From assembly GCA_015227615.1 (NCBI GenBank), contig JAALGZ010000001.1, forward strand, positions 3,224,001 to 3,288,000: a DNA stretch of 64,000 bases, read 5' to 3'. Below are positions 1 through 64,000 of the stretch, piece after piece (the stretch's first letter is position 1; each line of letters opens with the position of its first letter). The notes beneath the pieces were generated by a model that did not search any database, was not told where the DNA came from, and was given only the letters and a program-made list of their open reading frames with translations. Both the position numbers and the translations under genes were made by a program. The DNA comes from Labyrinthula sp. Ha. Lineage: Eukaryota > Sar > Bigyra > Labyrinthulida > Labyrinthulaceae.

Positions 1-3000
1 AAGTATTTTGTTACTGCGCAGGAAAGATTTTAGAAATGTGGTACTCCAGAAATGATACAGATACATGACAGTACATTGGTAACGGTATGTGAAGTCTCTT
101 TTGGATCCCTTGCCATTATATCATGGAAGCTCATTATGTAAATACTGAGCTAAATGAACATAATGCGTAATTAGAGAGGCTCTGATGTTAAACTTACAAC
201 CATGCACAGAGCTATCTTTTTCGCTTAGCCATGGTTAGTCTAAGAGCATACCTGCTAGAGAAATTTAATTGCTGTGCAAACTAAATTAAGAATCCTAAGC
301 TAAGCTTCTGTAAACTGTTGAGAGGTTTAGACAAACTTGATCATTAATTTTGCTCTAAGATCAAAATTTTAATTGGGTCTTGGTCTGATTATTCGGAGGA
401 AAACTCCCATATCATTTGTTTCCTCTGTTAACTCTTTTCTTGTCTCATTTTTTTCAAGCAATGGCTATCACCTCCCGTAAGTTAATTGTTTACTGACATA
501 TGATTATATCTTTTCAATTTTATTATTTGTACAATTGCTCAGAACACTAAAGGAGTGGAGCTGCCTACAAGCCAAGAGCCACTACAGGCTCAAACTTAGA
601 ACCAAACTGTATATGCTAACTTTCAAACATGACATCGGTGAAATCGAATGCTAACCCTTACGGCAGATTAAAGTTCATCATTTTAGAAAGTTGCACATAT
701 GCATCCATACTGAGTGCTCAATTAGGCCCCGGTCATATATTTTATATAAGTAGCTGATGACTTTGTGAGGACGAATTATTTTCTGAAAGTATTCGACTGT
801 GAAATAAATGAGTTATCATGATCTAATTGCAAAATATACTAAACTACATGGTTAATACTTTGCTCTCTAACCAGTTGATATCAAACTCTCTGTCTCTATC
901 TGGGTTCCATTCCAATAAAATTTCTCATCTACATTGTCAACCCCCAAACCATAGATTACTACTTGGGAAGGGTATACTTTTTTATAGAAATTGAATTAAT
1001 ACGTATTGGCAATTTTACACGGGTTATGTGACTCAAATATTTCAATCCGAGAGTTTTGAGGTTTTTCGGTAGTTTGGAGGAAACGTTTAATGGTTCCGCA
1101 ATGGTTCAAGGAGGGTTGAATGATCATAACAAGAAGATCCTTAAGAAGCCTTAACTTTCTCAATGATTTTCTATGCTTGTTACAATTTCAAAAACATAGT
1201 TTGAGGGAAACCGAATCTGGGGATTATCAACCTCTCAAAAAATAATCTTCCTCTATCTACATTGTAGTTGTGGTTCAACGAGCTGGTGAACCGGGGTTAA
1301 CAGGCTTCCTACATTCAATTTAAAATATATAGAACTAGAGGTCTGTATATAGAGTACTGTGGGGCCCTGGTATCACTGCTTTACATGGCCAGAAACACTC
1401 GCAAATTAGCAGATGCTGCAGCTTGTTCTCTGAAACACTATTAATCAACACTAACTAACCGTAGCAACCATTAATTATGTGCTTTGGTACCGAAAGTTTG
1501 ACAATGAGTTTAGCTTTCTCCTGACGACTAGATTGTGCAATATTCATCAAAATTGAAACTGTTTATTTATTCAAAGTTTTGGCCTTGTAGTGCCATGTAA
1601 TAAGTATATTTCATAGCAACTCCAGTAAGCTGGATTTCATCTATGCTAGGAAGAGAGATCTGTTGCTAGTATCTGTTGCAAAGAAATATTATAAGAGGTA
1701 CGATAAGAAATGTGTTTTAAGCCGTGTTGTTTTACCAACAGTAAAAAATGACTAAATAAGTTTTGCTTTGCAGGTAGTCTTATATGGTTTAAAACTATTG
1801 AAGCTTATTTTGCAGTGCGCGCGTCGCATTGATCACTTGTTGCTTTTCGCAGATGATTTGCATGCTTTTAATTTTATGGCAATATTAGTTGACTAAGGTT
1901 AAACTCTTAATGAATTGTAAAATATGACAATATAGAGTGTAAGCTCTAACTACACGTATACTTTGTGAAAAGCACTGCGCAACACAGAACCCATACCACA
2001 GAACACGGGTCAGGTTTGGTACGTACAGTATAGTGTATTCCAAAACCCCGATATAATTTTCTTTTTGAGGAAAAAGAGTAGACAGGGCCATTATGAACTT
2101 TGTTTAATTGTGATAAATACCAAAACCATCTTCTAGGCTTTATTTTGGCTCTACCTAATGCCCTTCATTCTAAATCTGTAACTCTTTCTTGATTTAACTT
2201 TCGTGCAGTTGTCTTGGCAAAAGGCTCGTTCATGGAATGTACATGGCTTCACTCAATTCCTAATAAACTTGTTTCGAGTCATGCTTGTAAAAAAGTAAGG
2301 GATTATTTGTTGATTAAAAGTACAATCTGACTGTTGTTATGGTAAGAGGAGTATTTGATCTGGTCTGTTGAGCTGGCATGTTTTGGTCATCTTCACTTTC
2401 TAACACCCTAAATTATAGGCTAACAGCATTATTCTCTTCCGTGAGTAAAATATCTGTACCTATAATCTAAAACCCAAATCTGAAGCAAGCAATCACATAG
2501 AATATGAAGCTGAACCACAAACATTATCAAGTGTCCGTGGCACAGAATACTCTTGAGAACAAGATCCTGAGGGCTCTGTTAGGTTTTAACTGCTGTATGA
2601 GAATGATAAGCCTAGCATCAACCAAGGCGTTGGGTAATTAGCTGATATCACTAGTCTTAATATTCATAACTTGTACATAATCTTCGTAGATAATATGAGT
2701 CAGTGGAACGAGAGATGTAATATATCGCTGCTTGGCAGGATGTGGAGGTGCTTTACTTAAAAAATAAATATTGTGATTTCAAATGACTGAATGTACGGTG
2801 CTAGGTTTGATTATTGGCCAAAAATAAGATTTGTTTAGTACTGTCTGTCATGTGATGTCTTTTTTTACTACAATCGGTTTGAAGGAGTTAAAGATGTCTA
2901 TTAGAAAGGCCGAAGGGCCAGTACTGGAGTTTAGGGTGCTGGATAAGAGTACGACACTAGGCTCGCGGAGGTGTGGTGCCGTTATCTGAAGCATTTCCCT

Positions 3001-3230
3001 TCTGGTAGGGGGAAAGATCTATCAGGTGTATTTTGTCTAGGAAAAGCCTCCAACATTGCAAAGCGTCAACCTGCACCTGTGATCAGTATTCAGGTGGGGA
3101 TTTTCAAAGGTTCGTACTTAAGGCGCAACACTTTAGTTCCATCTTTTGTCTTGATTCATAAGAGCTGCTATGTCGAAAAATATCAACTCATTTTACATCC
3201 CAATGTTCAAAACAAGGCACCGGATTCGAT
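1..3230. other. Gene-poor region, left edge
   Basis: I see no convincing gene in this AT-rich stretch. The longest open frames are short, unlike known families, and several lack an ATG. One short plus-strand stretch near 1812-1860 reads like the FADD block of a LINE-type reverse transcriptase, but nothing around it extends the match. The stretch may be long intergenic sequence or decayed transposon. Confidence 0.5.
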
Positions 3231-3231
3231 A

Positions 3232-3685
3232 ACGTTTAACATTAATTATTTGATAATTGTTTTGATTCTGATTATCAACAAGAGAATTTGGATTTTTCAT
3301 CTTTTCAAATATTTCTGAATTAACTCTGATCATAAATTAATTGTGAATACTAGAACAGGCCAAAATTTAATGTTTTATAGGTTTTCATAAGGTGCAACAA
3401 TGGCTTCTTTTGGGTATTTGACCCAAGACCATCTGGCCCAGTCTTGCATGGATAATCAATTGATAATCAGAATTAAATCACAAATGTTTCGGTAATTAGA
3501 AGAATTAATCAATAAGAAAATTATGTGGAAAAGTTTTATAGAAAAATTATCAAAAAATCAAATTCAATCCCTACTCAAGAGATACAAACAATATAGTAAA
3601 AGTCCACAGGTGAATGAAATGTGCAGAGCCATGGGCCATATGGCCATGTTCATAACAAAGGAACACTTTGAATGGAATATGATGC
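3232..3685 (+). repeat. Duplicated or dispersed AT-rich repeat, copy A
   Basis: This segment lies upstream of and across the 5' end of the WD40 gene. It shares ordered blocks with 7553-7955: a block around 'attgttttgattctgatt', a block around 'cccagtctt', a block 'aaatcaaattcaatcccta' and a block around 'aaaggaacacttt'. A shorter part, around 'ccagtcttg...ggataa...gataat', recurs near 32322-32395. It could be a transposable element with three decayed copies or a segmental duplication of a promoter region. The alignment was made by eye with many mismatches and gaps. Confidence 0.5.
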
Positions 3686-3705
3686 CTGTTTTGTATCTGG
3701 AGTAG
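3523..3705 (+). other. Possible 5' exon of the WD40 gene
   Basis: A 60-codon ORF starting with ATG, lysine- and glutamine-rich at its start, overlaps the beginning of the WD40 reading frame in a different frame. The WD40 frame has a stop immediately before its first ATG, so if this ORF is part of the same protein an intron must join them. I could not find a unique GT-AG pair of the 28-30 nt size seen elsewhere in the window. It also lies inside repeat copy A, so it may be repeat-derived sequence rather than an exon. Confidence 0.25.
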
Positions 3706-4646
3706 AAGATGGGTTTATTAGCATAAAACACTCTACATCAGGCCAATTATTATCAAATTTAACACTAGATTACGTTTTTATCAATGAAATTAAAATTGAT
3801 AAGGAAAGAGAAAGAATATTTGCTGCTACGAACACAAGCATATTTCTCTTGACTTCATTTTGTCAGGGGTTCTCGTCTGAAACTACACAAAAGCTGAAAG
3901 CTCATCAAGGAAATTGTATGAACTTGGAAATAAGTAATGACTCAAACTGGATCGCGACATGTGGGGAAGATGGGGTGGTTAAAATTTTTGATGTCAGACA
4001 AAGCCTTTCCGAGGTTGTTCAGCAGTATAAACCTAGACTCGCTCTAAATTCAAAACTTCCTTCGCTGCAAAGTTTTCCGTATAATAACGTATTGCACTCG
4101 ATATGCTTGGATGAAGACCAAGTTAGTATATATGCCATAGGAGCTATGGCAAGTGTGTTTCATTTTGATTTGCGCAAGATGGAGCAAGTTAATTCAGCGT
4201 CGAACTTTTTAAACTCAGTAAGACGACAAAGTAGAACTCGATTTTTCAATGCACGGATATGGAAGGAAGAAATTCTTATTGGCACGTCTCATGGTTCGGT
4301 AATTTCCCTTGACAAACATGATTTGCGGTTACTAACTCGGCGTCAAATTCATAAGGAGGCTGTCCTGGACTTAAATATCAATTCTCCAAAGTGTACAATA
4401 GCCTCCTGCTCTGCTGATAAGTCTGTTCATCTTTCCTCTTTGAACGATAGTGAGGTTTCTGAACTTCAAAAAGATGTTCATGAGCAGTTCGTGAATAAAG
4501 TCAGGTTCACTACAGATGGAGATTTTGTGTTCACAGCGTGCTCAGACGGTCGAGTTCGGGTGTTCAACACAAGCAGTGGAAATTTAGTGAAGCAGTTCGT
4601 ATGCAAGGATGAAAAACCAGTTACAGCGATTGCTATTTTAGACTAG
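3672..4646 (+). CDS. WD40-repeat protein
   Basis: A 324-residue protein built of WD40-like repeats, which fold into a beta-propeller used as a protein-interaction platform. The clearest repeats are at residues about 78-110 (ends in KIFDVRQ), about 225-260 and about 268-303 (HEQFVNKVRF, then DGRVRVFNTSSG). The N-terminal part (about 5-30, FVSGVEDGFISI) also reads as a repeat, so the propeller may begin upstream and the chosen ATG may not be the true start. The family member cannot be named, because general WD40 sequence is too variable. It ends 26 bp from the convergent cytochrome b5 gene, so the 3' UTRs probably overlap. Confidence 0.8.
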   Translation: MEYDACFVSGVEDGFISIKHSTSGQLLSNLTLDYVFINEIKIDKERERIFAATNTSIFLLTSFCQGFSSETTQKLKAHQGNCMNLEISNDSNWIATCGEDGVVKIFDVRQSLSEVVQQYKPRLALNSKLPSLQSFPYNNVLHSICLDEDQVSIYAIGAMASVFHFDLRKMEQVNSASNFLNSVRRQSRTRFFNARIWKEEILIGTSHGSVISLDKHDLRLLTRRQIHKEAVLDLNINSPKCTIASCSADKSVHLSSLNDSEVSELQKDVHEQFVNKVRFTTDGDFVFTACSDGRVRVFNTSSGNLVKQFVCKDEKPVTAIAILD

Positions 4647-4672
4647 GCAGCATATATTCATCAGACTATCAC

Positions 4673-5104
4673 TCAGTTTTCATCTCCTTCATTTTTTTGG
4701 AGCTCAATGTATAATGCAAACAAAACTGCTACAAACGCGATGAAGAAGCCAATGAGCATGAGTGTATTGTTTGTGGACTCCTTCTGTTTTTCAGATGGTG
4801 CTATTCCGGTCATTGTTGGTTTTCCAGCCTGTTTAAGATCTCCTATATAGTATTCTTTAAGTGTGTTTCGTGCATCTTCCGAATGTCCTGTATCCTCGAA
4901 ATCTTCTGTTGCGTCAGTGCCTGCCACGTCAAGAATGATCTCTGGACCACCTGGGTGGTCGTCCAGGTATTTTGATATGTCATAAACTTTGCCATGAACA
5001 ACTATCCAGCAATCTTCGTCCTTCTTGTGCTGTGATACTTCAACCATGTCGAAAGCCTCTACTTTGCTGCTCTTATCTACATTTTCCTTCTTTTCTTCGC
5101 TCAT
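4673..5104 (-). CDS. Cytochrome b5, tail-anchored
   Basis: A 143-residue protein with one cytochrome b5 haem-binding domain at about residues 17-91 and a C-terminal hydrophobic segment at about 114-133, followed by a short polar tail. The two axial haem ligands of the family are visible: H50 in the HPGG motif and H74 in GHSEDA. This is the classic layout of microsomal or outer-mitochondrial cytochrome b5, which carries electrons to fatty-acid desaturases, elongases and other membrane oxidases. The length (about 130-145 residues is usual) and the ATG fit well. The sequence does not tell ER from mitochondrial outer membrane, though the acidic tail KNEGDEN is more like ER forms. The gene is intronless as read and convergent with the WD40 gene. 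Confidence 0.95.
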
Positions 5105-7552
5105 TTTGAGAGATTGCCTTTTTTGGACATCCAGTAACGCTTTTTTATATTACAGGTAAATCTTGACTTAATAGAAGGATAAAGTCACAGGAAAACATTA
5201 TTCCTATGAATATTATAGGAAGAGATCATTAGTGATGGGAAGTTGTATCAAGTAACCAAGAGATAAAAAAGCTTTTGAAGCATAATTTTATTTCATTTTA
5301 GTTGTGCTATTGCGTATAAGAAATGTCTCCGGAAGTACAATGACCATGAGGTTGTTATACATATTCGTATCTAGGAAACTAACAGAGCTAACTAACTCTG
5401 AAATTAGATACATTGGCAGTAGTATCCTAAGCTGAACCATTCTGAGTACAGCATTCTATCATTTGCTATTCTCCCTAGGTTGCTCAAAAATCAGAGTGGT
5501 ACGGTTGAAAAGGTTGTTTCGCGCAGTGTCTAACTGGATGAAGCATCATAATGAGTCAGCTTATCCATTACGTATTTATTAACGTAAGTAGATACCTCTT
5601 GAAATTCAATTAAGGTTTTCAATAAGCTAAGAAATCTCTGATACGACAGATTATTAATTTAAGTAAACATTTGCTAAAGGAAAAAGAAAAAAGAAGCCTA
5701 TTTAGTTTCCGTGGATTATTCAATGCCATCTACGTAATTTTATGAAAACAATTACAGAACAGTAGTAATAGTTGCTTCAATATCTCGTAAAAAATTATAA
5801 AAATTATCGAAGTTATAAATCACAAAGCTACACTTACTACGAAACAATTGCCTAACTCTCTTTGGTAAATTAATTAGGGATTCCTTGCTGAAATCTATTC
5901 ATGAACTAAAATATATTATAAATTCCTGGGATTTCTTCTTCAATGGATAGATATTAAGCAGAGAAAATTTTTCATCCAATAGTTTTGACCATCATGTGTT
6001 TAAAGGATTAAACTAATATAGACTTGTGTGGGTGAGGAAAAATTACAAGTATTTGAAATATTATTTAATGATTTCTACTTGAGGAGTAGATAGGATCACA
6101 GACCCGTACAGCCTTCTCTACTATTCTTCAAAATATAATATTAAAATGGCAACCACCTAAAACCTTCAAACTTTCAGTTACGTTATGTTAATATAAGGCA
6201 ATGTATCCCATGATGTACTACTCTGGTGTCACTACCACCTTTTGAATCGAGACAGCCAAATAATTATCGCTTTCATCAATAACTAACAGGAGATCAACTG
6301 ATTGATATCCAACTAAGAAATCATTTTTCAGTAGATATTAGTGCTTCAAAAGTTAGAATAAAACAACTAAATCAAGAATTACACACATTTTGTCGTCCAT
6401 TCCTTTTGAACTTTAAAGTCTACTTTAGACCATCAATGTTGGAGTTGCTTGTTATATGGTTTGTGATTGTATGGAAAAAACAAAAAACATATAAAATGAT
6501 GACATTAATACTTCTTTCAGATTTTAGCATTTGAAGTTTTGAACTATCCATAATAAGAAAAATATCGTTTGAGTATGTACCCAATGTCCTTCGGAACCTA
6601 TGAAGGTCATTGCATTGGAGGATAATAAACTGTGTAGAATTAGGAATCAGCGCTCTCCTTGCTAACATGTACTTCAAGTGGAAATAAATCAAAATCAAAA
6701 CGTTCCTACCGGTAAAAGATGTTAGTTATATTCATATTCTACCATCTTGGTACCCATAACTAGAAACTACTTGCATACGGAATACTTAGAGAAGCTTTTC
6801 TTTTGACTGATTCAATATGAATATTTTTTCCAAAAATCAATTGCAGAAAAATATCAATTTCTTTTTCAAATTAAAAATTCACTAAATAATTACTATCTGC
6901 TCGAAATATCCATCATATTCCAGGTATGCTCCTATAATAATTTTGAAGAGCTGTCTTGGTGTGTGCTATTAACATCAACTTAATCTCCCTCTCTCTCTGA
7001 CACTTTCCATGTTTGATATCCAAGTTAGCGAGAAATAATTCATGTGAGGCACTTTTTGGAATAGGAGAACCCAGAAAAATGATATTATTCCAGGGCACAC
7101 AAAAAACCGCTCTTTTCTTCATTTCTTTGGTGTACAGTTACAGAGCATATCCAACGACACGGTAAGAGGTCACTTCCAGTTTTTCTTTTTTTCTTCACGA
7201 AATATGACTTGAAACAAACCTTTCTCGCACTCAATCCAAAGTTAACTGGTCTCAAGCTGGAAAACTCTATGCAAGACGAGGCTTCTCTTTTCAGGTGGAA
7301 GTGATCCCACAGTCAAGTCATAGTAACTAGGTACTGAAAACGCATAGATGAATGTGGAACTAGAAATAGAGAAAAGAAGCACTTAAAGTTTACACTTGGG
7401 AAAACAATTGTAACTACCTCTACGAATTGTTTCATTTGCAACCTTGGCAGAATGTTTTTACCTCAGATTAGCTTCGCACAAACATGTTCACAATCACGAC
7501 TTTGAATAAAAAAATTCAACCCTCTTTACGATAGATATGCATCGAATTTCAT
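5105..7552. other. Gene-poor region
   Basis: No gene recognised. The first few hundred bases probably hold the cytochrome b5 promoter. The remainder is AT-rich with only short, family-less open frames on either strand. Confidence 0.5.
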
Positions 7553-7955
7553 GAGAATTATGAATAAATATTTTATAATTGTTTTGACTCTGATTATCAA
7601 TGAAGGAATCGGAATTTTGACTCGTATCAAATTATTCTGAATTTACTCTGTTTTCAATACAATAATGGGCTACGTGACCATTTTCTATAGGTTCTTATAC
7701 GGTGAAAAAAATGAAAAAATAATTCTTGGCTATTTTGAAGAGTACCACGTGTCCCAGTCTTATGTTAATAATAAGTTGATTCTCGACAATTAGTCACAAT
7801 GTTTAGTGAGTTATCAAAATCAATCAACAAGAAAAAATTAGGGAATGTTTTATTGATAAGTTATCAATAAATCAAATTCAATCCCTAACGGTAGATACAT
7901 ATTCTTCGTTACGAAGAAAACATAACTCTAGAAAGGAATACTTTATGTATTTTTT
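7553..7955 (+). repeat. Decayed copy B of the WD40-upstream repeat
   Basis: The segment matches copy A (3232-3685) block by block in the same orientation, including 'aaatcaaattcaatccct' and a region corresponding to the start of the ORF at 3523. It has lost part of the sequence between the last two shared blocks. No intact ORF remains. Either a partial duplication of the gene's 5' region or a second copy of a repeat element. Confidence 0.5.
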
Positions 7956-10900
7956 AGCCTGAGCAAAGTGACATGCAGCATTGTGGCGTAATTTCCAAAT
8001 GTGCTGGTTCGTTTCGGATGTAAACTAGAAGAGAATATAAAAAAAACAGCAAAGAAAAGACACAAGAATAATTTAACTAGTCAAAAAAATAAAAATATGG
8101 AAGAACGACGATGTTTAACAAGAAGGAAAACCTACTACAGGGCTCTCAAACTGGGGTAAGTGTTCTCGTCAGTGTTGTTGGTTCGAAAAAACATTGAAGT
8201 AAGATACACCTCCAAAACTAACTAGTACATATGAAATGTTATATTCTTTTTATCTAAACTCAAGAAATTGCAACAGTACCAATGTTAGTCTTATGCTTAC
8301 TTGGAGCAATTTTACTTGCATTAATCAGCCAATACCTGTACTTGACCATATAATTGGTTCAAATTGCATTGTTTGTATGAAGACAGCTCTGTGTTTAAAG
8401 AGAGGGATATGCTGATAATTCTTTTTACCTGGTAGATTAAATTATAAATTTAGTCTATATGTCTTGTACAAAGGAAACATGTTTTTGAATCTGAGCAAGG
8501 CTGTTCATTATGAGCTGCGAAATAAAGTTAGCAATATGCAACCAAAACGAGACCTTGTTTACTTGGCGTAGTCGGTATAGAACTTTCAATCGAACCCATC
8601 GTTTTTTACCACCGATACAATTACCGCCATCGGTCTTGTGAATAGAACATTTTGTTGAGTTCGGGTTTGGTATTTCAGTACCAGGAGACTAGGTCTTCCA
8701 TGTATCTTGAAAAGCAAGAATATCTCGGGTTAGTCTTATGACACTGAAGAAAACTCTGGGACCCATAAAACTTAAGACCTATCTAACTTACTGTCACCGT
8801 ATTTCTTTAAAACAAAGTACTTCGTGAACCAAAAAACAAGTTTTGAGAAAAAACGCATTCAAATGTCAAGGTGATAAGAAACCCATGATTCTACAGTAAA
8901 CTCAATATGTTTCGTTGTTTCATTAGTAGGTTAGATTCTTATTTGCGTAGAATAGCATTAAATGAGAAACTGAGTAAAGTGGTAGTATATACTAAAAAAG
9001 AACCCGATCTTCACACTAAAGAGAACATTACGGGCTTGTTTATGAGAGTTAAAAGATCAACATAGTATTTCATTCTTGATTTTGTTGATCTATGTCCAGA
9101 TTCATAGGTCATTTATGGTTTAACTTAGATAGAAAAAATATGGTATTACATATTTTTTATCTTTTGATTAGGAAACAGTATCAGGAGAGATCACATCATC
9201 GGGAAGAGTACCATGAGTAGTAAATTGGTAATAGACCCTTCCTGCCCTTAAGTCTCCAGAAACAAGTGTCTATGTATCCATCTTCAGTTTATATTATTTT
9301 CGGCGTGCATAGTCAACATTTTTAGGAAAAGAATTTGTTTTTATGGCACTATTTCATACGCCATTTTTTTTTGGTTGAGCTCACCCAAAATGCCACAAGC
9401 TCAAAATCCATGCTTAATGAAACAGTAAATGAGAGAAATGGTAAAACTTGAGAGGAACCTATCATAATCGGAGAAACTAGTCAAGTTTAGGTGAATATAA
9501 GGTAAGAATCAAAGTTCATGGTATCAAATTAGGTCAAATGAGAGGGTAGTTACGTTTGAAAATTTTTCAAGGTTGGTTTCGAACGGATATGACTAAGAAA
9601 GGTATGGTTCTTGTTGATTTACAGGAGTTAAAAGCCTCAAGAGCTATAACAACGAGAAAAGCATATAGAAGGATCAAAATTATATGTACATCTATCAAGG
9701 GGTGTTCTTTTCACGTTAACGGTAGGTTTGATCATATAACTTCTTTATAGATTTTTTGTTAGCAACAGGGATTAAGCTGAACATGAAATAGAATGTGAAA
9801 TAAAATTTAAAAAGTTTTCAAAATACGTACTTGAAGAAGAATAAAAACTCACTATAATTCAAAGACAGGTAAGCACTTCAGCAAGTCAGAAAATGGTTAT
9901 GCTCCGCAAAAGATTACTTGGAGTTGTTTTTTGAAGAAGAATTAATAAGGTCTCTTACCAAAAACACAAAAGACGAAGACAGAATTCTAGAGGATACAAA
10001 TATGAAAAAATAAATTAGGCATGGAACTATCTATCTAAGTAGAAAGATTGTTTTAATCCTGGCTTGATGACACTAATTCTTTAAAAAATCTGGTTTCAGG
10101 GTCTCGCTTTCCATGAATCCCTGTAAAATAAATCAAGAAAAATTTTTAGTGATACCAACCAGATAGACATAACCCGTAGAGTTTATGCCACAAATTGTTC
10201 CCAATATCTCCTACTGGGGAGAGGTGTTTCCGAAGTAAACTTTGAGCATATCTTTATGGGACTTGCGAAACATTTTTGGCTTATTCATGACCTGAAACAT
10301 TTACGGATCGAGGAAGAAACAGTGATGATATCAGATTGAAGTGCGGCGTTAACTCGTGTAGCTAAGTAGCTAAAATCTGTGTACATGAGATGCACCAAGC
10401 ATTTTATTACCTCCCCCTTCTTTGCAACAGTTGGAATAACTGGGCTTGCTGCTTTCTAAGTCAAAGATAGTTTTGGATCAGTTATTCTTGAGCCCTTTCT
10501 AGAATACCAGGAATTGAATTATATCTTAATAAATGAGGGACATATATTCCAATGAACCACAGGATTCGTGCGTACAGGAATCGACAAAAAATTAAAGATG
10601 TGATTTGTTGAGCCTACACCCGTATAACATTCACACGCTCTAATAAATATATTCAGCGCATCGATTCATTCCACGTAATGCTAAGAGAAACTGTGGCTCT
10701 AAAAGAATCTTGGGAGCATGGATTCTGGATCACCTCCTTTTTTATCACTACTAAAATGTGCAGAGAAAATAGTACACATCTTTGAATAAAATCAGAGATT
10801 CGATTTTCCATGGCAAGGAGGTATTAACAAAGGTAAAAAATTGATCAATAAAGAGATTCATCACACGTTTGGATGCTGCATCACTCACAATCTTGGGAAT

Positions 10901-12612
10901 TCATCATATAATGTAAGAGAAAATATAGATGGGGTAACTATAGACTTCCTGTTCAATATTGATGAAGCAACTAGTAGTTTCATGCCAACATACACCAGCC
11001 AGCTCTGGCACAGCTTGCATCTGCCCTGCGGACATTATGGAAATGTGTGCGCAGAGCTTATTAAAGTATACTTCAAAAGAAGTGCTACTTCCAAGATGGG
11101 ATTACAAGAGTCATCAATTATATGAAGTTGCGATACAAGGGATGAGCAAGGATAAGGGAAGAAAAATCAGTTGGTCTTAAGCTCGGAGTAAGATTATTTA
11201 GCTTTAAGCTAGTAAGAGTTACAAAGACACAAACTAGAAAATTTTCAAAACAATATTTATTGTCCGTGACGTAGCAAGTGGAACATAGGAAAGTAACGAA
11301 GTCCAGAGATTGTTTTTTTCTATTCTTGTGACTGTATGAAGGACTCGTTGATGGATAATCCAGCTGGAGACTTTTCCAATTTTGATGAAAACCTGCTGCA
11401 CGGAGCCACATCAATGCTCTAGTCTCTACAGAAGCCTATCCTGAAAAGAAGGAATGGAAGCCCAGCCAAACCGATATCTCAATTCATCTTTTAAAAAATT
11501 TTACTGTTATACTAAATTATTTTCTTAAACTAAATAGAGGTTTGCATAGGTTTCGCATAAATTTAGTTCAGCTTATCATTTTACAGAATAATCCTTAAAA
11601 AGAAATTAGGTGCGCGCCAATCCCAAAAAGTGAATGAATCGTATCTTGTTGCAAGTATAAGTTCGCATTCCAAGAAGTAACTAAGTTGAATTCTGTTGCA
11701 GACGCAAATCCCAAGCCCTTCATAAAAGGTTTTTTAAACTTTGAAATGAAGAATGTAAATGAGTAAAGTGCAGAATCCAGGCCAAAGAATTAGTAAAATG
11801 TGACACCTAGCCCGTCCATCGTATCAGCAAATCCTTATTCTACCTCTTTTCTCTGGAACCGCATCCTTTGTTAACTTACTCTGCTCCCAGAAGAGCCCTG
11901 AAGTCTTGCTTGAACTCTTGCTCTGGTGCTTGAACAATCAATGTAGCGCAAGCCATATAATCAGAGGTTAAGATACCACACCTCCAAGAAAAAAGATGAT
12001 GAGAAAGGGCCATATTTTTGTACTGTCTTTCTTTTTTGTCAACTAAATTGCCTGTAATCAGAATCTATTTACGTGTTTTTGTGAAAGCCTTCATATAGTA
12101 GCTTCTTTGTTCATGATGTTTCTGTAACTTGATATATATAAAATTTCCACTTGCCTGTTTTCTGCAGTATCTCGATCATTTGTATCATCCGCTTTAAACT
12201 AAGCTGGAGTGATTTTATTGGGTAATCAGAGTATAAGATATAACTATCTCTAGTTTCACCGCTGCTGATTTTACCAGTGGACGTTGTCGACGCGCTGAAG
12301 GTTGTGTTCGAGTATATTCTTGAATAAAAAATCAAACCAACTCTAAATAAGACTAGAATTAGTTGAAAATAAGTGGTATAAAAGATGCAAACAAGTTGTT
12401 TATATATGCTACTAAAAGTATAAGTATGGTAAGAAGCGTAAAGTAAAAAGTAATAATAAACGTAAATTTCAAAATTATTAAATCTTCCACTCATAGTAAT
12501 GTCATATCGACAATAGATATACATAGTAAACCAAATATAGTATTAACAAGTAATACGAAGAAGCGCAACTGCATACCCATAAAGCAGTCGCCATTTCATA
12601 ACAAATACATAG
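7956..12612. other. Gene-poor region left of the young retrotransposon
   Basis: No gene can be supported. Short ORFs at 9556-9750 and 10841-11125 (plus strand) have no recognisable family. The second has a faint integrase-like look that I could not confirm. The 3' end of the stretch is the insertion site of the young LTR element. Confidence 0.45.
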
Positions 12613-12616
12613 GTGC

Positions 12617-12976
12617 TGTTATGCGAGATTTGATATCTTCTTGGGTCGCTTATTCCTTTTACTAATATATGTATTAAAGAGTAGGTTATATGGATATGCT
12701 GTAGCTCAAGTCGTGATATATCGTTATAAGAAAAATGACACGTCATTCTAATGCTGGTAGCCGGTAAAAAAACTTGAAATACGAACCGTTAGTGGCAGTT
12801 TATTAAGTCATAAAAAGCATTGTTATAAAAGGGAATTTATTTTTATTGTTCTACTGAAGTCTACGGCTGTTTATTTCTACTATATTTTACTGAAGTCTGT
12901 TTACTTTGAAGGCTTCTCGAAGGTCCTGGTTGCGCACGTCTTTTTTATATATTTACAAGGACGGAAAACCTCAATA
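12617..12976 (+). repeat. 5' LTR
   Basis: A 360-bp direct repeat of 19687-20046, offset by exactly 7,070 bp, and identical as far as I can read. It starts TGTTATGC and ends CCTCAATA, so it has the TG start but not a classical CA end. A TATAAAA box at 12824-12830 is the probable core promoter. The right end runs into two tandem copies of the 8-bp palindrome CAATATTG (12972-12987), where a primer-binding site would be expected. I see no obvious match to a tRNA 3' end there. Confidence 0.93.
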
Positions 12977-13095
12977 TTGCAATATTGAAAACTTTCCTGG
13001 GATATACGAAGATTCAGAGAGTTTTTTCAGGCAATTGATATTGAATATATATATAGGAAGTTACTTTCTATACGGGAATTTACTAGTCGAATATT

Positions 13096-16000
13096 ATGAG
13101 TGGGAGTGAGAAGGCTACTACTCCTAGAGCTATGAACCAAGCTCAAGTTAAAAAGATGCTAACCGATATGAACACTGAGCAGATGAAGATGCTCACTGCC
13201 CTTATGGGAAATATGATGAATCAAATGCCAGAGATCTCAGAACTGAAGGATTTCTCTGTGGAGAACATTAAGAAGTTTATCTATCACTATGAGCGTCTCA
13301 ATGAACAGCAAAGAAATGTGGTGGAGCTGAAGCAGAAACTATCCTTTTCAGTCTACGAAGCGATGGATGATCTGGGACGTACAGGGTCGAACGAAGCCAT
13401 CATAACTTACTTGAAAGGAAAACTAAAGAAGAATAGAACAAGAGAGGATCTAACAGCGGGAGAACTTATAAAGAAATATGTTGTGTTCAGGGAGGATATT
13501 GATCCCTTTGAAGCGGTGGATTTGGTGTTTAAGAAGGTGGACAAGATCTTAAAGGAGCTTCCTGAGGGTTCGAAGCTGAAGCCTAAGCAAATTGCGAAGG
13601 CTATTTTTTCTATTTTGCCTGGCTATATATGGGTTCGAAATAAGGACCTGGAGATGCGTGGTGATTTAGAGGGAAAGGATAGGAGGCCTCTCAAGAAGTA
13701 TGTTCTCTCCTGCATACCCCCGATGCATTTAATCGAGAAGTCGAAGATTTTAGCTAACATGGAGGTGGGAGTAAGGAAAATGGGGAGTGAGGATCAAGTA
13801 TATGTGGAAAAGTACTTGTGTTTGTACTGCTACTGTTTCGGCCATCATGAACAGAGATGCTGGATGAAGAAGCAGGGGAAGCCGAGGTCAGAGAAGCCAG
13901 AAACAGGAGTGTTAAATGAGAGATGGAATAAGTATATTGAAAGGTGGAAGAAGAAGAAACAGGAGGAGAAGAAAAAGAATGAAGAACCCCAACAAGTGGA
14001 GAAGGTTGAGCAGGTGGGAGATACACACTCGATTTTGTCTGGCCTAACCGAGGCTATGAATAGGACACAGCTGACGGCCGAGGAGGAGAGCTCACCCGGA
14101 ATACCGAGGAAGTCAAATATGAATAAGATCAAGGGGGAAGAGGGATATGATGGTGTTGATCATAATCAGTATGTGAATGAGCTCTTCGGAAGTGACATGA
14201 TGCTGAAGACGATGAGGGACGAGATAGTGAAAGAAATTGAAAATGGACCACAAGAGATAAAATATTCGAGAGTGCAGCGTGATGCAGAAGTGAGAGTACA
14301 GATAAATGGGAAAAAGGAAGTATTTTTTGCACTCTTAGACAGTGGTGCTTTTAGAAGCGCGATGAATATAAAACTGAAGCCATTTTGTACGGAGGTTTTG
14401 GAGCTTGAGAATTCGATAAAAGTTGTAGCAGCTGGTGGGTCAACTTATGAGGTTACAGAGGTCGGATATCTGAAGGAGGTGAAGCTGTTTGTGGACTCGA
14501 ATGTTTATTTTTTGCTGGATGTTTATGCCATGATACTTGATGTCGAGAAATGGGATGACATCATCATCGGCAACGATGTGTTGAAGAAGCATCGGTTAGA
14601 TCCGGTGTCGGCACTGAGGCACAAGCTTAGGGCTGAAGGAGGTGGTGTGAAACATATTGGCGAAGGTTCTGTTCTTGTTGACTGGTTTATGCGCAAGGTA
14701 GTGGATGCCCCGGTGGTGACGAAAGTGATTGAGGAAGAAGAGGATTTCACGGGTGCGTATGAGGAGTGGAAGAGGAACCAGGGTTTTAACCAAGGGCAAG
14801 TGGAACCGATAGATAGTGGGGACACAGTGGAAGAGCCTGCGGACTGGTGCGACGAGTGGGGAGCGTATATTTCGATGGGTGACGGAGAATCCTTTGGAGC
14901 AAGCGACAGAATACAAATTTCAAGATATGAAGCATCCGCGGAGGAGGAACTGGAGCACCTAGTGAGGGCTATCAACTGGCCGGCCAAGTTGTGTAATGAT
15001 GAGCCAGTGGGCTTTGATGCCGATGAGGAAGAGGAGGAAGAGCTGGATCCAGATGGTCTTATTGACGTAGGAGCTAATTTGGATGTAGACGTGAAGGAGG
15101 ATAGGAAGCGTATGGCTGAAAAGTTACTTAAAATGGTTAACGACTTGGATTTGGAAGTTTTCGAGGGTTCTGAGAAATGGAAAGAAAGATTCACAACTTT
15201 ATTCTTACAACATAGCGGTTCATTCGGAGACTCAGAGTCTCCCACAATTTTATCTGATTTACCTCCGATAGAGTGCCATCTAAAGGAAGGGAAAACAGTG
15301 GGTGTATTGAACCAGCACCCTTTAGGCTTCGAACAGGAGCAGTTTTTAAATAAGAGGCTTAAACAGATGTTAAAGGCCGGCATCATTAGGGTGAATAAAA
15401 ACCCTACTACGGCAATGGCGGTACTCATAGTACCGAAAAAGGGACCTAAAAGGTTCCGCCTGGTCGTTGATTTTAGACCTTTAAATAAAATCACAAGAAA
15501 GGTTAGTAACAGTTTACCGAAGATTGAGGTACAATTAGCTAGAGCCAGAGGTATGAAGTTCTTTAGCTCATTTGACTTACTTTCAGGGTTTGACTACCTA
15601 CCCTGCACTGCAGAAACTGGCAAGTTATTCACCTTCACTACGCCGTCTGGAGTGGCCTACAGCTTCAATGGAGCACCTCAGGGCTGGTGCAACACGCCGT
15701 CTTTATTTAGCATGCGTCAGATCCACGAGGTACTGCAGAATGTGGGCACATGGCCGGACTATAGTATGCAGTGGATTGATGATACAGTGTTGATGACATC
15801 ATCTCTTAGGGAACTTTATGATATACTAGAAAGGTACTTGAAGAGAATTAAGCAGCTGAATCTGAGATTAAACGTTGATAAGTGTAAGCTCTTGGGGCTG
15901 AGTGCTGACTTTTGCGGTAGAACATTAGATGGAGAAGGGCATAGGTACGATGATTCTTATGCTGAGGAATTGTTATCTAGAGCAGATCCGCAATACGCAC

Positions 16001-19000
16001 ATGAACTAGCTCAATTCATTTACACAGCTAACTTTTTGTGTTCTATATTGCCGGGTTTCTCCCGATTGAGACATATAATCACAAAAAAGTGTAACATAGC
16101 TGGAAAAATAAAAACGCTGGAGAGAAAGATGATAAAGATTACATGGTCGTCAGAGATGAGGAATGCATTCGAGGAGCTTAAGGAAGTATTAAAGAAATCA
16201 TTGAAGAGAACTCTTGGGTACTACAACCACTTAATCCCAACGTACATTTTCTGCGATGCCAGCGATCTATACTGGAGTCTTATAATAGCGCAAACAGAAG
16301 AAGAGGTTGATACCGCTGATCCGTACTCGAGCCAATACAAAGTCGTAGCTATGAACAGTGGAACATTTAAAGGGTCCTCGCTGAAGTGGCATATTAGCTC
16401 GAAAGAGCTATTTCCTGTGGTAACAGCTCTCAAGAAATACCCGTATTATTTGTTGTACAATTTCCAGGATACCATTTTATTTACGGATCACCGTAATTTA
16501 GTGGGAATCCTCTCACCCAAACAGGTGCGTATCAAAGCTTATGCTTCCAGGTTAGGAAGATGGGCAGCAGATTTTATGACAATGAATCTCCGAGTTTTCC
16601 ACCTACCAGGTTACAGAAATATACCTCCTGATATTATTAGTAGATGGATGAATCCAGATGCTGGAAAGGCGGTGCAATCAGGGAAGATAATGAAGGTTAC
16701 CACGCGAGCTGAAGAAGAGTATTGGAGGCTGGTAGATAGCTTCCACGTAAGTGGGAGACACCCCAGTTGTACAGCACCAGCTGCTGCATCTTGGGGGGTG
16801 ATGGATGACTTGTTTATTTTGAAGATACAGCAGCGTGATGATGGAAGTTTAAAGGAGGTTTTGAGAGAAGGAGGGAAAGTTGTAGTAACGAGAAGTATGA
16901 TACCATATGTTTTGGTTCATACACATTCTATTTTCAACCATGGAGCGAAGAGGAAAGAGATTGAGTTCATTAGAAAGCAGTATGTTGTGCAGAAAGGATT
17001 GAAGGATTTATTTCTCAAGACGATAGTGAGGTTTCGCAGACAGTGCATGCACTGTCAGAGGAGATCGTTGATTGTACGCAGACCTTTGAACGTGACAGAA
17101 TTTGGAGATGAAGCTCGAAAAGTTATTTATTGTGATTTCCTTTATATCAATAAGTCTGGATGGATTTTGACCATGATCGACAGCTTAACTCGCACTACCT
17201 TATTACACCACTGTGTGAAGGTGGAGGCTAAGGAGGTGGTAAGAGCTCTTTGGAAATGGCATGCTTTCTTTCACCTGGCGCCTGAATTCTTTCTTGTTAC
17301 AGACCAAGGCAGCCACTTTGTTAATGCTGTAGTTCAGGAATTTCTTCGTAGCTGTAATGGAACGCATAGGGTGACAGCAGCATACATATCACAGACGGCT
17401 GGCACAGTAGAAGTACAGAACAGGGAAGTGTTGCGTCATCTCCGTTCGCTAGTGTCTGAGCTGGGGCTCCCATCTAATGCGTGGAGTGAGGTGGTATTGA
17501 TGGTGCAGATGTTCCTCAACTCTACCCCATTAAGCTGTAGGGGAGCAGATAATCGTTCACCTCTGGAGTTGTTGATGGGAATTAAACCTCGGGTAGCTCC
17601 TATTGGATCTGGGGTTTTGGAAGTTTCGAAGAGGGATACGGAGAGAATTGGTCAAGTAGCGCGAGATTTACAGGAAAGAATAAGGGTGTACCAGGAGAAA
17701 GCGTATCGTAAAGGCCTCTTATACAGATTTCAAGCGAATAAGAGAGCGAGTAAAGGGGTGAAACCTATTTGTTTTCACCCAGGAGAGTATTTGTTGTTAT
17801 CGGAAAAGGGGTTTGAATCAGGGCATAAGGATAAATGCCGCCCTCGCTGGACAGGCCCGGTACAAGTAGTTGAGATCGTGTCGCCGTCATTATATAAAGT
17901 AAAAGATTTAGAAGGGAAGACGAAGGTTCGCCACGCTAGCCTCTTGATACCGTTCGCACCAAGTAGCTTTCTACCGAGTGCTGATACACGGGCAGTGTGT
18001 ATTTTAGATCATGACAGATTAGAAGTGGATGAAATCGTGGACGTGAGGAGAACCGATGAAGGAGAGTTTCAATTTAAAATAAGATGGAGAGGTTTTGCTG
18101 AAGACCGAGATACGTGGGAAGCGGCTTCAGTGATGTTCGAAGATATTCCTATGGAGGTGGTTAAGTTCTTGAATGCGACTAGTTCGGATCTGAAAGTTGA
18201 GATAGTGGAATTTCTGAAGTTGTTGTTTCCAGACAGTCCTTATTGGCAAAACGTAAGAGTAGCTCAAATATGCAAATCGGAAGCTGATTGGTTAGCGGAG
18301 TTGAAGAAGAAGTTAGTGGATGATTTAGTAATAATCCGAGCTGATGGAAAGTTAATGCAACGTAATTGGAGTGTATATGAATTTGAAATCTTGAAGTGGT
18401 GTGTAAGAGTATATGGAATGGGAAGTTTTGAGAAGTTCAGGGTTCATTTACCCAGCAAGAATAAGCAGCAACTATATAATAAACTTCAACGTTACCTTTC
18501 GAAGCAAGCTCTGGAAGAATATCACGGGCTTCGTCTCACATTGGAAGTAGTAAGAAAGGAAAACTTACGTCATTTTGGACATCAATATCGTGTTTCAAAG
18601 CTGCCTTTAACTGGGAATCAGAGGATTATTCGAAAAGCTTTCGCTAGATGGAGATTTTCTAAGATGCATGAACGAAATTTAAGATGGAAAGAAAAGGTTA
18701 TTATTTCAAGAGTGCACAATTTGATGAGTATTGAGGGAGTTAAGAATGCGCTGTTTCAGGTGAAGAAGGATATTCAGGATGGAAAAACCCAGTGGAGTGG
18801 ATTTCCTACTTGGATGGGTAGTCTTCTTGAATTTAGGAAGCATCTCACAGATTTTTTGGAAGCGATTCTCGATAGGAAAAGGACTATAGATGAGTGCAAA
18901 ACTGAAGCATGTAAGCTGGTGAAATGGAAGTTCAGAGGGGAGAAGTTAAAGGTTAACGAATATGTGATGGAGAAGGCGTCTATTGTCAACTTAGTGAAAG

Positions 19001-19629
19001 TGAATGTTGTGGATTCAAACTTGATAATTTATATTTGGAAGAAACCAGCGGGATCGATAACTGCACGAATGCGAGTTCAAGATTACTTGGAAACAGTGAA
19101 ACCAAGGTTCCCTATAGTTGTAATGGATCCTCCATATAAGATATTTTCTACAGATCCAGTTCGTGGCCCACAGATTTCGTATAATGTTATGTCGGATGAG
19201 GATATTATTAACTTGGATTTAAGGAGACTGGGAACAGGAGTTGTTTATTTTATATGGACTTTGCCTTCAAAGAAAAACGTTACTTTGGAAATGATGAAGA
19301 GAAATGGTGTACAATACTTAGGAAGATTTCTGTGGATAAAAACTACTTCTAGAGGAAAAATAGTGTCATCGCAGGGTCTTGTAACAGGAACATGCTCAGA
19401 AGAATGCTTGATTGGATTGGTAGGAAACTTTCCGGGTAAATTAAAAACTCGTTTTTTCGGAAAGGAAATCCTATTTGGCCTTAGAGTTGGGAACTCTTGT
19501 AAACCGGTGGAATTCTATGACAGAGTTGATGGAATTTGTGAGGCTGGAGTGGAGAAGTTAGAACTTTTTGGAAGGAACAATAATATGAGAAAGGGGTGGA
19601 CTACCGTAGGTGATGAGGTAATGTTGTAA
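13096..19629 (+). CDS. Gag-Pol-chromodomain-SANT-MT-A70 polyprotein
   Basis: A single 2,177-residue frame, so Gag and Pol are made without a frameshift or stop read-through. The parts by residue are: Gag about 1-370 with a CCHC zinc knuckle at 242-255; aspartic protease around DSGA at 415-418; reverse transcriptase about 735-950 with the core WIDD at 893-896; RNase H about 1045-1150; integrase with an HHCC zinc finger at about 1275-1325 and a D-D-35-E core at 1347, 1403 and 1439; chromodomain about 1643-1692; SANT/Myb-like domain about 1757-1805; and MT-A70 domain about 1990-2165. Roughly 180 residues between the SANT and MT-A70 parts are charged and have no recognised family. The first ATG lies 119 bp after the 5' LTR. 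Several long antisense frames beneath it are shadows. Confidence 0.93.
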   Translation: MSGSEKATTPRAMNQAQVKKMLTDMNTEQMKMLTALMGNMMNQMPEISELKDFSVENIKKFIYHYERLNEQQRNVVELKQKLSFSVYEAMDDLGRTGSNEAIITYLKGKLKKNRTREDLTAGELIKKYVVFREDIDPFEAVDLVFKKVDKILKELPEGSKLKPKQIAKAIFSILPGYIWVRNKDLEMRGDLEGKDRRPLKKYVLSCIPPMHLIEKSKILANMEVGVRKMGSEDQVYVEKYLCLYCYCFGHHEQRCWMKKQGKPRSEKPETGVLNERWNKYIERWKKKKQEEKKKNEEPQQVEKVEQVGDTHSILSGLTEAMNRTQLTAEEESSPGIPRKSNMNKIKGEEGYDGVDHNQYVNELFGSDMMLKTMRDEIVKEIENGPQEIKYSRVQRDAEVRVQINGKKEVFFALLDSGAFRSAMNIKLKPFCTEVLELENSIKVVAAGGSTYEVTEVGYLKEVKLFVDSNVYFLLDVYAMILDVEKWDDIIIGNDVLKKHRLDPVSALRHKLRAEGGGVKHIGEGSVLVDWFMRKVVDAPVVTKVIEEEEDFTGAYEEWKRNQGFNQGQVEPIDSGDTVEEPADWCDEWGAYISMGDGESFGASDRIQISRYEASAEEELEHLVRAINWPAKLCNDEPVGFDADEEEEEELDPDGLIDVGANLDVDVKEDRKRMAEKLLKMVNDLDLEVFEGSEKWKERFTTLFLQHSGSFGDSESPTILSDLPPIECHLKEGKTVGVLNQHPLGFEQEQFLNKRLKQMLKAGIIRVNKNPTTAMAVLIVPKKGPKRFRLVVDFRPLNKITRKVSNSLPKIEVQLARARGMKFFSSFDLLSGFDYLPCTAETGKLFTFTTPSGVAYSFNGAPQGWCNTPSLFSMRQIHEVLQNVGTWPDYSMQWIDDTVLMTSSLRELYDILERYLKRIKQLNLRLNVDKCKLLGLSADFCGRTLDGEGHRYDDSYAEELLSRADPQYAHELAQFIYTANFLCSILPGFSRLRHIITKKCNIAGKIKTLERKMIKITWSSEMRNAFEELKEVLKKSLKRTLGYYNHLIPTYIFCDASDLYWSLIIAQTEEEVDTADPYSSQYKVVAMNSGTFKGSSLKWHISSKELFPVVTALKKYPYYLLYNFQDTILFTDHRNLVGILSPKQVRIKAYASRLGRWAADFMTMNLRVFHLPGYRNIPPDIISRWMNPDAGKAVQSGKIMKVTTRAEEEYWRLVDSFHVSGRHPSCTAPAAASWGVMDDLFILKIQQRDDGSLKEVLREGGKVVVTRSMIPYVLVHTHSIFNHGAKRKEIEFIRKQYVVQKGLKDLFLKTIVRFRRQCMHCQRRSLIVRRPLNVTEFGDEARKVIYCDFLYINKSGWILTMIDSLTRTTLLHHCVKVEAKEVVRALWKWHAFFHLAPEFFLVTDQGSHFVNAVVQEFLRSCNGTHRVTAAYISQTAGTVEVQNREVLRHLRSLVSELGLPSNAWSEVVLMVQMFLNSTPLSCRGADNRSPLELLMGIKPRVAPIGSGVLEVSKRDTERIGQVARDLQERIRVYQEKAYRKGLLYRFQANKRASKGVKPICFHPGEYLLLSEKGFESGHKDKCRPRWTGPVQVVEIVSPSLYKVKDLEGKTKVRHASLLIPFAPSSFLPSADTRAVCILDHDRLEVDEIVDVRRTDEGEFQFKIRWRGFAEDRDTWEAASVMFEDIPMEVVKFLNATSSDLKVEIVEFLKLLFPDSPYWQNVRVAQICKSEADWLAELKKKLVDDLVIIRADGKLMQRNWSVYEFEILKWCVRVYGMGSFEKFRVHLPSKNKQQLYNKLQRYLSKQALEEYHGLRLTLEVVRKENLRHFGHQYRVSKLPLTGNQRIIRKAFARWRFSKMHERNLRWKEKVIISRVHNLMSIEGVKNALFQVKKDIQDGKTQWSGFPTWMGSLLEFRKHLTDFLEAILDRKRTIDECKTEACKLVKWKFRGEKLKVNEYVMEKASIVNLVKVNVVDSNLIIYIWKKPAGSITARMRVQDYLETVKPRFPIVVMDPPYKIFSTDPVRGPQISYNVMSDEDIINLDLRRLGTGVVYFIWTLPSKKNVTLEMMKRNGVQYLGRFLWIKTTSRGKIVSSQGLVTGTCSEECLIGLVGNFPGKLKTRFFGKEILFGLRVGNSCKPVEFYDRVDGICEAGVEKLELFGRNNNMRKGWTTVGDEVML
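18016..18171 (+). mobile_element. Chromodomain of the young element
   Basis: Residues about 1643-1692 of the polyprotein read as a chromodomain: VDEIVDVRR, then FKIRWRGF, then DTWE, with the aromatic and WE positions characteristic of the family. In chromoviruses this domain sits after the integrase core and steers insertion toward particular histone marks. Placement directly after the integrase C-terminal region agrees with that. Target choice in this genome is unknown. Confidence 0.85.
18358..18507 (+). mobile_element. SANT/Myb-like domain of the young element
   Basis: Residues about 1757-1805 fit the SANT/Myb pattern: a tryptophan and an acidic residue early (NWSVYEFE), a YG-containing loop (VYGMGSFEKF), then LPSKNKQQLYNKLQRYL, which aligns with the K-T-x-x-Q-x-x-x-K-x-x-x-x-L recognition-helix region. 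SANT and Myb domains bind histone tails or DNA. I do not know this domain from other Ty3/gypsy polyproteins. The matching sequence in the old copy at 60715-60865 argues that it is a real, conserved part. Confidence 0.65.
19060..19605 (+). mobile_element. MT-A70 adenine methyltransferase domain
   Basis: Residues about 1990-2165 carry the MT-A70 signature series in order: VVMDPPYKIF (DPPY at 2011-2014, the D/N-PP-W/Y/F catalytic motif of N6-adenine methyltransferases), SYNVMSDEDI, FIWTLP, FLWIKTT, EECLIGLVG and a C-terminal ELFGR...GWTTVG tail. The tail corresponds to the ELFGR/GW/LGNQ ending of METTL3-type enzymes. The family transfers a methyl group from S-adenosylmethionine to N6 of adenine in RNA or DNA. 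Whether this one acts on RNA, cDNA or host DNA cannot be read from the sequence. The motif order and spacing make a chance match very unlikely. Confidence 0.9.
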
Positions 19630-19671
19630 CTGAGTGGGAGATGTAATATCAATGTAATAAAAAACGGCAAT

Positions 19672-19686
19672 AAGGCGAGGGGGCGG
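19672..19686 (+). other. Polypurine tract of the young element
   Basis: A G-rich, almost all-purine run (aaggcgagggggcgg) lies immediately before the 3' LTR, where Ty3/gypsy elements keep the plus-strand primer. The location fixes the LTR start at TGTT. Confidence 0.75.
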
Positions 19687-20046
19687 TGTTATGCGAGATT
19701 TGATATCTTCTTGGGTCGCTTATTCCTTTTACTAATATATGTATTAAAGAGTAGGTTATATGGATATGCTGTAGCTCAAGTCGTGATATATCGTTATAAG
19801 AAAAATGACACGTCATTCTAATGCTGGTAGCCGGTAAAAAAACTTGAAATACGAACCGTTAGTGGCAGTTTATTAAGTCATAAAAAGCATTGTTATAAAA
19901 GGGAATTTATTTTTATTGTTCTACTGAAGTCTACGGCTGTTTATTTCTACTATATTTTACTGAAGTCTGTTTACTTTGAAGGCTTCTCGAAGGTCCTGGT
20001 TGCGCACGTCTTTTTTATATATTTACAAGGACGGAAAACCTCAATA
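19687..20046 (+). repeat. 3' LTR
   Basis: An exact-length partner of the 5' LTR, same orientation, with no difference seen. It is followed by GTGC, the same four bases that precede the 5' LTR, which marks a 4-bp target-site duplication. Its TATA box (19894-19900) points toward the malate dehydrogenase gene that starts at 20607, so the LTR could affect expression of that gene. Confidence 0.93.
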
Positions 20047-20050
20047 GTGC

Positions 20051-20606
20051 TTATCTCAGACCAGAAACACATCAGAGTTGTAAAGAGTTGCGAGTTGAAA
20101 CTGTTTGATTTGCATAAACGTGTATTAAAACAATTTCTGTTGCTTCATGTATCTTTTCCAGCTGCTTCTTTATGTCTGCGTTTCTTTACTCCTTTACCCA
20201 TGTAAATAATATTCTTTCATCACTTTTTCTGTAATTTATCCATTTGTGATTTACTGATTTTACATTTCGGGTTTTGGGAAATTGAATCATCCAATGAAAT
20301 AAAGTGGCATAGGATATGTCGGCGTATAAAATCTTAATCCGAGAAAATTGGAAAGATTCAAGAAAACTGGAAAGATTCGAGAAAACTGTTAGACGGGAAA
20401 AGAGTAAAAGAACCACAGGAAAAGAGATTAGAGCTTCGGGAAATAGCTTTAGGAAAGCTGCCAAAACCCGAATCTCGTTCGACTTTTACTAGAAATATCT
20501 TCTGTTCCCATTAGTAAACCCATTAACCCTGGATCATTTTCCAAATTTCCCAAAATATATATCTTTCGATAGAAAATATTCAGACGTAGTTAAAGACCAA
20601 ATAAGA
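20051..20606. other. Spacer between 3' LTR and malate dehydrogenase
   Basis: I see no gene in these 556 bp. They must contain what remains of the native malate dehydrogenase promoter after the recent insertion. A short direct repeat of 'aagattc[ag]agaaaactg' type occurs at about 20352-20388. Confidence 0.5.
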
Positions 20607-21654
20607 ATGCCGAAAGATAAGTTTAATGTGGCTGTGTTAGGTGCAGCAGGAGGTATTTTTCCTATGTATGTAACAATTTAGGAATTGGGCAACCACTATC
20701 ACTCCTAATGAAGCTGAGTGAGTACGTATCAACCCTTGTTCTATATGACGTAGTCCCTGTGGTACATGGAGTTGGTATAGTGTTTCTTACGCCTAATGCA
20801 TAGCTGCTGATCTATCCCACGTAGAAACTGGTGCTGAAGTCTTATCCTTCTGTGGGCCACTTAATGATAAAGAAGAGCAAGCTGTTCAAGCAAGAAGAGC
20901 TTTGGAAGGTGTTGATGTTGTTATTATCCCCGCTGGAGTTCCTAGAAAACCTGGGATGACAAGAGACGATTTGTTTAACATTAACGCGGGGATTGTTAAA
21001 GGGCTAGTGGAAGCTGTTGCTGATGCTTGTCCTGAGGCTTATCTTTGCATAATATCAAATCCAGTCAATAGCACCGTTCCAATTGCTGCCGAGGTCTTGA
21101 AAAAAAGAGCCGTGTATAATCAGAACAAGCTATTTGGAGTGAGTACTTTAGATGTTGTAAGAGCAAATACTTTTGTTGCACAAAAGTTAGCAGAAAAGGA
21201 TGCGACTGTCTCTGTCGCAGATATTAAAGTGAAAGTAATTGGCGGACATTCTGGAGTTACTATCATACCGCTTCTTTCTATGTTTAATCTCTCTGAAGAT
21301 GAGATTGACACTCTAACGACGAGAATTCAAAATGCGGGAACTGAGGTGGTTGAAGCTAAGCAGGGTGCAGGAAGCGCTACTTTATCCATGGCGTATGCTG
21401 GTTCTCGTTTTGCTGTCTCGTTGATGAAAGCACTTAGTGGGCAGAAGGATGTAGTAGAGTGCGCATATATTGAAACTAATATTAGACCAGAAGTGTCTTT
21501 TTTCGCCACTAGCATCAAACTTGGAGAAAACGGTATCGAAAAAGTCTTACCGTTAGAAAACTTGTCAGCAAAAGAAGAAGAAAAAGTAAAGAAAGAAGTT
21601 ATTCCAGCATTGAAGCAAGCAATAGACAAGGGGCTAGCTTTTGTGGCTAAGTAA
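20607..21654 (+). CDS. Malate dehydrogenase (NAD), mitochondrial-type clade
   Basis: Oxidises malate to oxaloacetate with NAD+. The protein is 329 residues from three exons: 20607-20652, 20682-20774 and 20804-21654. Both introns are 29 nt with GT-AG ends (20653-20681 and 20775-20803), and removing them restores the family sequence exactly: GAAGGIGQP of the nucleotide-binding loop (residues 12-20) and GVAADLSH. Substrate-binding arginines are visible in VPRKPGMTR (about 94 and 100), with the N-PVN-S block after that and the catalytic histidine in GGHSG (about 195). The sequence is of the mitochondrial/glyoxysomal type but starts directly at the Rossmann fold with no presequence, so a cytosolic or peroxisomal location is possible. 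The C-terminus FVAK is not a clear peroxisomal signal. The next ORF begins 6 bp after the stop. Confidence 0.96.
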
Positions 21655-21660
21655 GGTTTA

Positions 21661-23664
21661 ATGTTTAATGCAAAACGAATACTTGATTTTCATGAAGCTT
21701 GTCAACATACTATCGCGAGGGTGAATGCGCGTGTAGAGGAGCGAGTAATGAAACTGAAGAGGTATTCGATTGAATTTTCTATAACAAAAGAAATATTTAA
21801 TGAAGCTGAAAAGGATCTTACAGTTTTTGGTTTCGAGGAGAGAAAGTTAGTAGAGAAGTTCAGGAAGGTGAAACAAGTTGAAACCGCTCTTCAAGCCCAA
21901 AGAATACTCAAAGCTGGAAAGAGATACCTTAATAGTCGCCCCCGTCTTTTCTTGACTGCCATGGAGAAAGGGTTTCAATACTTGGAGCAGCAGAACATAA
22001 AAAAAACTGCAAAACTCTTCATCTGTCGACTGAAGATTAAATTCTTACAGAAAATTATAGATAAAATGTATACACGAGCGAGAATCCGCAGAATCTTGAG
22101 TATATACAACAAGATTCGAGTTGTGAATAGATCTTTACCGCACTACAGAGCTATTAAATTAAAACATCAAAGTCTTGCCGGCCTTCTACAGAATGTTAAA
22201 GAAAGCAGCTATCTACTGTCGCCTCAGTCCCGAAATGTTCATTCGAACAGGTATGTGCTGCTGTCAAGGTTTTCTACAACTCTTAAAAAGAACGGCAACT
22301 GTTATGATACGGTTGACAAGGAGACATGTTTTTTTAGGTGGATAGAGTTCACACAGGAAAGGTATTTAAAGGACAGATTAGTCCTAGTTTACAGAGAGGC
22401 GAAAAAAATTTCATTTCTCCGAAAAGTGTTCTGCCATTTAGACCAGAGTCGAAAAGGACTCTATCCTTGTAAACTGGAGAAAAAGTTATCTCTAGAGAAA
22501 GTGATAATTATACGAACTTTGAAGAAGGCACAAGCAAATCTTATCAGTTACAGGATAAGATCGAAGAACTCTGTAATTAAAAAACACTTGAAGAAATCAG
22601 CGCAGGAAAGGTCGCTAAAACTTGCCCTTAAAGATACAAAGTGCTACTTCAAAGATAAGCTGTTACAGGAAAATGTCGCATTGTCAGCAGCGTTTCCTTA
22701 TCGCGGATTATTCGATTCCAGAATAACTGTCTCTAAACCTTATGGAAAATCGAATATGCTTCGTTTCGGCCTAACACTGGATTCAACTAATTTAGTCAAG
22801 TATTTTCAACCTATTATTGGGGGAAATGTACTATTGGTCCTTAGTAATGTAAGTATATGGAGTATGGACCAAGTTGTATGTGGAATAGAGTTCGTGCATT
22901 GGAATCTTGGAACAAAGCAGTTCGAGGCAAGTATGAACGGCATGAAAGAAGGAAAACGCATATCATTCTTCTTTAACGAAGATGTTCCAAATCTATTTTT
23001 TGAACAGCGTGAATACTTAATTGGTATTGACGTGTTCTTAGGTGCATATCTAGGGAAAATCAGACTTGTAAGCAACAAGAAAATATACCCCTTTATAGGG
23101 AAGGAATCTCCTGGAAACTTGATACAGGTGCGAAAACCATGCTCCTCATTTATGCCGAGAAACTATGTATATTCTGAGCTTTTTGCTCTGAAGACTTTCA
23201 ATTATGAGGGTTTTATTTTAGGGTTTGTAACTTGTTACAGGTCTGTTACGAATATACACGTATTTTCTCAATATTTCTTTGCACCACATTTTAACACAAA
23301 TGTTCTTGGTTCTCCATCTGATCTCTGCAAAATTATACTCTGTCCACAAACTCGAAGCTTAAAAATGACGGAAGCTTGGACTGAATTGTTAGTTTCCTAC
23401 AAACCTTGGTCAGACGCTTGCAACAGTGATTTGAAAGATGCAGCTAAGTTGAGAGAGAAGCTTGTTCTTGAAGAATTCGACCGCTGTAAATCCCTTATTA
23501 TCAGATTTTCGAAAAAGAAAAGCAATTCAGTAGAGCACAAAGCTTTCTGCACCGTGAGTATTGCATGTGGCATTCTAAAGTGGTTATTGCTTACAAAATG
23601 TGGAAATCTTTCCAATTCTACACCCTACAGTCGAAGGAAACTGCAGGAGCTACTATGCGATTGA
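21661..23664 (+). CDS. Unknown 667-residue lysine-rich protein
   Basis: A long uninterrupted ORF whose length alone supports a real gene. I do not recognise the family. The N-terminal half (about 1-330) is very basic and rich in K, R and L, probably helical. The C-terminal half (about 340-560) is beta-rich, with recurring blocks such as YLIGIDVFLGAYLGKIRL and FILGFVTCYRSV that loosely recall the 'I-x-G-x-x-G-x-x-L' strands of jacalin-type beta-prism lectins; this is only a suggestion. The first ATG is 6 bp after the malate dehydrogenase stop, which leaves no room for a separate promoter, so either translation starts at a later methionine, the promoter lies within the upstream gene, or the mRNA is bicistronic. 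An overlapping frame continues to about 23890 and might be a further exon. Confidence 0.7.
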   Translation: MFNAKRILDFHEACQHTIARVNARVEERVMKLKRYSIEFSITKEIFNEAEKDLTVFGFEERKLVEKFRKVKQVETALQAQRILKAGKRYLNSRPRLFLTAMEKGFQYLEQQNIKKTAKLFICRLKIKFLQKIIDKMYTRARIRRILSIYNKIRVVNRSLPHYRAIKLKHQSLAGLLQNVKESSYLLSPQSRNVHSNRYVLLSRFSTTLKKNGNCYDTVDKETCFFRWIEFTQERYLKDRLVLVYREAKKISFLRKVFCHLDQSRKGLYPCKLEKKLSLEKVIIIRTLKKAQANLISYRIRSKNSVIKKHLKKSAQERSLKLALKDTKCYFKDKLLQENVALSAAFPYRGLFDSRITVSKPYGKSNMLRFGLTLDSTNLVKYFQPIIGGNVLLVLSNVSIWSMDQVVCGIEFVHWNLGTKQFEASMNGMKEGKRISFFFNEDVPNLFFEQREYLIGIDVFLGAYLGKIRLVSNKKIYPFIGKESPGNLIQVRKPCSSFMPRNYVYSELFALKTFNYEGFILGFVTCYRSVTNIHVFSQYFFAPHFNTNVLGSPSDLCKIILCPQTRSLKMTEAWTELLVSYKPWSDACNSDLKDAAKLREKLVLEEFDRCKSLIIRFSKKKSNSVEHKAFCTVSIACGILKWLLLTKCGNLSNSTPYSRRKLQELLCD

Positions 23665-24580
23665 AGATTTTTTGATTCTTTGTCACCATGCTCTTGAAGT
23701 ACTCCCCTCAGAGAAGACAATAGAGTACACTTGTATTTTTAGGAAATGTTACCGAGCACAATATCTGGGCAAGGATTTGAGTTTTTTTTATTCTATATGC
23801 GGAGCCTCTTTTAAACTTATATTCAAAGTCGCTATCAAAGGAAGAGGTAGAACAAGACAAAAAAAAACATGTTTTTTCTATATAATATAGTACTTGGTGC
23901 AACAGGTTCTAGATGTCTTTGACTACAATGATAAACCTGTTACAAGTAAGTTGCTCCATCTTTCAAGACACTATCTGTTTTTTAAATTCCAGCTTTTTTT
24001 GGTATTTTGCTTAGAGTACAGAAGTTCTTCACTTGGGCACCAGGGTTCTGTCTGCTATATTAAATAATGCTGTTTATCTTGGATGCTTTTGCAAAATATG
24101 ATTAAGGAACACAGTAAGATATCTTGTATGACAAAAAAAAAATTCACTAAGAGAACTCAGAATCTTGCATATATTTACATAATTATTTACTAAGGTGCAC
24201 TCACAGAAAATATTTGTTACAACGTTACTAATAAAAACTTATTTTGAAACCTCATCACTGTGGCAAAGTGCACTTTTGTTCTTTCAAACTCTTTAATTAA
24301 TGCTCTTATGCACAGTACAATAATTTAATAGTATTTTTATTTCCAGCAAAACCGACATTGTACTCCCTATAGAAGGAAATTATAAACCTCTATGTGAGGT
24401 TAAACTGCTGTCACTTGCAAGTAATTGTTAACACAAAGTTGAAGCGTCTTTGTCCCCAACCTACAGAACATTGATGTTATGAACATAGAACATCAAACTA
24501 GTAACTTAAATTCAGAAATAACGTGTTACACTAAAGGCTTAACCTAAACCTTGTAAGAAAAACTTTTATTGCTTAAGGTT
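23665..24580. other. Intergenic region between convergent genes
   Basis: No gene recognised. It lies between the 3' ends of the unknown 667-residue ORF and the lipase gene and probably holds both 3' UTRs. A short frame overlapping the upstream gene (to 23890) is the only candidate for extra coding sequence. Confidence 0.5.
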
Positions 24581-26956
24581 TTACGGCTGAAGCTCTACTT
24601 GTATATCTGACAGTGTTGGTATGCTGTACTTGGCATCACATCTATCACATATTCTGCATTCTCTCACTATGCCGTAGATGAAAAGAGACTTCTTTTTCTG
24701 AGCACAACCTGGACAAACTATTTTTCCACAACCGTGACAATGTAAGCTGGACTTAATCTCTTCCGCTCCACTAGTGGATCCAAAGTAAGAGTTCCAACCT
24801 ACAAAATACCCACAAACGCCACACTTTGTTACTACTTCTCCCTCCTTATTCATTTCTCCAGCTTGCCATTGAGGAGCAAGTTTCTTTGCATGATTCGCAG
24901 CCAACACACTATGCAAACTCACTGCAACTGAGTCTGCCAAGTGATCTTTCTTCAAGTTTTCAAATGCCATGATCCGTGTGAAATCCTTGAAGTCAGATGT
25001 AACTACAGAAGCCTTGTCGACTCCATTGTGCCGATAGGAGTGAATTATTGCACCAGGGACAACCTGTCTCTCTGTGATGAACTCAAACTCACTTTGTTCT
25101 TCTGAAGCTTCAACTACCCCTGGGCTCGCTTCGGCAAAAGAACCAGCTTTTCGTTGATGCTTGGGATCAGCCCTTTGATTAGGAGCCCATAGACTTTTTA
25201 CTTTATTTCCTAATGATTTGGCATCTGCTGAAACATACTTTTCCCAGGTGGGTTTACTCCTTCGAATATCATACACACATTGCCTTAAGCTCTCCACACT
25301 CAACCTAGGAACAAGATCATCACGTACAATGAAATTAACCAAGTTTATGCGACTGAAAAAATTTTTCTCAGCCTCTGTTCTTTCACATGTTCGCTCGCTT
25401 AATCCATTCTTTTCACAAAAACTACTAACTAAGTGTGAGGATATATATTGATCAACACAGCATGGAGTTGCGTAGCCAGTCACATTGAGCTTAATATCAG
25501 GATCTAAGTTCAACAACAACAATCCCAAGAGCACAGAAACAGCAGAACCCAAAGAATGTCCTGTTATATTTACAGCATACCCTGCTTTATAGAAGTTAAG
25601 CAGACTTTGGTACATGCCAGCTCCATCTTCCGTATCCATGTCGTCTATAGATACAGATTCAACTTCCCGGGTTTCAAATTCACCATGTTTAACACCATTT
25701 AATCCAGAGAGCATCCACTTTGCGGCCTGGTAGAATCCATTATGTACAGCAACTTTCTTTGTTTCCCCGTTGTGGAGATTCAAGTCTACTTCTATAGTAA
25801 GGAAGGAGTGATTTGTTAACAAATCTTCTAATTCTGCAGTTCCTCTAATACACAGAAAAACCTCTTTTTTATTTTCACTTGCAAGTAAACAGAAGGCAGG
25901 TTTCTGATGACCTGCGCGTCCTCTAAAGCATACAACTTTTAAATCAGGTCTTTTTTCATCGAGCCCGTTAAGAATCCACTGTACATTGGATGGATGGACT
26001 ATGTAACTCAATCGACTTAGTACAAACACTTCAGCCAGATTTAGTATCATATCTTCTGGGGCTTTTGCGTAGAGAACATCTGGATCAGCTGCAAAGTGTG
26101 ATTCATATTCAATATTTGGATTATTCACTCTTATCTTTTTGGTTTCCCATAAATAATAGTACGTACCTACCATTGTTTCTTTAGTTGACAATCCTAATTC
26201 TTTTCCTAGACCAATCAACTGGGATCCTAAAGCTACAACAATAGATTGTAATTCTTTCCTAAAAATAACAGCTGCTAAACCAATCCCCCTTATACTCCAT
26301 AAGTTCTTAGCCACTTTCAGATACTGACCTCCAAAACCAACAAAGGAAGCAACGTTCAGCAATCCATCAAATCCTCTTGACGCTTTATCCAGATAAGTAT
26401 CCTTTTTATGCTCAGGTTCCGGGTAATTTTCAAATTCGTTGATATTGTATAAATAATTTGTGACTCGTTTGAAATTTTCCAGACGTTCTTCCTTTGCTAA
26501 GGTACTTGTTGCAACTTCAACAAGTGTTGAATCCGCTCCAAAAGGACTTGGAGATTCTTCACCTTCCTCATGAACTCGTGCTTGGACACTGAAAGTGTAT
26601 AATGTTTCTTTCTTTAGGTTTGATATTGTGATTCTGTTTTCTTCAACTATTTTAGAGTAACTCCATCCTTCTGTTTTACTCTGTGTTCGGAAAAAGCGTA
26701 ATTGGTATTCTACTCTGTGCTCAGATTCGATTGGGGCCCAGAAAAGTGTCACTGACTCTGAGTTAGTTTCAAGTACCTGGAGCCTTTGTACGGTTAGGTG
26801 TTCGTTCTCAGGGGTTTGAGGCATGAGTTTGACTCTTCTAGGATAGTTTGTGAACTTAGGTCTTGGTTTCTTTTGTTTTAAGAGTTTTTGTTTTAACTTT
26901 CCTGCGGCGTTGTGAGGCGGTTTTATTCTTTGAAGTTTAAGTTTGTTATATAGCAT
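24581..26956 (-). CDS. FN3 - class 3 lipase - FYVE-finger protein
   Basis: A 791-residue intronless protein. Residues about 45-150 form a fibronectin type III domain (VLETNSESVTLFWAPIE, then YTFSVQARV). Residues about 330-600 are an alpha/beta-hydrolase of the lipase class 3 / diacylglycerol-lipase type, with VFLCIRGTAELEDLL at the oxyanion side and the nucleophile elbow GHSLG at about 465-469. Residues about 708-775 carry a cysteine-rich zinc finger (CGVCG, HCHGCGKIVCPGC, ECRICDRC) with the spacing of an FYVE finger, which binds phosphatidylinositol 3-phosphate. Together this predicts an enzyme recruited to endosomal membranes that cleaves acyl glycerides there. Substrate and location are inferred; domain calls are firm except that the FYVE basic patch is only partly canonical. 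Confidence 0.9.
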   Translation of the reverse strand: MLYNKLKLQRIKPPHNAAGKLKQKLLKQKKPRPKFTNYPRRVKLMPQTPENEHLTVQRLQVLETNSESVTLFWAPIESEHRVEYQLRFFRTQSKTEGWSYSKIVEENRITISNLKKETLYTFSVQARVHEEGEESPSPFGADSTLVEVATSTLAKEERLENFKRVTNYLYNINEFENYPEPEHKKDTYLDKASRGFDGLLNVASFVGFGGQYLKVAKNLWSIRGIGLAAVIFRKELQSIVVALGSQLIGLGKELGLSTKETMVGTYYYLWETKKIRVNNPNIEYESHFAADPDVLYAKAPEDMILNLAEVFVLSRLSYIVHPSNVQWILNGLDEKRPDLKVVCFRGRAGHQKPAFCLLASENKKEVFLCIRGTAELEDLLTNHSFLTIEVDLNLHNGETKKVAVHNGFYQAAKWMLSGLNGVKHGEFETREVESVSIDDMDTEDGAGMYQSLLNFYKAGYAVNITGHSLGSAVSVLLGLLLLNLDPDIKLNVTGYATPCCVDQYISSHLVSSFCEKNGLSERTCERTEAEKNFFSRINLVNFIVRDDLVPRLSVESLRQCVYDIRRSKPTWEKYVSADAKSLGNKVKSLWAPNQRADPKHQRKAGSFAEASPGVVEASEEQSEFEFITERQVVPGAIIHSYRHNGVDKASVVTSDFKDFTRIMAFENLKKDHLADSVAVSLHSVLAANHAKKLAPQWQAGEMNKEGEVVTKCGVCGYFVGWNSYFGSTSGAEEIKSSLHCHGCGKIVCPGCAQKKKSLFIYGIVRECRICDRCDAKYSIPTLSDIQVELQP

Positions 26957-28000
26957 AAAAGAATATTGCAGTTTGGTAAAGATATTATTATGTAGAAGCC
27001 AGTCTTCAGTAATTCCGATATATTAACTCGTGCGTCTTCAAATCACTTAAAACTGCGTCAACTAATGGAAATGTAAAGCCAGTCCCAGGTAATGCAACAT
27101 TGTAATATGGTTTGTCCAAAATGTGTTTAAAAACTACTGTGGGGAAAACCGTATGGCAGACAGTTGAAGCCACTGTCATAATCTACCATTTTTACATTCA
27201 CAGTAATGATATAATTGGATTATATATATACAAAATAAGTCTTTAGTACTAAACTAAATTATACGTTAAAACTTGTTTTACTTAATCGTTAAAATTATAA
27301 TCTTAGAGAACAAAATCTAGCGGTATTAAGAACTATCCACTTGGCTTAACAACACAACAGTCCTGGTCAAGAAACTAATACTTTCCCCCAGGGATAAAGA
27401 CATCATTTGCGTTTCTATTCCACTGATACTCTAAAAGATTTAGCAGATGAGTATAGTAAACTCAAACCTGTATCCATAGCCAAAGAGCCGTAGAAAATCG
27501 CAAAGGTTTAAGACAAGGGATATGTGAAAATAATAGCAAAATTAGAGGTTGTTATTTGGCCTTTACACTGTCCGTAGTCTGTATCTCCATCATTTTTATT
27601 TAGCTATGGCCTTGAAGATATCATATGTTTAAATTACAAGCAATGTTTTGTTTAGGTTTAATTGCTTAGTGCCATCTTCCAAAGCTCTTTGATAATTGTC
27701 AGAAGTGTATATATCCATTTATAATGTACTTAGCTATTTCTTTGTATCCTTTAGCCTCAAGCATCATTTTGAATAAGCTAAATATAACCACTAATACTTA
27801 AAAATTTATTTACGAAAGCCAAATGTTATTCACAGGGGTACTCTGGTATTCCAGCCTTAATTTTAAGAGACTACGGTTTATCAGACTGACCAATATTTAC
27901 TAAATATAATATCTATGTTCTTCTTATTATTATTTCCAGCGCTAAACATCAACATGTTTCCATTTCCTTCATTTTTACCATCTTCCCGTCTGGATTTTTT
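26957..28000. other. Intergenic region upstream of the lipase
   Basis: No gene recognised. The first few hundred bases are the likely lipase promoter. Toward the right the plus strand becomes T-rich and merges into the minus-strand element remnant. Confidence 0.45.
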
Positions 28001-31000
28001 TTCAGTTATCTTTTTTTTAATGATCGAGTGGACCATTCTTTTGGAATCATCTCATACTCTCGATTTTGTAACAATATCTGTTGGATTTATTTTTCTCTCT
28101 ATTTATTCTCGAGTCTCTTCTTTATCCTTATAAATTTTTCACAAAAATAAATACTTCATTTGCAAAAGTCTAGAATTTTGTGGTAGTCTAAGAATTTTTA
28201 TGGTTTTTATCGTTACTTGATCATCTAGATATGTTCTAACTGCTTTGCTTCTTACTCCTTTAAAGCTAAACGTAATCATGATAGATAAAAATCATACAAC
28301 ACTCCGTGTAGTCTGTTCAACTTGGCTCGGGTGCTACTCTCAACAACTATCTCTATATTCTCCGCTCCAGCACAATGGCCAAGTCATTTCCGTGGATAAT
28401 GAACCTGGCAATTCTTTTCTTTGGAGGCGGAGTGTCTTCCATGTTAGAGCGATAAGCATTTCCACATTTTTTTTTCATTTTTCCAATGTTAACTTAATCC
28501 AAATTTAAGTGCATACATAGGTAGTTTAAGTTTGTAGTGCCATTATTATGTATTATATTGATGGTTGTTCTTTAAAAATAGATAATCCATTGACCACAAA
28601 GCAAGTTTTTACTATCATAATCTTTCTGCTAAACAGGAGTACTTAAACTCAACTTTGAAATAATTCAGTCACTATGTTTCTATTTCTTTTCTTCGGATCT
28701 TACTCGAGTTGGTGTGGGAGTAATCAAGTAGTTTTCATTATCATTTTTGAAGATTTAACTGTATCTCTTAGGAACTCCTCGATCTATAGTTTCACTCTAT
28801 CACCCTGCTTCTTTTTTTAAATCTCCACGAGATTTTGATGTCTTCAAGATAGTATATAGGCCAAAGTTCTGTCGATTGGTGCAATATTACTTTCGCTTTT
28901 GTATATTCCGGATATACAATTTATTGGTCGTTGATATGAGAGACCGTGCAATATTTTTTTCGATTTGAGGTTCATATCTTATAGTGATATATTTTCGACA
29001 TATTATTTAAACCATAGTTTCATTAATATTTAGGTGAAGACTTTAAACAATGTCTGAAAACATTTTCTGAATCCACAAACTCTCTAGTGTGTAGCTCATG
29101 AATTTGCTTTCATCATGAAATAAAGTTTATTGGTAAGTATAAATAATTATTGTGCGTATTTTTTATCATTAAATGATATATTAATGACATCTCCTAGTAA
29201 CTAGTGATGGAAATCACAAGAATTGCATCTAATAAGATGAATAACCTCGAAGGAGAATATTGCTATGTAATCTTCCAGCGCGCATAGTTCTATATTCATT
29301 TATCGCCGTTCTAACATTATAAACGCGTTCCTCTGATATAAGATAATACTTTCTGATATAAACCTCCACCATCCTAAAGGCCTGGGAAATTCTTCTCCGA
29401 CAATTCTAAAAATTCTTCAAATTTTTCACTGTATGCAAAGTTCAAACTATACGTATCGGCTCATATAGCAGCTTCAGGTATTTTTATGGCTCTAAAAGAA
29501 CTGTTTTCTGCCGATTTTATTTCTTGTTGTTGACGTAGATATACGACAAACTCAGTAACCCTAATTTTTGTTTTTTTTTTCTGTTTAATGAAATAATACA
29601 GGTTCGCTTAAATACGATTTTTTATCCGTTTTGGCTTACGGATAGATTTTCTTTAGGTATATTCTGTGTTTTGTCTGTCGCCCTCACCTTCATCATTATT
29701 TGGTGCCGTAGAGCCTCGAAACCCATTCTTTCTACTTTATATGCATTTAATATTGTATATTTCATTCTGTGTTTGATTGCAAAATTGTTTCCATTATTTT
29801 TCATATATATCCAGTAACCATTACTTTTCTTGATAAATACTCCAACATTGTTAACTATGTATTCCAGTTGCAGTGTCTTAAGTTTAATACCAACTTAGTA
29901 CGAGGTTGTGTATTTTGATTCTTTTTGAAAAGCAATAAATCCATTAACCTAAGAGCTTAGTATTATTTTTATACGGTTTCCTAATTCCAAATCTCTATGT
30001 AGTTTGCTATTTTTCTTTTCGATAACTATATAAGCTATCTATCGAGTTGACAGTTTTATGAGATCAATGTTCTTATTTAAGACCCAAATTTAGAAATCAG
30101 AATGATATTTTGACAAGTATATATCTAATAAGACTTTTGATCTTATCTTTAATTCGTGTTAAATATTCCCTGGATATTCTTATTCCATACTTTTTCAACA
30201 AAACTTTCAACTTTCTTCTTGTCAAATTTTTAACCTTTGCCCACATGTGTGTATATATACATTTATAAATATATTTATTTTATGAGATATCTTGCACTTC
30301 TAACCATATCTTTGAGAAAATGAATTATTAAGTTTGTTGAGTGATTTAAATAAGCTAAAGTTTCTAATAGTCTAAAATTGCAGAAAGTGTCCGTGCTCGT
30401 TGTGAAACTCATTTTGCCTCTCTGAACCTTGCATAGAATCATTAATGGATATGAATGTAATATATCGAGCTTCTATTCTAGTCTGAATAGTTTTTTTTCA
30501 AAAAAGTATTCATTTGTTTAATTCTTATACACATTTTTTTAATTTAACTACCTTGGGATGTCTTTACACTGTATACTATAATATTCTAAAGTCGTGGTCG
30601 TGGTGTTCAGTAAAGTATGCAATGAAAGGCGGTCTCTTTTTTTTAGTTTTATAGGTCTCAATGAAATTCCCTGTATTGTGATTATTTTGTTCATTCTATG
30701 GAATATAGTTTTTCCTTCCCCCTGAGTACACATGTTTAATTGTTTCTCTTGAATGCGTGGTCTACTAGGGCTATTTTTACCCTAGTTATATCAAGATTCC
30801 TATGCATAGCAGCGTCTTTGGTTTACAAGATTTTTCTGGTAAGAGGTTCTATGTTATTATATTAAAGACTCAAGCTCCCCTTTTGCTCATTTATATCCTA
30901 TATCTTACGATTCTTATTTTATTGTAGGATTCTGTACTCTTTTATCTAGTTTAAGTAAGATTGCGACGTCAATTTATACTTAGCTGCTGGATCTAATAAC

Positions 31001-31900
31001 ACACGAATGTTTTACTGTCGGTTACATTGTGCAAAACCTCTTTACTTGTAATTAAGTTCTAAGTTGATGTCACGGCTACTGATTATATTCTTGCAGATAT
31101 TTTCCTCTTACTGTCCTTATGAAAATTTGTATTATTTTGTTTGGACGTTTTGGGGCTCTTTTTCACTATTTGAATTTTGCTCTGATAAGAGTCGTTCGCT
31201 CTAGATGTGCTTATATGGAATATTGCTTTTCCAATACATAACATTTCAGGGAATAGGATATTTTTTAAGTAGTTTTTTTTCTTGAACGTAGTTGATACCT
31301 TTTCTTGAAAGCCCATATTTATTCTCTCTTTATCAAATTTATGTGGAAAATTAAAAACCTTTCTCCACAATTTGCCATAATTACACGTGTGTGGAGGTGC
31401 TTCTGGGAAATATTGAAATTGTACAGTTGTGGATAACATCAAATGTAATGAAGCAGCTTATCTATTTCATATCTCCAATATACCCTTTAAATTTTGCTCA
31501 AGCTTACTGGCTTTTATCTAATTTAGATATTATATTTTCATGGATCTTTCCTATAGGATTGCAAATTAGTTGCTTTGTTTTGCTTAGCCATATTTTTATT
31601 ACCAATTTCAAAAGGGGGAAAGTAATTTTTCCACATAGCCATTGCAGCCTCTAATATACAAATTTATTCAGTCAAATTATCTGATATGCAAACATATATG
31701 TCTTATTTTGCCTATCCTCTATTTCTAAGTATTCGTTCACTTGACGAGCCTGTTCAATGATCAATGAGTAATTCTTTTACATCTATAAATGCTTGAAACT
31801 AAACTTACGCATCTAGGTTTGCTTTAGAAGGAAGCTTGTTGGTTTTATTATTAGCCTCCAAGTGGGTTTAAAGACACAATTCGTATTCATTTTCCTTGCA
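28000..31900 (-). mobile_element. Broken minus-strand Ty3/gypsy remnant
   Basis: An old, heavily broken relative of the young element. Three separate minus-strand pieces match it in the right order and at nearly the right distances: an RT-like piece at about 30548-30900, the end of RNase H and the following linker at 29622-29804, and the C-terminal part of integrase at about 28860-28990. The RT-to-linker distance is about 905 bp here against 846 bp in the young copy. At DNA level a 14-base stretch near the RT core differs by about one base. The A-rich minus strand also agrees with the sense strand of the family. I cannot see LTRs, and the ends given are approximate. Breaks are too many to count. 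Confidence 0.5.
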
Positions 31901-33198
31901 TTAACTCTTCTTGGTAGTTGGGTCGTTAACCTTTTGCAGAGAAGAATATCAGTATTCAATCTTAAAATTAACGAGGCTAGGACTTTCAAAATGATATATG
32001 TCTTTTATATGTAGAGATAAGATTTGCTTTATTGATAATTTATAAATAAATTATTTGCCAGTATTTTTCATCTTGATTACTTCTGATAGTTCTCCAACCA
32101 TTGTTCTTAATTGTAGAAAATTAATTACTTACCGTTGCAGGATCGGGCTAAATAGCAAAAAATCTTTTTTTTTCGGACCTTATGCAAAGCTTTAAAAATT
32201 GGCCATGCGCCTTAGAAATAAACCTGGAGTAAGAGTCAGTTGTGTAATGTGGGCCATTTCCTAAAGTTTCTCCCAGCGCATAAAAGTGATTTATTTCTTT
32301 TTATCATTTAAATCAAGACTATGTTGTCCAGTCTTGTAAGGATAAGTAGATAATCATCAAAATGAAATCAGTGCCATTTGATAATTACCAGGTTTGTTTT
32401 TGAAATGAGTGCTTAACCTCATGCAAGTAATTGTTACTCAGTTTTTGAAATATGAATTTACTTGAATCGAGAGATGAATACCAGAGTGTTGATAACTGCT
32501 GATATTCCAGTGAACCTCAGCTATTCAGAAGAGAGAGAGATTTACAATTGCAGATTCATTGTTCAAGACTTCATTGTTATGAAAAAATAAGCACCAGTAT
32601 ACTACCAGTTTAGGATGTGATGTTGTGCATAGATGTTTTAATTAAGATTTGGAGAAGCACTAAAAAAATAAAATAGATTTATTTAATATGACAAAGATGT
32701 TAGAGACACAATTAGAAGATGAAATAAAGTGAGACCAAGAATCGAATAGATGACAGTTGTCTTGTCGCTCTCTGGTACATGTTCAGAGGTTTATGACATG
32801 GGTTACAAAGGAGAAACGAAGGGATGAACCTAGAATCACATGCTTCTATACTAATATTCCGTTTGTGAAACTGTGGAAAACCTCTGTGCCTAAAGAATAG
32901 CTACAAACTAGAATAAAGCAGCTACTTTAGCTACTCTTAGAATCTCGACTTTGTCATTGTTTATATAGAAAATATTTAATAAAATTCTAGTTAAGTGATA
33001 TTAAAGTCGTAGTTTACCTAAGCTATAGGCATATAAAAGGAGTAGCTAATATATGAACCAAATTGTATTCTGAAGTTTGTCTATTTCCGAATATCATACA
33101 CGCGTTTTTTTTTCAAATCGAGCTTAACGCCCGGAAAATAATATCCCCTTTAAATCAATATTACATTAACAGAAGCAAATCAAACCAATCCGTCAAAG
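31901..33198. other. Gene-poor region upstream of the PHD gene
   Basis: No gene recognised. It contains the short third match of the dispersed repeat (about 32322-32395) and, in its last few hundred bases, presumably the promoter of the PHD-finger gene. Confidence 0.45.
32322..32395 (+). repeat. Short third match of the dispersed repeat
   Basis: About 70 bases resemble 3432-3502 of copy A in the same orientation, sharing 'ccagtcttg', 'ggataa', 'gataatca' and 'aattac/aatta' blocks in order. It lies about 800 bp upstream of a gene, as copy A lies just upstream of one. Confidence 0.35.
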
Positions 33199-35061
33199 AT
33201 GCATGAACTCAACGATGAGGAAGTTTCATGTAATATTTGCCTCGATGGTGGCTGGGATGATGCAAACATGATTGTACTGTGTGATAATTGTCCATATGGT
33301 ACACATCAAGTGTGCTATGGTGTTCATGTTATACCTGAAGGGAACTGGTTTTGTGATCTTTGTGCTTTCAAGAAGAAACATGCAAGTAAGAATATACCAG
33401 AAAGCCAGTATCAATGTGTAGTCTGTCTTCAACACGGAGGTATGATGGTTCCTTTTAAAACTAGTAAGAACCGCGTGGATCCTCAGTTTGTAAAATGGGT
33501 TCACAGTGCTTGTGTTTTAAACACCCCTGAACTAAGTTTCAAGAATGTTGACAACATGAGAATCCCACAAGGTCTTGGGAGTTATCAACTAACTAAAAGA
33601 AAAAAAAAGAAGTGTGATTTCTGTGAAAATATCGGTGCAGCTGTTCTCTCCTGCAATGAGCGTGGTTGTCGTGCACAGTTCCATATCAGTTGTGGCAAAG
33701 AAAACGGTTGTTTGTTTCAGGTTAAAGCACAACAAGGCCCAAAAGAAGCATTTTGCCCTCATCATAAAGATAAACTTGTAAGAAAGTTACAGAAGTTAAC
33801 TTCAGAAGCTGGTAATATGGAAGTTGAAGAAGAAGTCGAAATTGAGCAGAAAACACAAGAGGAGGTTCAAATAGAAGAAGTTGAAGAAATTCAACCCAAG
33901 CAGAAGATTCAGCCTTATAAGTTATGGGAACTTGGTAAACATTTTCTGGAAATACCCGATCATCAATTAATTGGGTGTTTACAAGATATTTCACCCACAA
34001 ACTCAAAAAATAATCCATTAATAAACTTAATTGAACAGATAAAAAGTAGAGTTGAATCCTCAAATGTAAGTGATTCGAAGCTTAACTTTCCAGTGGAACA
34101 CGGGAATGTTGAAGTAGAAGATACTTTTAATGGGTTTGGGTCCGGGAGTTCAGCGTCCTGGAGTCGTTTCAGTTTTCAGTTGGAGACAGTGTTTCGTAGC
34201 GAGATTAAACAGGAAGAGCTAATTATGGACGAAAGAGTAGAGAATATGATTCATGTTGACGATGAGAAGCATAATATTGTTGTAGATAGAGATATATCGA
34301 CAGAAGAAGAGATGATGAAAAATCCGACAACGCTTCTTAAGTTTCATAATTTTGACACAATTGAAAGCGGCGAGTTGAGATTGCTAAAAAACGAAACTGA
34401 TGAAGTTTCACATTTACTCTGGCGAAAGAAAGTTAAACTTAAAATGTTGCAACAACGAAATAAAAATCATATAATAAGATTACATGAAGATGTTGTTAAT
34501 CAGTTGAAATCTGTTCAAGATAACAGAAGTTTTGAGGTTCAGTTGCAGAATAAGAAACTTCCATTGAAGGCAATTGCAGAAGCTGAGAAAAAAGGACTAG
34601 GCTTAGACGATTTGAAGAAAAGAATTAAGTTGAATAATACGGAAATAAGAAATGGAACTCTTGTATTTCGCGATTTCTTCGCGAAGTATGATCATTTCAA
34701 AGATCGAAATGATGACAAAGAGAACATAAGGCCGAAACATAGAAGAATAACAAAGTCTCGAATAAAGTTTATTAAAGAGCGAGTGAAGGCACTTGGTATT
34801 AAAATGAAATTTAATTCGCTGCATAAGGCAGTTTCTTTCGAAGACTTTGATAGAGCAAATTTGGTAAAGGACGAAGAAAGTTCACGATTGTTCGACATGA
34901 GGCTCTACTTTTCAAGGTTCGATCTGGCTCATTTGCCGTATTCAGTTCCAGCAAAGCGAAAGAGAGAAGGGACTGTTCAAAGACAAAAGCCCGTTGAAGA
35001 AGAACCACTTTATATATATGTCCATGCTGTGTCGGAGAACGAGTTTTTTTGTACTTCTTAG
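33199..35061 (+). CDS. PHD - extended PHD protein (BRPF/JADE/Nto1-like)
   Basis: A 620-residue intronless protein. Residues about 11-56 are a PHD finger (CNIC, LCDNC, H-Q-V-C, WFCDLC), and residues about 73-193 an extended PHD (CVVC, WVHSAC, CDFC, RAQFHISC, FCPHH). The PHD/zinc-knuckle/extended-PHD pair is the signature of BRPF, JADE, AF10 and yeast Nto1, scaffold subunits of MYST-type histone acetyltransferase complexes that read the histone H3 tail. The rest (about 200-620) is charged and low in recognisable domains, with an acidic glutamate run near 212-235. No bromodomain or PWWP domain follows, so it is closest to a JADE or Nto1 layout. A nuclear chromatin role is inferred from the family. 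It is followed 62 bp later by a same-strand gene. Confidence 0.88.
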   Translation: MHELNDEEVSCNICLDGGWDDANMIVLCDNCPYGTHQVCYGVHVIPEGNWFCDLCAFKKKHASKNIPESQYQCVVCLQHGGMMVPFKTSKNRVDPQFVKWVHSACVLNTPELSFKNVDNMRIPQGLGSYQLTKRKKKKCDFCENIGAAVLSCNERGCRAQFHISCGKENGCLFQVKAQQGPKEAFCPHHKDKLVRKLQKLTSEAGNMEVEEEVEIEQKTQEEVQIEEVEEIQPKQKIQPYKLWELGKHFLEIPDHQLIGCLQDISPTNSKNNPLINLIEQIKSRVESSNVSDSKLNFPVEHGNVEVEDTFNGFGSGSSASWSRFSFQLETVFRSEIKQEELIMDERVENMIHVDDEKHNIVVDRDISTEEEMMKNPTTLLKFHNFDTIESGELRLLKNETDEVSHLLWRKKVKLKMLQQRNKNHIIRLHEDVVNQLKSVQDNRSFEVQLQNKKLPLKAIAEAEKKGLGLDDLKKRIKLNNTEIRNGTLVFRDFFAKYDHFKDRNDDKENIRPKHRRITKSRIKFIKERVKALGIKMKFNSLHKAVSFEDFDRANLVKDEESSRLFDMRLYFSRFDLAHLPYSVPAKRKREGTVQRQKPVEEEPLYIYVHAVSENEFFCTS

Positions 35062-35123
35062 CCTCTGCTGCTTGTATTGTGTTAACGTTAGTTCCATATG
35101 GGAAATTATTTTGGGCAATTAAA

Positions 35124-35864
35124 ATGACACTACACAGATTCTTCATGACAGCTGATAAAGGAGAATATCTAATACCCGCGGCTATTCTTGCAGGAGCTGC
35201 TGGAGTGGCACTTGGATCTGTTCTCACTCAGAGCGACTTGTTAAAAAGAAAAACGAAGAAGAAAAAGTTACGTGACTATAGAAAAATAACAAAGGAATTT
35301 GGGTTTGACAAGATTTTGGACGAGTTTCCAAAAGATGTGAAAGATGTTGAAGCACTTTTCAAGCGAGATCTCCCCCGGTTAGAAGGTTTATCTGAAGCTG
35401 AAGTGAGGCAGATGGTTAATGATATTAGCATGGTTTTCAAAGAAACAAACCCAAGTTTTGATGAAAGAGAAGTTCGACGAGTTATTCTGGGATGTTCAAC
35501 ACAAGCTGTGTTAGCTCAAGTTCTGGGTTTATTAATGGAAGAAGAAAAAATTGTGTGCAGAGAATTAAAAGCCCGTAAAAGGAAGAACCATGTATTTGGA
35601 AGTCTTGTTAATAACTCCCATGCTAAGAACAAAGGCAAGATTGTTCAAGAAGATACTCTGCTGCTACACAATATTCTACGAGCAGAGGCTGATGTTAAGA
35701 ATTTTAAGATTACATATTCTCTTGAATGGAGAGTTGTTGACACTGTGAATCCAGAGAAGTTAGTAGGAAAATGGAAAGCAAAATTTATCTTAAAGTTCAG
35801 TATCATTCCAAATAAGGTTGCTGTTGAAGGTTATTTAGTAGCTGTGAGACAGGCTATGTTCTAA
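35124..35864 (+). CDS. Unknown 246-residue protein, N-terminal membrane segment
   Basis: I do not recognise the family. The frame is open further upstream into the end of the PHD gene, but the first ATG is at 35124 (MTLHRFF), with a second at 35145 (MTADKGE). A hydrophobic, alanine/glycine-rich stretch (about residues 15-32, AAILAGAAGVALGSVL) looks like a membrane or signal-anchor segment and is followed by a lysine-rich stop-transfer-like patch (RKTKKKKLRDYRK). The rest is mixed charged sequence, probably soluble, helical in the middle and strand-rich at the end. The layout suggests a small membrane-anchored protein with its C-terminal domain in the cytosol or an organelle matrix. Confidence 0.7.
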   Translation: MTLHRFFMTADKGEYLIPAAILAGAAGVALGSVLTQSDLLKRKTKKKKLRDYRKITKEFGFDKILDEFPKDVKDVEALFKRDLPRLEGLSEAEVRQMVNDISMVFKETNPSFDEREVRRVILGCSTQAVLAQVLGLLMEEEKIVCRELKARKRKNHVFGSLVNNSHAKNKGKIVQEDTLLLHNILRAEADVKNFKITYSLEWRVVDTVNPEKLVGKWKAKFILKFSIIPNKVAVEGYLVAVRQAMF

Positions 35865-37492
35865 GAACTTAAGTCGTATCACTATATAAACTATACTTTA
35901 TCTCTATTTATGGAAACCAGCTAGTCCATTTTAGTGAATGAATATGGACTAACAAGGAGATTACTTATCTATTCGATAAGCAAAAGTGACGAAGAGCATA
36001 GAGTTTTGATTTCGCCAGAACCTGATGTTTGCACTTAATCTAAAAGATTAGTCATTGGAGCCTAAATGGCTGAGTACAAAAGTTTTTAGAAATTTTGTTT
36101 TAATAACTCCCTTGGAGAAAACTCATGAATTAGTTCCCTTACTCGGTTTTGAACTAAAGTCCACTCTGTATATTTGAGGAAACCAAAGATAAAGTATTTC
36201 AAGAGTTTTAATGTCCTTGTGATTAGTCTTAATCAACTAACCTAAGAAAGAATTAAGTCACAATGGTGCACTCGTCCATAATGGCTAGACTGTTTTTGAG
36301 AACCCACCTTCATTTCTTGAGTTTAATTTCTTGAAAAACTATATAACATAAAATACTTTAAGTTAATTTCCTATAAGAAAATCATTTGAGGTAAACCTTT
36401 CCTTTTACAAGATCTATAAAAGTTATTGAATCTTTAACTTGCCGTAGATTTTAGCTCTGACTCCAGCAAGTCTTTATATATATAACAAAGTTATAGTTTT
36501 ATCTGGAAAGCTTCGAGAGCAACTTAGAGTTTATGCATTAAACATTCTTTCTGTGCATTTCTTTGTACTAACTTATCTTCTTACTACTAGTACAGTTCAA
36601 AAATGAAAGAAATTCTTAGAATAGTGTACAGTTATTTCATTGGTACCTCCTCATTCTAGTTATCTTTCAAATTGTAAGTGTATGTCTATGTGAACCAGCG
36701 TCGGCTACAAAATCAAAATCTTCTGTTTTCAGTTTAGTCGAATACTCCTTTCTTTTTTAGAGGAACTTTCCCCCCTAGTTTTAATTAGCTTAATCAGTAG
36801 CTATAAAGTATTGTTGCATTTCATAGCTTCCAGAAGAAAATTAAGTTTTCAGAAGAACCTATGTACTATGTAGGTAATAAGTGTCTTTTTGTGGGAGTTA
36901 TTCCAGTGTAGAACATTGTGTTTTCATACTAGTAGATTATTTGTAATTATAATTCCCTTTAAACTAGCAACCTAGGGAGTTTTAAAATGTTTAATAAAGA
37001 GCCAAACATGGAGCGCATATAGTTTTTTATTTGAAAACAAGCACATCATAAATGATTGATAAGGTACTTCATAAAAAAAAGTGACAAAAATCAAAACCTA
37101 AGACATTGAAATGCTTTTGCAGCAGCATTTTAGTAAGATAATAAGATTGTCGAAAGTTTTTCTCAGAAGACCTTGATATTCCTTAGGCAAAGTATCATTA
37201 TCCAAAAAGTTGGCTCCTTGGAAATTTGCTTCATTTCCCTTTTTCAGGTAGTCTATACCAAAGATAAGAAACCATAATTATTTCTAAGGCTGCAACAGTG
37301 CAAACGTGGCTCAAAGTTAAAATCATTTTATTGAACCATCGAGAAGTTCAACAATTATAATCTCAATCACGAGAATAAAGCAGAAAAAACCTATTTGAAA
37401 ACATAAAAAATTTGCAAATGTATTCTCTTTCTCAAAGAAAGAGCTGAATCTTTCTTTCAAGACAAATTATTAACCTCTTAACTTACAAGACC
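35865..37492. other. Intergenic region between convergent genes
   Basis: I see no gene in this 1.6-kb AT-rich stretch. It separates the 3' ends of the small membrane-protein gene and the CaMK-like kinase gene. Confidence 0.5.
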
Positions 37493-38506
37493 TTACTCGT
37501 CTCCCTCTTCAAATTCATTCTCCTCTATCTCTTCTCCGCCTAATATATCTCTCATCTGATTTACTGCCATAACCCCATTCACAGCTTTTGCAAACAGCAT
37601 CTGCGCTTTGAACTTCCTCAGTTCCTCTACCATCTGTGCACTTGCTTCATCACTACAGTCATCAATGCCAACTACCCATTGATGATTCAATACATCCTCT
37701 GCACTTGCTCTTCGCTGTTGATTCCGTGTCATCAGAACCTTCAATAACTCCTTAGCCTCAGGAGAAACATGCTTCCAATCGCTTGATCTGAATTTCGTCT
37801 TCCCCTTCATAATCTGTCGAGATAGCTCTTGCTGATCATTACTGAAAAAAGGAGGATAGCCAGTTATTAAGACATAGAGAATAACTCCTAGTGACCACAA
37901 ATCAGGCTCTGTTCGGTATTCTCGGGCTGCCAGTACTTCTGGAGCCACGTAGATTAGCGTCCCACATCCATCGTTCAAAGGTTTCTCTGCACAGAAGGCG
38001 GCAAAACCAAAATCTGCTAGTTTTACATGAGTATCTGATTCCCTAGACACAAGAAGAAGGTTTTCTGGCTTAAGATCTCTGTGTACTATCCCCTGCTCGT
38101 GGCAAAAGTGCAGAGCTTCGGCCACATTTTTAATAACCTGACAAGTTTCTTTTTCTGAATATGATGATTTTTGAACAATTCTATCAAAAAGTTCACCGCC
38201 TTCTACGAGTTCGAGTTTCATGTAGAATGCTTTCTTATCTTCCAGTACTTCAAAAAAATTAACAATGTGGGGATGTCGCACAGTCGTTGCTGAAAGGTGT
38301 TCCAAAACTTGAATCTCTCTCTTTAGATTATCTTTCTCATCTTTAGAAGATAGCTTATTCTTTTTTACTACTTTTATAGCAGACTTGTCTTCTCCCTCGA
38401 CAAAGAGATATACTTCTCCATAGTTTCCCTCACCAAGCTTTGTCAGACTGCTTGGGGCCACGCCGTATTGCTTCTCAAAGGCAGATTTCTTACCAAAACC
38501 GAGCAT
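37493..38506 (-). CDS. CaMK-family serine/threonine protein kinase
   Basis: A 337-residue intronless kinase. The catalytic domain covers about residues 16-278: glycine loop GEGNYGEVY, ATP-lysine in SAIKVVKK, catalytic loop HRDLKPENLLL, DFG with DFGFAA, and CGTLIYVAPEVL, followed by DLWSLGVILYVLITGYPPF, the CaMK-type pattern. The region after the domain (about 295-325, RKFKAQMLFAKAVNGVMAVNQM) is basic and amphipathic and sits where CaMKI-type kinases have an autoinhibitory and calmodulin-binding segment. The tail is acidic. No EF-hands are present, so it is not a CDPK. The likely role is calcium/calmodulin-regulated phosphorylation in the cytosol; calmodulin binding is inferred only from position and composition. 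Confidence 0.92.
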   Translation of the reverse strand: MLGFGKKSAFEKQYGVAPSSLTKLGEGNYGEVYLFVEGEDKSAIKVVKKNKLSSKDEKDNLKREIQVLEHLSATTVRHPHIVNFFEVLEDKKAFYMKLELVEGGELFDRIVQKSSYSEKETCQVIKNVAEALHFCHEQGIVHRDLKPENLLLVSRESDTHVKLADFGFAAFCAEKPLNDGCGTLIYVAPEVLAAREYRTEPDLWSLGVILYVLITGYPPFFSNDQQELSRQIMKGKTKFRSSDWKHVSPEAKELLKVLMTRNQQRRASAEDVLNHQWVVGIDDCSDEASAQMVEELRKFKAQMLFAKAVNGVMAVNQMRDILGGEEIEENEFEEGDE

Positions 38507-39040
38507 ATTTGGTTGTATTAATTATTTGATTGGGATTTATTTAGGTGTCCCAGCTGTGATAACTTGGGATTAGCTAACTTCTGAGTTCTAATCAATTTAT
38601 GATTGTTTTTGGTTTATTTGTTTCGATTCTATTATGCAGTTTGACTCTTCTCAATTTAGAAGCGAGTTGACCATATATTGATTCTAAATGTGAAAGGAAT
38701 GTTAGTAACCGTTTCGCAGTTGGAATCAAGATTCGCCAGTGCAGTTTGGGGACAAGTACACTTGAGTAAGTCCAAAACTGCGAACTAACATCAGTAAGCA
38801 TTTCTAACGAGATACTTCAAACAGGAAACACAAGTCACCAACTTCGCGAACAAACTTAATTAATTGTGTCAAATATCTGGATTGCAAATAAACCAAAAGA
38901 AAAAGAACAAAGAAAATAGGGAGAAGAATAGAACTAACTGGAACACCCTCATTTGCAGCTATCGCTAAGCTTCGTCGTGGGTTTTGCTCTGAAGACAGTA
39001 ATAGGCACTTCGCGAGAAGTTTAAATTCCAGTATCACAAA
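38507..39040. other. Upstream region of the CaMK-like gene
   Basis: No coding sequence recognised. It is the probable promoter side of the kinase gene. Confidence 0.45.
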
Positions 39041-39049
39041 GGATCCAGG

Positions 39050-40300
39050 CTATGTGACGGTACAAAACTAGAGAGTATTAGGTAATGGAGCGGTATTTCA
39101 TACAGAAATTAGATTAATTGAACTGTTTAGAAAAACTGCACAGACGATACAACTGAACACTTCCAAAGTAAAAGGAATCATTTAATTCAACTACCTAGGA
39201 GCAGTCTTTGACACCAGCAACATGTCCAAAAATTCAAACTTAAATAAAAAGCAAGAAGCAAAAATGCACTGGGGCATTACTACGATTCGCTGAGATCTAA
39301 TTAACTAAAACGAAGGGTAGAACTCAACATCATTTGATTCAAGATCCTGGGACCAGTAAAATATAACACAGACAACTGTGAATCCTCTAAAGAAAACAGT
39401 AACAGACTGCGCCAACTATTTATACTTATTATACAGCAGGTTAACTGTATAAAAAGAAGATCTCCAAGCTGAAAACCTTGTGCACGACAGGATGCAGGAA
39501 CATCAAAGCAACACAGACAATATAGATAGTCAAGTATAAACAGCTACTAGGAGCACAACTCAACCATCACCCTGGAACACTTCTAAAATGAATGTGAAAC
39601 AAGCCATGATAGATCCAATTTAAACTGCTCTCCTCGAAGAACCAGTCTCACCAATATATCCCTTTCCTCCAGGAAACAGAAGTCGAGATGATCATCTACC
39701 AGCAAATCTTACCCAGGATCTGGACAAAGCAGAAGAAGATGGAACAAAAAAACTTCTCAACTCCCCTCTAAAACATCCTGCAGAATCCATGCCTAAACGC
39801 CCTCCCAGAAACAAGCTACTAGGAAAACCCAACGTGGTTGGCTATTTATCTATCTTGAGCTCCTGCAACCTTAAGCCACAATATCAATATTCATTGCCCG
39901 CAACCCCTTCACAGGTGACCCTAAGCTAATTGCTGGATATTGAAGCAACATATCTCATCAATACACAGCAAACTGGAACATCCACTGATATTCTGATCCT
40001 ACTAGACAGAACATCACCTACACATTCACACACTAAATCACTCAGAGCAATGTAATATTAGACAAAACCAACCTCAAGTCGCATGCTGCAATCCCTCTAA
40101 ACAGAAACAATGGCCTCAAACCTCTAAGAAACAGATACAATAAGAAATTAAGGAAGAATCGAGCAGCTTAGTCAACAGATGGTGATAGAATGAGGACTGA
40201 CCAACGAAACACAACTTCTACCGAAAACACAAGGCCAAAAAAACTTAATTAAATTCCAAATACACAATACACAACAAATTTATACTTCTTGGAAAATTAA
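39050..40300 (+). mobile_element. LINE-like non-LTR retrotransposon remnant
   Basis: A decayed plus-strand stretch with the look of the end of a LINE reverse-transcriptase ORF: IQLNTSKVK (compare the 'lxlNxxKT' block after the RT core), then NYLGAVFDTS (compare 'F-K-Y-L-G-x-x-x-D'), then a thumb-like segment with KILGPVKYNTDN. The frame is interrupted by several stops, and sequence after 39500 is less AT-rich than its surroundings but has no clear domain. No poly(A) tail or target duplication was found. Clade cannot be assigned. Confidence 0.4.
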
Positions 40301-43300
40301 ATGATGTAGGAGATGTTAGTTGCAAGAACTCTCTCTTCTGTGATATTTGCTGATTGTAGAATTTGGAAAACTTATACTAGGATTTAGGTAAAAGAATAAT
40401 GTCATGTTGATACCGACAGTGAATGTCACAGGAAACTAGGATTAGCTAAGCCAAGATGGAACAATGGGAAAAGTAAATGAAGAAACAGGAAACGCAACCA
40501 GAACAAGCTGCTGAGAATAAATAATATAGAATTAAATAGAACCATTCGGTACTAAGAGATACCACCGGGTGGCACGGGTTAAGACACTGGTCTCAATTGG
40601 AAGTTCCACCGAAATCCTTATTAAACATAGCATCTCTAACGTGATGAAGAAACCTTCTCGGGAAGAATAATTACTCCAAACTCCCTTGCAAGAAAACGAA
40701 AGAGTACTAAATATAAGTAAAATCCTGGTTAGCTACTTCTGAGCATTTGCTTCTCGATTGCCAAAACACCCATTTGCTTTAGAACACCATGCACTTCATA
40801 TCTTGTGCTCCGCATGACTCTTCATGCTTCTAAGTACAAACTTTGATATTACCATAGGTAAATCATACGTGCACAGCACCTTGATTGCTTCGATGCCTTT
40901 TACCCTTTATTCTTGAATCTATTGTAAGTAGCTTATCCATATATGGACTGTACGTAGAATTCATTGAGTTTTCTTGAAACTTTCCCCTATTTGAGCTCAC
41001 TTCTAGGTACCACCACATTCCTCATTCTCTCTTGAGATTCTATGTATTTCTAGGTTTGTTTCAAACTCTCGGTGAGTTAGTTCCTTCTTTTCTGGTTAGT
41101 TCACAGGTACGAGCCTGATACTATCTAGGAGATCAAAAAATAGTTTTTAGATGTTTCATTCTGCCCATATCAATGGACTTCAAAATATTTAGATCGCTCA
41201 TTTTAACATTTTTTCTTGTTTTTTAATAATCTTGGGGAAGATTTCTACTGAAAATTTTGGAAAATATGATGAAAACCTGAAGAATTAGAAATCTGTGGGG
41301 CTAGATTCATTGTCAATTCTGTATGGAGTTTGACAATCGCAAAAAAATCCAGACTTCCCAGATTATAATTAAAAATCCCAAATTGCAACAATTTATGAAA
41401 TAATGAACCTGTGGCAATAAATAGATTTGCCTATACATTTAATATGACAACACCGCTTTGGGCTTTCAGCGGCTGCTATGTCACACCAGGGTAATAGGTT
41501 TGTAAGAACTTGCATATATGCGGAGTATGAAAGTCTCAACTTATCTAAAAACTGGTGAAAGCAGCTATTATAGAGCCTTTTTTCTTCCAATAATTTGTGA
41601 AACTTGCCTATACCATTGTTTAGCACTTGCATAGAGCAAGTTTATGCTGCATTTTACATTGTAAGAAACCATACTCTACCCATAAAAAAGAAACATTGTT
41701 GGTCTTGCTCTTTGTATTTAACTTAATAGATACACCTCCATAAAACTATTATTTACATATATTCAAACTTCTAAAAATCCTAATTCTCATTCACTTAGTT
41801 GTTGAGAAAGGGTGTGATGTGTTAGTGAGGTTAAAGAACCGAAGTATAGTTTCCAATGTCTGGAAGATGCCTAGAAAATGATATTTTCAAAGTCGTTACT
41901 ATTATGAAGAGCTTGAAGTGATAAAATAAAGTAAATTTGTTATGTAAAGCTCCTTCCGAAGGTAGTTTCAACCCCCATACCTGATTTAGTTATTACACTT
42001 AGACCCCAAGGTAACTCGGGTCTACTATAGCGAAACTCTAAAACAAAACTTAGAGCTACTAACGTTTTTGTTTCCTAACACTCAAAAACATGTATATATC
42101 AACCAATTATGTATTCTAAAAGGTTATGATTACACCAACTTAACAGCATCAAAAGAGATGGATGAGAGATTGTATGAGACATGGAAGGGACGAAGACTCA
42201 CGAGTTTTCAGGTATGCAACATCTCTTTCCTTGTATATTTACTTAAATAGAAAATTTTGTAAGGTGAAACCTTAAGAGAGTTTTTTTCATAAATGTGGTG
42301 AAAGTAAAGTTCATATATTGTCATAGTCGCAGAAAGCTAACCCTTCCCGTGTACTCATGATTGTATACTAATTGAATGTTAAATAAGGCATTTTACGGAG
42401 GAAAAGCATGTGAAAAAATATATGAGCAATTACTTTGAAAAATGATTTTTTTAGGTAGAAGACTAAAGCTTTCTCAAGTCTGATTAAAGAAGACTCTAAG
42501 TTCTCTTTAACTTTTTAAGGTAGTTTAGTACTATATCTGCAGTCACTTGGTTGATTAAAAATGATTTATTTATTATTTCTCTCGTTATTCTTTTTAAAAT
42601 ATGCTTCAGTTGTGGCATCAGGATCTAACCCCAGTTATTTAATAATAGCAATCCTAAAACACCTTTTGCTTCAGGAATATTCTTTCACAAAAATGCCGAT
42701 GGCTTTTCTTAAGTACAAAAGCTATGGAAAATAAAATATAAAATATCACATAGTGAAATCAAGGTAACAATGGAGTAAAAATCATTAGCAAACTTTTCGG
42801 CGTCCCTAAAACCAAATCCATCCCATAGATAGATAATTTTATAACATCAAAACTTCGACAGCCTGCTTTAATCAAAGATCTATATAGCCGGTGCTGAGAA
42901 TAGAAAGGTTGAATAGGATATTCTTGCTTAATCACTTAAGAGTGAAAAAAACCATTTTTTCGGCTTATGGACGTGCGCACATCCATGTGCACAGGAAATT
43001 TCTTCTCATATTAGCTCTCAAAAGGATGCTTCACCTGCTAAGAGCAGTCCATAAAGACTAAATATTTTGCAAAAACCTTAAGGTGTATACGAAGGGTAAC
43101 CACCGTGCATGATATCTAATGTATCACGTCTACTATAGAAGAGATTATGGCAAAGTATTCTTAGATAAGTTGGAAAAGTAATCGCTTATTCAACAACAAT
43201 GAAAACAATAAACATTGCTTAGGTTACTTTAAATCATGAAAAAATAGATTTCTATCAAACCTAAAACTAAGCTACTGCAGAGTTAAGTAAGCCGAGTAAG

Positions 43301-46300
43301 GTTTGCTACTATTCGTAAGGAAATTATAGCTTGACTAACGCACACCAAAATAAAAAAAATAAGGAATATGTTAAAATAATTCAATACCATACACAGTTTA
43401 CCGTCCAATGGCGTGTATTTACCCAAAAGGTAATATAAATAATTGACTTAGTGTGCTAAACACACGTCTAAGGTCGTAATCTCGATCTAACCAGTAAGAC
43501 AGATCAAGGTTATCAGATTATCCGTGTTTGTTCTCAAGGAAATCAATCTAGAGTAAACTGATTTTCTTCACCAGGTAAATAAAAGCGACAAGAAGAAGCT
43601 GGAGAGACTGGGATACACAGTTTTCAACTATCCATGGAAGTTTACAATGTCTCTAGGAAATATTAGTTTAGTCATTATAACTACTCTTAGAAAATAAATG
43701 TAGCTTGGATGCACACATATTGCACAAGAAAAAAGTTTCCGAGCTCTCTCCAAATAAAAATTTTATACATAAGGAAAATTGCTTCAACATCTAGTTGACA
43801 TCATTTGGAGGTATGAAAATCTTTCATACAAAATAAGCATATGCTTTTCTTTTTATATTGAAATAATAGATTAGTTGTGTATAATGTTTTTAGTTCTTAT
43901 ACTTGGAACTAAGGTTAAGCAGCTATTATGGTTTATGGCTGTGTTGGATAAGCTTTGGCAAAACCTACATCAATTTAACTGGCCAAGTACAAATAATAAG
44001 CTATGAAACGCACAGCTTTTAGATTATACATGAGCCTCATTGTATAGATTCTGGAAGCTATAGCCAAACGTCTCTATAAAACGCCTCTAATTATACAATA
44101 AACAATATAAATGTGTAGAAAGAACTTTCGGTATTAATAATAAAGCTCCTTTGTAATGAAAATTAGGTTTGCTTCTTGACATGAACGTGGTCATACTAAA
44201 CAAAAATAAACGCGTCATGAAGAGTTAGCCTCAATTTCGTTACTTTTGAAAGTATTATAAAAAACGGGTTAACCTAAAATCTAATGTACCATAGCATGTT
44301 GTGGCTTATTCAATAGAAGCCACTATATTTGATGAAGACCTGTTTTTCTGTTAGCTGCTGTCTAGCTACTGAAAGCTATGAAACTTTCTCTAGTTACTTC
44401 GAGCATAATATTGCATCAAGCGGAGTTGTTAGTTAGGCTGCTAAACTTGGCTTTACTGAATAGCCCTATGAGCAACTTATTTGCAACTTACTTAGGTCCT
44501 AAGTGGCATGATTTTTCCGTAAGGGAAGTACTAAGTTTGCTTACTCGGACGATTGAACATTCATTGCTGTTGTTTCGTTGCTAGTTGCCGTTTGATCCCA
44601 ATACCCAAAACAACACGGAGCATTCAATAGCCCTCTATCTACCCTATTTCTATGTACTATGCTAAGTATTGTATAAGAGGGGAACAGATCTTAGAGTGCA
44701 AACATATCAATCCCATGTTCTAAGTAATTAATGTGAAAAGTTTAGTATAGACACCAGATTCGCACTGTGTATTTAGCAATTTTTTTTCTCCCAGATTACG
44801 GTACCATTTGTTACTAATTATGTTACATTACATAATGTCATCAAGAATTCTGCATTTTTTATATTTTCAGATTTTATACGAATTATACTTAACATTTAGT
44901 TCCATCAAGATTTACCCAAAAAGAGGGCGATACCTAAACAAATATGTTCTAGTTTCGAATAAACATAGGTGACCCAACGGGCGTGGTTACCTTCATGAAG
45001 AGTTTTACACGAATTAAAAATGAAAAATCAAGATTTCCCTGAGTTATCCTTCAGGACATGCTTTCATATCTTATTATATATTTTAGCATATATATAAATA
45101 CAAAATTTGACGTTGGATAATGTATAAACCCATGGAAACAGGCTCATAATCTAATATAGATAGATCATCATAAATTTTTTACATAGTTCTGTAAGAAATA
45201 ACGCTGCGAAAATCCCAACCATTTGGATTCGAATCCTAAGTGGTGGAAAAGGGGATAATGATACAGTAAAGGCCTATTATGAGAACTTGTACATGAAGTG
45301 AGCTCTCATCAAGAGTCAACACTCTAAGCTTTAGAAAAAAAGTAATAATGGCACATTTCGTTAAAACTTCATATGACACTCAGTTTAGTATTAAAACACA
45401 CTCAAGATCACTTAGAAACCTCTGCATCGTCCAGAACAAAATTAACTTGATATAGCATGCTAATAGCAAATAGAAACCCTTTCCATGAGCTTAGGCGTAT
45501 CTCATTTCATTCTTAAATTATGTACAATTACGTGAAAAAAGTGAAAAAAACCCTCTTTTGAGGGGCTTCTAGAGTCAGAATTCTCATCTAGAATTTCTCT
45601 TTAAAGATCTTAGTGGCTACCACAGCATTTTGTTGTTTGTGGTTCCTTAATTAGTAGGAAAATTTTGAAAAATCCGTTTGCGCTAATACGGTGAATTATT
45701 AAATTTCAAGTTCCTAATACCAGTACCAGGAACATTTCCTCTCATTTGGAGAAGCGCACTCTATTTTGAACCTAGTCTCATGACCGAGAAAATGAGTCAA
45801 TAAAGGGTATAAGTCCTTATAAAGTTCTTGTAGTTCAATAAAGATAGATGTCGTACACAGAGGTGGTATCAGAGTTTACTGAGGATATCAGTTAGTCATT
45901 TCATTTAGAGTACTAGCTCGTGTGTGTAATAACTTTTTCCGCTAGAAATGCTTATTGCTCTGAACTTTCTTGTTTTTCATTATACAAGGTAATGCCAGAT
46001 CACATAAATCAACAACTCTCAAAATTATGAAGCAAGGTCTAAAGGCGCTAAGGGTTTGGGCGGTATAAAAACTGCTATCGAACGTAAAACCAAAGTGTCT
46101 ACTGAGAAATGAGAACCTTCTGAATTATGATGCTTATCTAATAAGAAGTTTTTGTAAAAAGTAAATAGAGTTTAGGTCTTCCGGGAAATGACAAATGTGT
46201 TGTTTGGTAAGAATTAAACTCAGGCATCACTATTGTTGGAACGTTAATACTAACGTTAGTTAAAGTACCCTTTTCTTATTAAATGTTATTTATCTAACGT

Positions 46301-46495
46301 TAGACTACTGCTAATTAATTTTCCAATAGTAAGAATATCGATTCCTAATTAAATCCCATACGAATAGTTTTTTCCTTTTATGATACGTCAGGAAAACTAG
46401 AAAAAATCCGCCCAAAAGGCTGAAACGTTTGCCCAAAAAAGGCATCTTGAAAACTGCTGCTTGCGAACGCGCAACGACAGAGCGAACAAAACTCA
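40301..46495. other. Long gene-poor region
   Basis: I can support no protein-coding gene in these 6 kb. A tRNA-like stretch occurs near 40566-40620 (see findings). The minus-strand ORF at 41393-41632 has a faint resemblance to the RT/RNase H connection of Ty3 elements (YMQVLTNLLPW) but is too short to call. The rest is AT-rich, with a TATA-rich patch near 45080-45110. The promoter of the DUF1336 gene lies at the right end. Confidence 0.45.
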
Positions 46496-47413
46496 ATGGG
46501 TGACTTTAATTATGGAGACAGCACAAGGGAAGTTACAGAACAAGATTTAAGAGAAATTTCCAAAAACAATAACGTAGATGTTCCTGTCTGGACAGGTCAA
46601 GTAGACGGTTCAAGTTTCAACGTAAGATGCGGTCCTAACTATAAGGTTAATAAGACCAAGCAGGCGTCGTTAGAATCCTTTTATACATGCGTTACTGTTG
46701 ATGTTGTTAAAGCCTCCTCTGTCTCAGAAAAGATTGAACATGTTGCTTCTAAGTACCCCCTCCCTTGTGTTAACTATCCCACAGAGATTTTGCGAGAGCT
46801 TGGACTCCCTAAATATATTGTTATTAACATCCAGGTTCCCTTTAAAACAGCTCCCATGATGTATACTCCCAAGAATTATTATGATCAAGATACAGGATTC
46901 TCCATAATATTGATTTTTCTCCTTAATCAGGAAATTGTTGATTTAGCGGTTAAAGGTGAGATATCAGAGACAAACGTTAAAAGTTATGCTCAGCTAAAAC
47001 TACTTAAGCGGTTCAACTTAGAAGCTTTGAACAATTCTGATATACGGAGAAGATTTAAAGGGATATTAGTTTGCGACAACTGGGATGAAATGATGGAAAT
47101 ATTGAGTGTTTCTGGGTTAAATATGATGAAGAAATATAATGGAAAACCTTTGATTATAAATAAAATGGGCGAAATTTATCAAGATGAAAATAAGACGGAA
47201 TATTTGGAAATGGTAGTTAAGATTTCAAGGGCTGTACTCTTGGCAAGAAAGGCACTCGATTCCTTTAGATCAAAAAGTCCAGCAGCGGTGCTTAGGATGG
47301 GATTTACGATTCAAGGAGAAAGTGACGAAGAACTACCTGAGAATATATTTGCATGCGCCAGTGTTAGCAACATTGTGATCGATGAAAAACATATTCCTAC
47401 AATAGAAATTTAG
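46496..47413 (+). CDS. DUF1336 / EDR2 C-terminal domain protein
   Basis: A 305-residue protein that is almost entirely one EDR2_C (DUF1336) domain. Recognisable blocks are FNVRCGPNYKVNKTK near residue 38, NYPTEI, IVINIQVPF, the central LKRF, KYNGKPLIINKMGEIY, YLEMVVKIS and the end block GFTIQGESDEELPENIFAC. In plants the domain ends ENHANCED DISEASE RESISTANCE 2, after PH and START domains, and also occurs alone in plant and protist proteins. Its biochemical role is not settled; lipid-related functions are suspected from the plant partners. Here it stands alone with no PH or START domain. The ATG is preceded by an in-frame-free spacer, and the domain begins soon after it, so the start is sound. 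It is convergent with the RRM gene, with a 144-bp gap. Confidence 0.88.
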   Translation: MGDFNYGDSTREVTEQDLREISKNNNVDVPVWTGQVDGSSFNVRCGPNYKVNKTKQASLESFYTCVTVDVVKASSVSEKIEHVASKYPLPCVNYPTEILRELGLPKYIVINIQVPFKTAPMMYTPKNYYDQDTGFSIILIFLLNQEIVDLAVKGEISETNVKSYAQLKLLKRFNLEALNNSDIRRRFKGILVCDNWDEMMEILSVSGLNMMKKYNGKPLIINKMGEIYQDENKTEYLEMVVKISRAVLLARKALDSFRSKSPAAVLRMGFTIQGESDEELPENIFACASVSNIVIDEKHIPTIEI

Positions 47414-47557
47414 GGTTGGAGTGCTCCCATTGGATGGAACTTTGTAACTTCTATATTTCTTAAACCCCATATATTTTGCATTTTAGTTATAAAGTTTCCT
47501 CACCTCTTTTGCGGATTTCATCTAGGTAGTCTCGCAACTTAAACTTTAAGATGATCC

Positions 47558-49263
47558 CTAATTCTGTTTTCGGTGTTTTATACTTTGAAGAAGACGACTA
47601 AGATCATTTAAATCGGAGGTGGACATATTCTTCCCAGATCTTGGGGGTTCCCTAGCTGGCGGATCATAGTTTCTGTTAAATGATTGATTATTCGGGTAGA
47701 CCGAAGAGGAAGGAGTTTGATAGGATGGTGAAGGATTTGCTTGCTTTGATGAGTTCATTAGCTGCTGGAGTTGTTGCTGCAACTGCTGCTGTTGTTGTAA
47801 GATTTCCTGCATATTATGCTGGTTTGGATTATTTATAGGCATTGCAACCTGTGGTGAACTCTGTTGTGAGGTCAAGGATTGAAGTTGCTTCTGCATCGCG
47901 GCGAGCTGACCTTGCATTGAGGTTAGGTTCGACGAATTGGGAGCAGCTTGCGGTATTGGCTGCTGATAATTATTTCCATAAAGAGGTGAAGATCTAGGTT
48001 GGGTATCTGGCCTTTGATGAGCTAGAAAATCAGTGGCGCTATACCCTTGGCGATCAACCGGGTTTTCAGTACTCCCTACGAGAAAGCCTAATCTTCTCTC
48101 TTCTCTTTCGATTTCCTCAACTATTCCTCTGAAATCAAGGTCAAAAGTTGGGCTGTGCCCTCTATCGGTGTAATGCAAAAATTTAAGGGTAACAGTTCGT
48201 TTTCTCATATTGTCCTTTCCTATTATTAACACATACCTTGAACCATTTCTAGCGCTGTCCCTGAGACAGCCAGACAAAGTTCGCCCATCCAGCATTTCTA
48301 TGCCCAAAGGAACCCCAAGATGACCAATTCTAGATGCGATCTCATTTGCCATACGTCGCTGTTGCTCACCAAGCAAAATAATTTTAACAACATGACCGTC
48401 TATAGGTGCTGGTGGCATATCGCTTTGACTTGGCCTTTTGGGATACCGGTTGTCATACCCATCACTCTGATACCTATCTCGCTCCTTTCTTTTTCCAAAT
48501 GCCCTACCTCTCAGAGAACCCCTGAACCCTCTTCCGCGGCTACTCTCATAGCCTCTTCTACTATCATATCTTTCGTATCGCCCGCCATGGCGTGAGCGCA
48601 TTTTATCCCTTTGGTTTTTTGCAATTTGCACGTCAATTTTTCTAGTTCCAATAAGCCTTCCTTGTTCTTGTTGCAGGGCTTGATCCATGTCTTTGCTGTC
48701 ACAAAAACTAACAAAACCATAGCCCTTGTGCATGGCAACTTCATCCACTCGACCATACTGTTTCCAGATTGCCTCGAAATCGTCATAGGATATAGACTCT
48801 GTTTCAAGATTCCCCACAAACAACTTACCTCCTAAGAATAAGCCTAAGCGAAGATTATTACCGGTTTCTCTATCACGGTGACTTCCAAGTCTTCCACTTC
48901 CAGCAGAGTGCGTCCTTTCTCTACTAAAATTTCCCTTAAAATCAGCTGGGGGTTTTGAGCTTCTACAAATAAAATTTAAAGCAGGACATACTTTCTATCC
49001 GCGGGATTGTCTTGCAACGTTTCCGTCACACTTTTGGCGTCTTCCTTTTTTGACTCGCTCTGATCCATAGCCTTGGTATTGCTCGCTTCAATATGAGCTG
49101 GGTTTTCAGGTGAAACTTTTATCGAAACTTTTTCTTGAGATGGGATAGTTTTCACCGTTTCTTTGCCAGCACTATCGCTTCTATTTGGAGTAAGTGCAGG
49201 CACAGCAATTCCTGTACTTGATTGCATTTCTTTCACGTCGTTATTTCTTGATTGATCTGTCAT
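47558..49263 (-). CDS. RRM + NCOA5-like anticodon-binding-fold protein
   Basis: A spliced gene encoding 548 residues. Exons on the minus strand are 49263-48992, 48962-48862 and 48831-47558; introns are 29 nt (48963-48991) and 30 nt (48832-48861), both GT-AG. Joining them restores the RNP2 motif KLFVGNL at the start of an RRM (about residues 126-200), with RNP1 KGYGFVSF. An RGG/arginine-rich linker follows, then about 273-355 a class II aaRS anticodon-binding (HGTP) fold of the kind in nuclear receptor coactivator 5 (VVKIILLGEQQ, RNGSRYVLIIGKDN), and a glutamine-rich tail with runs of Q (about 410-510). The likely role is RNA binding in transcription-coupled RNA processing in the nucleus. It is divergent from the WW-domain gene, with 50 bp between the start codons. 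Confidence 0.85.
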
Positions 49264-49313
49264 TTGTAAATGGGTTGTTTCACTTTTTAGAGGTTTTTCG
49301 TTCGTTTCCTAAA
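49264..49313. promoter_or_regulatory. 50-bp bidirectional promoter/leader region
   Basis: Only 50 bp separate the start codons of the divergent RRM gene and WW-domain gene. Both 5' leaders, and probably a shared promoter, must fit here or overlap the coding regions. I see no clear TATA box. There is a short T-rich patch (cactttttagaggttttt). Confidence 0.5.
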
Positions 49314-50279
49314 ATGCTTTCCCATAAACTCAAAAAAGTACTAACTGTTTATCGAAACCAGACAAATCTCAGATACTATTCTATAAGTTTGAAAAAGGAG
49401 GATGGATCTGATTATAACGAGCAAGAAATGCAAAGAATTTTAGATCTTCCTTATGTATTTGGTAAATCGGATCCAAAATATTATTATGATAAGAAGACAA
49501 GGAGTGACTATAACACCTTCTCTATTGGTTGGTGGAACACTGTGCGACGGGAACTACGAAATAAATTTCAGCTTGGCTTATCAAAAATGAGGATTAAATC
49601 ATTGGATCAATCCTTTGATGAAACTTCCATCTTGAACCATGGGTTTAATCTATTTAGACAACTTAACTCTGCTATAATCCTTGGAGATTTCGATACAGTG
49701 AAAGCAACCTCAGTCTCGCCTTTGTCCAAGCAACTCGACTCTGTTAAAAATGCTTCCCCTCTTTTTGATGGCTATAAAATATACGGTGGTAAATCAGTTT
49801 TATCATCTCGCGTTGTAAAACTTTTGGAAAAACCTGCGTTAATGAGTGCAGAGGTGATTAAGGTGCATCCAACCTTGTCCACATATAGATTTGGTCAATT
49901 AAGTGTTCGAATTCTCACAGAGCAAATAAAAGTTCGAAAAGATGATGAGTTGGTGAATAGATATATGGAAAGAGGGAAACGTGCTAGGATTACCCATAAA
50001 CAAAGGTTAATTCGCGAGAAGAAAGCTCCTGCAGAGTGGAAACTTGTTTATTCAAATGAAGGTATTCCGTATTATTTTCATGAGAGCTTTGAAAAGGTTT
50101 CATGGAAGAAACCTGCGGAGTTTGGGTTATCTTCTATACATTACGATCCGGCATCAGGAACTCTGGGAAATGGAAAAGTTATAAAGGATATGGGTAGTAC
50201 ACTAGTGGTAGAAAATATTATTACCCTGCAGAAGCCTCTATATAGCAAAGGGAGACCATGGCTGTTATCAGGCATATAG
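49314..50279 (+). CDS. WW-domain protein, probably mitochondrial
   Basis: A 321-residue protein. I chose the ATG at 49314 because an earlier in-frame start would lie inside the divergent gene. The first about 25 residues (MLSHKLKKVLTVYRNQ, then YYSISL) are basic, without acidic residues, and look like a mitochondrial presequence. A WW domain is at about residues 238-270, with W242 and W264 22 apart and a proline at 267, plus the central YYF. Between them, GFNLFRQLNSAIILGDFDTVKA is reminiscent of the helical 'A-x-x-x-G-D-x-x-x-L' start of Tim44/mL45-type domains, so a mitochondrial ribosome or inner-membrane role is possible but unproven. It is convergent with the kinase gene. Confidence 0.8.
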   Translation: MLSHKLKKVLTVYRNQTNLRYYSISLKKEDGSDYNEQEMQRILDLPYVFGKSDPKYYYDKKTRSDYNTFSIGWWNTVRRELRNKFQLGLSKMRIKSLDQSFDETSILNHGFNLFRQLNSAIILGDFDTVKATSVSPLSKQLDSVKNASPLFDGYKIYGGKSVLSSRVVKLLEKPALMSAEVIKVHPTLSTYRFGQLSVRILTEQIKVRKDDELVNRYMERGKRARITHKQRLIREKKAPAEWKLVYSNEGIPYYFHESFEKVSWKKPAEFGLSSIHYDPASGTLGNGKVIKDMGSTLVVENIITLQKPLYSKGRPWLLSGI

Positions 50280-50452
50280 GAAATTGGTTGAGGAGTAAAG
50301 CTATGTGAAAGTAGACCTTAACAAAAACTACCTCAACAAACGATAGGTAATAATCTATTGCTTAATCTCATATACACGAAATAACAACTAACAACTACAG
50401 AGAGAGAAAACCATTTACCAAACGCTAAAAAACAAGAATATGCTCTCTGCCT

Positions 50453-52170
50453 CTACGTTTCTTTTTCTGAATTATCACGTGTCCAAGATCGTCTTAACGC
50501 TTTGTTTACCTGACTGAATGTTCGGGTTGCCTGCTGAGTGTATGGTTTCACATACTTCTCATAGAAAAGTTTTCGCTTTTCTTTCTGAGCTTCAGTTTCT
50601 TTCATTTTGGTAAGACGAAAACCCTGTGTATCTTCAGCGACTGATTTCTCCTCATCAGAAAATGCAAGTACAATGCCAGATTCCAAAGTGTCCACCTGGG
50701 TTCTCAGTTCTGTATCGTTGCCATTGACTGCGGCAGGTGGAGGAGAAAAGAATCCAGAGGGTTTCTTTGAATGTGCCTTAACTAACCTTGCAAAAGACTG
50801 AGCGCGGACAGAATTTCTAAGGTCTTTAGAACTACCAAAGAGGTTTTTTCCAATAACCGAGTTTCTAATAACAAGGGAATTAAAGCCACCTCTGGATGAG
50901 TTGCCAAATGTGTTGTCTTCCGTAGAAAGCAAGTCGTCTTCAGTTTCTTCTACAATTCCATTACCCACATGATTGTTAAAGGCAGCTTCTTTCCCAGGAC
51001 CACCGTGAATTAACAAAGGTCCAGAGTCGTCACTTAGCCCGCCATCATCAGCAATCACAGTTCTTCCTTCTGCTTTTTCTCCATCGTAAAATGGTGTATT
51101 TTTCCTAAATTCCAGAACTTTGCTCAAGTTTTGTTTCACAACTTCAGCTACAAGTTTTGACGAACCCATTATATCTGCAGACAACAACTCTTGTTTTATA
51201 TTACATATGAGCTCATGTTCTAACAGTTCATTAGCAAAAGGTCTCTCTTTTCCATTTTCTACTTTCATTAAACAAAGTGAAAGAAACTCGTTAAACAAGG
51301 GAGAAACTTCCTGTGGCCTTTTTAAAGTTGGTGGGTCCCTAGTTGTATGTAAAAGAAACAAATGGATTGGTTTCATGCTATTCTTATATGGAAGTTCATG
51401 CTCTTTCATTTCAATTGCTGTGATCCCAAGTGACCAACAGTCGCTATTGAAAGTATATCCACCATCTTCATCTGTCTGTGTGCTTATTTCTGGTGCCATC
51501 CAAAATCTAGGTATAAGAAAATAAAAAGAATTACGGGGTTCCGATAACTGTTGTTGTTCTATCCGTATTAGGAAGATACTTGCTTACTCCAAAATCACAC
51601 AGTTTAGTTTCACCAAACTGGCTTAGTAGTAGATTCCCAGCTTTAATATCCCTATGAGTGAATTGAACTCTAATTTTACCTATGCAAAACGCGCTTTGTT
51701 TGTAAGAACTCCATTCCTAACAGAACTTGACAAAGGATGTGTGATATTGTTATTTCATCAAAATCAACTTTTGCCATTGAAATGAGATCGTGAACTGACC
51801 CACAGTCAAAAACTTCAAGAACAATTGTAACTTTTTTATCAAAGGCATATGCCTCAGAAAATCCACAGACCCATGGCCCAGAACAGTAATCGAGGAAGTA
51901 TATTTCTTTCAAAGGATTCTCTTCTAAGTTCGCAGCATCTAGCTTGACAGTTTTTAAAGCATAACTTTGTTCAGTACCAATCCTTTTACACATATACACA
52001 GTTCCAAAAGAACCAACCCCAAGAGGTGATGTTCGCTCAAAGAAATCCATTGGATCCACTTCGTTCTTGAGTAAGTCTGGATTCTGTGGGGGAAGATCTT
52101 CAACATGAGGAGCATGGTTCCTGTTATTTCTGTGAACTCTACCCCTGATTCTCCTGTTAGCCCTTTCCAT
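50453..52170 (-). CDS. STE20/GCK-family protein kinase
   Basis: A spliced gene encoding 553 residues. Exons on the minus strand are 52170-51680, 51651-51535 and 51506-50453, with two 28-nt GT-AG introns (51652-51679 and 51507-51534). Splicing restores [11 protein letters not shown] (D165), CDFGVS (D183) and GTPFWMAPE, the STE20-type signature; GVGSFGTVY and the ATP-lysine K73 lie in exon 1. Intron positions thus interrupt the catalytic loop and the activation segment. After the kinase domain (about 44-330) the sequence is low-complexity, with acidic patches and a basic C-terminus with a coiled-coil-like stretch ([15 protein letters not shown]). DFGVS and this layout resemble MST/GCK kinases of Hippo-like and stress pathways. 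Upstream partners and substrates cannot be inferred. Confidence 0.9.
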
Positions 52171-52869
52171 TGAATCTACTTAAATATTATATGATAGGTC
52201 CTAATATAGTCTCTTACTTAGAATCAGCGGTTGATTACTGAACCTTTTTATTCCACACTCGTTGTGCTGTTCTTTACTAAATAACCTGTACAAATTGCCC
52301 AAAATCTAGTACCTACTCGGTTTTAAAGACAATATTGATATCATATTTGTCAAATCAGGTCTGAGCTGATACAAATTAATTGCTAGAAACTTTGTTTCAA
52401 TCGAATTGAAACACTAGGAAAATGAACTAAGACGGTTTATGGCTTTCATACTCCGAAGTATCGTACTCCACCTTTGTGTTTGGATTAATTAATTTCCTAA
52501 AATCTAAAATTAAAAACATCTAAAATTAATTAAAAATCACAAAACGTCGAAATATTGAAGAAAGACATTGTAAAAGGAATAAGAAAGTGCAATGAAAGAT
52601 GTGAAGGTCGAATGAAAGGAGATGGTTCAGAAACAATTAAAGAAGTTCAAAGCAAAGTTCAGAGAAGAATATGAAGGGGAGGTCAAAGAAGAGGAATTAC
52701 AAACAGTTCAAGAAGTATATTAATATCTAAATTCAAGACACAAAAGAACAAACGCTACTACGACACATCTTCTGATGATTACATTATGCTGAGGTGTGTA
52801 CGAAATATGTGTGCTACACGCTGGTTCCAGGGGTACTGTTAGGACCTGGGGAAATTCAATAGTTGCCAA
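52171..52869. other. Spacer between kinase gene and old LTR element
   Basis: No gene recognised. It includes the kinase promoter side and the left flank of the old retrotransposon. No target duplication for that element could be found. Confidence 0.45.
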
Positions 52870-53120
52870 CGTACCGTTAGCGCTTAAGAAAAGGTAGGGG
52901 TAGCGGCCCACTTTATCGTACCACTAAGGGTTAAAGGTATGACGATATTATATTTATGGATAGGGTAATTTGATTGGTAGATAGAGTTTGTTATCATTAT
53001 GTCGGATTAGGCCACACCGAAGAATCCAACCAATTAATAATTAAGAAAATCACAGAAGAGATAAAAATAAAAACATTAAAGACATGTGAAAGAAACAAGC
53101 CAACCAATATTAAGCAACAA
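52870..53120 (+). repeat. Diverged 5' LTR of the old element
   Basis: It aligns with about 62102-62338: shared blocks start at 'gtaccgtta', then 'gattggtaga', 'tatgt[ct]ggat', 'gaatcc[at]a[ac]caatta' and 'gaacaag/caacaag' near the end. Ends are approximate. Confidence 0.7.
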
Positions 53121-53149
53121 GATACAGTTTGGCGGATTGATATATTAAT

Positions 53150-55900
53150 CGTTGGCAGAGAAGGATAACGATGACCAGAAGGAGAGAGTAAAGAATATTA
53201 AGAAAATACGATCCGTATCAAAAAGTTACAAGTTCGAGCATAATAGGATAATCAAGAAGTCGATATCGACAAAAAGGAAGGAAATGCAGGTAACAAGAGC
53301 CGCAAAAAGAGAAGAGGAAGAACAGAGAGCTCAGACTTAAGAAATAGATGTGGAGAACCGATCAATAGAACAGATAGTTAGATCGAACATTGAGAAGGAT
53401 ATTGAAGTCGAAACAGACGCCGATGGCGCAGGAAACCTAATGCCGGCTATGCAGCAAGAAGATGGAAAAGCGAGCTGACTATCCGCATCAGAGAAAGAAG
53501 AAGAGACAGTTCGAGTAGCTCAGCGAGTGATTGAAGAGGAGCTGGCAGTAGTAGAACCTCTTACAGTAGATGCAGCTGTTGCCACATCATCCTACCGAGG
53601 TTCCACTCAGTCAGATCTCATGAATGAGCCGGGAAACCGAGAAGCTGCTATCAATGGGATGGAAGAAGTAGTCACGTTAACCAAAGGGATGCCTGAGGTA
53701 ACTACCAGAGTGAATACATAACTACACCGAAGAAGGAGAAGAGAAGGTCTTCCGGCGCTAGTGCCGCTGCTAGAAAACTAAGCACACATATGGAAAGGAG
53801 CGCCCCCGCTTTAAAGAAGAAAACCACCACCCACCCCAGAAAGGGCGCCGCCGGATCGCTACTGAATCCGAGCTCACGCGCCAGCACCGCAGGGAGCATC
53901 GTAACGGCAACGCCGAGTGCGAAGAAAAGGTCCGTTCAGTGGCGAAGAAAGACTGCGAATCTTACCGTCAGTCATTAAGAAGATCTACACCCTTGCACAA
54001 TATTATTTGCGAGGAAGATTTTTGCGCGGCGCAACAATGTCTAACGGGAAGAGTAGTTACCCTGTTGAAAGAAAAGGATATCAATAAGAAAATGAGGTAT
54101 CCTATCCTGCTTCAGGTAGTGCTGGTGGAATATGAGGCGGATGGAATACCGCTAACAGAGTGTGTGGCGCACATATTGGCGGCAAATAAGCATTACAGAA
54201 AAAGTGCCGATCTGAGTTTTGGAGAGCAGGTGAAAGTGTGTAAGAAGCACCCACTTAAAGTACTCAAGCAAAATATGCCGACTTGGTTCTTTGAAAATGA
54301 AGAGCAAAGATTTTTTCCTGACTTGGAATGTCTGGCCGATCACAGTGCCCCCGTAAGAATGGAGGGCGCGGATAAGGTCAATTTTACTATGAGAGACAAC
54401 CCAGATCGCCCGAGGAAAATACAACTCTTTATATGGATAGCAAGAGCATAGCCACAGTGCCAACTTGCACTTAGAGTACCAAAGCGCACAGTACCGGTGA
54501 GCGAATTCCAGAACATTGATAAGGAGAAGCAATTATATAAACGTATCGAAGAACTAGGCGAGGCGCTGCCCCGAGAAAAAAACCCTCGAAGAACCTCTCA
54601 CTAGATGTAATTAGCGTGAAGGTAGGTGAACAAAGACGTAGAAACGAGTCTAATGCACATTCCAGATCGGAAATTGACCACCTATCGGCACAACTGGCAC
54701 AGATTAGAAAGGACCAGGTGGAGACAACGAAGATGTTCCGCGCCGAACGAAGGAGGACTAAGGAAATTGAAGAGCAGAACAGCATCATCACCATGAGTCA
54801 AACGCGTTCATCAATATCGTGAGAATTAGGCCGCCTATCACACCTAACACCCGAGATACAAGGGCTGTTTCGGTTCTCTCAGACGTACACTCCACGAGTG
54901 ACCGACAATAAATTGCGTGCATATCGGCGCAGCTGAAAAATTTGAACGCCTTAGTAACCGACAATAGACAAGAGTGCAGAAGTAACGCAACTCTACCGCT
55001 TTCACAAATATGGTGCATGATGGACCTAAGATTTAAAAAGCTCAAGACAAGAAAGTTTGATGAAGTCCAAGAGTTTGCAGAAATTTATGACACCTACAAA
55101 TGTCTGTTTAAAGTCAACCTAACTAACACTTGGTTGTGGGTGGGTTCGAAATTGAAGAATAAATCTAGGGGGCGGGGGCGTAACCAAGACGAGCCTCATG
55201 GAGCAATTACGGAAATACTTGGAAGTGCATGATGCATATGAAGAAGAAGACATCCTGCGCCTCATGAGAGACAAAGTACAACTATCCGCGGAAGAGAAAT
55301 TCACTGAGCGCCTAAATACATACATGGGAGCGGCGGAAGGATGCATAAAATGTTCTGACTTAAAGGAAAATAGTCAGCACCTCGACGTGCTAAAATACAT
55401 TAATAACTACTACCGACGCAAAGAGGAATAAATCCGGAAAGAATCAAAATGAAACTTGATCTACCAGATTCTCCTTGGGCGAGGTCGCTCGACGCATATA
55501 AAGAAAAAATAAAGACTTTGTATAGCGAGATAAGCGATATCGGCACCGTCGATTCCACACAGACGAGCGTAGCGGGTAAACAGCCGCGGGGCGCCGAGGT
55601 GAAACAAATGGAAGCGTCGAGAAAGAGAGAAAGGGGAAGAAGAAGAAGTTCCCTGTCCTTAAAGGAGTCAATTAGGAGAGGTAGGAAATGTGGTAGAAGT
55701 GGCCGCCGCCAGGGCCCGTATCAACATGGACTTGGAAATTACATAGATAGACGCCTTAGCGGTCAATATGGAAACATGTATTATAGGCGCTGGTGCGCAG
55801 AGAAACCGGAGCAAAATTACCTTGCGCTACCAGCACCGCCAAACCCAAAAGATAAAGACAAGACAAACATACGAGAAGGAAAATTCCGCAAAGTATTAAA
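53150..55900 (+). pseudogene. Gag-like region of the old element
   Basis: Charged open segments without a recognised family fill the place of Gag between the 5' LTR and the protease. They are longer than Gag in the young copy and poorly alignable to it, which fits fast-evolving Gag sequence. Compositionally this segment is less AT-rich than the host intergenic DNA. Confidence 0.55.
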
Positions 55901-55959
55901 GTGCTAGTAAGAATAACTAAGGGCAGTGGCGAAAAAGTACACTATGCCCCAAGCGGAGA

Positions 55960-58900
55960 TAGATTACCAAATGCAATCCTCGACAGTGGTGCCGAAAAAT
56001 CAGTTGCGTCGCTACGGGAGTATTTGTGGTTAGTGGAAGACGTGTGCGACGCATCGCAGAAAATTACATTGTTAAATGGCACAACCGACTTCAAAGTACC
56101 GAAAGTCGGCTATGCGAACTTCGAGGTGCGTATCAATGGGTAACAAAAAGAAGGTGGCACCGAGTCAAGATATACTTGGTAGATGCACCAGAATGGGATA
56201 AAGTTCATATTGGCGTACCAGCGCTAGTCGAGGCGGGCCTCATGTCCCATCAAAATGCTTAGGAAACATACAGCAGGATTCTCATCAATCCAGTGGGGCG
56301 CCAAACTTGCGCGAGTTACCTCATTGAAGATACCAAAGATATAGAAGCTCTGATCTTGAGTAAACTTTCGCGGTAGAAGTGGCTGCCGGAAATTGTAATA
56401 GTTAGAGTACCTTTAAAAATAATGCCTGGTGCCTACGCATACTCTACAAAACTTAACTACATTTTAGCTGAAATCATAAAACTCACTTATGAGGAGAGCG
56501 CCAATATTTTTCGAGCGCACTCATATTTCATCTTTACAAAAGATTTAACAAAAGCAACTCTGCGCCGACAAAAGTTTAAGGATGTAAAATTCATACGCAG
56601 GTATGGATTGTCGCGATTTGAAGTGATGGCCATGATAAGACTACTAACTGGATGAAAATTAGAAGTTATGAAGGAAGGTGATATTGTGCGCGCCGCATCC
56701 ATCGACTTTAGCAAAAGATTGCACGATAGAGATGTGGAGGGGTACCATTCGGTGAAGCCATCCACCTAAAACAAACAAAAGATGTGGTGGAAGATGATAA
56801 CTTGGAGCGCCTGATGGCACCTGACACCAGTGAGGAAGTAAATAAGGAAGTGGAAAGGGATAAATCAATGTCGTCATAAAGAAAATGGTCGGAGAAGCAA
56901 CCAACGTTACCGAAGCATAGTGCCAACACTTTTTAAGAATATGTCTAGCGTTTGAAGATATCTTCACCACTAGTGTATCGCAAACGTCAATAAGTTTGTT
57001 ACCGTCCATTGATGTGGTTCTGATAGAAGAAACGTCCTTTAAACTACCATCATCGCGCCCGCTGGGAGCGGGTAAAGTGGAGTTCATGAGAGAAAAATTG
57101 GAAGGCGTGGTAGATAAGGGTATGGTTAAGCAAATTCCACAAGTGATATATGGCTCAGTGGTCTTCACATTACCGAAGAATAATAATCAATGGCTCATGG
57201 TTTTAGACCTGGTCAGATTAAACAAAATACTTCACAGGGATGTAAACATGCTATCAATACTAGAAACGCAATTCGGCAACACAGAGCCGGTGCGATTCTA
57301 CGGATATTTTGATGTGGTCAATGTATTTGATCAGTTGGCAACCACTGAGCGTGCAAAAGAATATTTAATATTATGACGCGATACGGGATATATAAGTCGC
57401 AGTTTGTGCCGATGGGGTATCACAGTATCCAAGTATTCTTTCACCAGCGCATGGTAGATTACATAGCTGGCTCGCATGATGATGAGCAAGGAAATGGCAT
57501 AATACAATGGATCGATGATACCCTAATACACGCGGTTGGCTTTGATCACTTCATGAAAATACTAGAAGATGTACTGGCGAATCTAATAAAATGGAAAGTA
57601 CGAATAAGCCCATCAAAATCTATCGTATTCACAAAAAGTATCGAATACTGCGGGCGCGTCCTCGAGGATGGAGGGTGAAACTTCGTTAAAAAATACTATG
57701 AGAAAATTATATCCATACCAAAACCAGAGTATGCATTTGAACAACCAAAACTACTACACTTAGCACAATGGTTGACGGCGGCGGTTTCCCAGATAGCGGA
57801 GCTGAGGGACAAAATAATGCTGTTTTACCCGGAAATTAAGGGCAAGATGAAGGAGTTGTTAAAAGAAAAGAAGTGTATTATTGTGGAACGAGGAACTCGG
57901 CTCCACCTTTGAGGCATTTAAACAACGCTTGGTGGAGACGATAAAGAAGCGCCTTCAGCACTATGACAGGGAAATGGACTTGATCTTAGTCACTGATGTG
58001 TCCGATAATACCACAACGCAATTGCATTTCAGTGAAGTCCTGAAAAAATAGAAAGAAACCTACTAAAAAAGGTGGTTTGACCAATGATGTTTTTCAACAG
58101 AAAATTTGATGCCGCCCAGTTAGTATGGGGAATATGTCACAAGGAATTCTATCCGATAATAAGGACATTCCATAAACCGTTCTATCAACTACCGTTTCAC
58201 CCAACGGCGGTACAGGTTCACACAAATCACCTGAATTCAAAGACAATACTTCAGGGGGGGCTCTAAAATAAATCATGGGTACCTTAACCGCCTACAAAGA
58301 TGGATGATTATTTTGCAGCATGTCTTGTTAGATGTTCACCATATTGATAGCGACAGCAATATATTCGTCCACATGCTTACGAGGTAGGCAGCGCCCCAGG
58401 AATCGCTTGGACGATCAATGAGAAGAATACGTTAAATATCCGCGCCATAGCAAGAAGGTGAGGATGATCTGCGCCAGGCAGTGTGTAATTCATACCTTGA
58501 GGCACTTTCAATATACACAGAAAAAGGGACCTCACTAATGGGGGGGAACCCTATGGTACAGAATTAAAAGGGGTTTTGACATTTTAACCATTGGAAAATA
58601 TAAGCCGCCAAGGTAAAAATGGTGAAGAAACGTAATTTTGGATGAAGATAGAAGATACTTTGTCCCTCCATCGGAAGCACAACTGTGGCACCAAGTTAGG
58701 AGGATCTCCTCGGCCAAACGAAGACCACCGCAACAATCGGACATTCTAAAACAAGTGTAGCATCAAGTTATCGCGGAATAGATAACAGAAGAACTGGGCA
58801 CTCACTCAATTGACAATTACCCCTGCCATGCGGGAATGATCCCCGGCAATGAGGATCCGGAAGACCCCTGTCATATAATATGGGAACCGGATATAGACGA

Positions 58901-60150
58901 CTATGCAACAACAACTGACGAAGAGACCGAAACCAGAGCGGGGATTCGGAGCCTCTCGGTTAACTTGGTCCACCTAAGACCAAAGAAGCAAGTAGAAAAC
59001 CGCACATACACAGCGTTGAAGTCATTGGACAAGTACCGGGTTTCGGTGTTTAACGCGTACCTTGAGGGGGAATGGCGCCTCCTTGAAGAGGTAGAAATAA
59101 TACGGGCGTAGAAAAAAGAAATAATTACCCAAACGAATACCTCTAAGAGGAATGATGAAAATGTGGTAACTATACAAATGCTGGTGGACCACCAGTTAGC
59201 TCACATACATTTAGCGAACAAACACGTGTCGGTAAATGCGGAAGTGAACGAAGCAGCAAAATTCCAATGGGTGCTATCGGAAGAAATGCAGCACACGATA
59301 GGGGGGGGGTAATGACTGGGATAAAGTTGAGGAAGTAATATGCCTACTGCGCGACAAGTGCATACATTGTAGAAGGCTGCTAAAGGCAATATGAACGACA
59401 TACAAGCTCGTAACCAAAGCAAGGTGCCCAAGAAAAACTTTGGTGAGGGATTTTCTATACATGAATCCACGCGAACACGTACTAGTATTAACAGACACAT
59501 TCAGCAGGTTTACTCAACTAACCTTTGTGGAAACACCAGATGCTGGCACAGTTGTAGAAGCGCTAGATTCTTTTGTCCACAACTATAAATTGAAGAACAA
59601 TTTCACATTAGTTATACGCTGCGGAAGTCATTTTGTAAGCCAATTATTGCAGCAAGTGGCAGCGGAGACGAGATTCACACATAACTTCGCCATAAGCTAA
59701 GAAAATTGGACAAATGGCGAAGTAGAAATAGTAAATAAGAAAGTCTTGTCTTTCATAAAAAGCCTGGCGAACGAATACCACCTACATTGAAATGAATGGT
59801 CCAGGTTGTGGCAGAAGGTACAGGGCGCGATGAACGAGTAGCTCGTACTATTCCGAAAATTACCTGGAAGAAAACAAGCACCGTTGGCATTCGAATTGTT
59901 TTTGTATGTAAATCAATAGAGAGAATGGGTTGAACCTGCGGCGCTCCCGCCCATAGTGGAGCACACACGCAAAGGACAAAGGATACTGATATCCATAGAT
60001 GATGATGTATTGTATAAACTCTCGAACTCATTCAGTAAACGCATGGAGGAATATGAAAAGAATGTATCTAAGTATGTCGAGCTACAGAAAGTAAAAAATA
60101 ATAATCGATGTAGATGCACAGTCAACGCTGTGGTTCTTCAATACGGACTT
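55960..60150 (+). pseudogene. Pol region of the old element
   Basis: Separate recognisable parts in Ty3/gypsy order: aspartic protease (AILDSGAEKS), reverse transcriptase (QWIDDTL), RNase H (LVTDVSDN, then VWGICHKEFYPI, VHTNHLN), an integrase CxxC finger end (DKCIHCRRLL), an integrase core (LVLTDTFSRF, then CGSHFVS) and the segment after it. Each corresponds to a part of the young copy, but they are clearly diverged. The region is broken. Confidence 0.8.
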
Positions 60151-60374
60151 GACGGTTGGTGCTTGGGCTCATCAAGATGAACACCGGTCTAACACGACAA
60201 ATTAGTGCTAGAATAGTCTGGACCGGCGCAAATTATCAAATATGTCTCTGACAATGTATACAAAATACGGACATTGGTGGGAAAGAAGAAAAAGTGTCAT
60301 GGAAGTAGGTTATGTTTCTACGAGCCTATCGGTTTTATTCCGTCTGAAGCGCCCCGGAAATTTTATGTTGACAG

Positions 60375-62050
60375 CACGCAAAAACTCGAAGTAAATAAAT
60401 TTGGCAACGTGAAATAAGATTCAATAATGGTGGCGTATGTAATAGAAATGACATGACGGGGATTTCTCCTAGAATATAATACTTGGGGACCCCTGCAGGT
60501 CATGTTTGAGGATATAAGGATACCGTTGCTCGAACACTTGCACCGCCCTGTAAAGTAAAAGGGACGGATGGGAGTAAGACGCAGAGTGAAAAAAATATTA
60601 ATAGAATCAGATATAGTTCTAGACAAATTAGTAAGATGAACACTGGCATTTAAGATCTGGCGCCGCGATTTCGCGTAGATGGGAGAACCGCAAGAAACAA
60701 AATCAACGAGAACGGCGTCAATATAAGGACAGACAAAGGAAGAAAAACAGGAGATGAGAAAATTAGTAATCACTTTCGGTATAGGAAACTTCATAGAATA
60801 TAGAAAGTACCTACCGCAGAAAAGCAAAGCGATGATGTATTCTTGTATCTAGTGACGTCTAGAAAGGCTGGATCTTCATTAGATGAGGCGAGAAAAATGG
60901 GACATAGAAAAAACTCGTAAGAAAACAAAGGAAATCACACTGAGCCAATTCATATGTGTCAGGCATTTTGCCAACTGCGAGCAGACGCTGGCGCTAATGA
61001 ATTAAGAAACCCTTATAGAATTTACTGAAAAATATGGAAATCGCTTACGAGCATATTGACAGCAGGCCGCCGAAGATGTAACAGCTCCGTCAAAGATGTG
61101 TGGAACGTTTGAAGAATATCAAAGTTTGATAGAAACCATGGTTGAAGCTTTTGATGAAGAAAAGGAAAAGAAATTGGAAGTATTCGGTTTTAAGGTAAGA
61201 TTTGAAAGGCAATACGAACAAGCCTATACCAAGCTAGGACTTGTGGCCGCCCAGCACCCGATGAACCAGGATACTATGTGGCGCTATGTAGTCTCAATTG
61301 AAGAAGAGCTAGAATTCTCGATATTTCAGAAAATGGGACACATATTCAATCTACCATTAGAAGAAGGAGAAATAACGGTGCGCTTGTGCATAGCGCCGCC
61401 AGAGAAAGCTTAGTATACTACAGATATCTACTCAAAAGTATGAAGTAAGGAGGTGGCGGAACTACCAAAAGTGTACTTCATGCTAGTAAACCGTCAATAA
61501 ATGGTTGGAGGCACTGACCCCGTGCGGGGAATAGCCACTCGGTATAAAAAGACACCAAATAGATCGGTGGTAGACTTTGGAATCCGAGAGGGAAAAAATT
61601 GGGTTTATGGATAGTGCAGCGCCATTTGGATTGTATGCTCAACTATCTCCAGAGTCTGGGCTATGAATGTATCCATAACTGGGTATAGATACAAATAACG
61701 AAGGAAGAAAAGATGTGCGGAGGTCTTGGACGACTGTTCCAACGGGCGCATGGGGATATGTATATATTTAAACACATGGGAGTACCGTATACGGAAGAAT
61801 TAGTACACGCCTTGCAGCAAGAAAAGTTACTCCTGGAAGAACGTGAAGAAAAAGGCATGAAACTGATGCACTTCCATTGCTTAATTGAAGATGCTGTGGG
61901 AGAGGACGTGATTTTGCTAGAACTTTCTGTAAGAGCTTGTGGTTTGAGGAAAGGATGGTCACAACTGGGAAACCAGGTTGATCCTACCAGGGCGCAGGGA
62001 TACTTTGGAGTGCAAATGTTGCTGAGACACGATGGAGTCTCGCATCTCTG
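60375..62050 (+). pseudogene. Chromodomain, SANT and MT-A70 parts of the old element
   Basis: After integrase come a chromodomain-like part (KLEVNKFGNV), a SANT-like part (FGIGNFIEYRKYLPQKSKA, aligning with YGMGSFEKFRVHLPSKNKQ of the young copy) and MT-A70 parts: TDPVRG, also present just after DPPY in the young copy, and the tail LRKGWSQLGNQV, which is the conserved GW-x-x-x-G ending of MT-A70 enzymes. The order equals that of the young copy, so both inherited the module from a common ancestor. The region is broken. Confidence 0.75.
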
Positions 62051-62101
62051 AGAAGAATGGGTGTACCATTATGACTTAGAAAAACGAAGGAGTAGTAGCC
62101 T

Positions 62102-62338
62102 CTGTACCGTTATGGCATAGAGAACCATAGGGGCAGCAACCTGCTATAGCATACCAGTGAGCTGGTCAAGTATGGCAATAGTATAAGTATAAATAGAATA
62201 ATACGATTGGTAGACAGGATTCATCATCACTATGTTGGATAAGGTTATATGGAAGAATCCTAACAATTAAGGTTTAACAATAAGAAAAGAAAGAACAAAA
62301 GTCACGTGCAAGCCAGCCAGATTGAGGAACAAGTTCGA
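62102..62338 (+). repeat. Diverged 3' LTR of the old element
   Basis: Starts TGTACCGTTA and aligns with 52870-53120 as described there. It follows the MT-A70 part by about 50 bp. Ends are approximate. Confidence 0.7.
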
Positions 62339-63440
62339 ATTAGGCACACACGGTATTGTTTTTCCAGTTCCATTTGTTGCGCTGGCAGTACTTCCTGTTC
62401 TATCGGGCTTCTCAAAATTTATGATTCGAGTTATTCTGGTGAGAGATTGGGATTGCCCAAAATACATAACCAAAAATAGATAAAAAATAACAAGAATAGA
62501 TTTAGATGTCAGTCAGTTGTAAGAGCACGATAATCAGTATGTTAATACTAGTCACAGTTTAGGAAGCCGTATCATATGAGAACAGGAATATATTCCATTA
62601 CATTTTAGAGAGCCAGGATATTTTCCTTCACTTTGGATATGACCCTGGATTGCTTAATCTTTTGGAAGCTTTGTAGCTCAATCCTGATATCAGAGAACGC
62701 ATGTGCAAATTTACTTTCTATTTGGGCGAGATTGCTATCGAGCTGGGACACGTTTTTTAGCATATTTCAGAAAATACCTCATTTAAGTTGAGTTGAAACA
62801 TTCTCCAGGCTCTTCAATTTTTATGTCAATTATTAAAGAAGTATTCTCATTCTGCTCGTTGAATTTTGGTTTCCTTATCTTCGGGTTATATAGCTCAGAT
62901 ATTTCTCCTTTTTATTTAGAGATGTCTGATGCATTTTATTTCAGTATTTTATGCTAGTTTGTTTCCAGATGGAGAGGTTGTTTGAAAGACTCTCATCTTC
63001 TTCCTCTGTTCCTTGGTTTATATTCTAATGGTCCATATACCAGTCAAGCGGGTTTTATTCAAACCATTATGTAGTCGTAGCAGTCGCAGCAGTTGTATTT
63101 TCAGTTATTCCAGACATTGTTTTTTGTTGTTACAGTCTGGAGATGGGTATCCTTGACGCTGTTAGTATTTCTAGCCATTCAGATGCGTTTTTATTTCTCA
63201 GGTTACAATTTAGGGATGTGATGCATGGGTTGAATGCTCTTGATCTTAATGGGAAGTGGGCAGTTAAATGGCTCCCCTTTCCATCGAAGGATCCTCTACC
63301 GGAGGTGTCGATTCCTTTTTATTTTGCAGATACTCTACTATCTTTGGATGAGTGAGTGTTTCAGATGCTGGGATGGTTGTTGTACTTACCTTTCTATTGT
63401 GGTTTGTTATCCTACATCACATTTCTTCCTGGGGTTCTTC
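62339..63440. other. Gene-poor region near the right edge
   Basis: No gene can be supported. A plus-strand ORF (63143-63355, 70 codons) and a short minus-strand helical frame (about 62607-62762) have no recognised family; the latter could be debris of a retroelement. Confidence 0.4.
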
Positions 63441-63570
63441 ATACTACACTTGTTTTTCTTTGTATCTGGCTATCATCTCCTGAAATATATTCAGAGCATC
63501 TATGACACCTTGTACTATTACTATCCTGTTACCTCTTATATTTTCTATGTATTTTTTTATTCTTGAGAAG

Positions 63571-63813
63571 TTATTGACTTGTTTCTTTATATCGGAATAT
63601 ATATATATCCCATTTCTCCACGTAATAAAGCATTGGAGATAGGACCATATAATACACAGCCACATGTTTCACTTTCTTATTTAGTGAGGTTAAGATCAGG
63701 ATGTGTGATACTTGATGAAGAGCTGGTTTGACATTTTCTATCTTTAGTGAGATGACGTCTACTTCTGTTCCAGAATTGCTAAATACAGAAACAAGGTGCT
63801 TGAACTTAGTCAC
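63571..63813 (-). mobile_element. Protease-like fragment of another minus-strand relative
   Basis: A minus-strand segment resembles the retroelement protease region of the young copy: a stretch with the look of the protease active-site block near its start, and VEKWD near its end. The DNA around the latter (gtggagaaatgggat) matches gtcgagaaatgggat of the young copy with one difference. It is broken, and the element would continue past the right edge of the window. Only this part can be identified. Confidence 0.4.
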
Positions 63814-64000
63814 TCCTACGGCTTTTTAGACGCAAACTATTATACCCTTTTCTTTATCTTGGAGTAATTATACCAATACTCGTCTGACATGTATGAGATT
63901 GGTCTTACAGCTTTGGGTCTTTTTCTTGGTCCGTCGCAAAACCTTGAGCTTCTATGACATTGGGGGGATATCTTCTAGTGGATGTTCCGGTCAAAACGTG

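What the first reader, a model, noticed from the sequence alone, without database searches (positions are those of the whole stretch)
19060..19605. MT-A70 adenine methyltransferase fused to a Ty3/gypsy polyprotein
The C-terminus of a whole, recently inserted LTR element carries the complete series of MT-A70 motifs, DPPY through the ELFGR/GW tail, in frame with integrase and chromodomain. Retroelements with cytosine methyltransferases have been reported; I do not know of a described Ty3/gypsy family with an N6-adenine (METTL3/IME4-like) enzyme. Possible roles include marking element RNA (m6A) to change stability or packaging, marking cDNA, or writing a 6mA chromatin state read by host factors. 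The enzyme motifs are seen directly; the role is inference.
Basis: partly seen in the sequence, partly recalled or inferred. Interest (0 to 1): 0.93.

Follow-up and report, generated by a model that had tools for sequence, protein, structure and literature searches.

The report
Retrotransposon carrying a DNA-adenine methylation writer
A diverse group of jumping genes in one unidentified eukaryote genome carries, fused to its own copying machinery, relatives of two parts of the cell's DNA-adenine-methylation complex, which suggests that these elements write their own epigenetic mark.

Summary
The fusion is real. A complete Ty3/gypsy element lies at 12613-20050: LTRs identical at 360/360 positions, exact GTGC target duplication, one 2177-aa ORF ending in a full MT-A70 domain (Pfam E=1.4e-19). 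It is no chimera: 150 of 150 scored MT-A70 candidates in this genome pass the cut-off, and all 20 other loci fetched are related elements, 18 with LTR pairs 93-100% identical.

The interpretation needs correcting. The enzyme scores closest to MTA1/AMT1, the eukaryotic DNA-6mA writer (4e-32), not METTL3 (5e-13), and shares AMT1's PxRG loop; a domain tree alone does not settle this. The module is under purifying selection in the best pair tested and its trees are congruent with RT.

Most likely (inferred): the element writes 6mA on its own DNA to stay transcriptionally permissive. Ten literature searches showed no MT-A70 or p1 retroelement; the nearest precedents are gypsy-DNMT3 and DIRS-Dam.

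The parts
12613..12616 (.). target site duplication GTGC, left copy
   Evidence: identical to 20047-20050
12617..12976 (+). 5' LTR, 360 bp, TGTTATG...CTCAATA
   Evidence: identical to the 3' LTR at 360 of 360 positions; other copies of this LTR elsewhere in the genome at 78-93%
13096..19629 (+). single gag-pol-p1-MTase ORF, 2177 aa
13819..13860 (+). gag-type CCHC zinc knuckle CX2CX4HX4C (aa 242-255)
   Evidence: pattern match; naming it gag is from general knowledge
14290..14595 (+). aspartic protease (aa 399-500, LLDSGA at 413)
   Evidence: Pfam Asp_protease E=0.0038, below its cut-off; DSG motif
15430..15918 (+). reverse transcriptase (aa 779-941)
   Evidence: Pfam RVT_1 1.1e-20; Ty3 polyprotein 2.8e-22 and Ty3 RT 4.2e-22 in PDB
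16237..16572 (+). RNase H (aa 1048-1159)
   Evidence: Pfam RT_RNaseH 7e-16
17116..17385 (+). integrase core (aa 1341-1430)
   Evidence: Pfam rve 1.2e-7, 32.4 bits against cut-off 32.6
18022..18135 (+). chromodomain (aa 1643-1680)
   Evidence: Pfam Chromo 3.1e-8
18361..18570 (+). p1-like Myb domain (about aa 1756-1825)
   Evidence: best PDB match Tetrahymena MTA1c p1, 2.2e-7, next unrelated 0.025; p1 profile made without element sequences hits this ORF at 6.4e-11
19108..19617 (+). MT-A70 (AMT1/MTA1-like) adenine methyltransferase (aa 2005-2174), DPPY at 19126
   Evidence: Pfam 1.4e-19; Tetrahymena MTA1 4e-32
19672..19686 (+). purine-rich tract next to the 3' LTR (possible PPT)
   Evidence: sequence read directly; function inferred
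19687..20046 (+). 3' LTR, 360 bp
20047..20050 (.). target site duplication GTGC, right copy

Best explanation
A Ty3/gypsy chromodomain LTR retrotransposon lineage took in relatives of two subunits of the eukaryotic DNA 6mA writer, the Myb protein p1 and the MT-A70 enzyme AMT1/MTA1, and keeps them fused behind the integrase and chromodomain. SHOWN: the anatomy, the homology to p1 and MT-A70, the wide spread across divergent families with near-identical LTRs, purifying selection in the best pair tested, and co-inheritance with RT. INFERRED: the p1 part binds DNA and the MTase puts 6mA (probably at ApT) on the element's own cDNA or freshly integrated copy, alone or with the host's AMT partners; because AMT1-written 6mA accompanies H3K4me3 and permissive chromatin in other eukaryotes, this would help a new copy escape silencing and stay transcribed.
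For: p1 profile built only from Tetrahymena p1 and the two host p1 genes hits 21 of 21 element ORFs at E of 2.2e-9 or better. For L011 the p1 homology runs over 140 aa, past the Myb, through the (R/K)(R/K)N.xIINTG motif (4.9e-19). The element Myb profile matches p1 over positions 4-85 at 80 bits, the next Myb only over 5-54 at 56 bits. MT-A70 profile: MTA1 232 bits, METTL3 156, METTL14 95, METTL4 71, MTA9 54. PxRG loop in all 22 element domains shown, in host AMT1 and Tetrahymena MTA1 (L015 reads PTGG), in none of METTL3, METTL14, METTL4 and 5 phage enzymes. Of 150 scored MT-A70 hits, 100 have a scored p1 hit 0.3-2.5 kb upstream on the same strand, 1 on the other side. L011/L014: dN/dS 0.06 in MT-A70 and 0.03 in Myb at dS 0.19. 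RT, MT-A70 and p1 distance matrices agree (rho 0.70-0.75, 0 of 2000 permutations each). p1 and p2 co-occur only with AMT1, and 6mA goes with H3K4me3 and transcription (PMC12695648, passages, Discussion). Own stand-alone AMT1 and two p1 genes exist in the host.
Against: No methylation data and no activity test. The MT-A70 tree does not separate AMT1 from METTL3/14 as nearest kin (AU p 0.33-0.43 for every grouping tried), and 4 of 24 element domains score higher with METTL3 than with Tetrahymena MTA1. A whole subclade has DPAW in place of DPPW/Y (7 of the 26 copies whose motif I read) and one copy DPPG. L015/L016 show dN/dS 0.77 in MT-A70 (4 S, 11 N changes). AMT1 in ciliates needs MTA9/AMT7 and p2 as well; I did not look for them in the host. 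In species mapped so far 6mA is not enriched in TEs (PMC12695648). ApT is not over-represented in the element.
Confidence: 0.55

Rival explanations
1. Targeting module: p1, chromodomain and the MTase fold are used mainly to tether the integration complex to 6mA- or H3K4me3-marked host chromatin, perhaps by joining the host's own AMT complex; catalysis is secondary.
For: The module lies directly behind integrase and chromodomain in one ORF; one subclade has DPAW and one copy DPPG; the insertion lies about 560 bp upstream of an intact malate dehydrogenase gene.
Against: 18 of the 26 copies read keep DPPW/Y, and the invariant columns of the domain include D, P, K, P, E, F, R and W of the catalytic and cofactor motifs; DPAW also occurs in 2 of 5 phage MT-A70 enzymes fetched. 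One insertion site is no evidence of targeting.
Confidence: 0.18
2. RNA m6A writer: the enzyme marks element RNA to change stability, packaging or translation.
For: MT-A70 family; 4 of 24 domains score slightly higher with METTL3 than with Tetrahymena MTA1; the tree does not exclude it.
Against: Host AMT1 outscores METTL3 in 24 of 24; PxRG loop; fusion to p1, which accompanies AMT1 and not METTL3 (PMC12695648); the host shows no METTL3 or METTL14 better than its AMT1 or the elements (six-frame searches, exon by exon, capped lists).
Confidence: 0.1
3. cDNA protection: 6mA on the cDNA shields it from a host nuclease or editing defence, as discussed for cytosine methyltransferases in PMC5890265.
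For: Enzyme travels in the polyprotein with RT and IN; the idea is raised for DNMT elements (passage).
Against: No adenine-sensitive eukaryotic defence was looked for or found here; AMT1-type enzymes act on double-stranded chromosomal DNA in the organisms studied (general knowledge).
Confidence: 0.1
4. Passenger or artefact: a chance capture without function, or an assembly chimera.
For: Some copies are decaying (L016 DPPG with dN/dS 0.77; L041 frameshifted).
Against: At least 150 MT-A70 hits, LTR pairs in 18 of 20 fetched loci, dN/dS 0.06, identities down to about 25% with all motifs kept.
Confidence: 0.03

Closest known systems
AMT1/MTA1 complex (MTA1c: MTA1, MTA9, p1, p2) of ciliates and other eukaryotes
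   Same: MT-A70 domain and p1 Myb region are homologous to MTA1 and p1
   Different: two subunits fused in one retroelement polyprotein behind integrase and chromodomain; no MTA9 or p2 part seen in it
KnitGypsy-Dnmt3 and SymbioLINE/SymbioDIRS-Dnmt elements (PMC5890265, passages seen)
   Same: retrotransposon Pol ORF with a DNA methyltransferase under purifying selection; one of them is a Gypsy element
   Different: C5-cytosine DNMT3 family, unrelated fold family to MT-A70; no p1-like subunit reported in the passages seen
DIRS elements with Dam-like adenine methyltransferase (cited in PMC5890265)
   Same: retroelement with a predicted DNA N6-adenine methyltransferase
   Different: Dam-like bacterial type in elements with a tyrosine recombinase; here MT-A70/AMT1 type with p1 in an integrase-bearing LTR element
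Sola1-type DNA transposon with ParB plus N4C/N6A methyltransferase in Ectocarpus (PMC12477816, passage seen)
   Same: eukaryotic transposon with DNA-binding part plus predicted adenine/cytosine amino-methyltransferase
   Different: DNA transposon, separate prokaryote-type accessory protein on the opposite strand

Membership tests
Ty3/gypsy LTR retrotransposon with chromodomain | paired LTRs and target site duplication | tested here: met
   360/360 LTR identity, GTGC repeats
Ty3/gypsy LTR retrotransposon with chromodomain | order protease-RT-RNaseH-integrase-chromodomain in one frame | tested here: met
   protease (E 0.0038) and rve (32.4 of 32.6 bits) are below their cut-offs in the window, but rve is found in 18 of 18 and Chromo in 16 of 18 other polyproteins
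Ty3/gypsy LTR retrotransposon with chromodomain | RT nearest to Ty3 | tested here: met
   among solved structures Ty3 entries 2.8e-22 and 4.2e-22, level with a caulimovirus-type enzymatic polyprotein 2.1e-22; no RT tree with named elements was made
MT-A70, AMT1/MTA1 clade | DPP[WY] catalytic motif and cofactor motifs | tested here: met
   window DPPY, KP.E.Y, ELFGRNN
MT-A70, AMT1/MTA1 clade | best sequence and profile score with AMT1/MTA1 | tested here: met
   host AMT1 above METTL3 in 24 of 24, Tetrahymena MTA1 in 20 of 24
MT-A70, AMT1/MTA1 clade | groups with AMT1 to the exclusion of METTL3/14 in a tree | tested here: inconclusive
   TE+AMT1 p-AU 0.433, TE+METTL3/14 0.327, TE alone 0.428
MT-A70, AMT1/MTA1 clade | 6mA activity on DNA | not testable with these tools
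   no methylation data
p1 (AMTP1) subunit | Myb domain with the p1-specific C-terminal extension | tested here: met
   the IINTG part is clear in the L011-type elements and not in the window clade
METTL3 (RNA m6A) | best score with METTL3 | tested here: not met
   (4 of 24 score above Tetrahymena MTA1 but none above host AMT1)
METTL3 (RNA m6A) | CCCH zinc-finger N-terminal domain and METTL14 partner | not tested
   no METTL14-like host gene surfaced
DNMT-carrying retroelement | C5-cytosine methyltransferase domain (PF00145) | tested here: not met
   no such Pfam hit in the ORF; the two PF00145 places in the genome are elsewhere
DIRS with Dam | tyrosine recombinase instead of integrase | tested here: not met
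   rve integrase core present

The most novel reading that the evidence does not exclude
An old lineage of Ty3 elements carries a mobile reader-binder-writer module (chromodomain, p1, AMT1) and uses it to write and keep its own 6mA state; with at least 150 copies of the enzyme in one 51-Mb genome, the elements, not the host's single AMT1, may be the main source of 6mA writers, and the 6mA pathway here has become a battleground of the kind known so far only for 5mC.
Probability: 0.4. Interest if true: 0.93.

Novelty: new variant of a known kind. Interest (0 to 1): 0.87.

Why it matters
A survey of 231 eukaryotes describes MT-A70 families as static and the 6mA-AMT1 pathway as aimed at endogenous genes, in contrast to 5mC (PMC12695648, Discussion read). 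Here both a catalytic and a DNA-binding component of that pathway have been taken up by retrotransposons, diversified to about 25-30% identity and kept under selection. It gives a natural, self-contained p1-AMT1 fusion for biochemistry, a direct way to ask whether 6mA protects transposons, and a caution: MT-A70 counts in eukaryote genomes may include transposon genes.

Tried and rejected
Chimera and passenger readings: rejected. METTL3-like reading: disfavoured by scores, PxRG loop and p1, not excluded by the tree. Giant-virus or phage origin: phage MT-A70 enzymes are more distant (51 phage records, best bits 69) and fall on one side of a starred branch (96/97) with METTL4. Single-sequence structure prediction failed (mean pLDDT 33), so no fold search was made. 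ApT enrichment: none. One or two captures: unresolved; RT, MT-A70 and p1 trees all part the two architectures, TE-alone clade not rejected.

Limits of the counts: one search used all 150 rows, 18 rows that one search lacked, all 150 rows and 126 of 138 rows (12 second fragments of the same places dropped); all those lists are capped, so the pairing figures are lower bounds. Of the 27 RT places with neither partner I looked at 2: L040 has the p1-like domain and its contig ends before the MT-A70 would come, L041 is a frameshifted copy with both. Trees used 17 of 21 elements (L012, L013 near-copies and L017, L020 truncated dropped); one search dropped seven rows (L002, L003, L005, L006, L007, L016, L027), which changed the TE group from one to two label changes, partly because L008 had been counted as TE.
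Full report
1. The observation. The ORF at 13096-19629 reads protease, RT, RNase H, integrase, chromodomain and MT-A70 in one frame. Protease and integrase are below their Pfam cut-offs in the window but the integrase model hits 18 of 18 other polyproteins. MT-A70 is complete: 172 of 172 profile positions, E=1.4e-19. The element is whole and young: LTRs 12617-12976 and 19687-20046 agree at 360 of 360 positions and a GTGC duplication flanks them. It lies about 560 bp upstream of an intact malate dehydrogenase gene that has two 29-nt introns.

2. It is one of very many. A PF05063 search of the own genome (50.8 Mb, 153 contigs) found 354 candidates, scored 150, and all 150 pass the cut-off; 33 lie in frames of 1700 codons or more. 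I fetched 20 such loci. All 20 have RT and MT-A70 in one ORF, and 18 have LTR pairs with 93.3-100% identity (the two without, L015 and L017, are cut by contig ends). Clean duplications are visible in that table for L013, L020 and L022 as well. MT-A70 identity to the window falls to about 25% and RT identity to about 29%, so these are old, separate families, most with recent insertions. The window's own LTR family has other copies at 78-93%.

3. The second component. The stretch between chromodomain and MT-A70 is a p1-like Myb domain. Window: best solved structure is p1 of the Tetrahymena MTA1 complex, 2.2e-7, the next non-p1 match 0.025. L011: 4.9e-19 over 140 aa, reaching beyond the Myb through the IINTG motif. 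The profile of element domains matches p1 over its whole length (positions 4-85, 80 bits), other Mybs only over positions 5-54 (at most 56 bits). A p1 profile made without any element sequence hits 21 of 21 element ORFs at 2.2e-9 or better. Pfam's own Myb model sees only 6 of 18. Genome-wide, 100 of 150 scored MT-A70 hits have a scored p1 hit 0.3-2.5 kb upstream on the same strand, against 1 at the same distance downstream; 99 of 126 RT places have p1 and/or MT-A70 behind them; of the other 27 I looked at two and both carry the p1-like domain.

4. Which MT-A70? Window domain: MTA1 4e-32, METTL3 5e-13, METTL14 4e-10, METTL4 0.11. Profile: 232, 156, 95 and 71 bits. For 24 element domains the host's stand-alone AMT1 beats METTL3 in 24, Tetrahymena MTA1 does in 20; in the four L011-L014 copies METTL3 scores a few bits higher than the Tetrahymena protein. 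A P-x-R-G loop after the catalytic motif is shared by the elements (L015 has PTGG), the host AMT1 and Tetrahymena MTA1, and missing in METTL3, METTL14, METTL4 and five phage enzymes. Against this, the domain tree leaves the order of elements, AMT1 and METTL3/14 open; no grouping tried was rejected (p-AU 0.327-0.433). p1 is the tie-breaker: p1 and p2 co-occur only with AMT1 in the survey PMC12695648 (passage).

5. The host has its own set: a 327-aa ORF for AMT1 (L008/L037) and two p1 genes (L034, L035). Queries with METTL3 and METTL14 returned that AMT1 and element copies as best hits, so no orthologue showed itself (capped six-frame searches). Two PF00145 genes exist. No light-harvesting gene was found.

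6. Selection and inheritance. L011/L014: dS 0.188 and dN 0.012 in MT-A70 (0.06), 0.03 in the Myb, 0.10 over the ORF; L013/L014 0.07. Against: L015/L016 0.77 in MT-A70, where L016 has DPPG. For distant pairs dS is saturated. Trees of RT, MT-A70 and p1 for 17 elements share their clades, and distances correlate at rho 0.71, 0.70 and 0.75, with 0 of 2000 permutations as high. So the module has descended with the RT.

7. Two architectures. In L009-L017, L021 and L024 the DSG protease motif lies between p1 and MT-A70, while in the window, L018-L020 and L025 it is N-terminal; L022, L023 and L026-L028 showed no such motif in the longest frame. The RT tree parts the same groups. Seven of 26 copies read have DPAW, 18 DPPW or DPPY, one DPPG; DPAW also occurs in two of five phage enzymes, so it need not be inactive.

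8. Mechanism. Shown are anatomy, homology, spread and selection. That the enzyme acts on DNA is inferred from AMT1 and p1 kinship. That it acts on the element's own copy, and that the result is permissive chromatin, is inferred from the link of 6mA with H3K4me3 and transcription (PMC12695648, Discussion read) and from the parallel with DNMT elements (PMC5890265, passages). Ichthyosporean p1 is said there to carry a PHD histone-reading domain; the element's chromodomain next to p1 is a comparable pairing.

9. What is known. DNMT3 in DIRS, LINE and Gypsy elements and Dam-like enzymes in DIRS; a ParB-methyltransferase protein in Sola; TET/JBP in fungal DNA transposons (PMC12730594, passages). Ten full-text searches listed no paper on MT-A70 or p1 in retroelements; the library holds open-licence papers only, and the 2016 review that I recall as most relevant is not held. 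Hence: a new variant of a known kind, the methyltransferase-carrying retrotransposon, with an unusual two-subunit capture.

Noticed in passing
L009-L017, L021, L024: The aspartic protease motif (LLDSGA and the like) sits between the p1-like domain and MT-A70 instead of in the N-terminal part: a relocated protease.
   Followed up: partly
L002, L003, L005, L006, L007, L009, L010: A subclade has DPAW instead of DPPW/Y at the catalytic motif while scoring among the best with the Pfam model.
   Followed up: partly
L039 1-1430: The 18S rRNA gene is interrupted by a long insertion that looks to me like an R2-type non-LTR element (impression from the sequence, no search made), and the 5.8S is very divergent (53.5 bits).
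   Followed up: no
20653-20681 and 20775-20803: Two putative 29-nt introns in the malate dehydrogenase gene: very short introns for this host.
   Followed up: partly
L034: One host p1 gene has a long C-terminal extension (FQRVRLQFSDKSWYDGTIVKV...) that looks Tudor-like to me; not tested.
   Followed up: no
56921-57376: A decayed stretch resembling a gypsy reverse transcriptase (KNNNQWLMVLDLVRLNKIL); Pfam gave no hit.
   Followed up: no
G000 as a whole: No METTL3 or METTL14 orthologue surfaced although AMT1 and two p1 genes are present.
   Followed up: partly
G000:C77:362853 and C121:1129060: Two C5-cytosine methyltransferase-type genes (PF00145), so the host may also have 5mC or only a Dnmt2-like enzyme.
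   Followed up: no
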